From Ureibacillus massiliensis 4400831 = CIP 108448 = CCUG 49529 (GTDB taxonomy: Bacteria > Bacillota > Bacilli > Bacillales_A > Planococcaceae): DNA of 64,000 bases. Under the pieces are notes generated by a model. That model saw only the letters and a program-made list of their open reading frames with translations. It was not told the DNA's origin and ran no database searches. The translations under genes and the position numbers were made by a program. Below, piece by piece: positions 1 to 64,000 of this stretch; within the stretch, counting starts at the first letter, position 1; each line of letters starts with the position of its first letter. The stretch spans positions 1 through 64,000 of the forward strand of contig NZ_JPVQ01000020.1 of the NCBI RefSeq assembly GCF_000772965.1. Reading direction: 5' to 3'.

Positions 1-265
1 TTTCACTTTCCCCAATAGTAATTTGTGTACCCTGTGCAGGAACAAACTTTGGTTCTGCAGTCATAATAACAGGACCCGGTGAACTCTGTGGCAGCTCGTC
101 CAGTGCTCTTTTGCGATCTTCTTCATCTACGATATTTGGGAGCACAATTGACTCCATCATTTTTTTCACAAAAGTAGACTTTCCAACTCTGACAGGTCCT
201 ACAACACCGATATATACATCCCCATTCGTTCTCTCTGCTATTTGATGAAAGATTTCTTGGCCTAT
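1..265 (-). CDS. spoIVA: Stage IV sporulation protein A, N-terminal part (runs off the left edge)
   Basis: SpoIVA is the ATPase that polymerises on the mother-cell side of the forespore outer membrane to make the base layer of the spore coat; it is also needed for cortex formation. The 88 visible codons contain a Walker A motif (GPVRVGKST, about residues 23-31) and run on as KKMMESIVLPNIVDEE, which matches remembered SpoIVA N-termini. The start is odd. A strong Shine-Dalgarno (AAAGGAGG) lies 7 bases before an ATA codon that begins the family-typical N-terminus (IGQEIFHQIAERT). No ATG, GTG or TTG lies in frame between the upstream stop and residue 31, so either AUA is used or there is a sequence error. 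The gene is followed leftward by unseen sequence and preceded by yphF on the same strand, as in B. subtilis. The identity is secure; the start is not. Confidence 0.9.
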   Translation of the reverse strand, partial: MGQEIFHQIAERTNGDVYIGVVGPVRVGKSTFVKKMMESIVLPNIVDEEDRKRALDELPQSSPGPVIMTAEPKFVPAQGTQITIGESE

Positions 266-289
266 TGTAGCTCCTCCTTTACGTAATTC

Positions 290-318
290 AGTTTATGAGA
301 TAGTGAATAATATCATGA
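290..318 (-). promoter_or_regulatory. Possible SigE-type promoter of spoIVA
   Basis: On the minus strand a -10-like CATAAACT (290-297) lies 14 bases downstream of TCATGAT (312-318). These resemble the SigE pattern KMATATT-N13..15-CATACAnT, with mismatches in the -35. spoIVA is SigE-dependent in B. subtilis, which supports the reading. The match is imperfect, so this is tentative. Confidence 0.35.
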
Positions 319-445
319 ATAAAAATTAGAAAAAGTTGTAACACTTTTTATTTCTCAAGCTCGATTTTATTCTATGTCTGTCACTTTCGAAAAATGTTAC
401 AAAAAAACTACTTTCACCCTTTCCTTTTATATTTTTTCAAGAAAT

Positions 446-484
446 TAATAAACACCTTGTCCAGTAACGGTACAAGGTGTTTTA
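446..484 (-). terminator. Intrinsic terminator after yphF
   Basis: An 11-bp inverted repeat AAACACCTTGT/ACAAGGTGTTT (450-460 with 472-482) lies just past the yphF stop. On the minus strand it is followed by a weak T-rich tract. Confidence 0.7.
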
Positions 485-496
485 TTGGTCGATTTT

Positions 497-1225
497 TTAT
501 TTTTCTTTTTTTGTTGGGTCATACATGAAAATTGGCTCATTCTTTTCATTCACAGTATATGGTAACGAATAAGCAGGTACTACTGGATACGCATCGACTA
601 ATAGCATACGTATATCTTCACCTGGTTTTGGTGTTAGATTATTTTCCTGTATAAAAATATTTAAGTCGATTGAATAATCAACATAAATATCTCCTTCTGA
701 TGAAAGAACAAGAGGAAGTTGATTATTTGTATAGGGACTAGGGACAGTAAGTTCAGTTTTATAGCCTAATTCCTCATAATTAATCGTATAAACAAAATCT
801 GTTATCGCTGTTTTAAACATAGGATATTTGAAAGGCAATAATCGAATGTTTAAATCACGAATTGCTTCTGCTGATCTTAGGTCAACTAATTTTACAGTTG
901 GGTTTTCCTCTGGATCCCAAATAATATATTGAAAAATTCCTCCTTTTTCAAAGGAGTTACCCGGTGTATTCGATAAATATTTTGGGACAAGCTTTTCAAA
1001 ATCGATTGGGTACTTAATAAAAATATCAGTATCCATATCACGGTTTTTAATCGGTAATACGCCCGTATCCGCTTGGTATTCCTCGATTGCTCTTTGTACC
1101 CCGTCTAATTGAACTTGATCGGGTATTTGGTTTTCAACTCTTTGATCAGCTGGATACATACAACCGGATAATAGAATTGAAAATATTATAAGTAATGCAC
1201 TAACTCTCCATCTATTTTTCAACAT
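497..1225 (-). CDS. yphF: YphF-like sporulation-locus lipoprotein
   Basis: A 242-residue predicted lipoprotein of unknown function. It has a short N-terminal hydrophobic segment ending in a lipobox (LLSGC, Cys22), so the mature protein should be lipid-anchored outside the membrane. Length and motifs such as YQADTGVLPIK and KYPIDFEKL match B. subtilis YphF, which sits in the same place between spoIVA and yphE. The start ATG is 17 bases past the yphE stop, so the two are probably cotranscribed, and a terminator follows. No catalytic motif is visible, and I do not assign a biochemical role. The orthology call rests on remembered sequence and position. Confidence 0.8.
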   Translation of the reverse strand: MLKNRWRVSALLIIFSILLSGCMYPADQRVENQIPDQVQLDGVQRAIEEYQADTGVLPIKNRDMDTDIFIKYPIDFEKLVPKYLSNTPGNSFEKGGIFQYIIWDPEENPTVKLVDLRSAEAIRDLNIRLLPFKYPMFKTAITDFVYTINYEELGYKTELTVPSPYTNNQLPLVLSSEGDIYVDYSIDLNIFIQENNLTPKPGEDIRMLLVDAYPVVPAYSLPYTVNEKNEPIFMYDPTKKEK

Positions 1226-1242
1226 TTTTCACCTCGAATTAA

Positions 1243-1509
1243 TTACGCTGGCCATGTAAAGACGACAAGAGCCATTAAATACGAACCAAATAAAAATAGT
1301 ACAAAAGCGAACAGTTTAAAAATTGCTGCTAGAAATCCATTTTTAATCCATTTTCTTGTCGCTGACAATATCAGTACTGAAAAAATTAATAAACCTATGG
1401 ACCAAAAGGAAATCCACATTACATCTAAAGCTGGCAAATGTCCAAGTGGGCCCGTTGATGCAGAATTTAAAACAAACATTCCTGGATCAAATATAGAATT
1501 TGATTGCAT
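1243..1509 (-). CDS. yphE: Small membrane protein YphE (DUF2768-like)
   Basis: An 88-residue protein with two strongly hydrophobic spans: one around residues 29-50 (VMWISFWSIGLLIFSVLIL), the other around 60-85. A Lys/Arg-rich loop (RKWIKNG) between them suggests a two-TM hairpin. Position between yphF and gpsA, and size, match B. subtilis YphE, a DUF2768-type small protein of unknown function. A clear Shine-Dalgarno (AAAGGTGG) lies 7 bases before the ATG. A terminator separates it from gpsA upstream, so it probably has its own promoter with yphF. Confidence 0.75.
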   Translation of the reverse strand: MQSNSIFDPGMFVLNSASTGPLGHLPALDVMWISFWSIGLLIFSVLILSATRKWIKNGFLAAIFKLFAFVLFLFGSYLMALVVFTWPA

Positions 1510-1588
1510 ATATCATGACCACCTTTCAAATTTAAAGAGTATGTATATAGTAAAATTGACACCATCAATCATTATACCCGAGAATGTT

Positions 1589-1623
1589 ACAAAAAGAATA
1601 GGAGGTACCAATCATACCTCCTA
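1589..1623 (-). terminator. Intrinsic terminator of der-gpsA
   Basis: A perfect 9-bp stem TAGGAGGTA/TACCTCCTA with a 7-base loop. On the minus strand it is followed by CTTTTTG, about 120 bases past the gpsA stop. It divides der-gpsA from yphE-yphF. Confidence 0.75.
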
Positions 1624-1740
1624 CCTTAACTTCATTTTACATTGTTATACAAAATTTTTGCGAGAGTCAAACATGATATGTTTCATAGAATGTGAAAAAT
1701 TCATGAACTTTTCGACCGAATTATGGAAATTTTTTCACAT

Positions 1741-2754
1741 TTATATTAAATTATCAATTTCTCGCTTCTTCATCCGAATCATCAGCTCATCTACAGCATC
1801 TTTCGGAACTTTTTCATTAAATAGCACATCGTACAATGCAGCGGTTAATGGCATTGGCACTTCATATTTTGTGGATAATTGATATGCCGCTTTTGTTGTA
1901 CGTACACCTTCAACAACCATACCCATCTTTTCTAATACTTCATGAAGCTTCATGCCCTTACCAAGCATGTTACCCGCACGCCAGTTTCGAGAGTGTACAC
2001 TCGTACAAGTTACAATTAAGTCTCCCATACCGGATAGTCCTGAAAAGGTAAATGGATTCCCACCCATCTTTACGCCTACTCGAGAAATTTCTGCTAAGCC
2101 TCTTGTAATAAGTGCGGCTTTTGCATTATCACCATAACCTAATCCATCAGAAATACCCGCAGCTAGGGCAATGACATTTTTTAATGCCCCACCAATTTCA
2201 ACACCAATGACATCCGTATTTGTATAGACGCGGAAATAGCCATTCATAAATAAATCCTGTGTTTTTTCAGCGGATTTTATATTTTTACAAGCTGCTGTAA
2301 TCGTAGTTGGATGATGTAATACCACTTCTTCAGCATGACTTGGTCCAGATAATACGACAATATCTTGTACTAGGTCAGAAGGTAAGCTTTGCTCTAATAT
2401 TTCAGAAATTCTTAGTAATGAATCAGGCTCAATTCCCTTTGAAACATGGATAAATAATGCCTTTTCCGATAAATGATTCACTACATTTCCGCAAACCTCT
2501 CGTATTGCTTTTGTAGGCACAGCCATTACATAAATAGAGGCATGGTTCACTGCTTGCTTCATGTCGCTCGTTGCTGTTAGTAGCTCTGGAAGATTTGTTT
2601 CGGGTAAATATTTTTTATTTGTATGCTGGTCGTTTATTTCATTTGCTTGATCTTGTCGATGAGTCCAAAGAAGAGTATTGTGACCATTTTCTGCTAGCAC
2701 AATCGCTAGCGCAGTTCCCCAAGATCCAGCACCAAATACTGTAACATGTTCCAT
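1741..2754 (-). CDS. gpsA: Glycerol-3-phosphate dehydrogenase [NAD(P)+]
   Basis: GpsA reduces dihydroxyacetone phosphate to sn-glycerol-3-phosphate in the cytoplasm, supplying the backbone for membrane phospholipids. The 337 residues fit the family. The Rossmann fold starts at residue 4 with the nucleotide motif GAGSWGTALA. The GGALKNVIALAAGI segment carries the catalytic lysine, and the C-terminal helical domain includes GLSGMGDLIVTCTS and GNPFTFSG. It lies 22 bases downstream of der on the same strand, so the two probably form an operon, as they neighbour each other in B. subtilis. A Shine-Dalgarno (GAAGGGGAT) precedes the ATG. Confidence 0.96.
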   Translation of the reverse strand: MEHVTVFGAGSWGTALAIVLAENGHNTLLWTHRQDQANEINDQHTNKKYLPETNLPELLTATSDMKQAVNHASIYVMAVPTKAIREVCGNVVNHLSEKALFIHVSKGIEPDSLLRISEILEQSLPSDLVQDIVVLSGPSHAEEVVLHHPTTITAACKNIKSAEKTQDLFMNGYFRVYTNTDVIGVEIGGALKNVIALAAGISDGLGYGDNAKAALITRGLAEISRVGVKMGGNPFTFSGLSGMGDLIVTCTSVHSRNWRAGNMLGKGMKLHEVLEKMGMVVEGVRTTKAAYQLSTKYEVPMPLTAALYDVLFNEKVPKDAVDELMIRMKKREIDNLI

Positions 2755-2776
2755 TGAAAAAATCCCCTTCCCTCAA

Positions 2777-4087
2777 TTAGTCCCTAGCGCGTGCAATCAT
2801 GCGTATAGGTGTTCCTTCAAAATCAAAGGTTTCACGGATTCGGTTTTCTAGGAATCGCTCATAAGAAAAGTGCATTAATTCTGGATCATTTACAAAGGTT
2901 ACAAATGTTGGCGGCTTAATCGCTACTTGTGTTGTGTAATAGATGCGTAATCGACGTCCTTTATCAGTCGGAGCTGGATTACGCGCAATAGCATCTTCGA
3001 TTACTTCATTTAAAATAGAAGATTGAATTCGCATCGAATGGTTCTCACTAACTCGTTGAACAAGCGATAATATTTGATGCACCCGTTGCTTTGTTTTCGC
3101 AGATACAAAGATAATCGGCGCATAATGTAAATATAAAAAGTGCTCGCGAATTTGCTGGGTAAATAAATTCATTGTTTTATCATCTTTTTCAACAGCATCC
3201 CATTTATTTACAACGATAACAATCGCTTTGCCTGCTTCATGGGCATAGCCAGCGATTTTTTTATCCTGTTCTTGAATGCCCTCATCTGCATTAAGTACGA
3301 CTAAAACAACATCCGAACGTTCAATTGCTCGCATTGCACGTAGAACAGAGTATTTTTCTGTTGATTCGTAAACTTTTCCTCTTTTACGCATCCCTGCAGT
3401 ATCAATAATGACATATTCTTGCCCATCATAACTATATGGCGTATCAATTGCATCGCGTGTCGTACCAGCAATATCACTCACAATCACTCTATCTTGGCCA
3501 AGGAAAGCATTTACTAAAGAAGATTTCCCTACATTTGGTCGACCTATTAAACTAAATTTAATCGTGTCTTCTGAATATTGTTCTTCATCTTCCTTAGGGA
3601 AATGTTTAGCACATTCATCTAATAAATCTCCCAGTCCTAAACCGTGTGATCCGGAAATAGGAAATGGTTCTCCAAAACCTAGAGAATAAAAATCATAAAT
3701 CATTTCCCTCATATCAGGATTATCGATTTTATTGACTGCAAGAACTACTGGTTTTTTTGTTTTGTATAAAATTTTAGCCACTTGTTCATCGGCTAGCGTC
3801 ACACCTTCACGGCCATTTGTCATAAAAATAATAACATCCGCCTCTTGAATCGCGATTTCCGCTTGTGCTCGAATTTGTTCTAAAAAAGGCTCGTCGCCTA
3901 TTTCAATACCACCCGTATCAATAATATTGAATTCGTGTGTTAACCAATCTGCCGAACTATAAATACGATCACGTGTTACACCTGGAATATCTTCCACGAT
4001 GGAAACACGTTCACCAACAATACGGTTAAAAATTGTTGACTTCCCTACGTTCGGACGACCTACGATGGCGATTACTGGTTTTGTCAT
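2777..4087 (-). CDS. der: Ribosome-assembly GTPase Der (EngA)
   Basis: Der is the double-GTPase needed for maturation of the 50S ribosomal subunit. Two G domains are visible. The first has GRPNVGKST (residues 10-18), [12 protein letters not shown] and NKID; the second has GRPNVGKSS near 182, [10 protein letters not shown] and NKWD. A KH-like C-terminal domain follows from about 350. An open frame extends 31 codons upstream, but the chosen ATG ([10 protein letters not shown]) gives 436 residues, the usual Der length. It has a GGAAGGAT-type Shine-Dalgarno and places the P-loop at the usual distance from the N-terminus. B. subtilis has two other genes between der and ypfD (from memory, seaA and fni); they are absent here. 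Confidence 0.97.
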
Positions 4088-4121
4088 CTGTACTTCATCC
4101 TTCCAATTTCTTATCTTTTGT

Positions 4122-4150
4122 ATTATACACGAATTCGAGTATGATATCAC
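4122..4150 (-). promoter_or_regulatory. Possible SigA promoter of der-gpsA
   Basis: A consensus -10 TATAAT (4122-4127 on the complement) with a weak -35 GTGATA (4145-4150) and a 17-base spacer, about 35 bases upstream of the der start. Confidence 0.45.
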
Positions 4151-4344
4151 ATTATTCACGAGAAACGTCGTGTTCTGCATTGCACTTTATGCCATATATC
4201 GATCACATATAGTATTGTCTAACACTATGGGATTATTACCAAAAGTTACATCAATACCTTTCGTTTAAGAAGTATAGGCGCTAAATGCTTCATACCTTGT
4301 TACTCAAATATGTATGGATAATAGATAAAATAAATTTAATAAAA

Positions 4345-4378
4345 ATAAAAAAACAGGTGTGCATATTTACACACCTGT
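4345..4378 (-). terminator. Intrinsic terminator of ypfD
   Basis: A perfect 9-bp stem ACAGGTGTG/CACACCTGT (4353-4361 with 4370-4378). On the minus strand it is followed by a T-rich tract (TTTTTTTATTTTTAT). The remaining 190 or so bases between here and the der promoter hold nothing I recognise. Confidence 0.88.
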
Positions 4379-4396
4379 CAGATATGAAAATTAATA

Positions 4397-5542
4397 TTAT
4401 TTATTAGTAAATCCTTTTAGTTGATCTCCAATTACATCGCTTAATGAGAAGCCCGTATTTTCTTCCGGTAATTCATAATCGAATTCTTCAACCTTTTCAG
4501 GATTTTCTTGAAGTTCTTTCATACTTAGAGATAAACGTTTCTCTGCCTCGTTTACATCTAATACTTTTACTTCAACCTCTTGTCCTTCTTTTAATACCTC
4601 ATGAGGAGTATTAATATGTTTATGTGAAATTTGTGATATGTGAACTAACCCCTCAATGCTTGGTAACACTTCAACAAATGCACCAAATGAAACTAAACGT
4701 TTTACTGTTCCTTTTAGAACTGAGCCTTTTGCCACACGGTCTTCAATGTTTGTCCAAGGTCCTGGCAAAGTATCTTTAATCGATAAAGAAATTCTTTCAT
4801 TTGATGGGTCTACTGATAATACCTTCACTTTTACAGCTTGACCTTTCGATAATACTGTAGCAACGTCCTCTACGTGCTCATGAGCTACTTGAGAAATATG
4901 CACTAAACCATCAACGCCACCAATATCAATAAAAGCTCCAAATGGCGCGATACGTTGAACAGTACCTTCTAGTATATCGCCTTCTTTGATTCCTCCAAGT
5001 ACTTGTTTCTTCTTAGAGTTCTTTTGCTCTTCTACTACAGCGCGATGGGATAAAATTAATCGACCTTTTTCTTTATCAAGTTCAGTTATTTTAAATCGTA
5101 AAGTTTTACCTTTATAGTCTTCAAAATCTTCTACAAAATAGTCTTCTACTAACGATGCAGGAACGAAGCCACGTACGCCTAAATCAACTACCAGGCCACC
5201 CTTCACAACATCCTTTACTTCAGCCTCAAAGCTTTCCCCTGATGCAAATTGTGCCTCAAGCTTATCCCACGCTTTCATTGCATCAACTTTGCGTTTTGAT
5301 AAAACAAAATTTTCTTCTTCGATTTTCGTGATGACTAATTCTAATTCATCACCTACTGATACAACATCAGAGGCTTTTTCAATATGCAAGCTCGAAAGTT
5401 CGCTAATTGGTACAATACCGTCAAACGGTGCACCTTCTATTGAAACAGTTACTGCTTTGTCTTCGACTTTTGCAGCAACACCTTTCACAATATCTCCTTC
5501 TCGAAATTCTTGGCCTGCGTTTGCGTTCATTTCTTCAGACAT
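4397..5542 (-). CDS. ypfD: S1-domain RNA-binding protein (ribosomal protein S1 homologue YpfD)
   Basis: A 381-residue protein made of four tandem S1 RNA-binding domains, roughly residues 14-85, 102-170, 187-257 and 272-345. Domains 3 and 4 carry the classic GAFIDIGGVDGLVHISQ and GAFVEVLPSIEGLVHISQ segments. This is the short Bacillus form of ribosomal protein S1 (rpsA/ypfD, 382 residues in B. subtilis), not the six-domain E. coli form. Its role in translation in low-GC Gram-positives is less strict than in E. coli. An AAGGAGG Shine-Dalgarno precedes the ATG. It follows cmk on the same strand, an arrangement widely conserved, with a 214-base spacer that folds into an interesting structure (see 5646-5718). 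Confidence 0.95.
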   Translation of the reverse strand: MSEEMNANAGQEFREGDIVKGVAAKVEDKAVTVSIEGAPFDGIVPISELSSLHIEKASDVVSVGDELELVITKIEEENFVLSKRKVDAMKAWDKLEAQFASGESFEAEVKDVVKGGLVVDLGVRGFVPASLVEDYFVEDFEDYKGKTLRFKITELDKEKGRLILSHRAVVEEQKNSKKKQVLGGIKEGDILEGTVQRIAPFGAFIDIGGVDGLVHISQVAHEHVEDVATVLSKGQAVKVKVLSVDPSNERISLSIKDTLPGPWTNIEDRVAKGSVLKGTVKRLVSFGAFVEVLPSIEGLVHISQISHKHINTPHEVLKEGQEVEVKVLDVNEAEKRLSLSMKELQENPEKVEEFDYELPEENTGFSLSDVIGDQLKGFTNK

Positions 5543-5645
5543 ATGTAACCCTCCTTCGCATCTTCCAATTTCTATTTTATTAAAAAACCTTCATAAAAAC
5601 AAAAAATATTCCTTTTCTTTTAGAAAAACTTGGTTAATTGACGTA

Positions 5646-5718
5646 CTTTTTTGGCGGGTAACCTTTGTTGCCCTTATGAAGATAAGAAAGAATGAATCGT
5701 TCTTATCTGCCAAAAAAA
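5646..5718. other. Candidate three-helix RNA structure in the cmk-ypfD spacer
   Basis: An outer stem TTTTTTGGC (5647-5655) pairs with GCCAAAAAA (5709-5717). It encloses two hairpins: GGGTAAC/GTTGCCC (5656-5662 with 5667-5673) and AAGATAAGAA/TTCTTATCT (5679-5688 with 5700-5708). Together they make a three-way junction about 100 bases upstream of the ypfD start. It could be a cmk terminator variant, an S1-responsive leader or chance in AT-rich DNA. The 5' side of the outer stem is U-rich, but no clean U-run follows the 3' side on the minus strand, which argues against a simple terminator. Confidence 0.4.
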
Positions 5719-5756
5719 TTGTATCTATATATTGAAAATACGCATGTATTCTAAAA

Positions 5757-6431
5757 TTATTCCATTTTATCCCTTGCTAATTTTAAAATTACATCTGCAG
5801 CTTCAATGATTGATAAATTTGTTGTATCGAGATAGATCGCATCGTCTGCTTGAATGAGAGGTGAAGCTTCTCTTTCACTATCTAATTTATCACGTTTTGT
5901 AATTTCCTTTTTCAATGTTTCGATATCTGATAGTATTCCTCGTGACTCATTATCTAGCAAACGTCTTTTTGCTCTTTCCTCTACAGATGCTGACATAAAT
6001 ATTTTTAACTGTGCTTCTTTTAATACTTGTGTACCAATATCTCTACCATCCATTACAATACCACCGCTCGATGCTAAATCTTTTTGCATATTTACTAATA
6101 TTTTTCTTATGTTCGGATGAGCTGAAACTTGTGATACATTATTTGTAACTTCATTGGAACGAATTAATTGTGATACATCTTCACCATCTACATATACAAG
6201 TTGTCCATTTTCAGAAGGCTTTAATTCAATGGAGGTGCCTAGTAACATTTCCTCTAATGCTTTAGCATCATTTAATTTTATGTTTCTCTTTAATGCTTTA
6301 TACGTTACGGCACGATACATTGCCCCTGTATCGATATATGTATAACCTAGCGCTTCTGCTACGATTTTTGCGATTGTACTTTTGCCAGCCCCTGCAGGAC
6401 CATCAATTGCGATTTGTATTTTGTTTGTCAT
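5757..6431 (-). CDS. cmk: Cytidylate kinase
   Basis: Cmk phosphorylates CMP and dCMP to the diphosphates with ATP in the cytoplasm. The 224-residue length is normal. The P-loop GPAGAGKST lies at residues 10-18. Family signatures include YIDTGAMYRAVTYKAL, GRDIGTQVL (MDGRDIGTQV near 126-135) and the lid-type arginines SVEERAKRRL. A start ATG directly precedes TNKIQIAIDG. The downstream neighbour ypfD on the same strand is a conserved pairing. There is no identifiable strong terminator between the two. Confidence 0.96.
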   Translation of the reverse strand: MTNKIQIAIDGPAGAGKSTIAKIVAEALGYTYIDTGAMYRAVTYKALKRNIKLNDAKALEEMLLGTSIELKPSENGQLVYVDGEDVSQLIRSNEVTNNVSQVSAHPNIRKILVNMQKDLASSGGIVMDGRDIGTQVLKEAQLKIFMSASVEERAKRRLLDNESRGILSDIETLKKEITKRDKLDSEREASPLIQADDAIYLDTTNLSIIEAADVILKLARDKME

Positions 6432-6583
6432 AAATATCCCTACTTTCCATCAGTATTTTACCATAGAAGTTATACAGATTTCCTAATGATTGAACTTAAA
6501 ACCTTATATTAGTTTAACCAATTTAGAACGACACAACTCGACTTAAAATACTTCTTAAAATAAACAAAGAAATTTGACAATAT

Positions 6584-6651
6584 AAAAAAGCCGCTACCCG
6601 ATCTAAAACCAAATTGTAACAATAAGGTGCAGCTTGGGGTAGGGCTTTTTT
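6584..6651 (-). terminator. Terminator after motI
   Basis: An outer stem AAAAAAGCC-TACCC with GGGTA-GGCTTTTTT (6584-6599 with 6638-6651) and a long loop, ending in a T run on both strands. It lies 3 bases past the motI stop. Confidence 0.65.
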
Positions 6652-6653
6652 AA

Positions 6654-7313
6654 TTAAACATTATTTAATTCTTTTCTGCGAATCATTAATTGTCGTTCGA
6701 AGCAGAATCGAACAATATATTGTTTATCCAAATCATCCATATCAATAAATTGAATAGAAGCTAGTCTTAATTTATTTTTGTCAAAGATTCTGACGACTAA
6801 TGCCTTTGTTTTTACATATTGAATGTCTCCATTGGAGTATGGCAATACCATCGTTAAATTGATATGGTCACCATCTTGAAATGAAACCGGTTTGTTCAAA
6901 AGGTTAAGTGCTATTCCACCAGCACTTACATCTTCTGTAACAAATTGATAATATTTACCCTCAAATTCAACGGCAACATCGACTGTAGTGTTGACGCGTA
7001 CAAATTCTCTTCGTTGAATTTTTATAATTTCCTCTTCCGGTGGTAACAAAAGCATAATCATGGGAATATTAGCGACTTTACGACCAACTACTTGAGTATT
7101 AAATGCATAGCTATTTTTATCTTCTGTGCTATATGTGACACGAAATTGTGAACCATCGATTAAATATGCTGTTTTGTTCGTTAATGTATTAACTGGATAA
7201 TCGATAAAAATGACTCGGTCATTACGATCTACGATTTTGCAATGATATTTTTCCAAGTTTTCTGCAGTAGGAATCGGTTCTAGTGTTAAAATAGTACCTA
7301 TCTTTAGTTCCAA
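6654..7313 (-). CDS. motI: c-di-GMP-binding PilZ protein MotI (YpfA/YcgR type)
   Basis: A PilZ-family receptor for cyclic-di-GMP. In B. subtilis MotI binds c-di-GMP and then clutches the flagellar stator MotA, stopping swimming. An N-terminal YcgR-type domain (residues about 1-95) is followed by a PilZ domain with the two ligand motifs, the arginine pair in RREFVRV and DVSAGGIALN. A longer frame begins at a GTG at 7388 with no ribosome-binding site. I prefer the TTG 25 codons later, which has GAGGTGG 8 bases upstream. It gives 219 residues, close to the 217 of B. subtilis MotI, with an aligned N-terminus. It follows ypeB as in B. subtilis. Presence suggests a motile, c-di-GMP-using host. Confidence 0.88.
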   Translation of the reverse strand: MELKIGTILTLEPIPTAENLEKYHCKIVDRNDRVIFIDYPVNTLTNKTAYLIDGSQFRVTYSTEDKNSYAFNTQVVGRKVANIPMIMLLLPPEEEIIKIQRREFVRVNTTVDVAVEFEGKYYQFVTEDVSAGGIALNLLNKPVSFQDGDHINLTMVLPYSNGDIQYVKTKALVVRIFDKNKLRLASIQFIDMDDLDKQYIVRFCFERQLMIRRKELNNV

Positions 7314-7397
7314 TTTATCCGCCACCTCGTACAATAATATATACTTATTATTGCACGAATTTACTTTTATTTCTATATTATTTATCACAGTATACTA

Positions 7398-8687
7398 TTA
7401 CGACATATACTCTACTTTTACGACCTCATGGGTATCTGCATCTACTACAACTCTAAATGTTTCATTGTATTTATTATCAAAACGAGCAATGACTTCGTAG
7501 CAAAGGCGTAGTTCAAATAGTTCATTTTCTGTATATATCATTTTTTCTTCTTCCACAACAGTACCTGGTCTAAAGAATTCTTTCCAATCGATTTCATTAA
7601 CAGTTTGCTCTTCTTTAATATTTTCTTTTTGGACATATTCCATTGCATTTAAACCTAAAAGTTCCCCGCTATCCTTTGATACTTTTAATTGAATGCCATC
7701 AGGGTATACGAGCGCTTTTTCATCACCAACAACTCGTGCTACTGCAATGTGATATACTTCGTGATTTTCTCGGAATTCTACAAACTCAACATCATCATAG
7801 CCAGCACGATCTAAAAATTGCATCGTTAACTCACGAACATCTTGTGCTGATACATTTTTATCTTCCTGAACAGGTCGTTCTGAAAGGAAGGATAAAAGCT
7901 GACCGCCTTTAACCGTAATGTCTGCATAACCTACTCGGCTTCCTTTTACAAATTGAATATGATAGAAAGGATATGGGGCATCATCTTTACTTTTCGTTAC
8001 TGTATACGCTGCATCTTTAATATCAGGTAATATAATCTCTAATGCTTCAATCGCTTGATCCTTAGTTATTTCTTTACCTTCTAGATGCTTTAAATCTCTT
8101 TTCTTTTGCCAATCGGATTCACTCGCCGTAAGTGGGAAGTCAGTCTCTGAGTATGTTTTTAAATTTTGAGCAATATTTTTAAACTGACCTTGTTCAGTTT
8201 CATTGTTTAAAGTTCTTTGCCATTTTGAATAATCTCCATCATTTTCAAAATACATAGCTGTCGCAATATTCCATTCATCTGACAGGGCTCTTAAATTCGA
8301 TGACACTGTTTCCATTTTCTTTTGCCATGATTCATAATCTCCATTTTCTGCAGCTAATCTTGCCTCTTCACCGATATTTCCGACATATCTCATCCAGTTA
8401 TTCGCTACTTCTCTATTTAAAGGCAAGCCACTTATCGATCCTCGTAATTGATCGCTTAGACGCCAAATATTATCTAGTTCTTGATTCAAAGCATTTTTGT
8501 CTTGGAAAAGTAATGATTGTGATACTGAAGCTTGAAGGGTCGTTAGCGTTTCAGAAGCACTTGTTAATGCGTTTGTATATTGTGCATGAATTGCTCTTTG
8601 TAAATCTTCATTTTCTCTTCTAACTTCGAATGAATAGAGTGCAAGTGCTAGAACTGCTATCGATAACAAATACACTGCATTTTTCAT
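7398..8687 (-). CDS. ypeB: Germination protein YpeB
   Basis: YpeB is made in the forespore and is required for the presence and activity of the cortex-lytic enzyme SleB; the two proteins stabilise each other in the spore. The 429-residue protein begins with an uncleaved-looking membrane anchor (residues 3-19, NAVYLLSIAVLALALYS). A helical N-terminal region follows, then C-terminal PepSY-like repeats, for example DITVKGGQLLSFLSERP and AMEYVQKENIKEEQ. It starts 21 bases after the sleB stop with an excellent Shine-Dalgarno (GGGAGGGG), so sleB-ypeB is a bicistronic operon as in other Bacillus-type sporeformers. It is slightly shorter than the B. subtilis protein (about 450). Confidence 0.94.
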   Translation of the reverse strand: MKNAVYLLSIAVLALALYSFEVRRENEDLQRAIHAQYTNALTSASETLTTLQASVSQSLLFQDKNALNQELDNIWRLSDQLRGSISGLPLNREVANNWMRYVGNIGEEARLAAENGDYESWQKKMETVSSNLRALSDEWNIATAMYFENDGDYSKWQRTLNNETEQGQFKNIAQNLKTYSETDFPLTASESDWQKKRDLKHLEGKEITKDQAIEALEIILPDIKDAAYTVTKSKDDAPYPFYHIQFVKGSRVGYADITVKGGQLLSFLSERPVQEDKNVSAQDVRELTMQFLDRAGYDDVEFVEFRENHEVYHIAVARVVGDEKALVYPDGIQLKVSKDSGELLGLNAMEYVQKENIKEEQTVNEIDWKEFFRPGTVVEEEKMIYTENELFELRLCYEVIARFDNKYNETFRVVVDADTHEVVKVEYMS

Positions 8688-8708
8688 GGTTTCCCCTCCC
8701 TTTGTATG

Positions 8709-9524
8709 TTAATAGCAGAATATATGTTCACCTATTTGCTTAATTTGTGGTCTTGACCAGATCCATTTGCTTGTCGCTGTTTTTGGATTGAAATAGTATA
8801 ATGCATTTTCAGTAGGATCCCATCCATTCATTGCATCAAGTACTGCTTGTTTTGCTCTTTCATTTGGTGTTAACCAAATTTGTCCATCTGCTACAGCAGT
8901 AAATGCACCTGGTTGAAAGATGATTTCAGAAATTGTGTTTGGAAAATCTGGAGATTCTAAACGGTTTAATATTACTGCTGCTACAGCAACTTGTCCTTCA
9001 TAGGGCTCTCCGCGCGATTCTCCATAGACTGCGTTTGCCATCAGCTGTAAATCTCTTTCAGAATATTTTGTTGGTAATTGCACTGTTGTTGTATTATTTT
9101 GACCTGATCCACCGGAGGATCCCCGCCCACTCTTCACTTGCTGATCGAGAGGGGTTCCACCATAATAAGTAAATTCATTACCTTCTCTTATCTGCCTGTG
9201 CACCCATTCCCTATCAAATTTACTAGCTCTAACTAATACATCTCTGGATCTTTGACCTAAGATACCATCAATATCAAGTTCAAATGCCTCTTGAAAATTT
9301 CGTAATGCCCAATATGTCCCGTAACCGAAAATACCATCTATTTTGCCATTATAGTAACCTAAGTATTGTAGTCTAGCTTGTAATTCGATAACATCATCTC
9401 CAGAAGATCCACGTTCGAGAAGTCGACCAGAAAACGCATTTGCTACCTTCGTCTGGTCGATAGACGAAGCGATTCCAAGAACTAATACTGTTGTTATTAA
9501 TATACTTCTTAACATCCTTTTCAC
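8709..9524 (-). CDS. sleB: Spore cortex-lytic enzyme SleB
   Basis: SleB is a lytic transglycosylase that breaks muramic-delta-lactam-containing cortex peptidoglycan during germination. Order: a signal peptide (residues 1-30), a PG_binding_1 domain (about 35-95, with DDVIELQARLQYLGYYNGKI), a Gly/Ser/Thr/Asn linker (about 133-150), and a C-terminal Hydrolase_2 catalytic domain. That domain contains ANAVYGESRGEP with the expected catalytic glutamate, plus AVAAVILNRL. At 271 residues it is a little shorter than B. subtilis SleB (305). It has a clear Shine-Dalgarno (AAAAAGGAG). SigG control is expected from the family, but I could not find a convincing SigG promoter at a workable distance. Confidence 0.95.
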   Translation of the reverse strand: MKRMLRSILITTVLVLGIASSIDQTKVANAFSGRLLERGSSGDDVIELQARLQYLGYYNGKIDGIFGYGTYWALRNFQEAFELDIDGILGQRSRDVLVRASKFDREWVHRQIREGNEFTYYGGTPLDQQVKSGRGSSGGSGQNNTTTVQLPTKYSERDLQLMANAVYGESRGEPYEGQVAVAAVILNRLESPDFPNTISEIIFQPGAFTAVADGQIWLTPNERAKQAVLDAMNGWDPTENALYYFNPKTATSKWIWSRPQIKQIGEHIFCY

Positions 9525-9575
9525 TCCTTTTTCATAGCATGTTAAAAAGTGAATGTTTTATACGTTTATAAATGT

Positions 9576-9616
9576 AAAAAGGTACATTATTTCAATTCAA
9601 TGAAACATGTACCTTT
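9576..9616 (-). terminator. Intrinsic terminator of prsW
   Basis: A 10-bp stem AAAGGTACAT/ATGTACCTTT (9578-9587 with 9607-9616), extended by TTCA/TGAA. On the minus strand it is followed by TTTTTACATTT. It begins at the prsW stop codon and insulates sleB. Confidence 0.82.
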
Positions 9617-10292
9617 AATTGTATTTATTTTGTTCTATTAAATGTTCAACTAAATGCTGATGTGCTAGCTTTACTTTCCTTAAGGCCAGCCACCATAAAA
9701 ACAACATAAAAGGCGCGACTAGATAAAACCAAACGTTTTGAAAAGATAAAATTGTATTATATGCGAGATGTAATAACAATGGGATAATAAATGCTAAAAT
9801 CAAGTATTCAGTCGCATGATCATTTTTAGCGAATTTACTTTTCCCAAAATAATAACCCATTACAACACCAAACAAAGCGTGACTCGTTACTGGTAGCATA
9901 GCTCTTATAAAGGCTGTATCAATACCAAAAGATAATAAATAAAGAACATTTTCAACTGTCGCAAATCCCAGTGAAATACTAGCGCCATATAAGATTCCAT
10001 CATATGGATCATCAAATTCTATATGACCATAGATTATGGCAAAAATAACAATCCATTTAAAAAACTCTTCAATTGTACTTGAAAAAACAACGTTTGCCAT
10101 AAAGGGTTGTGAAAACACACCCTCTTCTTTTAATACAAATTGTATAAACATGATTGGAAACGTAATTAGCGCTCCATAAAGGAATGACTGGAACAATGTT
10201 TTGCGAGGTTCAGTTGCCATTTGATTTCTTAAATAAAAGTAACTGAATAAGGCTAAGCCTGGAGCTATCGCAGAGGATAATAATATAAACAT
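9615..10292 (-). CDS. prsW: Intramembrane protease PrsW
   Basis: PrsW makes the site-1 cut in the anti-sigma factor RsiW, releasing SigW after antimicrobial or envelope stress. It is a multipass membrane protein; hydrophobic spans occur about every 30 residues over the full 225. It carries the family motif EEFFKW with the paired glutamates, plus YDGILYGASISLGFATVEN and SHALFGVVMG with a conserved histidine. A TTG seven codons upstream opens a longer frame, but the Shine-Dalgarno AAAGGGAG lies inside it. The chosen ATG (MFILLSSAIAPG) aligns with the B. subtilis N-terminus. It neighbours sleB as in B. subtilis, followed by its own terminator. Confidence 0.9.
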   Translation of the reverse strand: MFILLSSAIAPGLALFSYFYLRNQMATEPRKTLFQSFLYGALITFPIMFIQFVLKEEGVFSQPFMANVVFSSTIEEFFKWIVIFAIIYGHIEFDDPYDGILYGASISLGFATVENVLYLLSFGIDTAFIRAMLPVTSHALFGVVMGYYFGKSKFAKNDHATEYLILAFIIPLLLHLAYNTILSFQNVWFYLVAPFMLFLWWLALRKVKLAHQHLVEHLIEQNKYN

Positions 10293-10400
10293 GTCGATTT
10301 GCTCCCTTTCCAACTTATTGGAATAATTATATCATTTAAAACGCGAAAAATAAAAACAATGTTAAAACATTCCAACAGAATAGAATGTATTGTTTACGTC

Positions 10401-10430
10401 TTGAAATTCTAACTCATCTCTTTATTATAA
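10401..10430 (+). promoter_or_regulatory. Possible SigA promoter of the asparaginase gene
   Basis: TTGAAA (10401-10406) and TATTAT or TTATAA (10423-10430) with a 16-18-base spacer, about 55 bases upstream of the ATG. It is a weak but plausible match. Confidence 0.35.
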
Positions 10431-10485
10431 GATAATAGTTAGAACATATTATATGATCATAAAATGTAGTTTAAGGAGTCTGAAA

Positions 10486-11454
10486 ATGAAAACTATTTTA
10501 CTTGTCCACACAGGTGGAACGATTTCAATGCAAATAAATAACGAAACTGGTGCTGTACAACCTTCCGATGCAAACCCATTAGTAGGCTTAAGCCAACAAT
10601 TAAATCAATATGCAACAATTATTGAAACAGAAGCATTTCATCTACCCTCTCCACATATTACACCTGTAGAAATGCTTTCTTTACGGAATACCATTTTGGA
10701 TTGCATAAAAAAACAACCAATAGATGGTGTGGTCATAACTCATGGAACTGATACATTAGAAGAAACAGCTTATTTTCTAGATTTAACAACAAATTTAGAT
10801 ATTCCTATTGTATTAACAGGCGCAATGCGTTCATCTAACGAATTAGGTGCTGACGGCGTATATAATATCGTTTCAGCGATTCGAGTAGCTTGTGATGATC
10901 AAGCACGAAACAAAGGTGTGCTTGTAGTGATGAATGATGAGGTACATCACGCATTTAATTGTACGAAAACCTCTACTTCTTCAGTTAACACTTTCCAAAG
11001 TCCCCAATACGGTCCGCTTGGTCTAATAACGAAAAAGCAAATTCATTTTCATCATACACCGATTAAAAGACGGTTTGTTGAGGTTGAGGCTATTCAAAAA
11101 CGGGTAGCATTATTTAAAGTATATGCTGGGATGGAAGCAGATCTGATGGAAGCTATCAGCTATTTTAACTATGATGGTGTAGTTCTTGAAGGATTAGGAC
11201 AAGGCAATGTTCCCCCAAGTGTAGGTAATGGCATAAAAAAACTAATTGAAAAGCAAATCCCAGTAATCATCGTTTCTCGTTGCTATAACGGAATTGCTGA
11301 ACCAGTATATAACTACGATGGCGGAGGTAAAATGCTAGAAGATTTAGGAGCAATTTTTGCCACAGGAATAAGCGGACAAAAAGCAAGATTAAAATTGTTA
11401 ATCGGGTTAAATCAAGTAAGTAATAATATTGAATTAAGAGAGTTTTTTAATTAA
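10486..11454 (+). CDS. ansA: Type I L-asparaginase (cytoplasmic)
   Basis: Hydrolyses L-asparagine to aspartate and ammonia. The 322-residue protein shows both catalytic triads of the family: the N-terminal TGGTIS motif (residues 9-14) and the HGTDTLEETAYFL segment. The GAMRSSNELGADG loop also matches. It lacks a signal peptide and has the length of the cytoplasmic AnsA type rather than the periplasmic type II enzymes. A frame 11 codons longer exists, but AAGGAG sits 7 bases before the chosen ATG (MKTILLVHTGG). It is monocistronic with its own terminator. In B. subtilis this position, between prsW and ypdA, is occupied by gudB (from memory), so here asparaginase replaces glutamate dehydrogenase. 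Confidence 0.93.
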   Translation: MKTILLVHTGGTISMQINNETGAVQPSDANPLVGLSQQLNQYATIIETEAFHLPSPHITPVEMLSLRNTILDCIKKQPIDGVVITHGTDTLEETAYFLDLTTNLDIPIVLTGAMRSSNELGADGVYNIVSAIRVACDDQARNKGVLVVMNDEVHHAFNCTKTSTSSVNTFQSPQYGPLGLITKKQIHFHHTPIKRRFVEVEAIQKRVALFKVYAGMEADLMEAISYFNYDGVVLEGLGQGNVPPSVGNGIKKLIEKQIPVIIVSRCYNGIAEPVYNYDGGGKMLEDLGAIFATGISGQKARLKLLIGLNQVSNNIELREFFN

Positions 11455-11475
11455 TTTATTAAGATATAAATTAAT

Positions 11476-11525
11476 TAATCTGCTATTCCGATTATGATAT
11501 ATGGAATAGCAGATTATTATTTTTG
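11476..11525 (+). terminator. Intrinsic terminator of ansA
   Basis: A 14-bp perfect stem TAATCTGCTATTCC/GGAATAGCAGATTA (11476-11489 with 11503-11516) followed by TTATTTTTG. It lies in the convergent gap with ypdA. Confidence 0.88.
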
Positions 11526-11603
11526 TGTGTTGTTGTTTTCCACTGAAGCAGGCTACCTAGTAAATTATGCTGTATAAAATCGGTTTGCGACTCACATATT
11601 CAA

Positions 11604-12569
11604 TTAGCGATTCTCAATAATATGTTTCGCGATTAACCCACCATGAAATTTACCATTTTCAATAAATATTTCATTTGCATTATTTCCAGCAGCAAGTACA
11701 CCTGCAATAAATAGATTTTCTACATTCGTTTCCATCGTTTCTTCATTATAAATTGGTCTACCTGTCTCTTGATCAATTTGAACACCCATTGCAGAAATGA
11801 AGCTATGGTCTGGGTGATATCCGGTCATCGCAAAAACAAAATCATTTTTCATTACTTGTTCCTTACCATCAACTGAGATAACAATATCAGATTCCCGAAT
11901 TTCAACGACATGACTATTGAAAATCATGTTTACTTCTCTATTTCTTACAAGTGCTTCAAACTCTGGTAATATCCACGGCTTTACACTTGGGGAATAGGAG
12001 CTACCACGATAGGACACGGTCACTCTAGCTCCAGCTTTATTTAATTCAAGTGCTGCATCGACTGCTGAGTTTTTACCTCCAATTACAAGCACATCCGTAT
12101 CGAAAAAAGGATGGGCTTCTTTAAAATAGTGAAAAACTTTTGATAAGTCTTCTCCAGGTATATTTAAGTAATTCGGGTGGTCATAATAACCAGTCGCCAA
12201 AATTACATAAGGTGTCTCATAAACTCCTTTATCTGATTTAACGATAAATTGACCATTTGCTTGTTTTGATACAGACTCTACTTTTTCAAAACGATGTACA
12301 TTTAAATTTTTCATCTTTACCACTTCACGATAGTAAACGAGCGCCTGATTTCTTCTAGGTTTCCGTTCTTCAATAATAAATGGTACATCTCCAATTGCTA
12401 ATTTTTCACTTGTACTAAAAAATGTTTGATGTGTCGGGTAATTATAAAGGGCATTGACAACATTCCCTTTTTCAATGATAACCGGCTTTAAACCGATATT
12501 TTGTAACTCAATAGCCGCCGATATGCCACAAGGGCCTCCCCCAACAATAATTGCATCTACATTTTGCAT
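11604..12569 (-). CDS. ypdA: YpdA-type NADPH-dependent bacillithiol disulfide reductase
   Basis: A flavoprotein of the thioredoxin-reductase-like fold that recycles oxidised bacillithiol in Firmicutes. The 321 residues include an N-terminal FAD motif GGGPCGISAA (residues 10-19) with the conserved cysteine (Cys14) essential in staphylococcal YpdA. A second Rossmann motif for NADPH follows (VIGGKNSAVDAAL), then the flavin-contacting NLFIAGVLAAG near the C-terminus. It lacks the CxxC of thioredoxin reductase, which fits YpdA. It lies near the position of B. subtilis ypdA. Bacillithiol use by this host is inferred from the gene, not seen directly. Confidence 0.88.
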   Translation of the reverse strand: MQNVDAIIVGGGPCGISAAIELQNIGLKPVIIEKGNVVNALYNYPTHQTFFSTSEKLAIGDVPFIIEERKPRRNQALVYYREVVKMKNLNVHRFEKVESVSKQANGQFIVKSDKGVYETPYVILATGYYDHPNYLNIPGEDLSKVFHYFKEAHPFFDTDVLVIGGKNSAVDAALELNKAGARVTVSYRGSSYSPSVKPWILPEFEALVRNREVNMIFNSHVVEIRESDIVISVDGKEQVMKNDFVFAMTGYHPDHSFISAMGVQIDQETGRPIYNEETMETNVENLFIAGVLAAGNNANEIFIENGKFHGGLIAKHIIENR

Positions 12570-12636
12570 ATATTTTACATCTCCTTAAAACAACCTATCC
12601 ATATTATATCGCTAATTTTTAGCAAGTGGTTTTATT

Positions 12637-13401
12637 TTACATTGTAATCTTTACGTCAATTATGTGACATTGTGGTTTTGCACCAAATCTTAAAGGTAGA
12701 AGCGTAGTACCATAGCCATTACTTATTAAAACTGGTACACCTTTTTTATAGGAAAAGGACCCGTGAGGATAAATACCAAATGGACCAAGTCGAATTTGAC
12801 CACCGTGTAGATGTCCTCCCATTAAAAAATCTACTTTATATTGGGTAAGTACTCCCGAAAAAACTTGCGGATTATGTGAGACGAAAAAAACAAGGTCTTT
12901 TGCTTCAGTCTTAGCAAATGTTTTGTCAAAATCGACATTATTAGTAGTTGTATCATCAATGGCATTTATCCAGATGGTATTTTTTCTGTTCGGTAATAAA
13001 ATGGCATCATTTTCAATTATAGTTACGTTCGAATCAGACAAAATTTTACGAAGTCTTTCCTCCCCTACTTCTCGATCATTATTTCCCCAAATAAAATAAA
13101 CAGGCCCTAGAGTGGTTAGGAATTGAATATTTTTAATTAATCGTTCAATGGGTGTTCTTTTATCAGCTAAGTCTCCGCCAATAATGACGCCATCAAAATT
13201 TCCCTTCTTATCTCCAATTTCTTCTTCTCTAATAATGCGATTATGAATATCCGAGATGAAAAATAGTTTAAACTGTTCTTCACACACACCTTTTAATTCG
13301 ATGACATGGTGCAAAACATTATGTTCAAAAGCTTCTTTTATCATATATAAAAGTAAGGCAATACAGAAAATTAGTATTATAGACAAAACAATATAAATCA
13401 T
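12637..13401 (-). CDS. ypbG: Membrane-anchored metallophosphoesterase (YpbG-like)
   Basis: A calcineurin-like phosphoesterase of 254 residues, substrate unknown. The metal-binding motifs appear in order: SDIHNR (Asp, His), GGDLAD, GNNDRE, SHNP and GGHLHGGQIR. The N-terminal 20 residues are hydrophobic and suggest a membrane anchor. Size and position, next to the LysM protein ypbE and close to recS, match B. subtilis YpbG. Shine-Dalgarno AAGGGGTGG precedes the ATG. Alternative members of this fold act on UDP-diacylglucosamine or cyclic dinucleotides, and sequence alone does not decide. Confidence 0.8.
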   Translation of the reverse strand: MIYIVLSIILIFCIALLLYMIKEAFEHNVLHHVIELKGVCEEQFKLFFISDIHNRIIREEEIGDKKGNFDGVIIGGDLADKRTPIERLIKNIQFLTTLGPVYFIWGNNDREVGEERLRKILSDSNVTIIENDAILLPNRKNTIWINAIDDTTTNNVDFDKTFAKTEAKDLVFFVSHNPQVFSGVLTQYKVDFLMGGHLHGGQIRLGPFGIYPHGSFSYKKGVPVLISNGYGTTLLPLRFGAKPQCHIIDVKITM

Positions 13402-13423
13402 AATCGTCCACCCCTTTTAAGGA

Positions 13424-13465
13424 AAAAGAAAAAGACGAGGTAGCATTTCACACCTTGCGTCTTTT
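13424..13465 (-). terminator. Intrinsic terminator of ypbE
   Basis: Stem AAAGACG(A)GGT/ACC(TTG)CGTCTTT (13431-13440 with 13452-13464). On the minus strand it is followed by a T-rich tract (TTTTTCTTTTTCC). Confidence 0.75.
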
Positions 13466-13534
13466 ACAAAATTCAACATATTTTATGTTTTTCATTTTAA
13501 TGTATTCCTAATTCAATGAAAACAAATTGCTCTT

Positions 13535-14182
13535 TTATGGTAGACGAATTTCTTGTCCAACATAAATATTTTCTGAGCTTAAATTGTTGATTAACATTAC
13601 TTGTTCAACAGTTGTATTGTTATCTGTAGCAATACTATAAAGCGTATCCCCTACTTTTACAATATGTACATTTGAATTAGTATTTTCATTGTTATTTTCT
13701 TGCTCGCCATTATTAGTTTCAATTGGATTATTTGGGCTTGAAGAATTGTTTGGTGCTTGTCCTACATCATTTTGTTCTTCATTTTGTTGTTGATCGGTAC
13801 TATCCAAAATACTTTCATTATCAGACTGTTCATTGTTTCCTGTTTGTTCACTATCGCCATTTAAATCATCAACGTTACCTTCTTCATTATTGTTGTCAGT
13901 TTCAGGTAAACCATTGTTTTCTTCAAATTCTACTGTTTCATTGCCATTTTGGACCTCTTCAGTTGTCCCTGGAGACCAAATAACTGAAAAATATATTAAT
14001 ACACATAACGGTATTAAAACTAGTATTATAGCTAATGTTGTTAGTAATGGATCTCGACGTTTTTTTCTTTGAACAGTAGTTCTCCCTTTTGAACGTGCTC
14101 GTCTGGAGTTCGTCTGATCTTGATCAACTTTAATTGATTGGCGATGTTCTTCAATTTTATCTCTATAGTCTTCCCTACTCAT
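13535..14182 (-). CDS. ypbE: LysM-domain membrane protein (YpbE-like)
   Basis: A 215-residue single-pass protein. A basic cytoplasmic head (RRARSKGRTTVQRKKRR, residues about 26-43) leads into a TM segment around 48-70. An acidic Asn/Glu/Gln-rich low-complexity linker (about 78-168) follows. A C-terminal LysM peptidoglycan-binding domain (about 170-215) begins HIVKVGDTLYSIATDNN and ends IYVGQEIRLP. It probably tethers or senses cell wall from the membrane; function is unknown. A frame 20 codons longer exists, but GGAGGTGG lies just before the chosen ATG (MSREDYRDKIEEH). Similar proteins in other Bacillales sit next to recS. Confidence 0.85.
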   Translation of the reverse strand: MSREDYRDKIEEHRQSIKVDQDQTNSRRARSKGRTTVQRKKRRDPLLTTLAIILVLIPLCVLIYFSVIWSPGTTEEVQNGNETVEFEENNGLPETDNNNEEGNVDDLNGDSEQTGNNEQSDNESILDSTDQQQNEEQNDVGQAPNNSSSPNNPIETNNGEQENNNENTNSNVHIVKVGDTLYSIATDNNTTVEQVMLINNLSSENIYVGQEIRLP

Positions 14183-14290
14183 CTTGCCACCTCCGACATT
14201 ACTGTATATTATGCCGAAATTTATCAAAAAAGTAAATGTCAAAACCTATTTTCGGGGATTTTGTCGAAAACATGAAATCCATCTAAAATT

Positions 14291-15745
14291 TTATTCATTT
14301 CCTAACAATATACTTTCAATTCGTTCTCTCCATGTAATAGGACGATAAGAAGCCTTGTCTTTTTCACGTGGTCGAATAATATCAGAAAAGGTTAGTCCAC
14401 AGCCTTCACAGCAATTTTCTGGTTTTGATGCTAGTGTTTGTCCAAAATAGTGAACTATTCTTTCTCGCATACATTTTTCAGTGCGAACGATACCCATCAT
14501 TTCATCAATTTCAAGTAATTTTTCCCTTTTCATTTCCGTTAGAATATGAGCAACTTGTTCCCGAGGCAGTTGGACCATCCAATAGTCTAGTACACGTAGA
14601 GCTGTTTCTGAGATTTCACCATTTTGAATCATATTTTTCACATTTTCATTTTGAGATATGTATTGGGCATATCGTTCAATATGATGCTCAGTCGGTAAAT
14701 CATCTGTTGCAAGCATTCTTGCGACATCTTCATCCCCGTCAGTATATAAAATGATTGCTAACGCATGCTCACCATCGCGGCCCGCTCTTCCAATTTCCTG
14801 CATATAGCTGGCCACATTGGAAGGAATTGAAAAATGGATTACTTGTCTAACATCCTGCTTATTTACACCCATTCCAAAAGAATTTGTTGCAACGATCCAA
14901 TCGAGTGAACCTTCTATGAATTGCTGCTGGATAAATTGTCGATCTAACGCATCTTTACCCGCGTGATAAGAGGCAACTGATATTCCAAGCTGGAGTAATC
15001 TTTCACTTATACTTTCCGTTTTCGAGCGAGATTGAGTATAAATAATCCCTGGCCCCTCAGTATCTTGTACGTGTTGTAATATCCATTGTAATTTATCCTC
15101 TTGATCTCGAAAGAAACGTTTTCCCAAATGGATATTTGGGCGATCAACTGAATGAATATATTTATATGGAGTCTTCATTTTCAAATATTTTTCAACATCG
15201 CCAAGAACCTTGTCTGTGGCAGTAGCTGATAATGCGAGAATAGGTGGGCGATTTTCGCGATCAAATACCTCTCCAATTCGCAAATAATCAGGACGAAAAT
15301 CAAATCCCCATTGCGATATACAATGGGCTTCATCTATAACAATTAATGATAATGCCATTTGAGATAATCGGTTCTGAACATGAGCTTGTAACAACATTTC
15401 AGGTGATATGAAAATAAAGCGATATTGATGAAGATAATTTAAAGCATTTTGCTTTTGTTCTGTAGTTAAAAATGAATTAATCGCAATAACTCGTTTTTCC
15501 CCATTTTGTTTCATTTGCGTCACTTGATCCTGCATTAATGAAAGTAATGGAGAAATGATTAGCACTGGTGCTTCAAAAATATATCCGGGTAGTTGATAAC
15601 ATAGAGATTTCCCCATTCCAGTCGGCAATAGAGCAATAACATCCTGCCCTTTAACTAATTGCTCAATTACCTCCTTTTGACCTGGGCGAAATGACGAATA
15701 GCCGAAATATTTGTTTAATGTCGCTTCTAATTGCAATACAATCAT
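14291..15745 (-). CDS. recS: RecQ-family ATP-dependent DNA helicase RecS
   Basis: A short RecQ-type 3'-5' helicase (484 residues) lacking an HRDC domain, as in B. subtilis RecS (about 496). Visible motifs: motif 0 with FRPGQKE; Walker A PTGMGKSLCYQLP; the DEAH box VIDEAHCISQWGFDFRPDY; motif VI QEIGRAGRDGE; and a C-terminal zinc-binding cysteine set (CMRERI...CCEGCG). The ATG overlaps the ypbB stop as ATGA, so translation is probably coupled. The ribosome-binding site (AGAGGGG) is very close to this ATG and better spaced for a TTG three codons later, so the exact start is uncertain. The role is inferred as recombination or repair. Confidence 0.92.
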   Translation of the reverse strand: MIVLQLEATLNKYFGYSSFRPGQKEVIEQLVKGQDVIALLPTGMGKSLCYQLPGYIFEAPVLIISPLLSLMQDQVTQMKQNGEKRVIAINSFLTTEQKQNALNYLHQYRFIFISPEMLLQAHVQNRLSQMALSLIVIDEAHCISQWGFDFRPDYLRIGEVFDRENRPPILALSATATDKVLGDVEKYLKMKTPYKYIHSVDRPNIHLGKRFFRDQEDKLQWILQHVQDTEGPGIIYTQSRSKTESISERLLQLGISVASYHAGKDALDRQFIQQQFIEGSLDWIVATNSFGMGVNKQDVRQVIHFSIPSNVASYMQEIGRAGRDGEHALAIILYTDGDEDVARMLATDDLPTEHHIERYAQYISQNENVKNMIQNGEISETALRVLDYWMVQLPREQVAHILTEMKREKLLEIDEMMGIVRTEKCMRERIVHYFGQTLASKPENCCEGCGLTFSDIIRPREKDKASYRPITWRERIESILLGNE

Positions 15746-16782
15746 TCCCCTCTAGCAAGCACAAGTCTAAGCTGAAAATAGCTTAAATGCGGAATTACTT
15801 CATGTAAAATTTTAAGCTTTCGTGTGTTGTAATCATGAATGGCATTTAACACTAGCTCTATGTCTGTAGGTGATATAAATTCTTCAATCGAGAAATTCGG
15901 TTCATTCATAGCGAGTTCTACAATATGATCTTCAATTGTACTGATTTTTAAGTTTCGAATGGAGCTAATTTGTTCAATCGAATACCCTTTACGAAACAAG
16001 TTTGCTGTTTGAAGTGCAGAACCAGTTAATGGAATTTCAATTCTTATATTCATTGCAATTTGATTTAATAAAGGATATTGTTCATTTTTTTGCGCGATTT
16101 CATTTAACCAATTATGTAAGCAAGAAATATATGTTAACTGTACATCCATATTCGAAACATTTTCTAACATACTTATTTGTTGCCAAGTATATCCAGGGAT
16201 TTTGTACCCTGCTAACCTTTGCATAACAAATAGTTTATCTGTTTCATTACAATTAGTATTTTCTAAACTACTAATCATTTCCTCTAGCAAACTATCCTGT
16301 AATGTCCCATTTTGATAATGATTTGCTAGTAAAAAGTTTTTCACCCATTGTTGAATTTCTTCGTTTTGTTGTATAGGAATAAACTTCATGATACCTCTTT
16401 TTTGATGGGATAAGCTTTGAACAATTAAAGACAATCTTGCAAAAAATAGATGTTCATTTCCCCGATAATGCCAACCATCAAAAGAAATCGGCAGTGGCTC
16501 CTGCACTTTTTTTAAGCCCTTTTCCGTTACTTCGTAGTTCGATTCCTGTACAATTGATATGTACTCTTGTTCTATTAATTTATTAATTTCTTCATCAAAT
16601 ATTTTTCTACTTAGCTTAGGTAAAATTCCGAAAAATTTATGCAAGTGGAATATACCTACATCTTGAATTGTCTGCCCTGAACGTTTTCCACGAATTAAAT
16701 GATAAACCGCAGAAATCGTACGTTCACTATTTAATTTGTGAAGAATTTTTAAGACTATTGATTGAAATATCAATTCAAGCAC
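15742..16782 (-). CDS. ypbB: Helix-turn-helix protein YpbB
   Basis: A 346-residue protein always found directly upstream of recS in Bacillales. The C-terminal part (about 245-300) has an HTH-like segment (LFRKGYSIEQISSIRNLKISTIEDHIVE), of the type placed in the HTH_40/RecQ-associated group. The remainder is helical without recognisable catalytic residues. A 4-base ATGA overlap with recS suggests a joint function, perhaps DNA loading of the helicase; that is inference. It is divergent from ferredoxin. Confidence 0.8.
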   Translation of the reverse strand: MLELIFQSIVLKILHKLNSERTISAVYHLIRGKRSGQTIQDVGIFHLHKFFGILPKLSRKIFDEEINKLIEQEYISIVQESNYEVTEKGLKKVQEPLPISFDGWHYRGNEHLFFARLSLIVQSLSHQKRGIMKFIPIQQNEEIQQWVKNFLLANHYQNGTLQDSLLEEMISSLENTNCNETDKLFVMQRLAGYKIPGYTWQQISMLENVSNMDVQLTYISCLHNWLNEIAQKNEQYPLLNQIAMNIRIEIPLTGSALQTANLFRKGYSIEQISSIRNLKISTIEDHIVELAMNEPNFSIEEFISPTDIELVLNAIHDYNTRKLKILHEVIPHLSYFQLRLVLARGE

Positions 16783-16858
16783 TCCAATTTCTTAGTATTT
16801 ATGTTGAAAAGTAGTTTAAACCGTTTTAGAATAGTAAGGTAGCTTCTATGTAAGCTGA

Positions 16859-17128
<270 letters not shown>

Positions 17129-17159
17129 TAAAAAGGACATGTCACCCATGTCCTTTTTT
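17129..17159. terminator. Bidirectional terminator between fer and the DUF1129-like gene
   Basis: A 12-bp perfect stem AAAAAGGACATG/CATGTCCTTTTT (17130-17141 with 17147-17158) with a 5-base loop. A/T runs on both sides serve both converging genes. Confidence 0.92.
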
Positions 17160-17829
17160 ACTTCGATTCTCTTGATTTTTTTAATATATAACTTGCTAAT
17201 AAAAAGAAGCTTCCTAAACCAATCGGTGTAAAATAGGTCACTTCAAAAGCTATGCCAAATGGAGGCACTACTAGTTGAACAAGGATACTTCCTACAAAAA
17301 GTAAACCTACAATAACCCCAAATGTAATAATCGTTTTATTTGAATTTCCATTGTTCTCAAAAGCACTTTTCTTTAACACTCCCATAATCAAGAAAAGAAT
17401 GAAAGATAATGATACTAATAATAGTGCAAGTGATACTGAAAATGATCCAAGATAAACGATTGGATTTTCATTTTTAATAAGTGGCACGATTCCCCAAATA
17501 ACTAAAAACCATCCAAATAGAGTTAATCCTATTTCAAGTCCAAATTCCATTTTCTCTTTAAATGATGCTTCAGGTATAGATTGAACGATATCCTCCGCAA
17601 GATCTTTTGCTGATTTTCTAACTAAATCTTCAGCTCTTTCCCCTTCATTTTGCCCTTCTATTAATTGTTTCAATATTTCTAACAGCTTTTCTTCCATAGC
17701 TTTTTCATTTTTAAAGCCACTGGATCTTATATAAACAAGTAGATTACTATAATATTTTTCATTTTCAGAAGTTAATAATTGACGTTTTTTATTATTTAAA
17801 TCAATCAATTGTTTTACAGAAATGCGCAT
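17158..17829 (-). CDS. Membrane protein, DUF1129-like
   Basis: A 223-residue protein. The N-terminal half is charged and helical (LLTSENEKYYSNLLVYIRSS, then a Lys/Glu-rich stretch to about residue 90). The C-terminal half holds four TM segments (about 100-118, 125-150, 165-187 and 196-215). The N-terminal pattern and topology resemble DUF1129-family membrane proteins of Firmicutes, whose function is unknown. A TTG seven codons upstream is rejected because the Shine-Dalgarno GGGAGG lies inside that extension and 7 bases before the chosen ATG. It converges on fer. No operon partner. Confidence 0.7.
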   Translation of the reverse strand: MRISVKQLIDLNNKKRQLLTSENEKYYSNLLVYIRSSGFKNEKAMEEKLLEILKQLIEGQNEGERAEDLVRKSAKDLAEDIVQSIPEASFKEKMEFGLEIGLTLFGWFLVIWGIVPLIKNENPIVYLGSFSVSLALLLVSLSFILFLIMGVLKKSAFENNGNSNKTIITFGVIVGLLFVGSILVQLVVPPFGIAFEVTYFTPIGLGSFFLLASYILKKSRESK

Positions 17830-17900
17830 AAGATTACCTCCCACAAACAAAGGGTACTATAATTCTGTTGATATTTACAGAAATAACTGTTAAAATCTTT

Positions 17901-17930
17901 TTAGTAGTTGGTACTAATAACTGATATTAT
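17901..17930 (+). promoter_or_regulatory. FapR operator overlapping the fabI promoter
   Basis: A 17-bp element TTAGTAGTTGGTACTAA (17901-17917), with perfect TTAGTA/TACTAA half-sites, matches the operator of FapR. FapR is the malonyl-CoA-responsive repressor of fatty acid synthesis genes. It sits directly upstream of an extended -10 element TGATATTAT (17922-17930), so bound repressor should block RNA polymerase. This predicts fabI is derepressed when malonyl-CoA rises. Confidence 0.85.
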
Positions 17931-17957
17931 AAAAAAGTTAAAGGGGTATCTATAATA

Positions 17958-18734
17958 ATGGACATTTTACAATTAAAAGATAAGAATATTGTGGTAATGG
18001 GTGTAGCTAACGAGCGCAGTATCGCGTGGGGAATCGCTAAAAAATTATTAGAAGTTGGCGCAAATGTAATTTTTACATATAGAAAAGAACGTTCTAAAGG
18101 TAAAATCGAGAAGGTTTTAAATGATTACCAAGATTATAATACCGCTGTTGTAGAATGCGATGTAAATAGTGATGAAAGTATTGCAGCTGCTTTCCAACAA
18201 ATTGGTGAACAGTTTGGAGTTGTGCACGGAATTGTACATTCAGTTGCATTTGCAAATGCAGAAGATTTACATAACCGTTTCGTTGAAACAACACGTGATG
18301 GCTATGCATTCGCACAGGATACAAGTGCCTATTCATTAATTGCTGTTGCAAAAGCTGCTTTACCATACATGACTGAAGGTGGCTCTATCGTAACGATGTC
18401 TTATCTAGGTGCAGAACGCGTTCTTGACGGATACAACGTTATGGGTGTTGCAAAAGCTGCTCTTGAAGCTTCAACACGTTATTTAGCAGCTGACTTAGGT
18501 GCTAAAGGAATTCGCGTCAATGCTATTTCTGCTGGTGCAATCCGTACATTAGCTGCGAAAGGTGTCCCAAGCTTTAACACGATCCTTCACCAAATTGAAG
18601 AAAAATCTCCATTAAAACGTAACATCACTCAAGAAGAAGTTGCAAACATGACAATGGTAATGTTAAGTAACCTTTCAAGTGGTGTAACAGGGGAAACAAT
18701 CTATGTTGACTCTGGATATCATATTATGGGGTAA
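17958..18734 (+). CDS. fabI: Enoyl-[acyl-carrier-protein] reductase (NADH/NADPH) FabI
   Basis: FabI reduces enoyl-ACP in the last step of each fatty-acid elongation round and is the triclosan target. The 258-residue SDR-fold protein has the FabI-type nucleotide motif GVANERSIAWGIA (residues 15-27). It also has the Y-x6-YxxxxxK-like active site: the tyrosine in MSYLGAERVLDGYNVMGVAK and the following YNVMGVAK. The segment GAIRTLAAKGV contacts substrate. It is monocistronic, behind a FapR operator and followed by a terminator shared with the cobalamin operon. The ribosome-binding site is modest (AAAGGGG, 13 bases upstream). Confidence 0.96.
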   Translation: MDILQLKDKNIVVMGVANERSIAWGIAKKLLEVGANVIFTYRKERSKGKIEKVLNDYQDYNTAVVECDVNSDESIAAAFQQIGEQFGVVHGIVHSVAFANAEDLHNRFVETTRDGYAFAQDTSAYSLIAVAKAALPYMTEGGSIVTMSYLGAERVLDGYNVMGVAKAALEASTRYLAADLGAKGIRVNAISAGAIRTLAAKGVPSFNTILHQIEEKSPLKRNITQEEVANMTMVMLSNLSSGVTGETIYVDSGYHIMG

Positions 18735-18761
18735 ATACAGAAATAAACTGACGACACGTTT

Positions 18762-18794
18762 AAAAAGCACGCTCCTTCTTGGAACGTGCTTTTC
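18762..18794. terminator. Bidirectional terminator between fabI and the cobalamin operon
   Basis: Stem AAAAGCACG(CTCC)/(GGAA)CGTGCTTTT (18763-18771 with 18785-18793) with A/T runs on both sides. It ends both fabI and the 9.8-kb minus-strand operon. Confidence 0.88.
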
Positions 18795-18814
18795 ATATTA
18801 CTTGACTTACTATT

Positions 18815-19522
18815 TTAGTTAAGGATATTGTACTTCAATTTAATACGTTTTAACTTCTCACCAATAGGTTTAGTTAAAATGAGTAAGAAAATTACATTAG
18901 AAATAGCATACATTACTGTAAACGGTAACGCAGTCGTCAATGCTAATAGATAGGCTTCTAGAGAAAACAACCCTGTAATGGATAAGACGCTCCAAACATC
19001 CATTCCGATTGAATAAAACACTCCCGTTGCAACACCGAATACTATTAATGCGACCTTCCCTTCCATTTTCCCAGTCTTCCCGAGTAAGCCCGCAAAAAAT
19101 CCTATCAATCCCCAAGTAAACATTTGAAATGGTGTCCAAGGTCCTTGGCCAAAAAACATATTTGAAACAATGGCACTTAAAGCACCTGTTAAAAAGCCAG
19201 CCTCTGCCCCTAAATATATACCTGTAATTGCAGTTATAGCCGCAACAGGTTTGAACCCGGGTGTTACAGCAAATAATACACGACCTGCTACAGAAATTGC
19301 TGCCATAACAGCAATCAATAAAATTTCTCTAGGCTGCGGCTTTCGCATCTCAAATCTTAAAATGAATGGTATACAAGCTAATAATATTAAAATAACTGAA
19401 ATAACATAGTATTTTCGATCTTCTAATAATACGACACCACCATATAGCACCAATGGCATGAAGATAAATATAATAATTACCGTAAAAGTTAACCGGAAGC
19501 GACTTTGTCTGCTTTTTTGCAT
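18815..19522 (-). CDS. ECF transporter S component, predicted cobalamin-specific (CbrT-like)
   Basis: Predicted substrate-binding membrane subunit of an energy-coupling-factor importer. The 235 residues hold seven or so TM spans, including an N-terminal pair (about 10-30 and 36-52). The core begins PREILLIAVMAAISVAGRVLF, containing the small-residue AxxxA face used by S components to dock on EcfT. It ends with a basic tail. Substrate is inferred, not read. The gene is last in an operon controlled by a cobalamin riboswitch, next to dedicated EcfA and EcfT genes (the CbrT-type group). It overlaps the ATPase gene by 34 bases, suggesting coupled translation. Alternatives are a cobalamin precursor or another corrinoid. 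Confidence 0.75.
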   Translation of the reverse strand: MQKSRQSRFRLTFTVIIIFIFMPLVLYGGVVLLEDRKYYVISVILILLACIPFILRFEMRKPQPREILLIAVMAAISVAGRVLFAVTPGFKPVAAITAITGIYLGAEAGFLTGALSAIVSNMFFGQGPWTPFQMFTWGLIGFFAGLLGKTGKMEGKVALIVFGVATGVFYSIGMDVWSVLSITGLFSLEAYLLALTTALPFTVMYAISNVIFLLILTKPIGEKLKRIKLKYNILN

Positions 19523-21144
19523 AACTTAACCACATCCTCACAGGTAATTGCATTATCAAATATCTTTCTTGTCATTCGATGGGCTGCTGTTGTATAGAAA
19601 GTATTTCCACTGTAAAATTTACGAGGAGGATCATTCGATATAATTTGACCATCAAAAAATAATGCACAACGATCGCTATATTGTGCTGAAAATTCAATAT
19701 CGTGTGTAACCATTAAAATTGTGACACCATGTTTTTGCAATACTTGTAGAGTCTCTGCTAAGGATTGCTTTGCATGTGCATCTAGACCTTTTGTCGGTTC
19801 ATCAAGTAATAAAATTCGTGGATTAAGTAATAATAGTTTGGCTATTGCAAGCTTCTGTTGTTCACCACCGCTTAAATCAAAAGGATGTCGCTCTAATAAT
19901 CCTCCTAATCCAAATAATTCAATAATCTGCTCAATTTTCGATATAGATCCCGCCATTTTCGCCGTCGTCTGTAATTCCTGACTCACCTTTTTTTCAACAA
20001 ATAACACAGTTGGGTCTTGTGGTAAAACTGCCATATTTTTTTGATATAATTCTGTATTTGTATACTTATTTATCTTTCTACCATTTAAAAAAACTTGTCC
20101 ACGATATGGCTTTAATAGTCCCGATAGCACTTTTAAAGCTGTAGACTTCCCGGTTCCGTTACCACCAATGACTGATAGAAATTCACCCTCATAAACTTTT
20201 ATATTGAAATACCTTAGAATATCTTGTCCATCTTTCACATACCTGAATGCTACATCCTTTGCTTCAAGAACGATTTCCTGTTTTTCGTGTAGTACTTCGT
20301 CTTCAATTCTATCATTCTCAATATCCATTTCCTGCAAATATTGTCTTCCCTCTTTAATCGTTAAAGGAGAGTCTATCATCCCCCCCAATGAATGATAAAT
20401 TCTCATTGCCGAGGGTAACGCTTTAATCATCGCATGTCCATGCGGCAATCCTTGTAATAGATTTCGTGGTTTTCCATTGTAAATGACAGTACCTTTCTCC
20501 ATAACAATAACGCGACTTGCCATTGGTAAAACTTCTTCTAAACGATGCTCTGCAATGAGGATTGTCAACCCAAGTTCTTCATTTAGTTTCCGGAGCATTG
20601 TCATAAATTCAGAAGCCGCTATGGGATTTAATTGGGACGTTGGTTCGTCAAGTAATAAAAGGCTTGGTTGCATTACCATAACGGATGCCAAATTTAATAG
20701 CTGCTTTTGCCCTCCAGATAAATCGATTGTACTTTGACGAAACCATTGCTGAATTCCAAAAAAGTTTGCCATTTCAGCAACACGTCTACGAATAGTATGT
20801 GTTTCTAGACCTAAGTTTTCTAATCCAAAGGCTAATTCATGCCAAACTTTATCGGTTACAATTTGGTTTTCTGGATTTTGTAGTACAATCCCAATCTCTG
20901 AGGATTTCAATTGTGCTTCTATTAAATGTATAGGTGTATCCCTATAGAAAATTTCACCTATCAATTGGCCATGTGGCGCAATTTCTCGTTTTATTTGCTT
21001 AAGTAATGTACTTTTTCCACATCCTGATTGACCTAAAAGAACGACGAATTCACCTTCATCAATTTCAAGATTAATAGAGTGTAGGGCATTATCCTTCTCT
21101 TCTGGATATGAAAAACTCAAATCTTTGATTGTAAGTACCGCCAT
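19489..21144 (-). CDS. ECF transporter double ATPase (fused EcfA-EcfA')
   Basis: Energises the ECF importer. The 551 residues contain two complete ABC ATPase domains in tandem. Domain 1 has Walker A GQSGCGKST (residues 38-46), Q-loop VLQNPENQI, signature LSGGQKQ and Walker B LLLLDEPTS. Domain 2 has Walker A GGNGTGKST near 325, Q-loop LPQDP, signature LSGGEQQ and Walker B ILLLDEPTKGLD. Most ECF modules have two separate ATPase genes (ecfA1, ecfA2); here they are one polypeptide, as in dedicated (group I) systems. It overlaps the upstream EcfT gene by 28 bases. With the neighbouring S and T genes it makes a self-sufficient transporter. Confidence 0.93.
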   Translation of the reverse strand: MAVLTIKDLSFSYPEEKDNALHSINLEIDEGEFVVLLGQSGCGKSTLLKQIKREIAPHGQLIGEIFYRDTPIHLIEAQLKSSEIGIVLQNPENQIVTDKVWHELAFGLENLGLETHTIRRRVAEMANFFGIQQWFRQSTIDLSGGQKQLLNLASVMVMQPSLLLLDEPTSQLNPIAASEFMTMLRKLNEELGLTILIAEHRLEEVLPMASRVIVMEKGTVIYNGKPRNLLQGLPHGHAMIKALPSAMRIYHSLGGMIDSPLTIKEGRQYLQEMDIENDRIEDEVLHEKQEIVLEAKDVAFRYVKDGQDILRYFNIKVYEGEFLSVIGGNGTGKSTALKVLSGLLKPYRGQVFLNGRKINKYTNTELYQKNMAVLPQDPTVLFVEKKVSQELQTTAKMAGSISKIEQIIELFGLGGLLERHPFDLSGGEQQKLAIAKLLLLNPRILLLDEPTKGLDAHAKQSLAETLQVLQKHGVTILMVTHDIEFSAQYSDRCALFFDGQIISNDPPRKFYSGNTFYTTAAHRMTRKIFDNAITCEDVVKLCKKADKVASG

Positions 21145-21998
21145 TTGATGCCCTCCTTAACATTCGTCATAATTGGAATAGACAATAAGATCAGATAGTC
21201 AAAATAAAATAGTAAATGATCCATAGACCAATAAAGTTTCATAAATGTAGGATAATAATAATAGGTCATATAACCAGTAAAAACACCATATAAACATACT
21301 GAGATTAAAATAGTAATGTAAACGAGCATCTTGACATCTCGTTTCTCTAAGACAAACAAAGAAAAAGTAGAACGTTTTTTCACCCCATATCCCCTTGCTC
21401 TCATCGAATCTGCTGTTTCTATCGCGTTTTCTAATGCCCAGGTTATGAGTATAGACAAAATATTCATGCAACTCTTCACACGATGCAAAGGTGAACCGAC
21501 TGTAAAATCCATCCCAATTGTTTTTTGTGCCTCAGAAATGACACGCAGTTGATGTTTAAAGCGTGGAATTAGCCTCATCGTGATAGAAATCGTTAAAGCC
21601 AATACGGGCGATACTTTACCAAAAAGATATAGAAACTTATCAGATGTCATGGCTATGTTATAACAACTAAACCAAAACATTATTGCAACAATTAGTAAGG
21701 CAATAGCAAACCCATATACAATTGCTTCAATCGTAATTGGATTGTCATTGATATATAAAATGACAAGCTTACCATTGTGACTAATTAGCGGGTTCACAAC
21801 TGCCATTCCCAATAACAATGGGACATAATACCAGCTAGACTTCCAAAATTGACCCCTTAACCAAATCAATCGTAATATCGTTGCAAGGAAAAAGGTACTT
21901 ACAATATAAACTGGATGCATAAAAAACATCGTCATACAAATTACAGAAGAAAAATAACAAAATATTACAATCGGATGATACGTTTCAAATGCTTTCAT
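21117..21998 (-). CDS. ECF transporter transmembrane component EcfT
   Basis: The integral-membrane coupling subunit that links the ATPases to the S component. The 293 residues hold an N-terminal cluster of TM helices (to about 130), a cytoplasmic coupling region (about 140-215), and a C-terminal pair of TM helices. The coupling region carries the family motifs, including ADSMRARGYG with the ARG triplet that docks on the ATPase grooves. A start five codons further upstream is possible. The chosen ATG overlaps the lipoprotein gene stop as ATGA and has GGAG just upstream, so coupled translation is likely. It is an operon member between the DUF4430 lipoprotein and the ATPase. Confidence 0.9.
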   Translation of the reverse strand: MKAFETYHPIVIFCYFSSVICMTMFFMHPVYIVSTFFLATILRLIWLRGQFWKSSWYYVPLLLGMAVVNPLISHNGKLVILYINDNPITIEAIVYGFAIALLIVAIMFWFSCYNIAMTSDKFLYLFGKVSPVLALTISITMRLIPRFKHQLRVISEAQKTIGMDFTVGSPLHRVKSCMNILSILITWALENAIETADSMRARGYGVKKRSTFSLFVLEKRDVKMLVYITILISVCLYGVFTGYMTYYYYPTFMKLYWSMDHLLFYFDYLILLSIPIMTNVKEGIKWRYLQSKI

Positions 21999-22858
21999 TG
22001 GTCTCCATTCCAATCATCACCTAAATCTCGACCTAAATCTACAGTATAATGCCATTCAATGACATCTCCGTCCTTTAGTATATATTGACTGCTTCCGTAA
22101 TTAGGAAAATCGCCATTCACACTATACATCCAACCGCTTAATTCACCAGCGCTAAATTCATAAAGATGGTTTATACCTTCAATATAGACACTGTTGTAAA
22201 TATTTTGATCTGCGCCTTGGTATTCCATTTGGATGTTATGTTCTTTTGTGGCGCGAACAAGAATATCCCATACCGTTTCATTATCACTGAGTAATTCGTA
22301 TCGAGTTGGACCTAATATAATACCATTTCTCGGTACATATTGATCGCTACGTAAAGAAGGATGAAGTAAATCCATATTGTTCAAAAGTGATTTCACATAA
22401 ATCCCAATCGTTACGTATCTTTTCGGTACAGCAGATTCGGTTATTTCTTTATCTTTATCTGTTTCTAAGGTATTTGCATCTTCTTTTGTCGTTGCAGAAT
22501 CTTGTTTTACTAGAGTATCTTCTGTTTTTGGTACTACTGTTTCTACTGGTTTCTTTTCATTATTAGTCTCTAGATTACTAGTTTCTTTAGAGTCCTCTTT
22601 AGGTTTCTCTTCCTCGTCACTCTTTTTTTCTTCTATTTCGATTTCATCTTCCGGTTCAACCGTTAAATTATTTTCTTCTTTACTTTCCAGTTCTTCACTT
22701 TTTTCTACCTGCTCTACATCGATACTTTGCTCCTCCGATGCAAGCTTTTGGTGCTCTTCAACCGTTTCAATTTTACATCCTGCTAATATACAACTGAAAA
22801 GGATTACAATGATTAGAGGTAGCCATTTACGTATCACAAATAATTTCCTCACTTTCAT
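21995..22858 (-). CDS. DUF4430 (transcobalamin C-terminal-like) lipoprotein
   Basis: A 287-residue predicted lipoprotein. A basic N-terminus and hydrophobic span (residues 12-27) end in lipobox ILAGC (Cys28). A long acidic, Glu/Lys/Thr-rich tether follows (about 35-145). A single C-terminal DUF4430 domain (about 150-282) carries the hallmark SGWMYSVNGDFPN and DVIEWHYTVDLG. DUF4430 corresponds to the C-terminal beta domain of eukaryotic transcobalamin and intrinsic factor. It lies between the SLH alpha/alpha-domain gene (ATGA overlap) and EcfT (ATGA overlap). I infer a membrane-side cobalamin-binding partner that passes ligand to the ECF S component. The fold call is from motif similarity; binding is untested. 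Confidence 0.82.
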   Translation of the reverse strand: MKVRKLFVIRKWLPLIIVILFSCILAGCKIETVEEHQKLASEEQSIDVEQVEKSEELESKEENNLTVEPEDEIEIEEKKSDEEEKPKEDSKETSNLETNNEKKPVETVVPKTEDTLVKQDSATTKEDANTLETDKDKEITESAVPKRYVTIGIYVKSLLNNMDLLHPSLRSDQYVPRNGIILGPTRYELLSDNETVWDILVRATKEHNIQMEYQGADQNIYNSVYIEGINHLYEFSAGELSGWMYSVNGDFPNYGSSQYILKDGDVIEWHYTVDLGRDLGDDWNGDQ

Positions 22859-24393
22859 TGAAACTGCTCATAAAAGTTCACAAACATTACAGATGCATGA
22901 GCACGTGTTGTATGATTCGTAGGGTTGAATAAACCGTTAGAACCTGTTGCAATTTTCAAATCATATAATAAGGTAATAGAGTTCTTTGTTTCTTTATTGT
23001 ATTGTTGAATATCTGAATATGGAGCTAACTGTTTTGGTATATAAGTAGAGCCCGTTTTATATGTGTAAGCTCGACCTAACATTTGAGCTAGTTCAACTCT
23101 TGTGATTTTTTCGTTTGGATAAAATTTATCATTTTCATAGAATATAATTCCTGCTTCATAAGCAGCCGCAATCCTTCTTTGGGCGCCTTCATCTAAAGAG
23201 GTAATATCTTTATATGGTGCATCCTGAGTTGCTGTTAAATTTAGAATTTGTACTATAATTGAAGTTGCTTGTAAACGTGTCATAAATTGATTTGGTTTGA
23301 AACTTCCATCTGGGAAACCATTGAGTAAACCTAAATTTGACGCATCTTCAATGAATTGTTTTGCCCAATGGTTTGTTATGTCATTAAATTTTGTTTTGTT
23401 TTGATCATTCGGTATTTGATTATCTTCAGATTGAGACACAGTTTTTGTATCTGACATATCATAAAGTTTTGTTTTGTTTGCAATTAGGCGATGATAGGCG
23501 GCTAGTGCATAACTTGCTTGTTCTGTCGCCATACCATCAGTTTCCTGATCTAATACATGTTTAAAGCCACCAGTTGTCTTATCAAAGTAAGTTAGTAGTT
23601 GAGGTACGACATTTCTAAATCGAGCGTCCTCTAATGGATCAATACCAACACTTGTTAAAGCAACAATCACTTGAGCAACACTTTCAGAATTTGTAACACC
23701 CCAGCTTGCATAACTACCTTCAGAACCTTGAATACTTACTAATGTTTCAAGCGCACTATCAATTGCTACTTTCACTTTTGGCTCGTGACTATATGTCGAT
23801 AAAGCTTGGACAGCCATACTCGTTATATCAGGATCTGCCTTTGTACCTGAGAGGGCGAATCCACCATCATCTAACTGCTTACTTAAAATATAATCAATCA
23901 TCTTCTTGCGACTGTTTGAAGCCGTCGTAGGAATTTTATATCCCCAACTATCTAGAGCAATTAGTGCAAAAATAGGACCATTTATTCCTTGCAAAATCAC
24001 ACGATCGAAATCATATAGTTTTTCTACTAAGTTATAACTACCGACATCCGTTGCATCTTTCCCGATAGCAGATAAAGCTAACACTACCCTTGCATACTCT
24101 GTGTATTTTCTACTATGAAGATTTCCATTCATTTCTTTTACAACGTTTACTAGATTGTTATAGTATGTGTCATAGTAATTTGTAGGAACTTTATAATTTC
24201 CTCTTGCCAAAGCGATAATAAACCACTCATGTCCAAACTTTGGGTTAGGTACCGCATTGACCATATAATTTGCAACCTGATCGTAAGCCTCTTCTGAACT
24301 TATTGTGGTAGCATTAGAAGTTTCTACCGATACTGAGCTCGTTATCACTACCACTAACAGCAAACAAGTAATCCATTGTTTGAATACACGCAT
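22855..24393 (-). CDS. SLH-anchored alpha/alpha-repeat (squalene-cyclase/prenyltransferase-like) protein
   Basis: A 512-residue secreted wall protein. Order: signal peptide (residues 1-29), an alpha/alpha repeat domain (about 33-325), and three SLH domains (about 345-505; for example FNDITNHWAKQFIEDASNLG, then FPDGSFKPNQFMTRLQA). The repeat domain shares whole blocks with the larger upstream protein, such as PKFG.EW, YYNN, YTEY, GKD..DVG.YNL and QGINGxIFAL, so the two are paralogues. Unlike the larger protein it has no DUF4430 domain; the next gene supplies one as a lipoprotein. A 21-codon longer frame is rejected because AAGGGAG lies 7 bases before the chosen ATG. Predicted role: wall-anchored half of a two-part corrinoid-binding pair. 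Confidence 0.8.
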   Translation of the reverse strand: MRVFKQWITCLLLVVVITSSVSVETSNATTISSEEAYDQVANYMVNAVPNPKFGHEWFIIALARGNYKVPTNYYDTYYNNLVNVVKEMNGNLHSRKYTEYARVVLALSAIGKDATDVGSYNLVEKLYDFDRVILQGINGPIFALIALDSWGYKIPTTASNSRKKMIDYILSKQLDDGGFALSGTKADPDITSMAVQALSTYSHEPKVKVAIDSALETLVSIQGSEGSYASWGVTNSESVAQVIVALTSVGIDPLEDARFRNVVPQLLTYFDKTTGGFKHVLDQETDGMATEQASYALAAYHRLIANKTKLYDMSDTKTVSQSEDNQIPNDQNKTKFNDITNHWAKQFIEDASNLGLLNGFPDGSFKPNQFMTRLQATSIIVQILNLTATQDAPYKDITSLDEGAQRRIAAAYEAGIIFYENDKFYPNEKITRVELAQMLGRAYTYKTGSTYIPKQLAPYSDIQQYNKETKNSITLLYDLKIATGSNGLFNPTNHTTRAHASVMFVNFYEQFQ

Positions 24394-24495
24394 TTTTCCA
24401 CTCCCTTTTATGGTAAAGGGGGACGCCCCATCATTTTTGAGACGACCCCTCTTCACTGAGTCAGAGCTAGGTTATCTAGCAATCAAAGTAAATTA

Positions 24496-24528
24496 GAAAA
24501 AATTATTCGATAACGAATCATTCGTTAC
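24496..24528 (-). terminator. Possible intra-operon terminator/attenuator
   Basis: Stem TAACGAAT/ATTCGTTA (24511-24518 with 24520-24527), followed on the minus strand by TCGAATAATTTTTTC. It lies just past the stop of the large SLH gene, in a 146-base gap. It may lower expression of the five downstream genes relative to the surface protein, or mark an mRNA processing site. Confidence 0.45.
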
Positions 24529-24539
24529 TATAAACTCAT

Positions 24540-27500
24540 TTACATTAGGTCGCCAATTTTTAAGGTACGCGTTAAAATTTTAGCCATTTGTCCGCGCGTT
24601 AACTCACCTTGCGGATCAAATGTACCATCCGCTTTCCCATTCATTATGCCTAAGCTATTTAATAAAGAGATACTTTCAGCGAATGACTCGTAGACTTGAT
24701 CACTATCTTTAAATGTAAGTTCACTTGTCGTTTCTGACTTAAATGAAACATATTCTAAAACTTTTGCCATCAGTGCTGCCGCTTGTTGGCGTGTAATTTT
24801 ATCTTCCGGACTAAATGTTGTTTTAGAAGTTCCTGCAGTGATTCCCGCTTCATATAAAGCTTGTATATCCTGTTCATACCATTTTCCTTCTGTATCAACG
24901 AATTGCCCTGAATTTTCAGCGTATAACCCAAGCGCATTAGAAATTAAAGCTGCAAAATGAGCGCGTGTAATTGGTTCATTTGGTGAGAATGTTCCATCTT
25001 CTCGACCTGCAACAATTCCTCGTTTTGCTAAAAACTCTACTTCTTCTTTATATGGTGAATTTGTTAGATCGCTAAACGTAACATCATCTGTTCGAACCAC
25101 AAATGTCCCACCAGATTTCGTTAAAATGATTACTTGTCCATTTTCGATTTTATGTGGAACTGCACGATATTCGCCATCTTCTATTTGAAGAATGACTGCA
25201 CCTTTAGGTAAGTCTGAAATAGGAGTCGTCACTTTCAAGTATTCTTTTCCTGTTTTAATAGACTCAGGAGTACTATTACGATGTTTCACTTCTAGTTCAA
25301 CTATAAATGCTACAGCATCGTTTACTGCTGTGTGTTTTGCCCCTATTACAATTGTTGAATCACTTGGTAATGATAAGATATCCAAAGATGTTGGTACTTC
25401 AATTTTTGTTCCTGTTTCATCTGTGATGATAAGGTTTCCACCTTTTAAATTTTGTGTTTTTACTATCCAATCACTCAATGTAAGCTGTACTTTTGTTTCG
25501 CCATTTTGATTTTTAACTGTAATGGTTGATTCATGAGGATCTGTTTCATTTTGTTCTTCTGGAGTTTTTGAGCCACCGCCAGATCCAGAGCCTCCTCCTC
25601 CACTACTTCCATTGTTTCCAGGATTGGTTTTTGAATCATCGAACCCACCACCAATGTCATTACCTAAATCGGTTGTATATAACCATTCGATTCGATCTCC
25701 AGGTTTTACTTTAAATTTACTTGCACTAATATTCGGAAAATCCCCGTTAACTCGGTACATCCAACCACTTTTTGGACCTTTATCAAATTCATAAAGGCCG
25801 GCAATCCCCTCAACATATACGCCCATATCCGTATTGCGCGCGCTTAATTCAATATCATATTTTTTTGTCGCACGTTTTAACACTTCATATACTGTGTCAC
25901 CATTCTTCACTTCAATTTCAGTAGTAGGAAGTGGTTTATTAGAGCTTGAAATGATTATAGATAATTTAACTTTTTCTATAGGTTGCGGACTACTTCCACC
26001 TGGGTTTGGATTCGATGGAACATCGTCATCTGTATCATTTCCGTTTCCAGGATTCGGATTTTCTGTTGGTTCTTCTTCTGAATTATTGAAATCTGACGGT
26101 TTTACATCCGACATATTATATAAGGCATTTTGACCATTTAATAATCGATTATATGCAGTTAATGCATATGCGGCTTGCTGTGTTGCCATACCATTTGTCG
26201 GGCCATCCTTCGGATGTGCAAATCCCCCGTCAGCTGTATAGTATTCTAGAATCGCTGTTACAATTGTCGAGCCATTTTCTTGAACAAATCTTTCATCTTT
26301 AGTTGCATCAATTCCGAGTGTTGATAACGCTACTAAAACTTGGGCTGCACTTTGAACATTTTCAGTACCCCATGATTCATAACCACCGTTATTCAACTGC
26401 ATATCAGCTAATTTTACAATTGCGCGATCAATAACAGCTTTCACATCAGGTTGATTTTGATATGGTACTAATGCTTGTATCGCCATCGCAGTTATGTCAG
26501 GATCAGGAGTTTTGCCCGATAATGCAAAACCACCAGCATCTGGCTCACCGCGCTTAATTTCCTTATCTAAAATATAATTAATTAGATTTTCTCTTGTCGC
26601 TTGTACTTCGATATCATCTATCTGTGGAATTTCATACCCAAATGTATCTATAGCTATTAAAGCAAATATAGCTCCATTAATCCCTTGTCTAGTAACCTTA
26701 TTAAAGTCTGCTAGTTTTTCAATTAGATTATATCCACCGACATCTCGGGAATCCTTCCCAATAGAACTCAGAGCAATAATTAAACGTGAATATTCTGTAT
26801 AGGTGTTTCTAGTTAGTTCTCCATTTTTCAATTGGAGTTCAGATACTACGTTATTGTAATAAGTTTCATAGTAATCGTTTGGTATTGAATAATTAGAACG
26901 AGCTAACGTTAGGATACTCCATTCGGATCCAAATTTAGGCTCAGCACTAATTGATGCCAAATACGAAGAAGCTGTGTTTATTGCTTCGGAAATAGTTGGT
27001 GTTGTTTCATTTGAATCTTGTATAACTTTAACAGTGATAGTGGTAACAACATCTCCAGCTTTAGCTGAAATTGTAGCGCTACCTGTTGCTATTGCTGTTA
27101 TTTTTCCGTTATCAACTTTTATAATGTCATTATCGCTAGAGCTCCATAAAATGGCCTTATCTTCTGTCGTATTCTCAGGTAATACAGTTGCTGTTAATTG
27201 AAGATTTTCACCAACATGAAGAGTTATTGGACTTGACTCACTTAACTCTATTTTATTAATTGGAATGTTGACTTTTTTATCTTCTTTAACCTCAACTTTT
27301 ACAGAAACAGGTCGAATTATATTGTTATTGTATGTTAAATCTGAAGGGTCACTTTCATATCGATTCGCAGTGATTTCGTAGATTCCTTCTTCAGAAAAAG
27401 AAATAAAGGCTTTACCATCACTATCTGTTTTATAATCCGTTGCTTTTCCATTGATATAAATGGTAGCTCCTTCGACACTATTTGTAGCTACACCCGTGTT

Positions 27501-28211
27501 TATATCTATTTCATTTAATGTAAATGTAACATTTTCGTCAGTACTAACTTTTGCAGTGTCTACACTTAATTCGGTAAAGACTGTTTCTAAGTAATTAGCT
27601 GCATAGTAAATATCTATACGATCTCCAACTTCTAATGGCTCAGAAGACATACCCTCTGGTGCCCAAGTAAGGTTTTTCGTATACAACCAGCCGTCCAAAC
27701 CTGATTCCATTGTAAAAGAACCGTAATCACCTATACGTTCAATAAAGATTGTTCCATTACTACCATTCTCAAAATCATCCAAAGTAATTTTACTGTTTTC
27801 TGCTTTTTCTATGGCTTGTAAGAAAGCATGTCCTACAACTGGAGTTTCTTCTTCTAACCCATACTCATCACTATCAAAAGTTTCTACGCAAATCGTTTGC
27901 AACGGGATTAATGTTTCTAACCAGCTTTCAATCCGTATCTCAATTGGTAAACAGCCGACTTCTTCCGTTTCACTTATCACATCGTTTGTTTTTACATCGG
28001 TTTCGGTTTCTTCTATTATTACGGTGTCTTGAGTAGTACTAATAGTCGGATCAGTTAATGATTCATTGTTGTCATTAACCACCATCTCATTTTCTGTTGA
28101 TGTATAACTATTTCCCTTTGTTTCCACAGCTTGCACAGCTGCTGGTGCAAATAATGAAAACGTTAACAAAAATGCCAAAAATACGTTAAGCCATTTTTTC
28201 AATAAATCCAC
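24540..28211 (-). CDS. SLH surface protein with intrinsic-factor-like alpha/alpha + DUF4430 architecture
   Basis: A 1223-residue secreted protein, first gene after the cobalamin riboswitch. Order: signal peptide (1-28); a DUF4430-like domain (about 90-205, with GLDGWLYTKN and GDRIDIYYA); a beta-sandwich (about 215-310); a BIG2 immunoglobulin-like domain (about 315-397); an alpha/alpha repeat domain (about 405-700). Then a Pro/Asn/Gly linker, a second DUF4430 domain (about 748-855, SGWMYRVNGDFPN), a Gly/Ser linker, a beta domain (about 895-1045), and three SLH domains (1046-1223). Alpha/alpha followed by DUF4430 is the order of intrinsic factor and transcobalamin. The start is a GTG with AAGGGGG 7 bases upstream; an ATG 15 codons earlier lacks a ribosome-binding site. 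Predicted role: surface cobalamin capture (inference). Confidence 0.85.
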   Translation of the reverse strand: MDLLKKWLNVFLAFLLTFSLFAPAAVQAVETKGNSYTSTENEMVVNDNNESLTDPTISTTQDTVIIEETETDVKTNDVISETEEVGCLPIEIRIESWLETLIPLQTICVETFDSDEYGLEEETPVVGHAFLQAIEKAENSKITLDDFENGSNGTIFIERIGDYGSFTMESGLDGWLYTKNLTWAPEGMSSEPLEVGDRIDIYYAANYLETVFTELSVDTAKVSTDENVTFTLNEIDINTGVATNSVEGATIYINGKATDYKTDSDGKAFISFSEEGIYEITANRYESDPSDLTYNNNIIRPVSVKVEVKEDKKVNIPINKIELSESSPITLHVGENLQLTATVLPENTTEDKAILWSSSDNDIIKVDNGKITAIATGSATISAKAGDVVTTITVKVIQDSNETTPTISEAINTASSYLASISAEPKFGSEWSILTLARSNYSIPNDYYETYYNNVVSELQLKNGELTRNTYTEYSRLIIALSSIGKDSRDVGGYNLIEKLADFNKVTRQGINGAIFALIAIDTFGYEIPQIDDIEVQATRENLINYILDKEIKRGEPDAGGFALSGKTPDPDITAMAIQALVPYQNQPDVKAVIDRAIVKLADMQLNNGGYESWGTENVQSAAQVLVALSTLGIDATKDERFVQENGSTIVTAILEYYTADGGFAHPKDGPTNGMATQQAAYALTAYNRLLNGQNALYNMSDVKPSDFNNSEEEPTENPNPGNGNDTDDDVPSNPNPGGSSPQPIEKVKLSIIISSSNKPLPTTEIEVKNGDTVYEVLKRATKKYDIELSARNTDMGVYVEGIAGLYEFDKGPKSGWMYRVNGDFPNISASKFKVKPGDRIEWLYTTDLGNDIGGGFDDSKTNPGNNGSSGGGGSGSGGGSKTPEEQNETDPHESTITVKNQNGETKVQLTLSDWIVKTQNLKGGNLIITDETGTKIEVPTSLDILSLPSDSTIVIGAKHTAVNDAVAFIVELEVKHRNSTPESIKTGKEYLKVTTPISDLPKGAVILQIEDGEYRAVPHKIENGQVIILTKSGGTFVVRTDDVTFSDLTNSPYKEEVEFLAKRGIVAGREDGTFSPNEPITRAHFAALISNALGLYAENSGQFVDTEGKWYEQDIQALYEAGITAGTSKTTFSPEDKITRQQAAALMAKVLEYVSFKSETTSELTFKDSDQVYESFAESISLLNSLGIMNGKADGTFDPQGELTRGQMAKILTRTLKIGDLM

Positions 28212-28273
28212 TATTTTTCCCCCTTGTATTAAATCTCTTAATTTAGTGAATTTCATGCAAGAAATAAAGGCAA

Positions 28274-28310
28274 TAAAAATACCGCTATCTCTAAAATGAG
28301 AAATAGCGGT
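28274..28310 (-). terminator. Terminator of the cobalamin riboswitch expression platform
   Basis: A 12-bp near-perfect stem ACCGCTATCTCT/AGAAATAGCGGT (28281-28292 with 28299-28310). On the minus strand it is followed by ATTTTTATTG. It sits between aptamer and first gene, so ligand binding is expected to allow it to form and cut off transcription. Confidence 0.88.
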
Positions 28311-28407
28311 AAATAGGTAAGAAAAGTATAAAAGAAGTTAAAATATACCCGTTCGTCTATTTGCCGTAAATTCTCCTAACTTCCGAAGAGAGTCGTACGA
28401 TCAGAGA

Positions 28408-28590
28408 AAGGTAGGTCTCCTGGCTTGTGCATCAGTTTACTCTAAGAGCCTTCCCATCTACTAAAAGCCTTCGCTTCATTTGACAGTGGCAAATTCTTAT
28501 TTCATCAGCACTTACAGTTGCGGAAACAGCTTCGGTTTTTCACCGAATTCCCTTTTAAGCTAATTCATTAGCACCTTAATCCTGCAATTC
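28408..28590 (-). ncRNA. Cobalamin riboswitch
   Basis: On the minus strand the conserved blocks appear in order: AGGTGCTAAT; AAAAGGGAATTCGGTG; CCGAAGCTGTTTCCGCAACTGTAA; the B12-box-type TGCCACTGT; and finally AAGCCAGGAGACCTACC. These are the signature elements of the adenosylcobalamin riboswitch family. A promoter lies just upstream and an intrinsic terminator downstream, so it should repress the following operon when cobalamin is plentiful. The 95 or so bases between aptamer and terminator presumably hold the antiterminator. Confidence 0.96.
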
Positions 28591-28606
28591 TATTCACTTA
28601 CAATAG

Positions 28607-28635
28607 AGTATAATCAATAATATTTCCAGAATCAA
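28607..28635 (-). promoter_or_regulatory. SigA promoter of the cobalamin operon
   Basis: TTGATT (28630-28635) and TATACT (28607-28612) with an exact 17-base spacer on the minus strand. This places the transcript start a few bases upstream of the riboswitch aptamer. Confidence 0.72.
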
Positions 28636-28788
28636 GAAGTCTTTCTACTCTTTAACACACTTAATCAAGAAAAGATGTCCCGTGTGTCTTTCTGGAAAAA
28701 AGTAAATTTCTTTGTCATACTAAACACCCTACTTAATACTCGTACGAGTTGTTTGAAGTGGGGGTCTTCTTTCAGGAAATGATAAAAT

Positions 28789-29544
28789 TTAATCCTCCAA
28801 TACATCATTCAACATTTCCTCAGTTAGTGGTCCTAATATTTGTTTCTCAAAATTTCCATTTTCATCAATAATATAGGTTGTTGGAATCGTTAATATATCA
28901 TAGCTTAACGATATATCCCCTGTTTCATCTAGTAAGATTGGATAAGTGATACCATAATAATCTCTAAAATCATGAATCACATCAATTTCATAATCTTGAT
29001 CGGTAATGTTTAATCCAACTAATACAACATTATGACTACTAGCTAAGTTTTCGTAGAATTTTTGTAATTCCGGAATCTCTTCCTGGCAAGGTGGGCACCA
29101 AGTTGTCCAAAAATTAATGATCACTTTTTTTCCTAAAAAATCTGTAAGTCTAACCGTTTCTCCATCCAAAGTCTTTGTTACAAATTCGGGTGCTTTCTCT
29201 TGAACTTCCATAACCTCAGTATTATTGAGAATGGGTGAATGCCCTTGCCATACATGCCCAATACCATTATTTATATTTGGAGAATTTTCTTCATCTTTAA
29301 TTTGCCCTTGTTCCATTGCTTGTTGTTCGTCATCATTACGCCCTTCGTTAACATCACCAGCGACATAACTATGTTCTTCCGATTCCACAGATAACTCTTC
29401 CTCATCAAGTTCGATATCATTACTTCCTATTACAACACCTGTTTTATTAGCATTGTTTGAAAAGAATATTCCCGTGTAAATTGTCCAGCTAAAGGTACAT
29501 ATCACAATAGCTAAAAGACAATACGTAACCCATTTTTTTTGCAC
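28789..29544 (-). CDS. Membrane-anchored TlpA/ResA-like thiol-disulfide oxidoreductase
   Basis: A 251-residue protein. An N-terminal membrane anchor (about residues 4-25) precedes an acidic low-complexity tether (about 38-100), then a thioredoxin-fold domain (about 112-250). That domain has the active site WCPPC, the TlpA-type NFWTTWCPPCQEEIPEL, and the cis-Pro region LTIPTTYIID. It probably reduces or oxidises thiols outside the membrane. It resembles ResA, encoded elsewhere in this window with WCEPC, but the partner is unknown. A GTG start is chosen because AAGGAG lies 7 bases upstream; an ATG 27 codons earlier gives an unlikely charged N-terminus. It lies between glnA and the cobalamin operon, all on the same strand, with terminator separation from glnA. 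Confidence 0.85.
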   Translation of the reverse strand: MQKKWVTYCLLAIVICTFSWTIYTGIFFSNNANKTGVVIGSNDIELDEEELSVESEEHSYVAGDVNEGRNDDEQQAMEQGQIKDEENSPNINNGIGHVWQGHSPILNNTEVMEVQEKAPEFVTKTLDGETVRLTDFLGKKVIINFWTTWCPPCQEEIPELQKFYENLASSHNVVLVGLNITDQDYEIDVIHDFRDYYGITYPILLDETGDISLSYDILTIPTTYIIDENGNFEKQILGPLTEEMLNDVLED

Positions 29545-29726
29545 ACCATCTCTCCTTTTCAAAATAAAGACTATATTCAACTCTTTATCAATATATGTTT
29601 CTATACTTTTATCATGAAGAATCAATATAGAATATGTACTATCTTGAAAGAGAACAAGTTAAATATTATATGTCTATTAACATGAGGAAGATTTTGTAAA
29701 AAAACAAGTTTATATATCATCAACCA

Positions 29727-29763
29727 CAAAAAAAGACGCTAGAGCCTAAAGCTCTAGCATCTT
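29727..29763 (-). terminator. Intrinsic terminator of glnR-glnA
   Basis: Stem AGACGCTAGAGC/GCTCTAGCATCT (29734-29745 with 29751-29762), followed on the minus strand by a T7 run. Confidence 0.9.
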
Positions 29764-29789
29764 AGTATTCAATCATACGTTATGATATA

Positions 29790-31124
29790 TTAATACATTT
29801 GTAAATATTGATCGCGTTCCCATGGGTGAACTGCGATACGGAACATATCAAACTCAATTTCTTTCGCTTCTTTGTAGTTAGAGTAAATGTGATCACCTAA
29901 TGCACCTTTAATTACTGCATCATTCTCTAATTCTACTAAAGCTTCCGCTAAAGAACCTGGTAAACTTTCAATACCATTTTCTTTTAATTCAGCATTGCTC
30001 ATTACATAGATATTGCGATCTACTGGAGCTGGCGGTGTTAATCCGTTACGAATTCCATCTAAACCAGCTTCTAATAATACAGCCATAGCTAAGTATGGGT
30101 TAGCAGCAGGGTCAACAGAACGTACTTCGATACGAGTAGATAAACCACGTGATGCCGGAATACGGATTAATGGTGAACGGTTGCGAGCTGACCAAGCGAT
30201 GTAACATGGAGCTTCATAACCAGGTACTAAACGTTTATAAGAGTTTACTAATGGGTTAGTAACAGCCGTAAATGCTTTTGCATGCTTCATGATACCAGCC
30301 ATGAATTGAAGAGCAGTTTCTGATAATTGTAAATCTGCACTTTCATCCCAGAATGCATTTTTATCACCACTGAATAATGATAAGTTAGAGTGCATACCTG
30401 AACCGTTTACACCGAATAAAGGTTTTGGCATAAATGTTGCATGTAAGCCATGTTTACGTGCGATTGTTTTAACAACTAATTTAAATGTTTGAATGTTATC
30501 ACATGCTTCAACTGCGTTAGCATATTTAAAGTCAATTTCGTGTTGACCAGGTGCAACCTCATGGTGAGAAGCTTCGATTTCAAAGCCCATTTCTTCAAGC
30601 TCTAGCACGATATCACGACGGCAGTTTTCTCCAAGGTCAGTTGGTGCTAGGTCGAAATAACCACCAGAATCATTTAATTCTAATGTTGGCCCGCCTTTTT
30701 CATCTAATTTGAATAAGAAGAATTCCGGCTCAGGTCCTAAGTTAAAGCTTGTAAATCCAAGATCCTCCATGTTTTTAAGAACACGTTTTAAGTTTGAACG
30801 TGGATCACCATCAAATGGTGTACCATCAGGATTTGTAATGTCACAAATAAGACGTGCAACTTTCCCTTTTTCAGCTGTCCAAGGGAAAATTACGAATGTA
30901 TCTAAATCCGGTTTTAAGTACATGTCAGATTCTTCGATACGTACGAAACCTTCGATTGAAGATCCATCAAACATCATTTTGTCGTCTAATGCTTTATCTA
31001 ATTGGCTTAAAGGAATTTCTACGTTTTTAATAGTCCCTAAAATGTCAGTAAATTGTAAACGAATATACTTTACATTTTCTTCTTGCACGATTCTTTTAAT
31101 ATCTTCTTTTGTGTACTTACTCAT
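29790..31124 (-). CDS. glnA: Glutamine synthetase (type I)
   Basis: Makes glutamine from glutamate, ammonia and ATP; in Bacillus the feedback-inhibited enzyme also controls GlnR and TnrA by protein contact. With the start moved four codons in ([13 protein letters not shown]), the protein has 444 residues, exactly the B. subtilis length. The longer GTG start would lie next to the AGGAG ribosome-binding site. Signatures: [11 protein letters not shown]; metal-site GPEPEFFLF; the ATP-binding [17 protein letters not shown]; and glutamate-site NRSPLIRIP. It lacks the adenylylation tyrosine context of proteobacterial enzymes, as expected. It is cotranscribed behind glnR (51-base gap). Confidence 0.98.
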
Positions 31125-31175
31125 TTTTTTCCACACTCCTAAAAATTTTTTAGAAAATAGTTTAAAAAATATAAT

Positions 31176-31571
31176 CTACTCACTTTTCATAGGAAAAAAG
31201 CGAGATAAATCCCCCTGTCGTAATGATGATTTTTGCATAATTTGCGCTTGTTGCATTTCTTCTCTTAATATTGATCTAAGTTCAGCATCTGATATCGATA
31301 AGTTGTTAGAACTCTTTACATTGTTTGTTTTTCGCATATCAAATACTTTTTTGATTCCTGCCATGTTAATACCTTGGTCAAGAAGTTCACGAATTTCTAA
31401 CAATGCATCAACATCATCTAAGGAAAACATTCTACGATTGCCTTCCGATCTTGCTGGCTCTATTAGTTTATGCTCTTCATAGTATCGAATTTGTCTTGCA
31501 GTTAGCTCCGTTAATTGCATTACCATGCTAATAGGGAGTAACGGCATAGCTCTTCGAAACTCTCGACTCAT
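31176..31571 (-). CDS. glnR: Nitrogen regulator GlnR (MerR family)
   Basis: Repressor of glnRA and other nitrogen genes; feedback-inhibited glutamine synthetase activates its DNA binding. The 131 residues have an N-terminal winged HTH (about 9-75; LTARQIRYYEEHKLIEPARS), a short dimerisation helix and a C-terminal tail ending GDLSRFFP, the region that autoinhibits GlnR and contacts GlnA. A start two codons upstream would abut the GGGAGGAG ribosome-binding site, so the second ATG (MSREFRRAMPLLP) is chosen. A perfect GlnR box lies upstream, consistent with autoregulation. Confidence 0.97.
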   Translation of the reverse strand: MSREFRRAMPLLPISMVMQLTELTARQIRYYEEHKLIEPARSEGNRRMFSLDDVDALLEIRELLDQGINMAGIKKVFDMRKTNNVKSSNNLSISDAELRSILREEMQQAQIMQKSSLRQGDLSRFFPMKSE

Positions 31572-31597
31572 CGACATCTCCTCCCTTTCATAGCCTT

Positions 31598-31648
31598 ATT
31601 TTAAACTATGTAACCTCTAATAGCAATACCATGTTAGAAAAAATAACA
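31598..31648 (-). promoter_or_regulatory. glnRA promoter with GlnR/TnrA box
   Basis: TGTTAGAAAAAATAACA (31632-31648) fits TGTNA-N7-TNACA, the GlnR/TnrA operator, without mismatch. Just downstream on the minus strand are TTGCTA (31621-31626) and TAAAAT (31598-31603) with a 17-base spacer. The box lies immediately upstream of the -35. Confidence 0.82.
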
Positions 31649-31706
31649 TACACATTTTAGATATTATTAATCTCAAAAAAAGATGAAAAAACAATTTCTT
31701 TAGGAT

Positions 31707-31744
31707 ATAAAAAAAGCCAACACCCTTTAAAGTGTTGGCTTTTC
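31707..31744 (-). terminator. Intrinsic terminator of fmnP
   Basis: Stem AAAAAGCCAACAC/GTGTTGGCTTTT (31711-31723 with 31732-31743) with a T run on the minus strand, just past the stop. Confidence 0.9.
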
Positions 31745-31750
31745 TAACAT

Positions 31751-32329
31751 TTATATTAAATATTGTGATCTTTGATTTTCAATCCATGTTTTCATTGTTC
31801 TGAATAAGACAATCGCAATAGCCATTAATAAAATTCCTTTAATAACATTGAATGGTAATATACCTAGTACGATTGTTTCATACATATCAAATGTTCCCCA
31901 ACCTAATAAATAAGTGTACATTGGAAGGAAAGCAAAGTAATTTAACACGCTCATTCCAACTGACATAATAATTGTACCAATTACTAGGCCAACAGCTAGA
32001 CCTTTTAACGTGTTGAATTTTTTATAAATATAGTACGCAGGTAAAATAAATAAGATTCCGGTTGCAAAATTTGCCATATGTCCAACAGGCACTCCCGTTG
32101 GTGCACCGGAGAAAATCCAGTCTAATATATTTTTAACCAATTCTACTAATATACCTGCTACTGGTCCCATTGTAATGGCAGCAATTAATGCCGGAACATC
32201 ACTAAAATCAATTTGTAAAAATGTAGGGAACCATGGTAGTGGGAAATTTAATAGCATTAATAAGAAAGAAATGCTACTTAGCATGGCGATCGTTACGAAA
32301 GAACGTAACTTCAAGTTTTGCTTACGCAT
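31751..32329 (-). CDS. fmnP: Riboflavin transporter S component FmnP/RibU
   Basis: Binds riboflavin at the membrane for import by a shared ECF module. The 192 residues form six TM spans, beginning LKLRSFVTIAMLSSISFLLMLLNFPLPWFP. The segments IDFSDVPALIA and SGAPTGVPVGHMANF are typical of RibU. The N-terminal AMLSSISF helix carries the small-residue motif that docks on EcfT. No ATPase or T gene lies next to it, so it must use a general ECF module, unlike the self-contained cobalamin system upstream. The FMN riboswitch in the leader confirms substrate. Shine-Dalgarno GAGGAGAG. Confidence 0.95.
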   Translation of the reverse strand: MRKQNLKLRSFVTIAMLSSISFLLMLLNFPLPWFPTFLQIDFSDVPALIAAITMGPVAGILVELVKNILDWIFSGAPTGVPVGHMANFATGILFILPAYYIYKKFNTLKGLAVGLVIGTIIMSVGMSVLNYFAFLPMYTYLLGWGTFDMYETIVLGILPFNVIKGILLMAIAIVLFRTMKTWIENQRSQYLI

Positions 32330-32398
32330 AAATGAATCTCTCCTCTTTGCTGATTCAAACTCGCAAGAAGAAAGGACAGTCCTAAATTCGTTTACTAA

Positions 32399-32434
32399 AA
32401 TGAAAACCCCCTATGCAATAGAAGCATAAGGGGA
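32399..32434 (-). terminator. Terminator of the FMN riboswitch expression platform
   Basis: Stem CCCCCTATGC/GCATAAGGGG (32407-32416 with 32424-32433), followed on the minus strand by TTTTCATTTT. It lies between the aptamer and fmnP, so FMN binding should favour premature termination. Confidence 0.83.
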
Positions 32435-32589
32435 GAATAGGCACAATTAAATAAGCGTCTATTTACTAAAGAATTGTACGTTAAATGAGAGTAATTCAAT
32501 TAAGAATACTCAAATAAAGGTTTCTATGCTTTACATTAAAACCTTTAAACGCACAAGTCCGTTTCATTACGTAAAACGAAGACGACCGT

Positions 32590-32758
32590 ACCTTCACCTT
32601 CTCCCATCCAGACTATACTGTCGGCTTTGGAATCGCACCAAATCCTGCTCAAAAATCAAGCTCGCGGGCTAAAGAAGCTTTTTACAACATCCTCCAAAAA
32701 ATGGTCAGAAATTGCAACTTCTATCACCGCCGATCGGGAATTTCACCCTGCCCCGAAG
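32590..32758 (-). ncRNA. FMN riboswitch (RFN element)
   Basis: On the minus strand: CTTCGGGGCAGGGTGAAATTC, then CCGATCGGCGGTGATAGAAG, AGCCCGCGAGC, the GCAGGATTTGGTG block, and finally AAAGCCGACAGTATAGTCTGGATG with GGAGAAGG. These are all the conserved RFN segments in correct order. It controls the riboflavin transporter fmnP. Confidence 0.97.
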
Positions 32759-32790
32759 ATGAATCAATATTTAATTTTAATTACGATTTC

Positions 32791-32819
32791 ATTATATCTT
32801 TTGTACGAATTAATGTAAA
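32791..32819 (-). promoter_or_regulatory. SigA promoter of fmnP
   Basis: TTTACA (32814-32819) and consensus TATAAT (32791-32796) with a 17-base spacer, ending about 33 bases before the riboswitch aptamer. Confidence 0.78.
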
Positions 32820-32880
32820 GATAGTTGCTTGGATTTAATTTTAGCAGTTTTAAATTTCAGATGCTTATGTTTTACCTTTA

Positions 32881-32917
32881 TAAAAAAAGAACCCGCCATC
32901 ATTTTAGCGGATTCTTC
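32881..32917 (-). terminator. Intrinsic terminator of sigX-rsiX
   Basis: Stem AAGAACCCGC/GCGGATTCTT (32887-32896 with 32907-32916) with a T7 run on the minus strand, 16 bases past the rsiX stop. Confidence 0.85.
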
Positions 32918-32932
32918 ATAAAAATCGAATGT

Positions 32933-34171
32933 TTATTGAGTTAGAATCAACGGAACCTTATTTGCGCCAACTGGAATTGGTAGTGGATTTGCAAAGTTGA
33001 ATCCTCCCCATTGTTCCTGAACAATGTTTTCAAACTTAACTTGCATATCAAATCTTGCAGCTGTTAATAACATACCTTCAATCATTTGCATCGCATCCAT
33101 TTGATCTTCATTCATTAAATCAACCTGTGTCGTAAATTGGACAGTTACTGTGTTACCATCGACAGAAGTTGTATAGTCAATATTTGGTAAAATAACCGAT
33201 TTATAAATATCATTAGTTTCTATTTTCATCGCGTCCAATGCTTCTTCCACAGTAGCAAATGTTTCTCTATTATTCGGCGCTAAATACTCTGACCCATCAT
33301 TTTGTGCAATTAAGAAATAGCTATAGTGGGTAGTTTCACCTTGTAATGCTAAAGGTTTTCTTTCCATCCCCTCTTCGTCAAATATAATTGGTGTACCTTC
33401 TTCAGTAAGAAATACTGCTTCATCGTATGAAGGGAAGGTATCTATTAATGAATCATCATAAATTTCTCGCGTTGCAGATGACATATCGTAGGGATGATTA
33501 TTCGCAATCCTGTGAATGACTTGATTTCCTTCTTCTGTAATCGTTCCAACATATGGATGATAATCTGTAAAACCGAGGGCACTTTCATCAATTCGCGGTG
33601 CATAGTAGTTATATAATTCAACACTTGAAGGGTTTGATTTCCCCAAATCTTCTACAATTTGTTCATTCGGAATTAATAACGTTACTGGAATGCTCGTTGC
33701 CATATCACTTTCAAGACCAAGCGTAAAGAGTGTATACCCTTCTAAATCTTCAGGATAAACAGCTGTTTTTCCATTACCTAGCCGTTGATCACCCATTAAG
33801 CTCATATTTGACTGATCATTTGCACTGTTTTCACTTTCTTCTATGTTAAAAAGGCTCATTTCAGCAGCTTCTTCGGTACCTGAAGTACTCATAGCTGCTT
33901 CCTCATTATTGTGGTTCATTTGATTCATCAACGAAGGAATCATAATCGCCAATAACGCAATTGCAGCAATTGTAATGAGTGGAGGCATCCAATTATATTT
34001 CTTTTTCTTTTTTGGCTGTTGCTGTTTAGGTGTATCAGAAGGCTCTTCATCAAAAACGCCGTCATCTTTTAATCTTTGCAGGATATCTTCTTTCGAACGA
34101 GTGTCTTTTACTTTAGGGAAATTTGATAATAGTTCTTCGATTTTATTTTCATCCCACTTATCGTGACTCAT
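32933..34171 (-). CDS. rsiX: Anti-sigma-X factor RsiX-like
   Basis: Predicted membrane-spanning negative regulator of SigX. The 412 residues have a cytoplasmic sigma-binding head (1-60; DENKIEELLSNFPKVKDTRSKEDILQRL, similar to B. subtilis RsiX). A basic stretch (KKKKK) precedes one TM segment (about 62-83), and a large extracytoplasmic domain follows (about 90-412). The start ATG overlaps the sigX stop as ATGA, the usual coupling of sigma and anti-sigma. It is somewhat longer than B. subtilis RsiX (368). The external domain has no recognised catalytic motif. Confidence 0.85.
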   Translation of the reverse strand: MSHDKWDENKIEELLSNFPKVKDTRSKEDILQRLKDDGVFDEEPSDTPKQQQPKKKKKYNWMPPLITIAAIALLAIMIPSLMNQMNHNNEEAAMSTSGTEEAAEMSLFNIEESENSANDQSNMSLMGDQRLGNGKTAVYPEDLEGYTLFTLGLESDMATSIPVTLLIPNEQIVEDLGKSNPSSVELYNYYAPRIDESALGFTDYHPYVGTITEEGNQVIHRIANNHPYDMSSATREIYDDSLIDTFPSYDEAVFLTEEGTPIIFDEEGMERKPLALQGETTHYSYFLIAQNDGSEYLAPNNRETFATVEEALDAMKIETNDIYKSVILPNIDYTTSVDGNTVTVQFTTQVDLMNEDQMDAMQMIEGMLLTAARFDMQVKFENIVQEQWGGFNFANPLPIPVGANKVPLILTQ

Positions 34172-34701
34172 AATGACTTCGCCTCCTTTTCGTTATTATT
34201 AGTTAGTATATCCCGTAAATGTTTTATTGCTCTATGCTGGGTCGTTTTTACTTTCCCTTCCGTCCAGTTTAATATTTCAGCAGTTTCAGCAATAGATAAT
34301 TCTTGAAAATATCTCATAATAATGACCATCTTTTGATCGCCAGTACATTTCTCTAATGCTTCTAACAACTGCTTCATATCATCATTTAACTCGATTAATG
34401 CTTCTGGTGACTTCGTTGGGGAAACGAGCTGATTTGTCTCCCAATCAAAAGCAGTAAAAGTATGTGATGAACGTACGGAATTTTTACGAAAATAATCAAT
34501 CGCCACATTTTTTGCAATGGCGAATAGCCAAGTCTTTTCAGAGCTTTTCCCTTCAAAGCGTTCATAAGATTTTAGTACTCGAACATACACTTCATGTGAT
34601 AAATCTTCAGCTACAGACCTATTTTTGACTAAGTAGATCAAAAATTGAAAAACGTCCTGATGGTAAGTATCATATAAACGATGGAAAATGGATTCATTCA
34701 T
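34168..34701 (-). CDS. sigX: ECF sigma factor SigX
   Basis: Extracytoplasmic-function sigma factor. In B. subtilis SigX controls cell-surface charge modification and resistance to cationic peptides. The 177 residues have region 2 (about 4-70; LYDTYHQDVFQFLIYLVK, then WLFAIAKNVAIDYFRKN) and region 4 (about 115-170; RYFQELSIAETAEILNWTEGKVKTTQHRAIKHLR). A frame five codons longer is rejected because GGGAG, the ribosome-binding site, lies inside it, and MNESIFHRLYDTYHQD aligns with the B. subtilis start. It neighbours resE as in B. subtilis, and is translationally coupled to rsiX. Confidence 0.93.
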   Translation of the reverse strand: MNESIFHRLYDTYHQDVFQFLIYLVKNRSVAEDLSHEVYVRVLKSYERFEGKSSEKTWLFAIAKNVAIDYFRKNSVRSSHTFTAFDWETNQLVSPTKSPEALIELNDDMKQLLEALEKCTGDQKMVIIMRYFQELSIAETAEILNWTEGKVKTTQHRAIKHLRDILTNNNEKEAKSL

Positions 34702-34770
34702 CCATATCACTCCCATTTCTAATAAATTTGTCGTTTCAAATTCAAAATAGTTTCACATAACATTATTTTG

Positions 34771-34801
34771 TTAAAAAGGCAGGGAAAATTACTCCCTGCC
34801 T
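34771..34801 (-). terminator. Intrinsic terminator of resD-resE
   Basis: A perfect 8-bp GC-rich stem GGCAGGGA/TCCCTGCC (34778-34785 with 34793-34800) with a T5 run on the minus strand. Confidence 0.88.
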
Positions 34802-34817
34802 ATTGTAAACTATTTAC

Positions 34818-36593
34818 TTATAATGGTAAATAAAAAGTAAATGTTGTTCCTTCACCTACGACGCTATCTACTTTAATATTTCCTTTATGTGCTTCTACAA
34901 TGTTTTTTGCAATGGCAAGTCCAAGGCCTGTACCACCTTTTGAGCGAGTTCTTGCTTTATCTGCTTTATAAAAACGTTCAAACACAAATGGTAAATCTTC
35001 TTTAGGAATTCCTTCTCCAGTGTCGGAAACTGTAATTTTTGCATAGGACAGCTCATTATCTAGTGAAACTGTTACATTTCCCTCTTCTGGAGTATGGCGG
35101 ATTGCATTATCGATTAAATTCGTTAATACTTGCTCAATTCGATCTTCATCTAAACTCATGATTAAATCGTCTGATAAAGTACATTTGAATTCTAAGTGTA
35201 CATGTTTTTCCTTGGCAACTTGTGCAAACTTCTGAGTAATTCGTTCAATTACGTGAACAATTGGTAGATCATCCTTGAACAACGTCATATGACCAGATTC
35301 CATTCGAGCTAAATCTAATAGGTCTGTTACTAGTCTACCCATTCGTTGCGATTCATCATAAATAATCCGAATCATTTCTTTTCTTTCTTCTTCACTTGAA
35401 ACAACGTCATCTAGAATGGCTTCTGAATAACCTTGAAGCATCGCAATTGGTGTTCTTAATTCATGGGATACATTAGCTATAAAATCAGAACGTAATTTAT
35501 CTAATCTTTTTTGTTCAGTCATATCGCGAATTACTGCAACGGCACCACGTATTGATTGGCCACTATTCTTCAAAGGACTTATCGTTAAACTATAGTCGGA
35601 TCCATTAATTTCTAAATCCTCTTCAATTTTATCTTCAAATTCAAGAACATGGTCTAACATATGATAGATTGCGGCAGGTATTGGACTATCACTATTAGGT
35701 TCCTGATTGATATACCATTTTTGAAGCAATCGTTCTGCAGGAGGATTACTAACTAAAATTGTCCGATCTCTGTTAAATGTGATTACTGCATCTGTCATTG
35801 ATGTTAAAATACTCGATAATTGTTCTTTCTCTTGATTAATTACTTCTAAATGATGCTTTAATTGACGTCCCATTTGGTTAAATGCCACCGCAAGCTGTCC
35901 AATTTCGTCATTTTGAGTAGACGGCAACTGTTCATCAAATTTCCCTTTCGCTAATTCAAAAGCATGCTCACGCATTTTTCTAAGTGGAGATGTAATCTTA
36001 CTTGATAAGAAAAAGGCGAAGAACGTTGTTAATAAAAAGGCGATGAATGCTGATAAGAAAACAATTTTTGTAGTTTGGTTTGTTGTTTTATGAATGGCAT
36101 CTGGGTTTTGATAAATAAAGATAGCACCGTGCATTTGATCATCACTTTTTAACGGATACGCCAAAACAACATAGGATTCTAATTTATCTTTTTCTTTTTG
36201 AGAAGGTAGAATCATTTCTTCAATCACTTGATTATTCGTTTCAAATACTTTATTAAACCCAGTATTACTTAAAATGCTTTCACGTATTTCTTCTTGGTTA
36301 ATACCTGTTTGGAAAGAAGACTTCACTTCACTCGGATTTATTGCAATAAATGCATTTGTATCCTCATTTAAAAAATCATTGATAATTTCATCCGATAATT
36401 GTTCTAAATCGTAATTATCAACTATGCTTGCAATGGTAGAAGCTGTCTGACTGATTGATGATCTTGCTTGTTCGTTATGATAATTATCAAGAAATTCAAG
36501 CATAAGAACCGTGAAGATAAACAATACAAATGAAACGAGAAGCAATATGGTTGCCCATAGCTTCCCGACAATACTATTCCATATTCTAGTCAT
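34818..36593 (-). CDS. resE: Sensor histidine kinase ResE
   Basis: Sensor of oxygen limitation and respiratory state, partner of ResD. The 591 residues include TM1 (about 10-33), an extracytoplasmic loop, TM2 (about 170-192), a HAMP segment (SKITSPLRKMREHAFELAKG), a PAS domain (about 245-355), and HisKA with FIANVSHELRTPIAMLQGYS. The HATPase_c domain shows N box NLIDNAIRHTPEEG and G boxes DTGEGIP and GTGLGLAIAKNIVEAH. The ATG overlaps the resD stop by 8 bases with GAGG 6 bases upstream. A TTG four codons earlier is less likely. Length matches B. subtilis ResE (593). Confidence 0.95.
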   Translation of the reverse strand: MTRIWNSIVGKLWATILLLVSFVLFIFTVLMLEFLDNYHNEQARSSISQTASTIASIVDNYDLEQLSDEIINDFLNEDTNAFIAINPSEVKSSFQTGINQEEIRESILSNTGFNKVFETNNQVIEEMILPSQKEKDKLESYVVLAYPLKSDDQMHGAIFIYQNPDAIHKTTNQTTKIVFLSAFIAFLLTTFFAFFLSSKITSPLRKMREHAFELAKGKFDEQLPSTQNDEIGQLAVAFNQMGRQLKHHLEVINQEKEQLSSILTSMTDAVITFNRDRTILVSNPPAERLLQKWYINQEPNSDSPIPAAIYHMLDHVLEFEDKIEEDLEINGSDYSLTISPLKNSGQSIRGAVAVIRDMTEQKRLDKLRSDFIANVSHELRTPIAMLQGYSEAILDDVVSSEEERKEMIRIIYDESQRMGRLVTDLLDLARMESGHMTLFKDDLPIVHVIERITQKFAQVAKEKHVHLEFKCTLSDDLIMSLDEDRIEQVLTNLIDNAIRHTPEEGNVTVSLDNELSYAKITVSDTGEGIPKEDLPFVFERFYKADKARTRSKGGTGLGLAIAKNIVEAHKGNIKVDSVVGEGTTFTFYLPL

Positions 36594-37302
36594 TGACGAC
36601 CTCAAATTTATATCCTACGCCCCAAACCGTGACAATCATTTTTGCCGCGTTTTCAGAAACACGGTTTAATTTTTCACGTAATCGTTTGACGTGTGTGTCT
36701 ACTGTTCGTAAATCTCCGAAGAAATCGTAATGCCATACTTCTTTTAATAATTGTTCACGGTCAAATACTTTGTCTGGTGATTTTGCCAAGAAATAAAGTA
36801 ACTCATATTCTTTTGGTGTCAGATTTACCTCAGTACCATCCGCTGTTACACGGTGCGCATCATGATCGATCGTCAAATGAGGAAATACAACTAAATCTTT
36901 TGATGAAGTAGTATTGGACACCGGTGAATAAGCTACTGAACGTCTTAAAATTGCTTTCACTCGTAAAACGACTTCACGCGGACTAAATGGTTTTACAATA
37001 TAATCATCTGCACCTAATTCGAAGCCTTGTACACGATTTGCTTCTTCGCCTTTTGCAGTCAATAATATAATCGGTGTAGCTTTCTTTTCACGAAGCTCTT
37101 GGCATACTTGAAGGCCATCTTTTTCCGGCATCATGATGTCTAATAGAATACAACTATAATCTTTTTCAAATGCTTTTGAGAGAGCTACTTCTCCATTTTC
37201 AGCTTCCTCAACTTCATATCCTTCACGTTCTAAATACATTTTTAATAAACGACGAATTCTATCTTCATCATCTACAACTAATACAGAAATATTTTCAGAC
37301 AT
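36586..37302 (-). CDS. resD: Response regulator ResD
   Basis: OmpR-type transcription factor for aerobic and anaerobic respiration genes. The 238 residues have a receiver domain (about 5-120) with the acidic pair DDED at 11-14, phospho-acceptor Asp55 in LLDIMMPEKDG, the T-loop LTAKGEE and Lys in IVKPFSP. A winged-helix DNA-binding domain follows (about 138-236; LTPKEYELLYFLAKSPDKVF, then RTVDTHVKRLREKL). A six-codon longer frame is rejected because GAGAGGGG lies within it. It is translationally coupled to resE. A strong terminator separates it from resABC upstream, so it needs its own promoter or readthrough. Confidence 0.96.
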   Translation of the reverse strand: MSENISVLVVDDEDRIRRLLKMYLEREGYEVEEAENGEVALSKAFEKDYSCILLDIMMPEKDGLQVCQELREKKATPIILLTAKGEEANRVQGFELGADDYIVKPFSPREVVLRVKAILRRSVAYSPVSNTTSSKDLVVFPHLTIDHDAHRVTADGTEVNLTPKEYELLYFLAKSPDKVFDREQLLKEVWHYDFFGDLRTVDTHVKRLREKLNRVSENAAKMIVTVWGVGYKFEVVND

Positions 37303-37436
37303 AGGTTTTACCCCTCTCATTCTTCTCTATTATTATTGTACTATTTCACACAAAAAATGAAAAGATAAGGATAAGAAAAGATAAGAAAGCTTCTCCTAAG
37401 ATATGGAGGAAGGTTTTATAAATTGTAATATTTCCA

Positions 37437-37490
37437 ATACAAAAAAACTGGAATCAAACTCAAATTTCTTTAAGAGTTTGATTCCAGTTT
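37437..37490 (-). terminator. Strong intrinsic terminator of resA-resB-resC
   Basis: A 17-bp perfect stem AAACTGGAATCAAACTC/GAGTTTGATTCCAGTTT (37445-37461 with 37474-37490) with a T-rich tail on the minus strand. It splits resABC from resDE. Confidence 0.93.
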
Positions 37491-37536
37491 GAAGTGAAGG
37501 TACCAAATACCTTCCTATCTATACTAAGTAAATATA

Positions 37537-38724
37537 TTAAGCATATGAGTGTAGCCCTGCAATTACAAGGTTTACTACTACTAAGTTAAATATAATAATT
37601 GCAAAACCGATCAATGCAAGCCATGCGCTTTTACGCCCTTCCCAGCCTTTTGACAAACGCAAATGAAGGAAAGCTGCGTAAAATAACCATGTGATTAAAG
37701 CCCATACTTCTTTTGGATCCCAGCCCCAGAAGCGGCCCCATGCTTCCTGAGCCCAAATCATCGCAAATACTAACGCCCCTAATGAAAACACTGGGAAACC
37801 GATTAATACAGAACGATAGCCAATTTCATCAAGTAATGATAAATTTAATTTTTTCACTAATGGTTGTAACATCGCAAGGATTCGTTTTCTAAATATTAAT
37901 CGAATGATTAAATAAAGAATTGTACCAGCAATTATAGACCAAACAACAGTCGTTAATTTTACACCATGAAGAATTGGAGGTACATTGAATAACGGTTCCA
38001 TTGCTCCTTCAGTTAATAGCTCTGATTCATTCATTCCGATAATGGCCGGTAAATTGTAAGTAATTTCTTTTTGTAAACCATCTTTATCAACATAAGCAAA
38101 TTGTGCTTCATAGCCAGCCATTCTAAAGCCAACTGTTATTGCTATGAAACCAACAATAACAACTAAGAAATAAAGTACTGCTTCTAGCCAGAAACGTTCT
38201 TTTCCTTTTTTCTTATCATCTACTACCTTTAATAAATAAAGCAAGCCTGCCACTGCACTAATCGCTAAAATCGATTGACCTAATGCAGCAGTAATAACGT
38301 GAATTGTTAACCAATGACTTTGTAAAGAAGGTACTAAAGGTGTTACTTCACGAGGGAACATCGCTGCCCAACCAATGATTAACAATGCGATTGGTAAAGC
38401 AACTAAGCCTAGAGCCGTAACACGATACATAAAGTAAATTAAGATAAATGATCCTACTAAGAACATGCCAAATGCTGTTGTAAATTCAAACATATTACTA
38501 ACAGGTGCATGTCCTGAATAAGCCCATCGTGTAATGAAATATGATAAATGACAAATGAAACCAACTATTGTCACGATGATAGCGAGTTGTCCCCATCTAT
38601 TTGCACGTTTTACAGCACCATCTTCCTTAGCGCCTTTAATTGACCCTCCAATTAGGAAGGTAGCAACTAAGTATGCGATAAATGCTGCAAACAATAAATT
38701 ACCACTCAATTGAATTAAACTCAT
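37537..38724 (-). CDS. resC: Cytochrome c biogenesis protein ResC (CcsA/CcsB type)
   Basis: With ResB it forms the system II haem-handling and cytochrome c synthetase complex in the membrane. The 395 residues are multipass. They include the tryptophan-rich haem-binding signature [18 protein letters not shown] near 330-347 and conserved external histidines such as LHLRLSK and GLHSYA. The start overlaps the resB stop as ATGA, so translation is coupled. Normal length and order for the Bacillus resABC operon. Confidence 0.95.
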
Positions 38725-40385
38725 AAGGTGTTGTCACCTTCCTTTTCCATTTGTGCTTTTTCATCATCATCTGTATCTAACTGGTCTATATATTTTGGTA
38801 ATTTTGCATATTCTGATACAGCATCTAAATCTTTTTTCATTCCGAACCAGTTTTTGTTTGTATGAGCAGCTAAACGGATTCGTCCATCTTCCAATTGTTC
38901 AATCCATAGTCGACGGTGGTTCCAATAAGAACCAATCGCCACACCTAAAAGGAAGATAAAGCCACCAACAAATAAAATCGGAATCGTACTATCTTTTCGA
39001 ATCGTTAAACCAGACATATTAACTGTTTCCACACTTGTAAATTCCATTTTATATTTATTATCCCCAGCTGGTACTGTTTGTTGGATCGCAACAAAACTAA
39101 TTTCACCATCTGGTCTATCAGGAGTAATCATATTAAAAATGAAAGCTGGATTATTCGGATTAGGTGTGGCTGTTTGAGGTTCACCTTCATCATTAAATCC
39201 TGAGAAATCAGGGAAATACCCCATCAATTTTACTTTTGTATTGTCATCGATGATATATTCCTTTTGAGGATTTCTTAAATCAATTGCTACTTCTCCAAGA
39301 GCCTCTCCAGTTTCCAAATTTGTTAATGTAAATGTCATTTCCTTTAATTCATTTAATCGAAAATCCATTTGATAGATTGCATAACCGTCATGTTTTAATG
39401 GATGATTTACACGAATAGAATAATCCTGTACAAGCTCTAGATTATCAGTTTGTCCAGGAAGTGCATCTTCAGACTGCTTATATAATAAAACATTTGTCTG
39501 ATAGTTTTTTGCAACTGCATTAACACCTTGTTGAATCTGTGCAGTTGTTGGATCATTATCATGTGTTTCGAAGATGAATTCTTCATTCTTTAGAAAGTAA
39601 CCATCCATTCCAGGAATGGCGCGAGTTTCACCTTCACGAATCCACATCGAATCATCTACATATATTCCTGGTATTTGGTGTAGCATAACACCTACTAAAA
39701 ATATAATTAAACCTACATGATTTATGTAAGGACCGTAACGTGCGAATCTTCCTTTTTCAAAAAGAAGTGCATTACCATCACGTTTTACTTTATAGTTTAA
39801 TTTTTTCATTTTCTCTTCAACTTTAGCAAGAGTTTCTGAAGAGTTGCCTTCAGTTATTGCTCCTTCAGCAATTATCCTTTGGCGTTTCATAAAACTTTCG
39901 TGACGTTTAACTCTTTGATTTTTTAATGATTTGTGTAAAGGTAATCCCCTATCAATACTTGCAACGATAATTGAAATTGCAAGCATTCCAACAAGAACTT
40001 GGAACCACCATGAACTATAAAGATCCGCCAAGCCTAACTGGTAATACAGTTTTCCAAGGGAACCATAATTCGTTTCATAGTATAGCGCTCTTTCTAAATC
40101 CGTCCCTGCAGATACGTAAAATTCTTGAGGGAAAATTGTACCGATAGAAGCAACTACTAAAAGAATGATAATTAAGGATACTCCGACTTTCACACTAGAG
40201 AAAAAATTCCATACTTTATCAATAATGGATTTGTTATATGTTTTTGATCGAATAGCAGATCCATCATATTTCATATCTAGTACTTTTTGTGATTTTGCTT
40301 CCTCAGTCAGTGGTCTACCACATTTCCCACAAATTTTTGTACCAAAAGGGTTTTCATGACCACATGAACATGTGACTTTTTCCAT
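38721..40385 (-). CDS. resB: Cytochrome c biogenesis protein ResB
   Basis: A membrane partner of ResC in covalent haem attachment to apocytochrome c. The 554 residues start with a small zinc-ribbon ([18 protein letters not shown], residues 6-23), as in B. subtilis ResB. TM segments near 70-92, 128-150 and 218-240 precede a large extracytoplasmic region. A last TM (about 476-496) and a charged cytoplasmic tail follow. It is 11 bases downstream of resA and overlaps resC. Confidence 0.95.
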
Positions 40386-40396
40386 ATTAAAAACTC

Positions 40397-40930
40397 CTAT
40401 TCTGGCTTAATAGACTCCATAAATGCTGCGATTTTCTTTTCATTCATCTCACCAGTAATAATATCTTTAACAGTTCCATCCGGACTAATCAAAACTGTTG
40501 TTGGTAATGGTTGAACATTATAAGCAGTCATTACACTTTTCGTTTTATCGATAGCTACCGGGAAAGATACTCCAAGATTATTTAAGAAGCTTTCAACTTC
40601 AAACTCAGATTGTGCGATATTGATAGTAAGTAAATTGACGCCTTGATCTTTATAAATTGCATACTGGCGATCCATAGCAGGCATTTCTCTTTTACATGGT
40701 TCACACCAAGTTCCCCAGAAGTTTAAAAATACACCTTCGCCTTTTAAATCAGATAAGCGATATGTCTTTCCATCTAAACCAACCAGTTCAAAGTTTGGTG
40801 CATGATCGCCTTTTTGTAATACTTCAACCTTTTCCTTCGTTACCGAACTATAGATTGTATATCCGATCGCAACTACTAATACGCCTAATATAATTCCACG
40901 AATAATAGAGCGCTTTCTTTTTTTATCCAT
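40397..40930 (-). CDS. resA: Thiol-disulfide oxidoreductase ResA
   Basis: A membrane-anchored thioredoxin-like protein that reduces the CXXCH disulfide of apocytochrome c before haem attachment. The 177 residues have an N-terminal anchor (about 11-28) and a thioredoxin-fold domain with active-site Cys76 and Cys79 in FWGTWCEPCKREMP. They also have the conserved glutamate region and cis-Pro PLPTTVLIS. It is the first gene of resABC. The ribosome-binding site is a run of seven G about 10 bases upstream of the ATG. Confidence 0.95.
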   Translation of the reverse strand: MDKKRKRSIIRGIILGVLVVAIGYTIYSSVTKEKVEVLQKGDHAPNFELVGLDGKTYRLSDLKGEGVFLNFWGTWCEPCKREMPAMDRQYAIYKDQGVNLLTINIAQSEFEVESFLNNLGVSFPVAIDKTKSVMTAYNVQPLPTTVLISPDGTVKDIITGEMNEKKIAAFMESIKPE

Positions 40931-40967
40931 AAGAGTACTGCCCCCCCAATTACATTAAACCTACTCC

Positions 40968-40976
40968 ATTATAGCA
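40968..40976 (-). promoter_or_regulatory. Possible promoter of resABC
   Basis: An extended -10 TGCTATAAT (complement of 40968-40976), about 38 bases upstream of resA; no clear -35 is visible. An extended -10 can compensate for that. Confidence 0.45.
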
Positions 40977-41042
40977 AATATTGTGAATTGGCTTTTTCCT
41001 GATTTTGAATGATTTTTGAACATTTTCACTACAGACTTAGTG

Positions 41043-41780
41043 TTAATCAATCTTACCCGTTTCCGCTAACACTCTAAGTAGCTTCACTTCATGTTTTGTT
41101 AGCTCTCTGTATTCACCCGGATTTAAGCCTGTCAAATCTAAAAATGCAAATCTTTCACGTTTTAGTTTTACAACTGGAGTACCAATGGCTTCAAACATAC
41201 GACGAACTTGACGATTACGGCCTTCATGAATTGTTATTTCACAAATCGCTTTATTTGCACTTGTATCAAAGGAAGTCATGCTCACTTGTGCTGGTGCTGT
41301 TTTTCCGTCTTCTAGCTTAATTCCGCGCTGTAGTTTTTTTAACCCATCAATTGTTGGTATACCTTTTAAACGTGCGATATACGTTTTATCGATTTTAAAT
41401 TTTGGATGAGTCATTTGATAAGCAAATTCTCCATCGTTTGTAAGCAGCAGTAATCCTGAAGTATCATAATCTAAACGACCAACAGGGAAAATTCTTTCAG
41501 GCACATGCTTTTTAAATATATCCGTTACTGTCTTGCGTCCCTTATCATCTGTAACGGCGGAAATGACACCTCTAGGCTTATATAGTAAAAAGTAGACTTT
41601 ATCTTCTTTTTCTAGTTTAATCCCGTTTACTTCAATTACGTCTGAATTCGATACCTTCGTACCTAGCTCCTTAACTACTTTTCCATTTACTTTTACTTTA
41701 CCTTCTAATATTAACTCTTCAGCTTTACGCCTTGAAGCAATCCCTGCATAGGCAATTACTTTTTGCAATCTTTCCATCAT
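41043..41780 (-). CDS. rluB: 23S rRNA pseudouridine synthase RluB
   Basis: Predicted to isomerise uridine 2605 (E. coli numbering) of 23S rRNA. The 245 residues have an N-terminal S4 RNA-binding domain (about 3-60; RLQKVIAYAGIASRRKAEELI). The RsuA/RluB-type catalytic domain contains the active aspartate in GRLDYDTSGLLLLTNDG, then KTYIARLKG and EGRNRQVRRMFEAIG. Shine-Dalgarno GGAG is 7 bases before the first of two adjacent ATGs. It lies upstream of resA as in B. subtilis. Confidence 0.93.
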   Translation of the reverse strand: MMERLQKVIAYAGIASRRKAEELILEGKVKVNGKVVKELGTKVSNSDVIEVNGIKLEKEDKVYFLLYKPRGVISAVTDDKGRKTVTDIFKKHVPERIFPVGRLDYDTSGLLLLTNDGEFAYQMTHPKFKIDKTYIARLKGIPTIDGLKKLQRGIKLEDGKTAPAQVSMTSFDTSANKAICEITIHEGRNRQVRRMFEAIGTPVVKLKRERFAFLDLTGLNPGEYRELTKHEVKLLRVLAETGKID

Positions 41781-41983
41781 GTTTTCACTCCGTCTGTTTA
41801 TATGCTAGCGCTTTTGCACTTTGTGAAAAAGTAACCAATTGTCTGTTGAAAATTATGTCACATTTTGTAGTATTATTAAAGGAAAATAGCTTATTCCAAT
41901 TGATTCAAAATGCATTTACTGTGTTTAATTCGTCATAAAAATTTAACAAACAACCATGTATATTCCTTTTTCACTGTTTCCAA

Positions 41984-42012
41984 TACAAAAAATAAGACTG
42001 CATCCGCAGTCT
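41984..42012 (-). terminator. Intrinsic terminator of dacB
   Basis: Stem AGACTGC/GCAGTCT (41995-42001 with 42006-42012), followed on the minus strand by TATTTTTTG. Confidence 0.72.
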
Positions 42013-42052
42013 ATCAAAATACAAATATTTACTTATTCAATACCCTTTTACC

Positions 42053-43048
42053 TTAATTTAGGTCTACTCGTGTATTGAAAATACTACGATCTCCTAAAAA
42101 GACATGCCATACTCCAAAAACATTTTGCTTTCTAGAAAGATATAATACATTTCTCAACTGGTCTTCCTCATTTTTATTTAAAAGTAATTGAATAGGTTCC
42201 TGAAGCTCTATTGAAATGTCGTTACTTACGTCATACTTTCCTTTATCAGCAATTGTCACAATTTTGTATTCATCAAATGCTTTTTTTGCAAGATACTTAT
42301 GAACTTGCCAGTCATTTGATTCATTTAAAGTAACAACAATCACTTTCTTCCCATTTTCCTCAAAGTACGTTGCAAGTGTTCTACCTGCAACCTTTGTAAA
42401 GCCTGTCTTACCTGCAATTGCACCAACTTTTTCTCTTAATAATCGATGCTTATTTAACCAATTCGTTCCGTTGGTAAGCTTACCACTTGAATTATAAGTA
42501 ATCGTAGTTGCGATTTCACGAAACGCCTCATTTTCCATCGCATATCTTAACATTTGTGCTGTTTCGTATGCGGTAGATATATGATAATCGTGATGTAACC
42601 CCGAAGGATTTGTAAAGTACGTAGATTCTAGACCATAATATAATGCCTTTTCATTCATTAAATCTACAAACCCTTCAACAGAACCACCTACACTTTCGGC
42701 AATAGAATAGGCTGCGTCATTACCAGAGCGTAGCATTAAACCATATAAAAGGGTTTCTAACTTAACTTTTTCACCTGGCTCTAAATAAATGGATGAACCT
42801 TCTGCTGCGGCAGCCGCATCTGAAACCGTTATCTCCATATCCAAATCACCATTTTCAATCGCAACTAATGCAGTCCACATTTTTGTAAGACTTGCAATGG
42901 GCATCTTTGCATGGGGATTGCTACCGTATAAAAGCCTACCAGTATCAGCATCTACCACAGCATATGATGCATTAGCTGCATGAGCGGTTGTAAAATAAAC
43001 AGTTAATGAAAATGCAAAAACAAAGAATAGTTTAGCAAGTTTTTTCAA
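42053..43048 (-). CDS. dacB: Serine-type D-Ala-D-Ala carboxypeptidase (DacB-like)
   Basis: A low-molecular-weight penicillin-binding protein that trims D-Ala from peptidoglycan stem peptides; in B. subtilis the dacB product shapes spore cortex cross-linking. The 331 residues have a signal peptide (about 1-24, cleaved near TAHAANA) and the three active-site motifs: Ser53-Leu-Thr-Lys56, Ser108-Gly-Asn110 and Lys214-Thr-Gly216. It is shorter than B. subtilis DacB (382) and ends with little C-terminal domain. The spmA-spmB genes that follow dacB in B. subtilis are missing here. TTG start with AGGGAGTG upstream. Confidence 0.85.
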   Translation of the reverse strand: MKKLAKLFFVFAFSLTVYFTTAHAANASYAVVDADTGRLLYGSNPHAKMPIASLTKMWTALVAIENGDLDMEITVSDAAAAAEGSSIYLEPGEKVKLETLLYGLMLRSGNDAAYSIAESVGGSVEGFVDLMNEKALYYGLESTYFTNPSGLHHDYHISTAYETAQMLRYAMENEAFREIATTITYNSSGKLTNGTNWLNKHRLLREKVGAIAGKTGFTKVAGRTLATYFEENGKKVIVVTLNESNDWQVHKYLAKKAFDEYKIVTIADKGKYDVSNDISIELQEPIQLLLNKNEEDQLRNVLYLSRKQNVFGVWHVFLGDRSIFNTRVDLN

Positions 43049-43099
43049 CTAGACACTCCCTTTTTCACTATTTATCCCTTATTTTGAACTTTTACTGTG

Positions 43100-43687
43100 T
43101 TATTCATTCGTAAATGTCTCTTGGAATTTTGTCATGAATAGGTCTGTATCTTGGTCTTCATCCTTTAACACTTCTTCAGGAAGTGGTGGGAGATCATTAA
43201 TATGATTTAATCCAAAATAATTTAAAAATTCTTTTGTAGTACCATATAAAATTGCTCGCCCAGTACCTTCAGCTCGTCCTACTTCTTGGATTAACCCACG
43301 GGAAACAAGCGTTTGAATAGGACGATCACTTTTTACTCCTCGTAAATCTTCAATTTCTACACGAGTAATAGGTTGTTTATAGGCAATAATGGCAAGCACT
43401 TCTAAAGATGCTGATGATAAAACGTTACTAGTAGGGTTTTCCACTAATTTCTTTATCGTATCTGCCATATCCGTTTTTGTCGTAAGCTGATATGTACCTG
43501 CTAAGTTTTTTAAGGTGACACCACGAATTTCGCTTTCATCATAATTTGATTTTAATTCGCTTAGTGCTGCTTCTATTTCCATAGCATCAATATCAAGAAG
43601 CTGCTCTAATTGTTTGACTGTCAATCCTTCGTCCCCTACAACAAACAGAAGTGCTTCAATTCTGCTCATCAAAATGTTCGAGTTCAT
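43100..43687 (-). CDS. scpB: Segregation and condensation protein ScpB
   Basis: A kleisin-associated subunit of the SMC-ScpAB condensin complex for chromosome compaction. The 195 residues form two winged-helix domains (about 5-80 and 90-165), with family segments ALLFVVGDEGLTVKQLEQLL and SLEVLAIIAYKQPITRVEIEDLRGV. The start overlaps scpA by 32 bases in another frame, with AAGGAGG about 9 bases upstream. It is normal length and in the standard operon order. Confidence 0.96.
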   Translation of the reverse strand: MNSNILMSRIEALLFVVGDEGLTVKQLEQLLDIDAMEIEAALSELKSNYDESEIRGVTLKNLAGTYQLTTKTDMADTIKKLVENPTSNVLSSASLEVLAIIAYKQPITRVEIEDLRGVKSDRPIQTLVSRGLIQEVGRAEGTGRAILYGTTKEFLNYFGLNHINDLPPLPEEVLKDEDQDTDLFMTKFQETFTNE

Positions 43688-44438
43688 CTAGGGGTTCCTC
43701 CTTATGTAATATCACAAATAGTTCTTCGAAATTATTTTGTTGTTCTACTGAAACTACTTGACGTTTCATTAATTCTAAAATTGATAAAAATGTTACGATA
43801 ATTGTTGATTTGTCTTCATAAGGAAATAATTCATCGAATGAAGATTTCCCACCTCTACCTTTTAAAGTATCCACAACTGCAAACATTTGATCCTTAACGG
43901 AAATTTCCTGCCTTGCAATTCTAGTAGTAAGTGGTTTTTTCAGCTGCTTCCGTCGAAGTATTTTTTGCAAAGCACCTAACATGTCATAGACATTCACATT
44001 TGTATCAAATAATGCTAGCTGCTCATCAGGCGCATATTCTGATAAATCACTTGGAGGACGTGTAAATACTAAAGCTCGATCGGATTCTAAATTTTTCAGT
44101 TCATAAGCAGCTTCTTTATATCGTTTATATTCAATAAGCTTGTTTACTAATTCTTCACGAGGGTCTGGTCCGTCCACCTCAAACTCCGCATCTTCCATTT
44201 CACCTTCATGAATGGGTAGTAGCATACGACTTTTGATCGCCAGTAATGTTGCAGCCATCACTAAATATTCGCTTGCTTCATTTAACTCAAGCTCTTGCAT
44301 TGCATGAATATGATCAATATATTGCGCCGTTAATTCTGCCATTGGAATATCATATATATCAATTTCCAAACGATGTATTAAATGTAATAATAAATCGAGA
44401 GGCCCCGTAAAGGCATCTAATTTAACTTCATAGGACAT
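43656..44438 (-). CDS. scpA: Segregation and condensation protein ScpA
   Basis: The kleisin that bridges the SMC heads. The 260 residues start with the SMC-binding N-terminal helix region (FTGPLDLLLHLIHRLEIDIYDIPMAELTAQY). A flexible middle and a C-terminal winged-helix domain follow (SFDELFPYEDKSTIIVTFLSILELMKRQ). It is divergent from ypuF and overlaps scpB downstream. Confidence 0.96.
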   Translation of the reverse strand: MSYEVKLDAFTGPLDLLLHLIHRLEIDIYDIPMAELTAQYIDHIHAMQELELNEASEYLVMAATLLAIKSRMLLPIHEGEMEDAEFEVDGPDPREELVNKLIEYKRYKEAAYELKNLESDRALVFTRPPSDLSEYAPDEQLALFDTNVNVYDMLGALQKILRRKQLKKPLTTRIARQEISVKDQMFAVVDTLKGRGGKSSFDELFPYEDKSTIIVTFLSILELMKRQVVSVEQQNNFEELFVILHKEEPLDELEHFDEQN

Positions 44439-44588
44439 AAATGTACCACCTGATATATTATTGTAAATAGCGTACTATTCGTTTTTACTTTAGTTTAGTG
44501 TTTATTATTCATATATTAAGTGCTTATTTTTAGAAACTTGTATATCTAAGCTTATAACATAATTTAGTATAAAGGAAAGAGGAATTCG

Positions 44589-45095
44589 ATGCATTCGTTG
44601 TTTCATCCGTTATTTGTACAATATTTCACCTATTTTAATGGTAATAAAGATTATTTTGAATGTCATGAAGTGTTAGAGGAGTACTGGAAAATACTAGCCC
44701 CTGGTGACAAAAAACACTCATTAGTAGGATATATACAATTAGCTACTGGTATGTATCATTGGCGTAGAAATAATCAGAAAGGTGCCTTAAAGATTTTTAA
44801 AAAAGCTTATAGAAACCTTGAATTAAATAAAAGCTCCATTTTTGTTCAATGTATTGATTCAGAAGATTTACAATTGAAATGTAGAAATTGTATTTCTCAA
44901 ATGGAGCAAGGACTTCCATTCACATCATTTCAAATCGTCCTTTTAAATAATGACCTACAAAAACTCGTAGACAAACAAATTGAAAATCTACCAACCTATT
45001 CGTATGACTTTTTACTTAATAAACATATGCTGCGTGATCGCTCAGATATTCTAAAAGAGCGAGATTTAAAAAAGGCTAGGAAAAAAGATTTTTAA
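44589..45095 (+). CDS. ypuF: DUF309-family protein YpuF
   Basis: A 168-residue helical protein of the DUF309 family, function unknown. The diagnostic segment YFECHEVLEEYWK (about 20-32) carries the conserved His-Glu pair, followed by QLATGMYHWRRNN, typical of this family. The basic C-terminus ends KKARKKDF. Position beside scpA matches B. subtilis ypuF. Shine-Dalgarno AAAGGAAAGAGG precedes the ATG. No catalytic activity is assigned. Confidence 0.85.
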   Translation: MHSLFHPLFVQYFTYFNGNKDYFECHEVLEEYWKILAPGDKKHSLVGYIQLATGMYHWRRNNQKGALKIFKKAYRNLELNKSSIFVQCIDSEDLQLKCRNCISQMEQGLPFTSFQIVLLNNDLQKLVDKQIENLPTYSYDFLLNKHMLRDRSDILKERDLKKARKKDF

Positions 45096-45112
45096 TCTAC
45101 CATCTTCCATAT

Positions 45113-45146
45113 AAAAAGCAGACGTACATTATTCTGTACCGTCTGC
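45113..45146 (-). terminator. Intrinsic terminator of ribT
   Basis: Stem GCAGACGTAC/GTACCGTCTGC (45118-45127 with 45136-45146). On the minus strand it is followed by TTTTTATATGG and overlaps the ribT stop region. Confidence 0.75.
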
Positions 45147-45494
45147 CTCTTCTAATAATGGTAAACATTTTTGAATAAAAGGTGCCGTTGTCTCATTTGC
45201 TAAAAGTTTATCAAATTGCCTTGAAAGTTCTCTTAGCATCGCAAATGCAATACCTTCACCTCTATGGGAAGGAATTACTGTGATATGTTGAATTGTTGCT
45301 TCATTATTTTCGACGATTATGCCTACAATGCCAATGTATTCTTCATCTTTTTTCCATAAAAACAAATGCCAAGTATCCTCTTGCTCATACTTGTGAATGG
45401 TTTCCATTAAATGCTTTACGTCCTTTTCATGAGGCATGAACGAAAGCAATCCCATTGCAATTTTTTCAAGTGCTTTTTTATAGCGAACTAACAT
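45129..45494 (-). CDS. ribT: GNAT-family acetyltransferase RibT
   Basis: A small GCN5-type acetyltransferase (121 residues) encoded near the riboflavin operon in B. subtilis; substrate unknown. The acetyl-CoA site is seen in the IPSHRGEGIAFAMLREL stretch. MLVRYKKALEKIAMGLLSFMP aligns with B. subtilis RibT, so that ATG is chosen over one eight codons upstream; the ribosome-binding site GAGGGA lies between. The rib biosynthetic genes usually beside ribT are absent from this window. Confidence 0.85.
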   Translation of the reverse strand: MLVRYKKALEKIAMGLLSFMPHEKDVKHLMETIHKYEQEDTWHLFLWKKDEEYIGIVGIIVENNEATIQHITVIPSHRGEGIAFAMLRELSRQFDKLLANETTAPFIQKCLPLLEEADGTE

Positions 45495-45606
45495 GAATAA
45501 CATTCCCTCTTTTATCATGACTCATCTATACATAATCTTTACATATCCTACACGATTTGTCTAAAGTTATCAATAGATTACACAAGTAATATACGATTTG
45601 TAATTA

Positions 45607-45711
45607 TTATATTGATGAGTTTGGAATGATGATATATAAATACACTAATGCCCAAATAAGACAAGCAATAACTAGAAATCCTAGTAGCCACCATTTTGAA
45701 TTTCTTCTCAT
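45607..45711 (-). CDS. 34-residue membrane peptide coupled to lysA
   Basis: A small open frame whose ATG overlaps the lysA stop as ATGA, with AAGGTGAG six bases upstream (inside the lysA tail). The peptide begins MRRNSKWWLLGFLV and continues as a single TM span (about residues 8-30), ending IIIPNSSI. A basic N-terminus before the span suggests N-in topology. Too short for most gene finders. Coupling geometry and peptide composition favour a real gene, but no homologue is recognised and function is unknown. Confidence 0.6.
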   Translation of the reverse strand: MRRNSKWWLLGFLVIACLIWALVYLYIIIPNSSI

Positions 45712-47033
45712 TTTACACTCACCTTATTTAAAGTAAAAGGTAAATCATTTTGCACTAAATCTTCATAGCTTTCTCTTTGAATCACTAATTGATGTTCTCC
45801 AGATTCAACAAAAACTACTGCTGGACGTGGGATACGATTATAATTTGAAGCCATTGAATATCCATATGCCCCGGTACAAAAGATAGCTAGCAAATCACCA
45901 GACTCTGCATTTTGAAGAGCGGCGTCCACAATTAACTTATCACCAGACTCACATAGTTTACCTGCTACAGTATATGTAAAGTCTCTTTGTTCGTTCGCTT
46001 TATTTGCAATAACCGCTTCATATTTCGCATCATAAAGTGCCGGACGAATATTATCACTCATCCCACCATCAACTGCAATATATTGACGAACATTAGGAAC
46101 TTCTTTTTGAGAACCTACAGTATAGATAGATGTACCTGCGTCCCCTACAAGTGAACGACCTGGTTCGATCCAAATCTCAGGCATTGATAATTTATACGCT
46201 TGCACATTTTCTAGTACAGTTTTAATCATTTCTTCTACATAGATTTGTGGCTCTAGTGGTTGATCTTCATTTGTGTAACGAATACCAAAACCTCCACCTA
46301 AATTAAGAACCGTACATTCGAATTGATGCTCTTCTTTCCAATCACTAATTTTCTTCATTAACTTTCCTGCTGCCAAACTAAATCCGTCTGTTTCAAAAAT
46401 TTGAGATCCAATATGACAATGTAAGCCTAACAACTGAAGATATGGATGATTAGCAACCTTTTTAAATGCCTCATCTGCCTGCCCATTATTTAAGTCAAAG
46501 CCAAATTTCGAATCCGCTTGACCCGTTGTAATAAAATCATGTGTATGTGCTTCAACACCAGGCGTTACACGTAGTAAAATCCGCATCGGTTGTTGTTTTG
46601 TCTCTGAAATTTGTTTTAATAACTCAATTTCATAGAAATTATCAACTACGATACAACCAATTTTCGTATCAAATGCTAGCTCTAGTTCAGCAACTGATTT
46701 ATTATTGCCATGGAAATGAATTCGCTCTGCTGGGAAACCAGATTTAATAGCTGTATAAAGCTCTCCACCAGATACTACATCTAAAGACAAATGCTCTTCT
46801 GCTGCAAGTTGATAGATTGCGATACATGAAAATGCTTTTGATGCATAGGCAACTTCTGCATTTACACCTAATTTTCGAAAAGTATCTATAAATCCTCTTG
46901 CACGTTTTCTTATTAAATCAATATCATACACGAATAGTGGAGTACCGTAGACTTTTGCTAAATCTACTGTATCTACTCCACCAATCGTTAAATGACCATT
47001 TTTTGAAATGTCCTGAGTTCCATATAAATGCAT
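45708..47033 (-). CDS. lysA: Diaminopimelate decarboxylase
   Basis: Last step of lysine synthesis: decarboxylates meso-diaminopimelate with pyridoxal phosphate. The 441 residues show an alanine-racemase-like barrel with the PLP lysine in VAYASKAF (about residue 65), the phosphate-binding GGGFG (NLGGGFGIRY), and the substrate motif EPGRSLVG. The C-terminal barrel has CESGD, whose cysteine completes the active site of the dimer. It follows spoVAF by 107 bases on the same strand with no clear terminator between. Confidence 0.97.
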   Translation of the reverse strand: MHLYGTQDISKNGHLTIGGVDTVDLAKVYGTPLFVYDIDLIRKRARGFIDTFRKLGVNAEVAYASKAFSCIAIYQLAAEEHLSLDVVSGGELYTAIKSGFPAERIHFHGNNKSVAELELAFDTKIGCIVVDNFYEIELLKQISETKQQPMRILLRVTPGVEAHTHDFITTGQADSKFGFDLNNGQADEAFKKVANHPYLQLLGLHCHIGSQIFETDGFSLAAGKLMKKISDWKEEHQFECTVLNLGGGFGIRYTNEDQPLEPQIYVEEMIKTVLENVQAYKLSMPEIWIEPGRSLVGDAGTSIYTVGSQKEVPNVRQYIAVDGGMSDNIRPALYDAKYEAVIANKANEQRDFTYTVAGKLCESGDKLIVDAALQNAESGDLLAIFCTGAYGYSMASNYNRIPRPAVVFVESGEHQLVIQRESYEDLVQNDLPFTLNKVSVK

Positions 47034-47140
47034 AAACGATCTCTCCTTAAGTTCACCGAAAAATGAATTGATTCCTTTTCGATTTACAAAACGTATATGT
47101 GAACTTTAACATAGGAAACATCGTTTACGCAATGGCACAA

Positions 47141-48607
47141 TCATGAACGTTTTCGATATTTTGCACCAACAATATATGGTCTGAGTGCATCATCTGCCAT
47201 CGGATATCGGATAAAGACACGTGAAAATGCTGTTGGAAAGAATGGTACTAGTGGCCACATATAAGGTACATTCATCGGTCTTAAGTGACAGAAGTATGAG
47301 AATGTAATAAATAGCGCAATAAAGAATCCATTTGCCCCCCATAAGGCAGTTAAAATAACAATAAAGAACTGGAAATATTTTAATGCTGAACTTAATTCGT
47401 AGGTTGGTATTGCAAACGAAAATATCGCAACAACTGCTGAGTAGAGAACAACTTCACCTGAGAACAACCCTACTTCAATCGCAATTTGACCGATGATGAC
47501 ACCAGCTACTAACCCCATTGCGGTTGAAAGCGGTGTAGGGGTGTGAATCGCTGCAATTCGCAAATATTCTAAACCTAGGCTAGCGATAATGATTTGTAGA
47601 AATAATGGAATATGTGATTCCTCTTTAACACCAATAAAGGAAAGTTGTTCTGGCAGATGGTAATCGTTTGTTGCCAACAAATACCATATCGGCAATAATG
47701 TTAAGCTAAAAATCGCTGCAAAATAACGAAGTAATCTAACAGCTGTACCTACAAATGGCGCTTGTCTATATTCCTCTGCATGTTGAAGTAAATGGAACAT
47801 CGATACTGGAACAATGATAACAGATGGCGATGTATCCACAATAATTGCAATATGTCCCTCAAGTAAATGGGCAGCAATAATATCCGGTCTTTCCGAATAC
47901 CTAACAAATGGCATTGGATGAAACTTTTGTTTGAACAACCATTCTTCCAAAGATTTATCAGTCATCGTAAGGCCATCATGTTTGATTTGTCCTAACCTTT
48001 TTTTAATCCACTCCAAATGTTTATCGTTCACGATATCATTCATATAAGCAATAGCTACATCTGTTTGACCTAAGTCAGAAAGCTTATGGAGTTCTAATCG
48101 TAACTGAGGGCTTCTGATACGACGGCGGATAAGCCCCGCATTGATAATAATATTTTCTGCAAAGCCATCTCGGGAACCCCGGATTACTTTTTCATTATCG
48201 GGTTCTTCAGGAGTACGTCCTGGATAGTTACGTAATTCCAATGTGTAAGCAAAACCATGTAACGTAATGATTCCTACTGTTCCACTTAATACTCCTAATA
48301 CAAATTCATCTCTGTCCTTTGGCTCCGATTTTCCAAAGAAGTTAAGATGCTCATCTAAATAAGCATCTTCATTTTCAATATGATCCTCAAATTCAAATTT
48401 TTGATCATACTCACGTTCATATAATAGTGGTGTTAGTTGAATCGTTAACGTATTCGAATCTATGAGCCCACTAACGTATACAAGTAGTACTGGTAAGCTT
48501 CTTACATAAACTTCTTTAAAACAAACATCAAATGATTCGTCTTTACCAAATTGACTGTATAAAAAATCTTTTGCCTCATCTATAGATGTAAAAATTTGAT
48601 TCGTCAT
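47141..48607 (-). CDS. spoVAF: Spore germination protein SpoVAF (GerA-family A subunit)
   Basis: A membrane protein of the inner spore membrane related to germinant-receptor A subunits. In B. subtilis SpoVAF helps form an ion channel that amplifies germination. The 488 residues have an N-terminal cytoplasmic region (1-290), including TDVAIAYMNDIVND and the ETSPS-like DTSPSVIIVP, followed by about five TM spans (290-470). The start overlaps the sigF stop as ATGA. In B. subtilis, spoVAA-AE lie between sigF and spoVAF; here they are missing and spoVAF is joined directly to the spoIIA operon. Confidence 0.88.
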   Translation of the reverse strand: MTNQIFTSIDEAKDFLYSQFGKDESFDVCFKEVYVRSLPVLLVYVSGLIDSNTLTIQLTPLLYEREYDQKFEFEDHIENEDAYLDEHLNFFGKSEPKDRDEFVLGVLSGTVGIITLHGFAYTLELRNYPGRTPEEPDNEKVIRGSRDGFAENIIINAGLIRRRIRSPQLRLELHKLSDLGQTDVAIAYMNDIVNDKHLEWIKKRLGQIKHDGLTMTDKSLEEWLFKQKFHPMPFVRYSERPDIIAAHLLEGHIAIIVDTSPSVIIVPVSMFHLLQHAEEYRQAPFVGTAVRLLRYFAAIFSLTLLPIWYLLATNDYHLPEQLSFIGVKEESHIPLFLQIIIASLGLEYLRIAAIHTPTPLSTAMGLVAGVIIGQIAIEVGLFSGEVVLYSAVVAIFSFAIPTYELSSALKYFQFFIVILTALWGANGFFIALFITFSYFCHLRPMNVPYMWPLVPFFPTAFSRVFIRYPMADDALRPYIVGAKYRKRS

Positions 48608-49395
48608 TTATTCACCGTCTTTTTAGTCGATCGTGATGTATTGTTGGTATCCATCCACTGTTTAAGTTGTGCTAAAATCTTCTTTTCTAACCTTGAAACT
48701 TGAACTTGAGAAATACCAAGCCTTTCTGCAATATCTGTTTGCGTTAAATCTAAATAATATCGCAAGTAAATAATGGCTTGTTCTCTCTTGTCAAGCTTCG
48801 CTAGCACTTCTTTTAACGGTACATATTGGAAGGGAAGCTCCGATTTTTCATCTTTCATTTGATCCATTAATGTAATGGAGTCCCCTTCACTTTCGAATAA
48901 TTGTTCATGTAATGAGGCAGGGTCTCTCATTGCATCTGTTGCAACCAGTACCTCATCAGTAGTTACACCTAGCATATCTGCTAATTCGGAGATTGAAGGC
49001 GGTTTTTCGTTAGTCTTTAAAAATTCGTCCGTAGCATGACGAATTTTATAGTTCAATTCCCGTATGGAGCGACTAACCTTTACCATTCCATCATCACGTA
49101 AGAAACGTTGGATTTCTCCAATAATCATTGGAACAGCATAAGTCGAGAACTTAACATCATAGGATAGATCAAACTTATCCACAGATTTCATAAGTCCAAT
49201 ACACCCAATTTGAAATAAATCTTCTAGTTCTACTCCACGAGAAGCAAAACGTTGAACAATCGACCAAACGAGCCGTGTATTACCTTCAATCATTTGTTTT
49301 CTTGCTTCAACATCACCAGCTTGTGCAAGAGCAATTAGCTCCCGCATCTCCTCCTGTGTCAACAAAACATTGGACGGCTGTTCGATTGTCCTCAT
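48604..49395 (-). CDS. sigF: Sporulation sigma factor SigF
   Basis: First forespore-specific sigma factor, held by SpoIIAB until septation. The 263 residues include region 2 (FDLSYDVKFSTYAVPMIIGEIQRFLRDD), region 3 (VKVSRSIRELNYKIRHATDEFL) and region 4 (LTQTDIAERLGISQVQVSRLEKKIL). The start is uncertain. AAGGGGG abuts the chosen ATG with a short spacing, while a TTG five codons earlier has no ribosome-binding site. It lies between spoIIAB and spoVAF, translationally coupled to the latter. Confidence 0.94.
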   Translation of the reverse strand: MRTIEQPSNVLLTQEEMRELIALAQAGDVEARKQMIEGNTRLVWSIVQRFASRGVELEDLFQIGCIGLMKSVDKFDLSYDVKFSTYAVPMIIGEIQRFLRDDGMVKVSRSIRELNYKIRHATDEFLKTNEKPPSISELADMLGVTTDEVLVATDAMRDPASLHEQLFESEGDSITLMDQMKDEKSELPFQYVPLKEVLAKLDKREQAIIYLRYYLDLTQTDIAERLGISQVQVSRLEKKILAQLKQWMDTNNTSRSTKKTVNK

Positions 49396-49437
49396 CCCCC
49401 TTACTTTCAAATACGTTTGACCGTATTCGCGCCCAAT

Positions 49438-49881
49438 TTAAGATATTTGCGGCATTTTTACAGATTGAAATTTTTTTGAAAATGTCACAACTGTACCAAC
49501 ACCAGGTTCAGATTCAACTTGTAAATTGTCTGAAAAGCTCTCCATGATGGTGAAGCCCATACCAGAGCGCTCCATATCTGCTTTTGAGGTAAATAAAGGT
49601 TCCATTGCCTTATTCAAATCTGGAATTCCTTTCCCCTCATCTTTAACAGCAACCGAAATGACATCTCCTTCTCGCACAGCCCTTACTGTAACAAGTCCTT
49701 TGCCATCTTCGTCATAGCCATGAATAATTGCATTGGAAACAGCCTCTGATACAATGGTTTTAAATTCCGAAAGTTCATCAATTGTTGGATCAAGCTGAGC
49801 AACAAAACTTGTTACTGCTATCCTCGCTAAGCTCTCATTTTCACTTAAAGCTAAAAATGAAAGTGTCATTTCGTTATCCAT
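49438..49881 (-). CDS. spoIIAB: Anti-sigma-F factor SpoIIAB
   Basis: A serine kinase that binds and inhibits SigF and phosphorylates SpoIIAA. The 147 residues are a single GHKL ATPase domain with N box SNAIIHGYDED, G1 box DEGKGIPD and G2 box GMGFTIMES. The start overlaps the spoIIAA stop by 8 bases, consistent with balanced coupled translation. Length matches B. subtilis (146). Confidence 0.96.
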   Translation of the reverse strand: MDNEMTLSFLALSENESLARIAVTSFVAQLDPTIDELSEFKTIVSEAVSNAIIHGYDEDGKGLVTVRAVREGDVISVAVKDEGKGIPDLNKAMEPLFTSKADMERSGMGFTIMESFSDNLQVESEPGVGTVVTFSKKFQSVKMPQIS

Positions 49882-50227
49882 TCACAATCCCCCTTGCATG
49901 CATTATTGCGTCTGCTTCACTACCATCCATCATGTACGAAGCAAGACCTGAAAATTGAAATATTTTTTTCATCGTATTGGATGGATTTAATATAATTGTT
50001 TGTCCATTTACTGCACGCATTTCTCTCATTCGACCTAAAATTAAGCCGATTCCAGAACTGTCCATAAAATTTAATCTTTCAAGATTCCAAATGATTGTAT
50101 GAAGGTTCCCTTGTAAAATTGTTCTGGAAATGTGTTCGCGAATTTTTTCGGTTTCATGATGATCAAGCTCACCAAATAATCGAATTATTGCGATAGTATT
50201 CATGTGCATGTTAATTTCATAATTCAT
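49874..50227 (-). CDS. spoIIAA: Anti-anti-sigma factor SpoIIAA
   Basis: A STAS-domain protein that, when unphosphorylated, displaces SigF from SpoIIAB. The 117 residues equal the B. subtilis length once the start is placed at MNYEINMHMNTIAIIR, which aligns without gaps with MSLGIDMNVK. A frame 13 codons longer is rejected. The phosphorylated serine is Ser57 in NFMDSSGIGLILGR (Ser58 in B. subtilis). GGAGG lies 12 bases upstream, a long spacing. First gene of spoIIAA-spoIIAB-sigF-spoVAF; dacF, which heads this operon in B. subtilis, is absent. Confidence 0.95.
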   Translation of the reverse strand: MNYEINMHMNTIAIIRLFGELDHHETEKIREHISRTILQGNLHTIIWNLERLNFMDSSGIGLILGRMREMRAVNGQTIILNPSNTMKKIFQFSGLASYMMDGSEADAIMHARGIVNG

Positions 50228-50257
50228 GAATGGTATTCGCCTCCTCTTAGCTTTGCT

Positions 50258-50284
50258 ATTCCACATTTTGTTCGAAATTCCTTT
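50258..50284 (-). promoter_or_regulatory. SigH promoter of the spoIIA operon
   Basis: On the minus strand AAAGGAATT (50276-50284), an 11-base spacer, and GTGGAAT (50258-50264) fit the SigH consensus RnAGGAwWW-N11..12-RnnGAAT at every specified position. The distance to the spoIIAA ATG (about 25-30 bases from the predicted start site) is right. spoIIA is a known SigH operon. Confidence 0.8.
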
Positions 50285-50671
50285 TCGTCTGACAATAGTA
50301 GAAGTAATTCGCTGAAACTAGTGAAAATACGACAAAGGGTAAAAGGCATATAATAATAATTTCATTCAAGAATTTATTAAAGGGCTGTTCATCTCGTTTC
50401 AAGGGCAACTAGTAATGAAAGAAACATCATAACTTAGTTCAAAAAAATCGGTTGAAAGAAACTCGTTGTTTTGGCGCTTCAATCAATTTAGGAATCAAGA
50501 AGTTTCAAAACTCAGGTAGCTGTAGTTGCCTGCATATGTAAGATGAGCAATGAAAAAACTTCACATCATTTAGTATGGAAAAATAGGAAGATTTTTAAAC
50601 ACAATGTGAAAGTGAAAATGGGGTTTTTTTCGGAGATAAAGATTCTTTTTAAAACTTCATTTTAGCTGTAA
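50285..50671. other. Non-coding stretch upstream of spoIIA
   Basis: About 390 bases without a convincing reading frame on either strand. The one structural feature is a 7-bp outer stem GAAGTTT/AAACTTC (50499-50505 with 50556-50562) enclosing a smaller CAGG/CCTG hairpin. In B. subtilis the dacF gene occupies this place; I see no remnant of it. Possible Spo0A boxes were not resolved by eye. Confidence 0.4.
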
Positions 50672-50738
50672 AGCAAAAAAAATCTGCTTTTTTAAAATGC
50701 AGCTTTGAAAGCAACTTTTTAAAATAAGCAGATTTTTA
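50672..50738 (-). terminator. Terminator of the butanediol dehydrogenase gene
   Basis: Stem AAATCTGCTT/AAGCAGATTT (50680-50689 with 50726-50735) around a 36-base loop holding a small hairpin. A T8 run follows on the minus strand, about 110 bases past the gene. Confidence 0.7.
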
Positions 50739-50846
50739 TCGAATTTATTTTTCAGGTTTTATAACTAGAAATGTATTTCATTGGGTTTCGTTTTCCATAG
50801 ATTTAGCATTTGTATTCATATAAACGGACTCTCAAAAAACTATATT

Positions 50847-51896
50847 TTATAATTCACCACTTAATTTTACTAATATTTTCGCTTGAGATTTATCGTTTGT
50901 TAATGCTTCAAAACCTTTTTCTACAATATCATCCAGTTCAATTTGAGAAGTAATGATGCTTTGTGGTTGTAATTGACCTGAGCCCATTAAATCGACTGTT
51001 TGCTGGAATGAAGTAGGTGTATATGCAATACTGGATGTGATTTTAACACCTGTATTTGTTAATTGGAGTGGATTCCATTCAATCGAATGGGCAAAAATTG
51101 ACACAATAACTACAGTACCTCTTGGACGAGTAACATCAATTGCAGATTTGAACGTTGGTGCTACACCTGCAACTTCAAAAGTTTTATCAACTCCATAAGG
51201 GGCGTATTGCTTAACTGCTTCAACCGGATTAACTTCAGCCGAATTAAATACTGCTGTTGCCCCAAGTTCCTTTGCTTTTTCTAGGCGGGATTCAGATAAG
51301 TCAAATACAATAATATTGCTTGCACCTGCTGCTTTTGCTGCAATTATTGTTAATAAACCAATTGGCCCTGCTCCAAAGATCGCAACGTTATCTCCAAATA
51401 ACAAACCGCTCTCTTTTACTGCTTGAACAGCTACTGCAGTCGGTTCCACCAACGCGCCATCCTGCAATGACAATGTTTCAGGTAATTTATAAATATTTTT
51501 CTCTGGTGCGTTTGTGAAAGTAGTAAAACCACCATCAGTATGTAATCCAATAAAACTGAAGCCATCATAGCAATCAACATCTTCTGGTTTGTTGCCATAA
51601 GTTAAAGTTGGGTTCACGACAACACGATCACCAACTTTATATTTTGTCACATTTTCTCCAACTTTTTCGACAATACCTGAAAATTCATGTCCCATAATAA
51701 CAGGCGCTACTTGTCCAGTTAATTTGTCTGGTGCACCAACAGGTATAAATACTGGTCCTTCTTGATACTCGTGTAAATCCGAACCACAAATACCTGCCCA
51801 TGCTACACGAACAGTAACTTCATTGTCCTTTAACGGTTTTAATTCTTTTTCTTCAATTCGAATATCCTTTTTGCCATACCATACAGCTGCTTTCAC
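50847..51896 (-). CDS. bdhA: Zinc-type (R,R)-butanediol/alcohol dehydrogenase
   Basis: A medium-chain NAD(P)-dependent dehydrogenase, 349 residues, most like B. subtilis BdhA (acetoin/2,3-butanediol interconversion). The catalytic zinc site is visible: Cys and Asp in WAGICGSDLHEY, and His-Glu in GHEFSGIVEKVG. The Rossmann motif GAGPIG lies near 178. No four-cysteine structural zinc lobe is seen. The start is a GTG (MKAAVWYGKKDIRIEE), which aligns with BdhA and has AAGGAG 8 bases upstream; ATGs further upstream are too close to it. Monocistronic. The substrate could also be a polyol such as sorbitol; the BdhA call is moderate. Confidence 0.78.
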   Translation of the reverse strand: MKAAVWYGKKDIRIEEKELKPLKDNEVTVRVAWAGICGSDLHEYQEGPVFIPVGAPDKLTGQVAPVIMGHEFSGIVEKVGENVTKYKVGDRVVVNPTLTYGNKPEDVDCYDGFSFIGLHTDGGFTTFTNAPEKNIYKLPETLSLQDGALVEPTAVAVQAVKESGLLFGDNVAIFGAGPIGLLTIIAAKAAGASNIIVFDLSESRLEKAKELGATAVFNSAEVNPVEAVKQYAPYGVDKTFEVAGVAPTFKSAIDVTRPRGTVVIVSIFAHSIEWNPLQLTNTGVKITSSIAYTPTSFQQTVDLMGSGQLQPQSIITSQIELDDIVEKGFEALTNDKSQAKILVKLSGEL

Positions 51897-51953
51897 TACC
51901 ATCACTCCTTGTATTTTCATACAATTATCATAACATTATTATCCATATTATAT

Positions 51954-53699
51954 TTATTTTGGTAGTGAATTTTTTGTTAAATCTTCTCCTTGATTAACCG
52001 GGACTTTTACTAAATCTTTACATTCTCTAAAGGCGAAATGTTTACAACCGATACAAGCATTTCGATTAAGGCATCCAATTGCTCGATTTATAGCTTCACC
52101 CGTATGAATGAAGAAATTTTGTTCCCCAATTTCCGTTGTAAGTCCATTTTTGTCCAATGTATTTTTCAAGTTTGATTGAACACCTGTAACGAACAAAGTA
52201 CCTCCCCGACCTTTAAAATCACGAACAATGTTTCGGAAGTATTCTTCGCCAGTTGTGTCAATAAAGGGCACTTTCCCCATTCGCAAAATCAAAACGGCTG
52301 GTTTATAATGAACCGTTGACAATATTGACTGTTCGAAGGTTTGTGCAGCACCAAAAAACAATGGACCTTCTACAGTGTAAATACTGATTTGTGGACAATC
52401 ATGCGTTGGATTCACAACATGAGGTAGTACTTTCCCATCTGCATTTTGATGATCTGGAAGTACTTTTGAAACAACTAACATTTCACTCATCCGCTTTGCA
52501 AATAACACGACTGCCAATAATAAACCGACCTCAACTGCAAAGGTTAAGCTTGTAAACACTGTTAATAAAAATGTTATCAATAATACGAGGGAATCCCCCG
52601 ATTTCAATTTTAAAATATGAGCAAAATGTTTTCGTTCACTCATATTCCAAGCAACCATCATTAACACCGGTGCTAAACTAGCTAAGGGAATATGAACAGC
52701 TAGAGGTGCTAATAAAAGCAATGTACATAAAACAAACAAGCCATGAATTACACCTGACATAGGTGAGACAGCACCTGACTTAATATTCGTTGCAGTACGT
52801 GCGATCGCTCCGGTTGCTGGAATACCGCCGAAAAATGGCGTAACAATATTGGCGATTCCTTGCCCTATTAATTCTTTATTACTGTTATGCTTACTATTTG
52901 TCATGCCATCAGCAACAACTGCTGATAATAACGATTCAATCCCACCAAGCATTGCGATTACAAATGCAGGACCTAACAGCATATATATTTTTTCAAAAGT
53001 AATTTCAGGCAAGTGAAATTCAGGTAATGTGCTTGGAATTGCACCATATGTTGAGCCGATAGTCTGTATTTGATCACTAAAAAAAACCGCTGCAATAATC
53101 GAAGAAACAACGATTCCAACTAATGCACCTGGCACTTTTGGTAATACCTTTGGAGTAAGTAGCTGAATTGCTAAACATAATACCGCAATTAATACACTAT
53201 ATAAACTAATCGTATGGAAATGTGTTGCAATTTCTTGGATATTATCGATGAAATATTCATGAGACTGCATACCAGAAAGTCCAAAGAAATTCCCTATTTG
53301 ACCAGTAAAAATAATCACCGCAATCCCTGCTGTAAAACCGATTGTCACTGGTCTAGGAATAAATTTTATCAATGCCCCTAGCTTAAAAATCCCCATTAGC
53401 ACAAGCATAACCCCTGCCATTAAGCCAGCTATTAATAAATTTTCATAACCATAAGCAATAACAATCCCTAATAATATCGGGACAAAGGCTCCAGTTGGTC
53501 CTCCAATTTGAAACTTAGATCCGCCAAATAATGAAATTAAAATCCCTGCTATAATCGCAGTATAAATTCCATATTCAGGCTTTACTCCTGAAGCAATTGC
53601 AAAGGACATTGCAAGTGGAATTGCAACAATACCAACAATGATTCCTGATAATAAATCCTTCTTAAAATAATTAATTGTATAACCTTCAAATCTCCCCAT
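51954..53699 (-). CDS. SulP-family anion transporter with STAS domain and cysteine tail
   Basis: A 581-residue SLC26/SulP membrane protein, likely a sulfate or bicarbonate transporter. The N-terminal segment GIVAIPLAMSFAIASG is typical of SulP TM1, with 12-14 TM spans to about residue 400. A cytoplasmic STAS domain (about 430-540) includes TVEGPLFFGAAQTFE and PFIDTTGEEYF. After the STAS domain the tail carries four cysteines (CLNRNACIGCKHFAFREC), a possible metal or redox site not usual for SulP. A ten-codon longer frame is rejected; AAGGG is 5 bases before the chosen ATG. Substrate is not decided by sequence. Confidence 0.87.
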   Translation of the reverse strand: MGRFEGYTINYFKKDLLSGIIVGIVAIPLAMSFAIASGVKPEYGIYTAIIAGILISLFGGSKFQIGGPTGAFVPILLGIVIAYGYENLLIAGLMAGVMLVLMGIFKLGALIKFIPRPVTIGFTAGIAVIIFTGQIGNFFGLSGMQSHEYFIDNIQEIATHFHTISLYSVLIAVLCLAIQLLTPKVLPKVPGALVGIVVSSIIAAVFFSDQIQTIGSTYGAIPSTLPEFHLPEITFEKIYMLLGPAFVIAMLGGIESLLSAVVADGMTNSKHNSNKELIGQGIANIVTPFFGGIPATGAIARTATNIKSGAVSPMSGVIHGLFVLCTLLLLAPLAVHIPLASLAPVLMMVAWNMSERKHFAHILKLKSGDSLVLLITFLLTVFTSLTFAVEVGLLLAVVLFAKRMSEMLVVSKVLPDHQNADGKVLPHVVNPTHDCPQISIYTVEGPLFFGAAQTFEQSILSTVHYKPAVLILRMGKVPFIDTTGEEYFRNIVRDFKGRGGTLFVTGVQSNLKNTLDKNGLTTEIGEQNFFIHTGEAINRAIGCLNRNACIGCKHFAFRECKDLVKVPVNQGEDLTKNSLPK

Positions 53700-54013
53700 A
53701 TTATCCCTTCTTTTAGTTAATGGCAACATTTTCTCTTTTACACATTGAATAATCTCGAAAAATTCAATATTTGTGAAATTATCCTTATTCTAACATATTT
53801 ATTAAAAAAACAAAGAAAAAGTTAGCAACATATAATAATTTTTATACGCTACTAACTAATAAAATTCGTCTATATTGATGCTACCTGGGTAAGTATCTTA
53901 AGGCGGATTTCATTCAAATAATAGCTTAAAACCAATCGTTTATATCTATTATTTTGAAACACGAACTTATATTACCACCAACTATGTTTAAGGGCAACCC
54001 CAACACTAAAAAA

Positions 54014-55318
54014 TTATTCTGTTATGATTTTTTTAATTAGCTGTGGAGCATCAGTTTTTTCTTTTGTTATTTCAATATGAGAATAAAGTTTTTGAATAAT
54101 ATCATCTATGTCTAATTTGTTTGTATGGATTGTCACTAATTGATCGCCGATTTCAACTGTATCTCCAACTTTTTTATGAAGTACAAGACCAACAGACAAA
54201 TCAATTTCTGACTCCTTTGTTGCTCTTCCAGCTCCAAGTAGCATTGCACAAATGCCTATATCATCAGCTTCTATCTTACTAATATACCCAGATTCTTTAG
54301 CTGCCACTTTAATCTTATATTTTGCTTGTGGTAATCGAGTTGGATCATCGACAACCGAGTCGTCTCCACCTTGTGCTGCGATAAATTGTTTAAATATATT
54401 AAGTGCAGCACCACTCGTTACTGCTTCTTTTAACATCGCTCGAGCTTCATCGATGGAAGATGCTTTACCACCTAGAACAACCATTTGAGATCCAAGTGTA
54501 TAGCATAATTCCTGTAAATCCTCTGGTCCTTCTCCTCTTAAAGTATCAATGGCTTCTTTCACCTCAAGTGCATTACCAATAGCAAATCCTAAAGGCTGAC
54601 TCATATCAGAAATGATCGCCATTGTTTTTCGCCCTACATTATTCCCGATTTTCACCATCGCGTGGGCAAGTTCTTCTGCATCTTCAAGCGTTTTCATAAA
54701 TGCACCGTCACCTGTCTTAACATCCAACACGATGGAATCTGCACCTGCAGCGATTTTTTTGGACATAATAGAGCTTGCAATTAAAGGAATACTAGGGACT
54801 GTTCCAGTAACATCTCTTAGGGCATATAATTTTTTATCTGCCGGTGTTAAATTCCCGCTTTGGCCGATAACCGCCATTTTAATGTCGTTTACCTGTTTGA
54901 CGAATTGTTCTGTTGATAATTCGACATGAAAGCCCGAAATGGATTCTAATTTATCAATTGTTCCACCAGTGTGACCAAGACCACGACCGCTCATTTTCGC
55001 AACCGGCACTCCGCAGGCAGCTACCATTGCTGCCAATGAAAGCGTCGTTGTGTCACCTACACCACCTGTAGAATGTTTATCAACCTTTATTCCTTCGATT
55101 TTAGATAAATCAATTTGATCACCTGATTGAACCATTGCCATTGTTAAATCAGCACGTTCACGCTCGTTCATATCTTGAAAATAAATCGCCATCATTAAAG
55201 CACTGACTTGATAATCTGGAATTTCACCAGCTGTATAGCCTTGAATGATAAATTGAATTTCCTCAGTTGATAATTCTTCTCCGTTACGTTTTTTCTCAAT
55301 AATATCAACCATTCTCAT
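54014..55318 (-). CDS. pdp: Pyrimidine-nucleoside phosphorylase
   Basis: Cleaves uridine, thymidine and deoxyuridine to base and (deoxy)ribose-1-phosphate. The 434 residues begin [21 protein letters not shown]. They contain the phosphate-binding [11 protein letters not shown] (about 80-90) and the signature [20 protein letters not shown]-terminal mixed domain is also present. It lies 78 bases downstream of drm on the same strand; drm converts the sugar phosphate, so the two form a nucleoside salvage unit. In B. subtilis drm is paired with the purine enzyme pupG here, so the partner differs. Shine-Dalgarno GGAGGAAC. Confidence 0.95.
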
Positions 55319-55396
55319 TGTTGATGTTCCTCCTCGCTTTCCTATTCATACAATAGGTAAAAATACTTCGTCCAACTGTTTCAAGTTATACCTAAT

Positions 55397-56575
55397 TTAT
55401 TTCAATTCAGATAAAAAGCTTGTACCAAATGGCGGTGCGCTAACTCCAAAATTTTCTGCAATCGTTGCAGCAATATCTGCAAAAGTATTGCGAAGAGGCA
55501 GTTCTTTTCCTTCAACAAATCTAGGCGAATATACAAGTAAAGGCACATATTCACGTGTATGATCTGTTCCTGGGAAGGTTGGGTCATTCCCATGATCTGC
55601 TGTAATAATTAATAAATCATCTTCGTCTAATTGTGTTAATACTTCAGGCAATCGTCGGTCAAATTCTTCTAATGCTTCACCATAACCAATTGGATCGCGT
55701 CGGTGGCCATAGTTTGCATCAAAGTCAACTAAATTTAAAAAACTTATACCATGGAATTCACGTTTCACTACATTTACAAGCTGGTCCATTCCATCTGTAT
55801 TATTTTTTGTACGTATTGCTTCTGTCACACCTTCACCGTTATAAATATCAGAAATTTTCCCGATAGCGATTACATCAAATCCTGTATCCTTTAATTCATT
55901 CATTGTTGTACGGCCAAAGGGTTTTAATGCATAATCATGTCGGTTAGATGTACGAGTGAAATTGCCTGGTGTACCAATGAATGGTCGGGCAATGACTCTC
56001 CCTACTAAAAATTCTGGGTCAAGTGTTAGTTCACGAGCAATTTCACAAATTTTATATAGCTCTTCTAATGGAACAATTTCTTCATGAGCTGCAATTTGAA
56101 GTACAGGATCTGCAGATGTATAGACAATAATAGCCCCATTTTCCATATGCTCTTTCCCTAATTCTTCGATAATCTCAGTTCCACTAGCTGGTTTATTTCC
56201 TATTACTTTACGGCCTGTTTTTTCCTCTAATAGTGCTATTAGCTTTGCAGGAAATCCTTCAGGATATACTTTAAATGGTTTATCAATATTTAACCCCATA
56301 ATTTCCCAATGCCCAGTCATTGTATCTTTCCCAACGGAAGCTTCTTGCATTTTTCCATAAAAGGCTTTTGGTGTATCGAATTTTTTAATCCCTTTTATTT
56401 CTCTTATATTTGATAGGCCTAAAGCCTCCAAATTTGGCATTGTAAGACCTTTCATCTCTTCAGCGATATGTCCAAGTGTATCTGCACCAACATCTCCAAA
56501 TTTTTGAGCATCTGGTGCTTCACCTATACCAACTGAATCCATAACGATTAAATGTACTTTTTTAAAGGGTTTCAT
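55397..56575 (-). CDS. drm: Phosphopentomutase
   Basis: Interconverts (deoxy)ribose-1-phosphate and -5-phosphate, linking nucleoside salvage to central metabolism. The 392 residues belong to the alkaline-phosphatase superfamily. The N-terminal metal site is [11 protein letters not shown], with the catalytic Thr in [10 protein letters not shown] (about 88). The C-terminal metal site is [22 protein letters not shown]-like, with conserved Asp and His residues. It follows xerD as in B. subtilis, upstream of pdp. Confidence 0.96.
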
Positions 56576-56621
56576 AATTTTTTTCCTCCTAAATAAATAA
56601 ACAAAAAACTAAAGCTATAAA

Positions 56622-56666
56622 ATTTGTTTCAGGTTAAAATTCCATTATCATCTTTAACAAACAAAT
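56622..56666 (-). terminator. Possible terminator of xerD
   Basis: Imperfect stem ATTTGTTT..GGTTAAA/TTTAAC.AAACAAAT (56622-56636 with 56653-56666), followed on the minus strand by TTTATAG. The T-run is short. Confidence 0.45.
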
Positions 56667-56708
56667 CTCTCATAATACAGCTTTCTAATGTTACAACGAA
56701 AATAAGCA

Positions 56709-57611
56709 TTATGCACGTGGATGAAACTGTTTATATACTTCTGAAAGTCTTGTTTTACTAATATGTGTATAAATTTGCGTTGTTGAAATATCTGCATGTC
56801 CAAGCATTTCTTGAACTGCACGTAGATCTGCACCATTTTCTATTAAATGTGTAGCAAAGCTATGTCTTAATGTATGGGGCGTAATTTCCTTTTTAATATT
56901 CGCTTTTTCGGCATGTTCTTTGAGTAGCTTCCAACAGCCCTGTCTTGTTAAGCGTTTCCCTCTCTGGTTAATAAAAAACGCATCAGTTTTCGGATATTTC
57001 CCTTGCAAACGGTCTCTAGCAATTTGTAAATACGTATCACAGGCCTTCAGCGCACTTTTACCAAGTGGAACAATTCGTTCTTTGCCCCCTTTCCCAAATA
57101 CACGCACAAATCCCATCGTTAAATGAACATCACTTAAATCTAAATTAATACATTCGCTAATCCGCATACCTGATCCATAAAGTAACTCAAGCATGGCAAT
57201 ATCCCGAATCCCTTGTGGTTTACTACGATCTGGGGCTGCTATTAGTGCATCAATTTCTTCTATAGATAATACCTTTGGAAGCTTTTGATCAATTTGCGGC
57301 ATATCCAAATGAACAGTTGGATCTGTATCTGTTATTTTTTCTCTTAATAAAAATTGATGGAAGGAACGTATGGAAGAAATATGACGAGCAATGGACCGAG
57401 CCGCTATCCCATTTACACGTAAGGAATCCAAATGTACTAAAATGTTTGAACGTCCTACATCCTTTAAATTTTCAATTCCCTGTACTTTATGTAAATGTTC
57501 GATATAACTTTCTAAATCTCTTCTATAGGAAGCTAACGTATTTTTTGAAAGCTGACGTTCAACCTGTAAAAAATGTATGTAATCTAGCACCGCATCTTTT
57601 GTTTTATTCAC
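56709..57611 (-). CDS. xerD: Site-specific tyrosine recombinase XerD (RipX)
   Basis: Resolves chromosome dimers at dif with its partner CodV/XerC. The 300 residues have an N-terminal SAM-like core-binding domain (about 5-90) and a catalytic domain with the expected residues: Arg in GSGMRISECINL, Lys in FGKGGKER, His/Arg in HTLRHSFATHL, His in LGHADISTTQ and Tyr in IYTHIS. Two GTG starts are possible. The chosen one has AGGTGAT six to seven bases upstream; the other is three codons earlier. Location upstream of drm is as in B. subtilis. This is chromosomal housekeeping, not a phage integrase. Confidence 0.94.
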   Translation of the reverse strand: MNKTKDAVLDYIHFLQVERQLSKNTLASYRRDLESYIEHLHKVQGIENLKDVGRSNILVHLDSLRVNGIAARSIARHISSIRSFHQFLLREKITDTDPTVHLDMPQIDQKLPKVLSIEEIDALIAAPDRSKPQGIRDIAMLELLYGSGMRISECINLDLSDVHLTMGFVRVFGKGGKERIVPLGKSALKACDTYLQIARDRLQGKYPKTDAFFINQRGKRLTRQGCWKLLKEHAEKANIKKEITPHTLRHSFATHLIENGADLRAVQEMLGHADISTTQIYTHISKTRLSEVYKQFHPRA

Positions 57612-57811
57612 CGTAATCACCTAACCTTCTTACTATCCATGATAGTTTTTTTCAATAAAGTGTACAAGATTATTCCCTTGAAACATTAAATAGAAAACTA
57701 TAAAAAACATCTTACTTTTAATAATATGCTTTAGACACTAGTAATTTATAATTTCGCCGAGAAAACCATTATTCGAAATAGAATAATTACAATATCCCTA
57801 TAATTTCGTCT

Positions 57812-57840
57812 TTAATAGACATTTAGAATCATGGTATGAT
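57812..57840 (+). promoter_or_regulatory. Possible extended -10 promoter of the zinc-ribbon protein gene
   Basis: TGGTATGAT (57832-57840) is an extended -10 element; TTAATA (57812-57817) lies 17 bases upstream as a weak -35. It ends 36 bases before the ATG. Confidence 0.4.
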
Positions 57841-57876
57841 AGTTTCAGTGTTTTTTAATAAGGAAGGAGTTACGAA

Positions 57877-59727
57877 ATGCGATTTTGTACGAATTGTGGG
57901 AAAGAGGCCGGTCATAACGAAAGATTTTGTTTAGAATGCGGTACAATGCTCCCATCAAGTAAGGAAAACAACCTAGAACAAATATCCTCTTCGAATGACC
58001 AACAAAGTCCACAAGACGAAATTGTTCAAAAAGTTTGTAACAACTGCGGAAAAATAGCAGACAATAATGAAAAATTTTGCTTAAACTGCGGAACATCATT
58101 ACAAACAGATGCACCTCCTCTGTCGGAAGTAACAATTTATGAAATTGCTCCTTTTTCAATGGCAGATGAGCCTAAATCAGAAGAACATATTCCTTCTTCA
58201 AGTGATGAGCTTTTAGAAGATCAACCAACTGTGGAATTTGTTCCTACTCAACCGCAAACCTTGAATGAATTAGATCATACTCATGAAACGAATCAAATTT
58301 GCACGAATTGCGGAAGAGTACAAACAAAACTAGTAAGCTTCTGCTCAGAATGTGGAGCTCAACTTGCAGTAGATCCAGATTATGTACAGCCTTTTAAACC
58401 AAATGTTAACAAAGCGGTGAATAGACGCTCTCAATCAAATGCTCCTGAAGTTAAAGAGAAGAAACCTTTAGGCTTAGGAATGAAAATGACAATCGTTTCT
58501 TTGATAGTACTTATCCTATTAGTTATAGGAGCACACCTATACATACAAAAATCTCTAGATCCAAACAGTCAATTAGAAGCTATGAATAAATATTTCACCG
58601 AAGAAGATGCAGAGAAATTTTCTGAGGCATTTATATTCCCAGAAAAAACCATTGTAGATGCTAAATCATTTTATTATTTTATGGAAGATAATGACTGGTC
58701 GAATATGATCTACCCAGATTTACAGTATGCACTAACAGATTTTAAAGAAAACGGAGCTACACAATCATTAGAAGATAATAACGGTAATTTGTTAATCTCT
58801 ATTGAGGAAGAACCTTATTTATTGTTTTATAAAAAAATTAATTTCCATGTTGAACCGGTAGAAGTTACGGTCGTTGCAAATACGAATGGGAATCCAGTGG
58901 AACTTACATTTGCAAACTTAGAAACTAAAGAAATTACAGACGATTCACTTAAACTTGGTTTATTTGCACCAGGTGAATATAAATACACCCTAAACATTAA
59001 GGATGATTATTTCGAGAAAGAATTGGAGGAATATGTCTCTATTAATGGAAAGGGTAATAATAAATATTCATTTGAAATCGACTTGAGTGAGAATGCAGTT
59101 CAATTAACTTCAGATATTGAAGATGCAATTATTTATATAAACGGTGAAAATACGAATAAAACTGCAAATGAAATCAACTTATTCGCAGCACCTCTCGATG
59201 GTTCAGTGGAAGTTTACGCAGAAGCGGTCAATGACGAAGGTGAAACGATTCAATCTGAAACAATTACATTAACTGATACAAGTCATCACCTAGTCTTTTC
59301 AGAAGTACAAGAACAAATGGCAATAGAAGAATTCCATAATATATACTCACAAGATGCTATTGATATGTACCAAAATTTCCGCGCAGATTATAATAACGCT
59401 ATCAATGACACTGATTTTTCTTATGTGAGAGATTATTTCGTCAATGATTCAGAGCTATTCAAAAACTATGAAAAATACGTAGTAGATCACGAAAAAATTG
59501 AAGGTTTTGATTATCACTTCATATCAAATCAAGTAACAAAAACGGAGCCACTTTCTAGTAATAGTTTAGTTTTAGAAACCTATGAAGTATTTGTATTTAC
59601 TTCTGAAGCAGATGGTACGTGGCATTACGAAAAAGCAAAACGATATACGATTGAATTAATTGATTATCAATTAAAAATTACGAATATCGAAGAATTCGGC
59701 GATTCTATAAAAAATAAGATAGATTAA
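57877..59727 (+). CDS. TcaA/YvbJ-like zinc-ribbon membrane protein
   Basis: A 616-residue single-pass protein. Three CxxC-x10..12-CxxC zinc ribbons lie in the N-terminal cytoplasmic part (CTNCGKEAGHNERFCLECG near 5-23; CNNCGKIADNNEKFCLNCG near 55-73; CTNCGRVQTKLVSFCSECG near 143-161). An acidic stretch fills the spaces between them. One TM segment follows (about 207-226). A large external region (about 235-616) resembles the TcaA/YvbJ arrangement, with an NTF2-like end. TcaA in Staphylococcus affects teicoplanin resistance and wall composition. Most relatives have one zinc ribbon; three is unusual. Monocistronic, with its own terminator. The role here is unknown. Confidence 0.8.
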   Translation: MRFCTNCGKEAGHNERFCLECGTMLPSSKENNLEQISSSNDQQSPQDEIVQKVCNNCGKIADNNEKFCLNCGTSLQTDAPPLSEVTIYEIAPFSMADEPKSEEHIPSSSDELLEDQPTVEFVPTQPQTLNELDHTHETNQICTNCGRVQTKLVSFCSECGAQLAVDPDYVQPFKPNVNKAVNRRSQSNAPEVKEKKPLGLGMKMTIVSLIVLILLVIGAHLYIQKSLDPNSQLEAMNKYFTEEDAEKFSEAFIFPEKTIVDAKSFYYFMEDNDWSNMIYPDLQYALTDFKENGATQSLEDNNGNLLISIEEEPYLLFYKKINFHVEPVEVTVVANTNGNPVELTFANLETKEITDDSLKLGLFAPGEYKYTLNIKDDYFEKELEEYVSINGKGNNKYSFEIDLSENAVQLTSDIEDAIIYINGENTNKTANEINLFAAPLDGSVEVYAEAVNDEGETIQSETITLTDTSHHLVFSEVQEQMAIEEFHNIYSQDAIDMYQNFRADYNNAINDTDFSYVRDYFVNDSELFKNYEKYVVDHEKIEGFDYHFISNQVTKTEPLSSNSLVLETYEVFVFTSEADGTWHYEKAKRYTIELIDYQLKITNIEEFGDSIKNKID

Positions 59728-59735
59728 GGATGAGT

Positions 59736-59764
59736 AAGCTGTTCAGATGTTGAGCAGCTTTTTC
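59736..59764 (+). terminator. Intrinsic terminator of the zinc-ribbon protein gene
   Basis: Stem AGCTGTTC/GAGCAGCT (59737-59744 with 59752-59759) followed by TTTTTCTC. Confidence 0.82.
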
Positions 59765-59823
59765 TCGCATACATGAAATAAATAAAAGTTCTTGAAGAAT
59801 TTTTTTCATTTTGTATTAAAACA

Positions 59824-59862
59824 ATAAAAAAGTACTGCATCTTTCTATGATACAGTACTTTG
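59824..59862 (-). terminator. Intrinsic terminator of fur
   Basis: Stem AAAAGTACTG/CAGTACTTT (59828-59837 with 59853-59861), followed on the minus strand by TTTTTTATTG. It lies 9 bases past the fur stop. Confidence 0.85.
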
Positions 59863-59870
59863 TTTTCTCA

Positions 59871-60323
59871 TTATTTACTTTCACCATTATCATGGCATCT
59901 ATGGCAAATCCCATGGAATGTTAAACGATGATCTTTAATAATAAAGTTCCATCTTTTTTCAACGACAGCTTCTACATCATCTAACAAATCCTCTTGAATC
60001 TCATCAACAGCACCACATTCAATACAAACTAAGTGGTGATGAAAATGCTTTGCCCCTTCTTGTCGTAAATCATAACGAGATACACCGTCACCAAAATTAA
60101 TTTTATCGACAATTTTCAATTCAGTTAATAACTCTAAAGTTCGATACACAGTGGCTAAGCCAATTTCTGGTGCTTTATCTTTTACGAGTAAATACACATC
60201 TTCTGCACTTAGATGGTCTTCTTCATGTTCTAATAGCACTGCAACTGTCGCTTCACGCTGAGGTGTCAGTTTATAGCCAGCACTATGCAATTGCTTTTTT
60301 ATACGATCAATACGGCTTTCCAT
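59871..60323 (-). CDS. fur: Ferric uptake regulator-family protein (Fur)
   Basis: A metal-dependent repressor of 150 residues. Winged-helix DNA-binding domain (about 8-85; KLTPQREATVAVLLE, then GLATVYRTLELL). The dimerisation domain carries the regulatory metal-site histidines (GAKHFHHHLVC) and the structural zinc cysteines CIECG and CHRCH. Position downstream of the xerD region matches B. subtilis fur rather than perR or zur. An 18-codon longer frame is rejected because GGAGG lies 7 bases before the chosen ATG (MESRIDRIKKQL). Confidence 0.9.
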   Translation of the reverse strand: MESRIDRIKKQLHSAGYKLTPQREATVAVLLEHEEDHLSAEDVYLLVKDKAPEIGLATVYRTLELLTELKIVDKINFGDGVSRYDLRQEGAKHFHHHLVCIECGAVDEIQEDLLDDVEAVVEKRWNFIIKDHRLTFHGICHRCHDNGESK

Positions 60324-60347
60324 ATGACGCCCTCCTAAACTCATCTT

Positions 60348-60377
60348 ATTATACCAAATGAGTAAAAAGGAATACAA
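60348..60377 (-). promoter_or_regulatory. Promoter of fur
   Basis: TTGTAT (60372-60377) and TATAAT (60348-60353) on the minus strand with an 18-base spacer and a TG extension (TGGTATAAT). No clear Fur box was recognised by eye. Confidence 0.6.
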
Positions 60378-60388
60378 GGCGTGATTCT

Positions 60389-60898
60389 TTAAAAAATGTA
60401 AGATATTACTATGATTTCAAAAGTACATATTATTGCAAAAATTACCAATAGTGAAACAAACAATTTTTTTTGGAAGAAATGTTTTCGAGTGCCTCCAACC
60501 TTTCTTATTGTATAAACAGAACAAAGGATTAATAGTAATATGCAATAAACAAGCTGGAACGGGAACCACCACAAGCTATATACTGTCATCGACTCCTGTT
60601 GAGTTAATAAAAACACAGAGCTAAAGCCAAAAAATGTTGCGCGAATTGCAACAATAAATTGAGCAAATAACGCTATATATGGATGTGTCGCCAAAAGAAG
60701 GACTAATATGATTGATATCGCAAGTGGTAAAATTGTTTGCCAAATCGACACATTTGAAGGGTCTATCACTCTTGCATCAATTAATTCAATTAATTGGATT
60801 GACTTGTCCAATGAAAAAATTTGAAAGCAAACAACACCACTGACAAAACTAATCGCTAATATAATTGCATATTGTATTAGTATAGTTGAACGGAACAT
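60389..60898 (-). CDS. Multipass membrane protein at the spoIIM position
   Basis: A 169-residue protein with about five hydrophobic segments (around 8-28, 50-70, 73-95, 110-130 and 148-168). In B. subtilis the gene between fur and nudF is spoIIM, an engulfment protein of about 214 residues. This protein shares the general layout but is shorter, and I do not see clear SpoIIM sequence blocks. It may be a diverged SpoIIM-family member or an unrelated replacement. The second ATG is chosen, as AAGGAG is 7 bases upstream of it. Separated from fur by 65 bases on the same strand. Confidence 0.55.
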   Translation of the reverse strand: MFRSTILIQYAIILAISFVSGVVCFQIFSLDKSIQLIELIDARVIDPSNVSIWQTILPLAISIILVLLLATHPYIALFAQFIVAIRATFFGFSSVFLLTQQESMTVYSLWWFPFQLVYCILLLILCSVYTIRKVGGTRKHFFQKKLFVSLLVIFAIICTFEIIVISYIF

Positions 60899-61004
60899 AA
60901 GCATTCTCCTTTCGTTGTTACAGCTTATGCTCGTTCTCTATCAATATGCCGTCTCAGGTAGAATTGTTTTTCGAAAAAATCTATCAATTTTTGCACCCTT
61001 ATTT

Positions 61005-61547
61005 TTAAGCTTTATTTAATTTCATCCATAGTACTGCAAATGCTGTTTTCGCATCAAAAATACGTTGATCTTTTACCATTTTCTCCGCTTCTTCCACAGT
61101 TACTTCCATTAAAGAAACAAATTCATCCTCATCTAATGCTGCTTTTTCTTCAATCTGATATAAATCTGTTGCAACAAATATATGAATAATTTCATCTGCA
61201 AATCCTGGTGATGTAGCAAATGATTGAACATAGGTTAAATTTTGACAACCATATCCTGTTTCTTCTTCTAGTTCTCTTCTAGCAGTCTGTTCAGGTGCCT
61301 CGCCCTTTTCCAGCTTCCCAGCAGGTATTTCAATGATTGAACGCTCTAGCGCTTTACGATACTGCTCAACAAGAACTAATTTCCCTTCATCACTTATTGC
61401 AATAATAGCGACAGCACCAGGATGATTTATAATCTCCCTTTTTGCCTCTTTCCCATTTGGTAAAATGACATCATCAATTTTAAGAGACACTACTTTCCCT
61501 TCGTAAATACTTTCTGATCGAATTGATTTTTCCTCAAATTTTTTCAT
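61005..61547 (-). CDS. nudF: ADP-ribose pyrophosphatase (Nudix hydrolase)
   Basis: Hydrolyses ADP-ribose to AMP and ribose-5-phosphate. The 180-residue length is typical. The Nudix box GKLEKGEAPEQTARRELEEETGY (about residues 79-101) contains every expected catalytic Glu. A start five codons further upstream is possible, but GAGGAAG lies before the chosen ATG (MKKFEEKSIRSE). Position next to fur/spoIIM and the divergent yqkF gene is as in B. subtilis. Confidence 0.94.
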   Translation of the reverse strand: MKKFEEKSIRSESIYEGKVVSLKIDDVILPNGKEAKREIINHPGAVAIIAISDEGKLVLVEQYRKALERSIIEIPAGKLEKGEAPEQTARRELEEETGYGCQNLTYVQSFATSPGFADEIIHIFVATDLYQIEEKAALDEDEFVSLMEVTVEEAEKMVKDQRIFDAKTAFAVLWMKLNKA

Positions 61548-61636
61548 ATTAAGCTTCCTCACTTGTCGTTCTTTTTTGTTTCATTGTACCATTAAACTAT
61601 TGGAGTAACAGTAATAGGAAAAGAGAGGTTCTTCTT

Positions 61637-62536
61637 ATGAAAAAAAGAACATTAGGCAATAGCGCCATTGAGATTTCAGAACTAAGCTTTGGATGTATGT
61701 CACTTCCAACAAATTTAAAGGAAGCAAAACCAATCATTGAACGAGCGATTGAACATGGTATTAATTATTTCGATACCGCTGATTTGTACGATAAAGGAGT
61801 AAACGAAAAAATCGTTGGTGAAAGTTTAAAACCATATCGAAATCAAATTGTTCTTGCAACAAAGGTAGGTAATGTTTGGGATACAGATGGAGACACTTGG
61901 CATTGGGATGCTTCCCCTGCCCATATTGAAGAAGGATTGAAAAACAGTCTTGCTCGCTTAAAGACCGACTATATCGATTTATATCAATTACACGGTGGAA
62001 CGATAGAGGATTCTTGGGATGAAATTATTGATACCTTTGAAAAATTAAAAAAAGAAGGTCTAATCCGCGAATATGGAATTTCGTCTATACGACCGAATGT
62101 TTTTAAACCATTTTTACAAAACAGTCATGCCGTATCTAATATGATGCAATATAGCATACTCGATCGTCGCCCAGAGGAGTGGTTTGATTTCATTGAAGAT
62201 ACTTCTTCATCTGTTGTTACACGCGGCTCTATAGCAAAAGGCTTATTAACAAGTGAATGGAAGTCTCGTCTTGAAAAATCAAATGGGTATATGTCTTATA
62301 CAAAAGAAGAGCTCCAACAGCTGCTTCTTCAATTAGAAGAGACCTTTGGCGATTTACATGCTACAGCAATTGCATTTAATCTAAGTCATCCTGTCATTGC
62401 ATCAACTGTAATAGGTGCTAGAACAATAGAACAACTGGATGAAAACGTGAAAGCATACAAAAAAGCACAACAAATTTCCGATTTATCCATCGTTCAAGAA
62501 ATCGCAAAGTTTGATAAATATACAGATCATCGATGA
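61637..62536 (+). CDS. yqkF: Aldo/keto reductase (YqkF-like)
   Basis: A 299-residue NADPH-dependent aldo/keto reductase, substrate unknown. The barrel begins KKRTLGNSAIEISELSFGCMSLP. The catalytic tetrad is visible: Asp and Tyr in YFDTADLYDKGVNEKIVGESL, Lys in VLATKVG, His in DLYQLHGG. It is close to B. subtilis YqkF (306) and adjacent to nudF there too. The vanZ-like gene starts at an ATGA overlap, so the two are cotranscribed. Confidence 0.9.
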   Translation: MKKRTLGNSAIEISELSFGCMSLPTNLKEAKPIIERAIEHGINYFDTADLYDKGVNEKIVGESLKPYRNQIVLATKVGNVWDTDGDTWHWDASPAHIEEGLKNSLARLKTDYIDLYQLHGGTIEDSWDEIIDTFEKLKKEGLIREYGISSIRPNVFKPFLQNSHAVSNMMQYSILDRRPEEWFDFIEDTSSSVVTRGSIAKGLLTSEWKSRLEKSNGYMSYTKEELQQLLLQLEETFGDLHATAIAFNLSHPVIASTVIGARTIEQLDENVKAYKKAQQISDLSIVQEIAKFDKYTDHR

Positions 62537-63030
62537 AAAAATATATTGTATTTGGATTGATTGGACTTGTCATCTTATTTTTAATCTCTAGCATGCCCTA
62601 TGAACAACAAACAATCATCCCTGAATTAAAAACTTTGCTATCGGATAAACCATTGTATGATTTCTTAAGTAAATTTGAATTTACCTACTGGGGTCGAACT
62701 ATATCAGTTGAGACAAGAGGTTACTATTATTTTGTTGAATTTTTAATCCGTAAAGCTTTTCATGTTATAGGCTATGGCATCATTGGTCTTTTAATCTATT
62801 TGCTTTACCGTAAGTTGAAATTAAAGCTTGCTATCATTTATGCGATTGTAACAACTTTTTCTATCGCATGTCTTGATGAATTAAGACAAACCTTCGTTTC
62901 AGGACGTACAGGTGTTTTCGATGATGTACTTCTTGATACATTGGGGGCCATTACCTTTATCATTGGACTTAAATTATTATTTGTTATAAAGGAATTACTA
63001 TTTTCTCGTCATAAGAAGAGTTCTATTTAG
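62533..63030 (+). CDS. VanZ-family membrane protein
   Basis: A 165-residue VanZ-like protein with about four TM segments (3-22, 72-92, 99-117 and 133-155). The family core is RKAFHVIGYGIIGLLIY, then CLDELRQTFVSGRTGVFDDVLLDTLGA, with the conserved Asp-Glu and Gly-Arg residues. VanZ was named for teicoplanin tolerance, but most members are of unknown function. The ATG overlaps the aldo/keto reductase stop as ATGA. A long hairpin follows the stop and probably ends the operon. Confidence 0.88.
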   Translation: MKKYIVFGLIGLVILFLISSMPYEQQTIIPELKTLLSDKPLYDFLSKFEFTYWGRTISVETRGYYYFVEFLIRKAFHVIGYGIIGLLIYLLYRKLKLKLAIIYAIVTTFSIACLDELRQTFVSGRTGVFDDVLLDTLGAITFIIGLKLLFVIKELLFSRHKKSSI

Positions 63031-63170
63031 AGGCTGGGACAAAAGTAAATTTCGAATAAGAGACAATAGGATTAATTTGCTACCTAAATTCTAGGGACAG
63101 AATAAAAAACTAAAATACAATGAATCCTCCGAATTGCAGTTTTCTACTTATGTCCCAGTCTCTTTCTTTT
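63030..63170 (+). repeat. Long-hairpin element flanked by GGGACA/TGTCCC, doubling as terminator
   Basis: GAGGCTGGGACA (63030-63041) pairs with TGTCCCAGTCTC (63151-63162) around about 110 bases that include a second pairing of AGTA/ACT type. It is followed by TTTCTTTT. The same GAGGCTGGGACA...TGTCCCAG.CTC design is common after genes in Firmicutes as a dispersed repeat-like terminator. Only one copy is in this window, so repetition in the genome is not shown. Confidence 0.6.
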
Positions 63171-63352
63171 ACAATGGTTATAAAAGAATTCTTATTTATG
63201 TTCAAAATGGCTCGAATTTAGTTTTAAGTGCTTTTTATGACGCTATATTGCTATAAAAAACTACATGTATAGTTTAATAGTCTTGCATCAATTACTATAA
63301 ATTGATAATATTTTAAAATATCATTTGAAATATATTATTACTATATTAGTAA

Positions 63353-63358
63353 TATAAT
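63353..63358 (+). promoter_or_regulatory. Possible -10 element of the glycine-riboswitch transcript
   Basis: TATAAT (63353-63358) lies about 75 bases before the glycine aptamer core, at the end of a very AT-rich, partly palindromic stretch (TATTACTATATTAGTAATA). No good -35 at 17 bases. Confidence 0.35.
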
Positions 63359-63399
63359 TTCAGCTACGGTGTCTTAACACCATCAAATTTATATTGGCG

Positions 63400-63500
63400 A
63401 TGAATGCTATGGGTCCACTATAGCAGGAGCAATTTCTGGAGAGTTCGCATTTAGCGACGCCGAAGGGTTCACAATCTCAGGCAAAAGGACAGAAAAAGTA
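63400..63500 (+). ncRNA. Glycine riboswitch (single aptamer)
   Basis: The glycine aptamer core is present in order: TTTCTGGAGAG (P1 with CAGAAA at 63490-63495), GACGCCGAAGGGTTCA and CTCAGGCAAAAGGACAGA. A GCTAT/ATAGC hairpin (63406-63424) lies directly 5'. Only one complete aptamer is visible, so it is a singlet, perhaps with a remnant partner in the 5' hairpins. An intrinsic terminator follows, and the regulated gene is an amino-acid permease. Confidence 0.9.
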
Positions 63501-63562
63501 ACAAATACGTTTGATTCTATTTGAATCATTGTATTTTTATTTGTTATTTTTTTAATTTCTTT

Positions 63563-63591
63563 GAGATGGTATCCTTACCATCTCTTTTTTT
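63563..63591 (+). terminator. Terminator of the glycine riboswitch expression platform
   Basis: Perfect stem GAGATGGTA/TACCATCTC (63563-63571 with 63576-63584) followed by TTTTTTTATT, about 70 bases after the aptamer and 167 before the permease ATG. Confidence 0.85.
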
Positions 63592-63757
63592 ATTGGTACT
63601 GTTTAATATTTTAACTTCGTAGCACTATACCTATGGAAAATCATGCACGCAGGTATTTACAGAACCATTATTGAAAAGTCGACATTGCTCATTATTAGCA
63701 ATGCCCTCAACTCTACCCGAGATTGTTTGCTCATATTATTTTTAGGGGGCTTACATT

Positions 63758-64000
63758 ATGGAGCAGCAAGAATTAAAGCGAGATTTAAAAAATCGACATG
63801 TTCAATTAATAGCAATCGGTGGGACGATCGGTACAGGATTATTTTTAGGATCGGGAGCAGCGATTGAAAAAGCAGGTCCTTCTGTAATATTTGTCTATTT
63901 GATCATTGGGATTTCACTGTTTTTCGTTATGCGTTCATTAGGTGAAATGCTATTATCAAATGCTGGCTATCAATCATTTATTGATTTTGCCACAGATTAT
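63758..64000 (+). CDS. Amino-acid permease (AAT/APC family, CycA-like), N-terminal part
   Basis: The first 81 codons of a permease that runs off the right edge. Start ATG with AGGGGG 7 bases upstream. The protein begins MEQQELKRDLKNRHVQLIAIGGTIGTGLFLGSG-like, the diagnostic first TM segment of the AAT family, with the GGTIGTGLF substrate-backbone motif. A second TM (about 42-62) and MRSLGEMLLSNAGYQSF follow. A glycine riboswitch upstream points to glycine, and perhaps D-alanine/D-serine or alanine, as substrate. Substrate is inferred from regulation. Confidence 0.9.
   Translation, partial: MEQQELKRDLKNRHVQLIAIGGTIGTGLFLGSGAAIEKAGPSVIFVYLIIGISLFFVMRSLGEMLLSNAGYQSFIDFATDY

Follow-up and report, generated by a model that had tools for sequence, protein, structure and literature searches.

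Our analysis indicates that a six-gene operon of Ureibacillus massiliensis, located in a 64,000-nucleotide stretch of DNA (here, the window), encodes a riboswitch-controlled system for scavenging corrinoids (vitamin B12), in which a surface protein (P1) would capture the corrinoid, two further proteins (P2 and P3) would deliver it, and a CbrT-like S component would import it. We put the probability of this reading at roughly 0.88. The locus is a compact, riboswitch-marked gene set in which a strong resemblance in structure to the animal B12 carriers goes together with an S component homologous to one with proven B12 transport; thus, capture is directly testable with purified domains and by gene deletion. 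B12 capture at the Gram-positive cell wall has been little studied, and a bacterial source of intrinsic factor was proposed in 2007 (see below).

Riboswitch and operon layout

Only one cobalamin riboswitch in the window reaches the gathering score (Table 1). Its match spans the full RF00174 model (positions 1 to 189) and scores 108.8 bits, against a gathering score of 31.5 bits. Downstream of it lie six minus-strand open reading frames, encoding P1, P2, P3, EcfT, a double EcfA, and the S component. The intergenic gaps from P1 to the S component are 83, -4, -19, -28, and -34 nt, with each gene taken from its first possible start codon. The original prediction of one cobalamin riboswitch followed by six same-strand genes is therefore confirmed by the RF00174 match, the reading frames, and the Pfam domains; the gene content stands, while two start codons are amended. 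By sequence, the probable start of P1 is GTG 28211, behind AAGGGGG, in place of ATG 28256, and that of P2 is ATG 24393, behind AAAAGGGAG. The leader hairpin between the aptamer and P1 (MFE -18.4, z -7.08 versus shuffles) is likely the expression platform, in which bound corrinoid would switch the operon off.

Table 1. Features of the predicted corrinoid operon and its leader in the window
Feature	Position	Strand	Support
Cobalamin riboswitch aptamer	28593-28393	minus	RF00174, 108.8 bits, E 2.5e-26
Terminator-like hairpin between aptamer and P1	28311-28280	minus	13-bp stem, then T-run
P1, SLH-anchored toroid-DUF4430 protein	24540..28256	minus	1238 aa counted from ATG
P1 alpha/alpha toroid, residues 415-720	26097..27014	minus	Sub-threshold Prenyltrans; AF2 barrel; Foldseek TC/HC/IF
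P1 C-side DUF4430/transcobalamin-beta-like domain, residues 786-861	25674..25901	minus	Best Pfam stretch
P1 SLH domains, about residues 1060-1233	24558..25079	minus	Pfam SLH 8.2e-41; PDB 6bt4
P2, toroid and SLH protein without DUF4430	22855..24456	minus	Pfam domains
P3, DUF4430 lipoprotein	21995..22858	minus	DUF4430 residues 194-272, Pfam 1.4e-17
EcfT, CbiQ family	21117..22013	minus	Pfam 2.1e-10
Double EcfA ATPase	19489..21144	minus	ABC_tran 2.2e-59, two stretches; TIGR04520 2e-107
S component, CbrT-like	18815..19522	minus	Pfam ECF_trnsprt/ECF-ribofla_trS; 6fnp_A match
Terminator-like hairpin at operon 3' end	about 18795-18761	minus	MFE -22.1, z -7.58

Surface proteins and the fold of the animal B12 carriers

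Pfam recognizes in P1 two stretches of DUF4430 (5.5e-26 for the whole protein), a Big_2 domain, and three SLH domains, and the P1 toroid appears as a sub-threshold Prenyltrans match. P2 has three SLH domains and a toroid (Prenyltrans 26.7 bits, with a cut-off of 26.5), and a lipobox, LAGC, was found by eye in P3. The toroids of P1 and P2 are 47% identical, as are the DUF4430 domains of P1 and P3. The two toroids of the window, those of P1 and P2, come out as sisters (90/86) in the toroid tree, which points to a duplication in this lineage.

As the original prediction had proposed, the P1 toroid-DUF4430 unit was submitted to a structure search. Among the best 50 of 936 Foldseek matches to a confident AF2 (AlphaFold2) model of residues 415 to 872 (pLDDT 85.2, pTM 0.70), PDB ranks 1 to 15 are all transcobalamin, haptocorrin, or intrinsic factor (TC/HC/IF), ahead of cyclases and prenyltransferases, with E values of 2.5e-11 to 4.2e-8, alignments as long as the query, and 13 to 15% identity in the structural alignments. 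The model matches the transcobalamin beta domain with a TMt of 0.80 to 0.81. Over the whole length the predicted fold is a barrel plus a beta domain, TC/IF-like, with an overall rmsd of about 10 to 14 Å and a TM of 0.35 to 0.52 versus the B12 carriers, which indicates that the model does not position the two domains relative to each other as the holo animal proteins do.

Sequence profiles give a mixed picture. A pairwise hhalign comparison of the DUF4430 family with four animal beta domains yielded a probability of 92.7 (E 4.2e-7, 86 columns). An hhalign comparison with intrinsic factor alone was uninformative (probability about 3); the clear beta-domain match is seen only with the four-protein animal profile. 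The corresponding alpha-domain comparison between the toroid and the animal carriers is weak (probability 11, P 0.0027). HMMER searches of the PDB with the bacterial profiles found no B12 carrier at E<=10, and the toroid profile preferred squalene cyclases (8.8e-14); likewise, single-sequence PDB searches with the P1 toroid-DUF4430 stretch and with P3 found no B12 carrier. Pfam Cobalamin_bind (PF01122) has no match in P1 or P2 at E<=1, versus 1.9e-108 for intrinsic factor itself. Resemblance of the P1 unit to the intrinsic factor/transcobalamin fold, as originally predicted, is thus supported by the modeled structure and by the beta-domain comparison.

The Asp of a DxT motif is present in 12 of 12 toroids and aligns, in the weak alpha-domain alignment, with the Asp of VDTGAMA in the animal carriers. 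In the loop that this same weak alignment matches to the cobalt-ligand site of transcobalamin, neither P1 nor P2 has a His. In the toroid, P1 His681, present in 10 of 12 toroids, is a candidate cobalt ligand.

Transporter and related loci

With the single S-component sequence as query, the sole PDB match at E<=10 was 6fnp_A (E 2.9e-8, residues 63 to 230). A profile of ten sequences matched 6fnp_A at 3e-21 and the next S-component chain, 4hzu_S, at 0.001; by this search, the S component is closer to CbrT than to other S components of known structure. By hydropathy, the CbrT-like core is preceded by hydrophobic stretches at the N terminus, and domain profile searches found no CbiM match in the S component. 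The 6FNP structure is that of ECF-CbrT, a proven cobalamin and cobinamide transporter in the account given of it (PMC5997447). Kinship of the S component with CbrT is thus shown at the sequence level, with cobalamin/cobinamide as the predicted substrate, and the riboswitch together with the 6FNP match supports the corrinoid substrate foreseen for the operon.

Related loci (22; L001 to L022) were collected in part by P1 similarity (L001 to L009), for which reason the presence of toroid and DUF4430 genes in these nine is not independent, and in part by S-component match (the ten loci L013 to L022; of the 12 plasmid records with an S-component match, 11 were examined and H21 was left out). The T-AA-S transporter set is complete in 16 of the 22 loci, of which 15 have a toroid and 14 have DUF4430. 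On co-occurrence, a check put forward in the original prediction, the relatives retain the gene set, with other anchors, and a cobalamin riboswitch at gathering score is present in 7 of 22 loci. Three of the 15 loci that show none (L005, L008, and L015) are without upstream DNA, which the other 12 have. Only the surface genes lie behind the riboswitch in L014 and L016, where the ECF genes are on the opposite strand.

Among L013 to L022, a toroid and a DUF4430 match are each found in 6 of 10 loci. The counts are 6/7 and 5/7, respectively, in L013 to L019, whose ECF genes are near-identical Lactobacillaceae copies. The Enterococcus loci L020 to L022 have no toroid and no EcfT/EcfA match nearby; L021 has a DUF4430 match, and L022 has an annotated DUF4430 that was missed by the profile. 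The L019 record contains a DUF4430 match elsewhere. Relatives are annotated as terpene cyclase or fucose-binding lectin: on L. plantarum pMF1298-5, toroid and DUF4430 genes adjoin the T-AA-S set, with the toroid listed as “fucose-binding lectin II.” A gene for adenosylcobinamide-GDP ribazoletransferase (named cobS in two of three cases) lies near the same ECF genes on this plasmid and on two L. brevis plasmids.

Mechanism, alternatives, and known systems

In the proposed mechanism, scarcity of corrinoid would leave the terminator unformed and the operon expressed, as the aptamer and terminator imply. P1, held at the wall by its SLH domains, would clamp the corrinoid between toroid and DUF4430 in the manner of transcobalamin and intrinsic factor, given its predicted fold. 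P2 (a toroid at the wall) and P3 (DUF4430 on a membrane lipoprotein) would provide these two halves again close to the membrane and would hand the corrinoid to the CbrT-like S component, through which the dedicated EcfT/EcfA motor would power inward transport.

A tentative extension, with the odds somewhat against it, is that the wall toroid of P2 and the lipoprotein beta domain of P3 form a “split intrinsic factor,” jointly clamping one corrinoid received from P1 and opening at the S component. In 5 of the 16 loci with a whole transporter, EcfT is directly preceded by a gene for a natural toroid-DUF4430 fusion, and in 9 of 16 the two are separate proteins. A model of the L004 fusion has TC/HC/IF at PDB ranks 1 to 15 of 546, with B12 carriers over cyclases by a small margin (8.3e-6 versus 2.1e-5). 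In the trees, the DUF4430 domains of the fusions cluster with that of P3 rather than that of P1 (98/96), but the division into P1 and P3 types is not clean, as the lone DUF4430 of L010 falls on the P1 side. The toroids of the fusions form a group separate from all the others (97/95); thus, the tree gives no support for kinship with P2 in particular, and we lowered our estimate slightly. If real, the split clamp would be a new mode of vitamin transfer from the wall to the membrane.

Corrinoid precursors or analogues (cobinamide, cobyrate forms) might be imported instead of, or besides, complete B12, which we consider unlikely but deserving of some weight. The animal carriers that have this fold take complete cobalamin as their ligand, and cobalamin riboswitches respond to finished cobalamins, although precursors are still compatible with both facts. 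On the other side, the cbrUVT entry of a 2021 review is worded as cobyrinate diamide uptake (PMC8123684), ECF-CbrT is described as carrying cobinamide as well as cobalamin (PMC5997447), and a ribazoletransferase gene accompanies the ECF genes on the three plasmids named above. It is very improbable that P1 and P2 share the operon only by association, as S-layer/adhesion or terpene-cyclase-like proteins, and that B12 is left to P3 and the ECF genes alone: the toroid sequence profile does match squalene-hopene cyclases best, and the annotations of relatives agree, but in structure P1 has the B12 carriers above every cyclase among the best 50 of 936 matches (the L004 fusion likewise, by its small margin), toroids accompany all but one of the 16 complete transporters, and the riboswitch lies ahead of P1. 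The family names CbiQ and CbiO would suggest a cobalt (Co2+) transporter, and cobalt importers are frequently controlled by cobalamin riboswitches. With EcfT in Pfam CbiQ as its further support, this reading has hardly any probability left, since the S component lacks a CbiM match and has ECF-CbrT as its only PDB match, and the surface unit has a predicted B12-carrier fold.

Corrinoid scavenging at the surface is not a new idea. Burroughs et al. (2007; PMC1796856) predicted that toroid/SLBB proteins on the surface of low-GC Gram-positives scavenge B12, reported such proteins in CbiO/CbiQ operons, with an Oceanobacillus protein among their matches, and proposed transfer to animals. The systems they describe share with ours a secreted, often wall-anchored toroid-SLBB fusion, a second paralogous extracellular SLBB protein, and CbiO-like and CbiQ-like partners in the operon (PMC1796856). 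Our operon is of this type: it has transcobalamin-type DUF4430/SLBB domains, toroids fused or adjoining, and CbiO/CbiQ-like genes. Riboswitch and SLH, both present here, have 0 occurrences in the main text of that paper, and its account of these systems describes no toroid-only partner, CbrT-like S component, or structure model (PMC1796856). Among the matches listed in searches of the open-access literature (most subscription papers lie outside this scope) there was no experimental description of the full gene set, in line with the original prediction; the idea, which dates from 2007, is less new than was supposed there. What this analysis adds is a test by structure, the connection to CbrT, and a hint that the carrier may be split.

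In Lactobacillus delbrueckii, ECF-CbrT (Santos et al. 2018; PMC5997447; PDB 6FNP) has a homologous S component; CbrT there is described as relying on an ECF module that also serves other S components, whereas the Ureibacillus operon has a dedicated motor with fused ATPases. “Lipoprotein” has 0 occurrences in that paper (PMC5997447), and here the transporter is in one operon with surface proteins. The predicted CbrV-CbrU-CbrT systems (e.g., L. plantarum pMF1298-5; PMC6722938) have the same T-AA-S set; the account of that plasmid names the ECF genes and not the adjoining toroid or DUF4430 genes.

Animal transcobalamin, haptocorrin, and intrinsic factor consist of an alpha/alpha barrel followed by a beta-grasp domain, as predicted for P1. 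The animal carriers are soluble proteins taken up through receptor-mediated endocytosis, unlike the carrier-like proteins of Ureibacillus, which are wall- or membrane-anchored beside the transporter. To our knowledge, the BtuG lipoproteins of Bacteroides belong to a fold family other than that of the Ureibacillus proteins. As described for these Gram-negative bacteria, BtuG likewise captures B12 at the surface for a transporter (PMC6143338).

Riboswitch, gene set and encoded proteins

The original prediction of a single cobalamin riboswitch ahead of six same-strand genes was borne out, as this riboswitch is the only cobalamin riboswitch in the 64-kb window at the gathering score and the six genes downstream of it all lie on the minus strand, the last five overlapping each other if each gene is taken from its first possible start. 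The terminator-like hairpin (-18.4 kcal/mol; z, -7.1) is much stabler than its own shuffled sequences, and a second strong hairpin closes the gene set. Because promoter-like matches in the region are no commoner than in shuffles (42 versus 40.1), no promoter is claimed.

P1, the SLH-anchored product of the first gene, has a Big_2 domain, two DUF4430 stretches, and three SLH domains, and its alpha/alpha barrel (toroid) is detected as a Prenyltrans match below threshold only. P2 consists of a toroid (47% identical to that of P1) and three SLH domains, while P3 is a lipoprotein with an LAGC lipobox (by eye) and a DUF4430 domain 47% identical to that of P1. EcfT, a double EcfA, and an S component make up an ECF transporter. 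A CCCTTT...AAAGGG pairing (by eye) shares bases with the likely P2 ribosome-binding site and may reduce P2 translation relative to P1. Elsewhere in the window, a small S-component-like gene downstream of an FMN riboswitch probably encodes a RibU-type riboflavin transporter (its NCBIfam ECF S matches are subthreshold only), and a glycine riboswitch lies close to the window end.

At an E value of ≤10, the S component has a single PDB match, 6fnp_A (E, 2.9e-8). A profile of ten relatives matches the same chain at 3e-21, the runner-up being 4hzu_S, another S-component chain (0.001). PMC5997447 describes 6FNP as ECF-CbrT of Lactobacillus delbrueckii, which transports cobalamin and cobinamide. Chain A is named only "Membrane protein" in the file; because it matches S components, we take it to be CbrT. 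The CbrT-like core begins at residue 63 and is preceded by one or two hydrophobic stretches in all ten S-component rows (just one in L009).

Features and their coordinates (window positions unless a locus of a relative, L001 to L022, is named)
Feature	Position	Strand	Remark
Cobalamin riboswitch	28593-28393	minus	108.8 bits (gathering score, 31.5)
Terminator-like 13-bp hairpin + T-run	28311-28280	minus	between riboswitch and first gene (P1)
ResA-like thioredoxin	28789-29625		upstream neighbour, before riboswitch; left out of gene set
CCCTTT...AAAGGG pairing	24420-24403
FMN riboswitch	32764-32592
S-component-like gene	31751-32329
Glycine riboswitch	63426-63502		50.9 bits
EcfA-EcfA-S single ORF	L001:8260-10947, L002:12752-15430, L003:12001-15474
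"Fucose-binding lectin II" toroid proteins	L013:9725-10777, L014:1754-2800		also L016, L017, L018
S component and DUF4430 protein	L022:8992-9883
EutP/PduV and BMC-domain genes	L015:4105-6554
Riboswitch and surface-protein genes	L007:6335-16522

Likeness to the animal B12 carriers

An AlphaFold2 model of P1 residues 415 to 872, built with 16 alignment rows from the window and the fetched loci, is confident (pLDDT, 85.2; pTM, 0.70) and shows a barrel of helices joined by a disordered linker to a beta domain. Foldseek returned 936 matches to this model among 350,542 PDB chains, of which the best 50 were listed. Ranks 1 to 15, with alignments equal in length to the query, are without exception transcobalamin, haptocorrin, or intrinsic factor (E, 2.5e-11 to 4.2e-8); they are followed by the human transcobalamin beta domain (ranks 16 and 17; TMt, 0.80 to 0.81) and the Ruminococcus gnavus protein 3u7z, labelled putative metal binding (ranks 18 and 19), and cyclases and prenyltransferases appear only from rank 20. 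The rmsd to ranks 1 to 15 is about 10 to 14 Å (TM, 0.35 to 0.52); therefore, the P1 domains as modelled resemble the animal carriers one by one, whereas their mutual placement differs from that in the ligand-bound animal structures. The predicted resemblance to intrinsic factor is supported by structure, with the carriers ahead of the cyclases, but it does not extend to domain placement.

The link from sequence alone is much weaker. Neither bacterial profile finds any B12 carrier at an E value of ≤10, and intrinsic factor matches DUF4430 at 0.0029, under the curated score. In one pairwise comparison, a profile built from four animal beta domains matched the bacterial profile (E, 4.2e-7; probability, 92.7); the toroid comparison reached a probability of only 11. 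That toroid alignment pairs the bacterial DxT Asp, present in 12 of 12 toroids, with the VDTGAMA Asp, invariant across the four animal proteins. For rat transcobalamin, PMC11107200 places the cobalt-binding His193 in the alpha7/alpha8 loop and describes Ser195 and Thr198 as touching the glutathione of the ligand; judging by spacing, we take these three residues to sit at the VDTGAMA/DxT motif. No His occupies this position in P1 or P2, as placed by the weak toroid alignment and spacing. Because the isolated human beta domain is reported to bind cobalamin alone (PMC5599065), cobalamin binding by P3 alone is plausible.

Relatives and a possible split carrier

All 22 loci of relatives, which are few and uneven, were searched with the same profiles: nine from one genome-contig scan with P1 (L001 to L009), three plasmids found with the P1 domain pair as query (L010 to L012; three of four matching records fetched), and plasmids found with the S component as query (L013 to L022). 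EcfT, EcfA, and S occur together in 16 of them (exceptions: L007, L011, L012, L020, L021, and L022). A toroid is present in 15 of these 16, the exception being L019, with an insertion element after its ECF genes, and DUF4430 is present in 14 (exceptions: L019 and L017, whose fetched stretch stops just past the toroid, where its circular record ends). Five of the 16 (L004, L005, L006, L008, and L009) have a single fused toroid-DUF4430 protein directly before EcfT, and nine (L001, L002, L003, L010, L013, L014, L015, L016, and L018) have separate toroid-only and DUF4430-only proteins. The L014 order (riboswitch, toroid-DUF4430 protein, toroid, DUF4430) is that of P1-P2-P3; its ECF genes lie on the opposite strand. 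Surface parts differ: SLH in L001, L002, and L007, LPXTG in L010, and DUF5776 in L014. In all seven loci with a cobalamin riboswitch at the gathering score (L001, L002, L004, L006, L007, L014, and L016), it lies ahead of the predicted secreted protein that comes first in the cluster (positions by eye); in L004 and L006, that protein matches neither DUF4430 nor the toroid profile. The other 15 loci, including L005, L008, and L015, which are without upstream DNA, have no riboswitch at that score.

Several loci have features of their own. In three metagenome-assembled genomes, EcfA-EcfA-S is one ORF (about 870 to 890 amino acids from the EcfA start); covalent joining of the S component to the double ATPase would forbid the S-component exchange known from shared ECF modules. 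The annotation "fucose-binding lectin II" is probably wrong for the Lactobacillaceae plasmid proteins that carry it here, because the toroid profile hits them (E, about 1e-19 to 1e-21). On an Enterococcus faecium plasmid (L022), a CbrT-like S component is directly followed by a small annotated DUF4430 protein, and EcfT, EcfA, and toroid matches are all absent from the fetched stretch. L007 has a cobalamin riboswitch ahead of genes for a toroid-DUF4430-SLH protein, a protein with a weak DUF4430 match, and a second SLH protein; the stretch fetched for this locus contains no ECF match. The Lactobacillus kefiranofaciens cluster (L015) includes EutP/PduV and BMC-domain genes, a setting of B12-dependent microcompartments.

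In the DUF4430 tree, the P1 type (including L010) stands apart from a transporter-adjacent type that joins P3 with the fused proteins (support, 98/96). The toroid tree, in which the fused toroids separate from all others (97/95) and the P1 and P2 toroids are sisters, does not add further backing for this split. Modelled alone (pLDDT, 75.3; pTM, 0.52), the L004 fused protein has a barrel and a beta domain, along with two long helices (410 to 430 and 436 to 454) that in sequence resemble a transmembrane hairpin; transcobalamin, haptocorrin, or intrinsic factor again fills each of its PDB ranks 1 to 15 of 546, with cyclases close after. On the simplest reading, P2 and P3 would jointly perform the role of the fused protein, gripping one corrinoid between their toroid and beta domain next to the transporter.

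Proposed mechanism and known systems

The aptamer, terminator-like hairpin, gene set, predicted folds, and S-component kinship are established here. In the mechanism we propose, corrinoid scarcity would switch the operon on, P1 would catch corrinoid at the wall, P2 and P3 would receive it near the membrane, and the S component with the ATP-driven ECF motor would bring it in.

According to the original prediction, the full set has no known experimental description. We found no experiments on these surface proteins among the open-access titles and abstract openings listed, but the idea itself had been predicted. Burroughs et al. 2007 (PMC1796856) describe a transcobalamin-like SLBB clade in low-GC Gram-positives, with SLBB-toroid fusion, wall anchoring, paralogous partners, and operons with CbiO and CbiQ genes; they predict that B12 is scavenged and that animals acquired the toroid-SLBB form by transfer. 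For the ECF part, too, there was an earlier prediction (Rodionov et al. 2009, as cited in PMC5997447), and this part is named CbrV-CbrU-CbrT on a Lactobacillus plantarum plasmid (PMC6722938), on which we found toroid and DUF4430 genes adjoining the ECF genes. Because both predictions came first, the window operon is a well-supported further case of an already predicted system, a new case and not a new kind.
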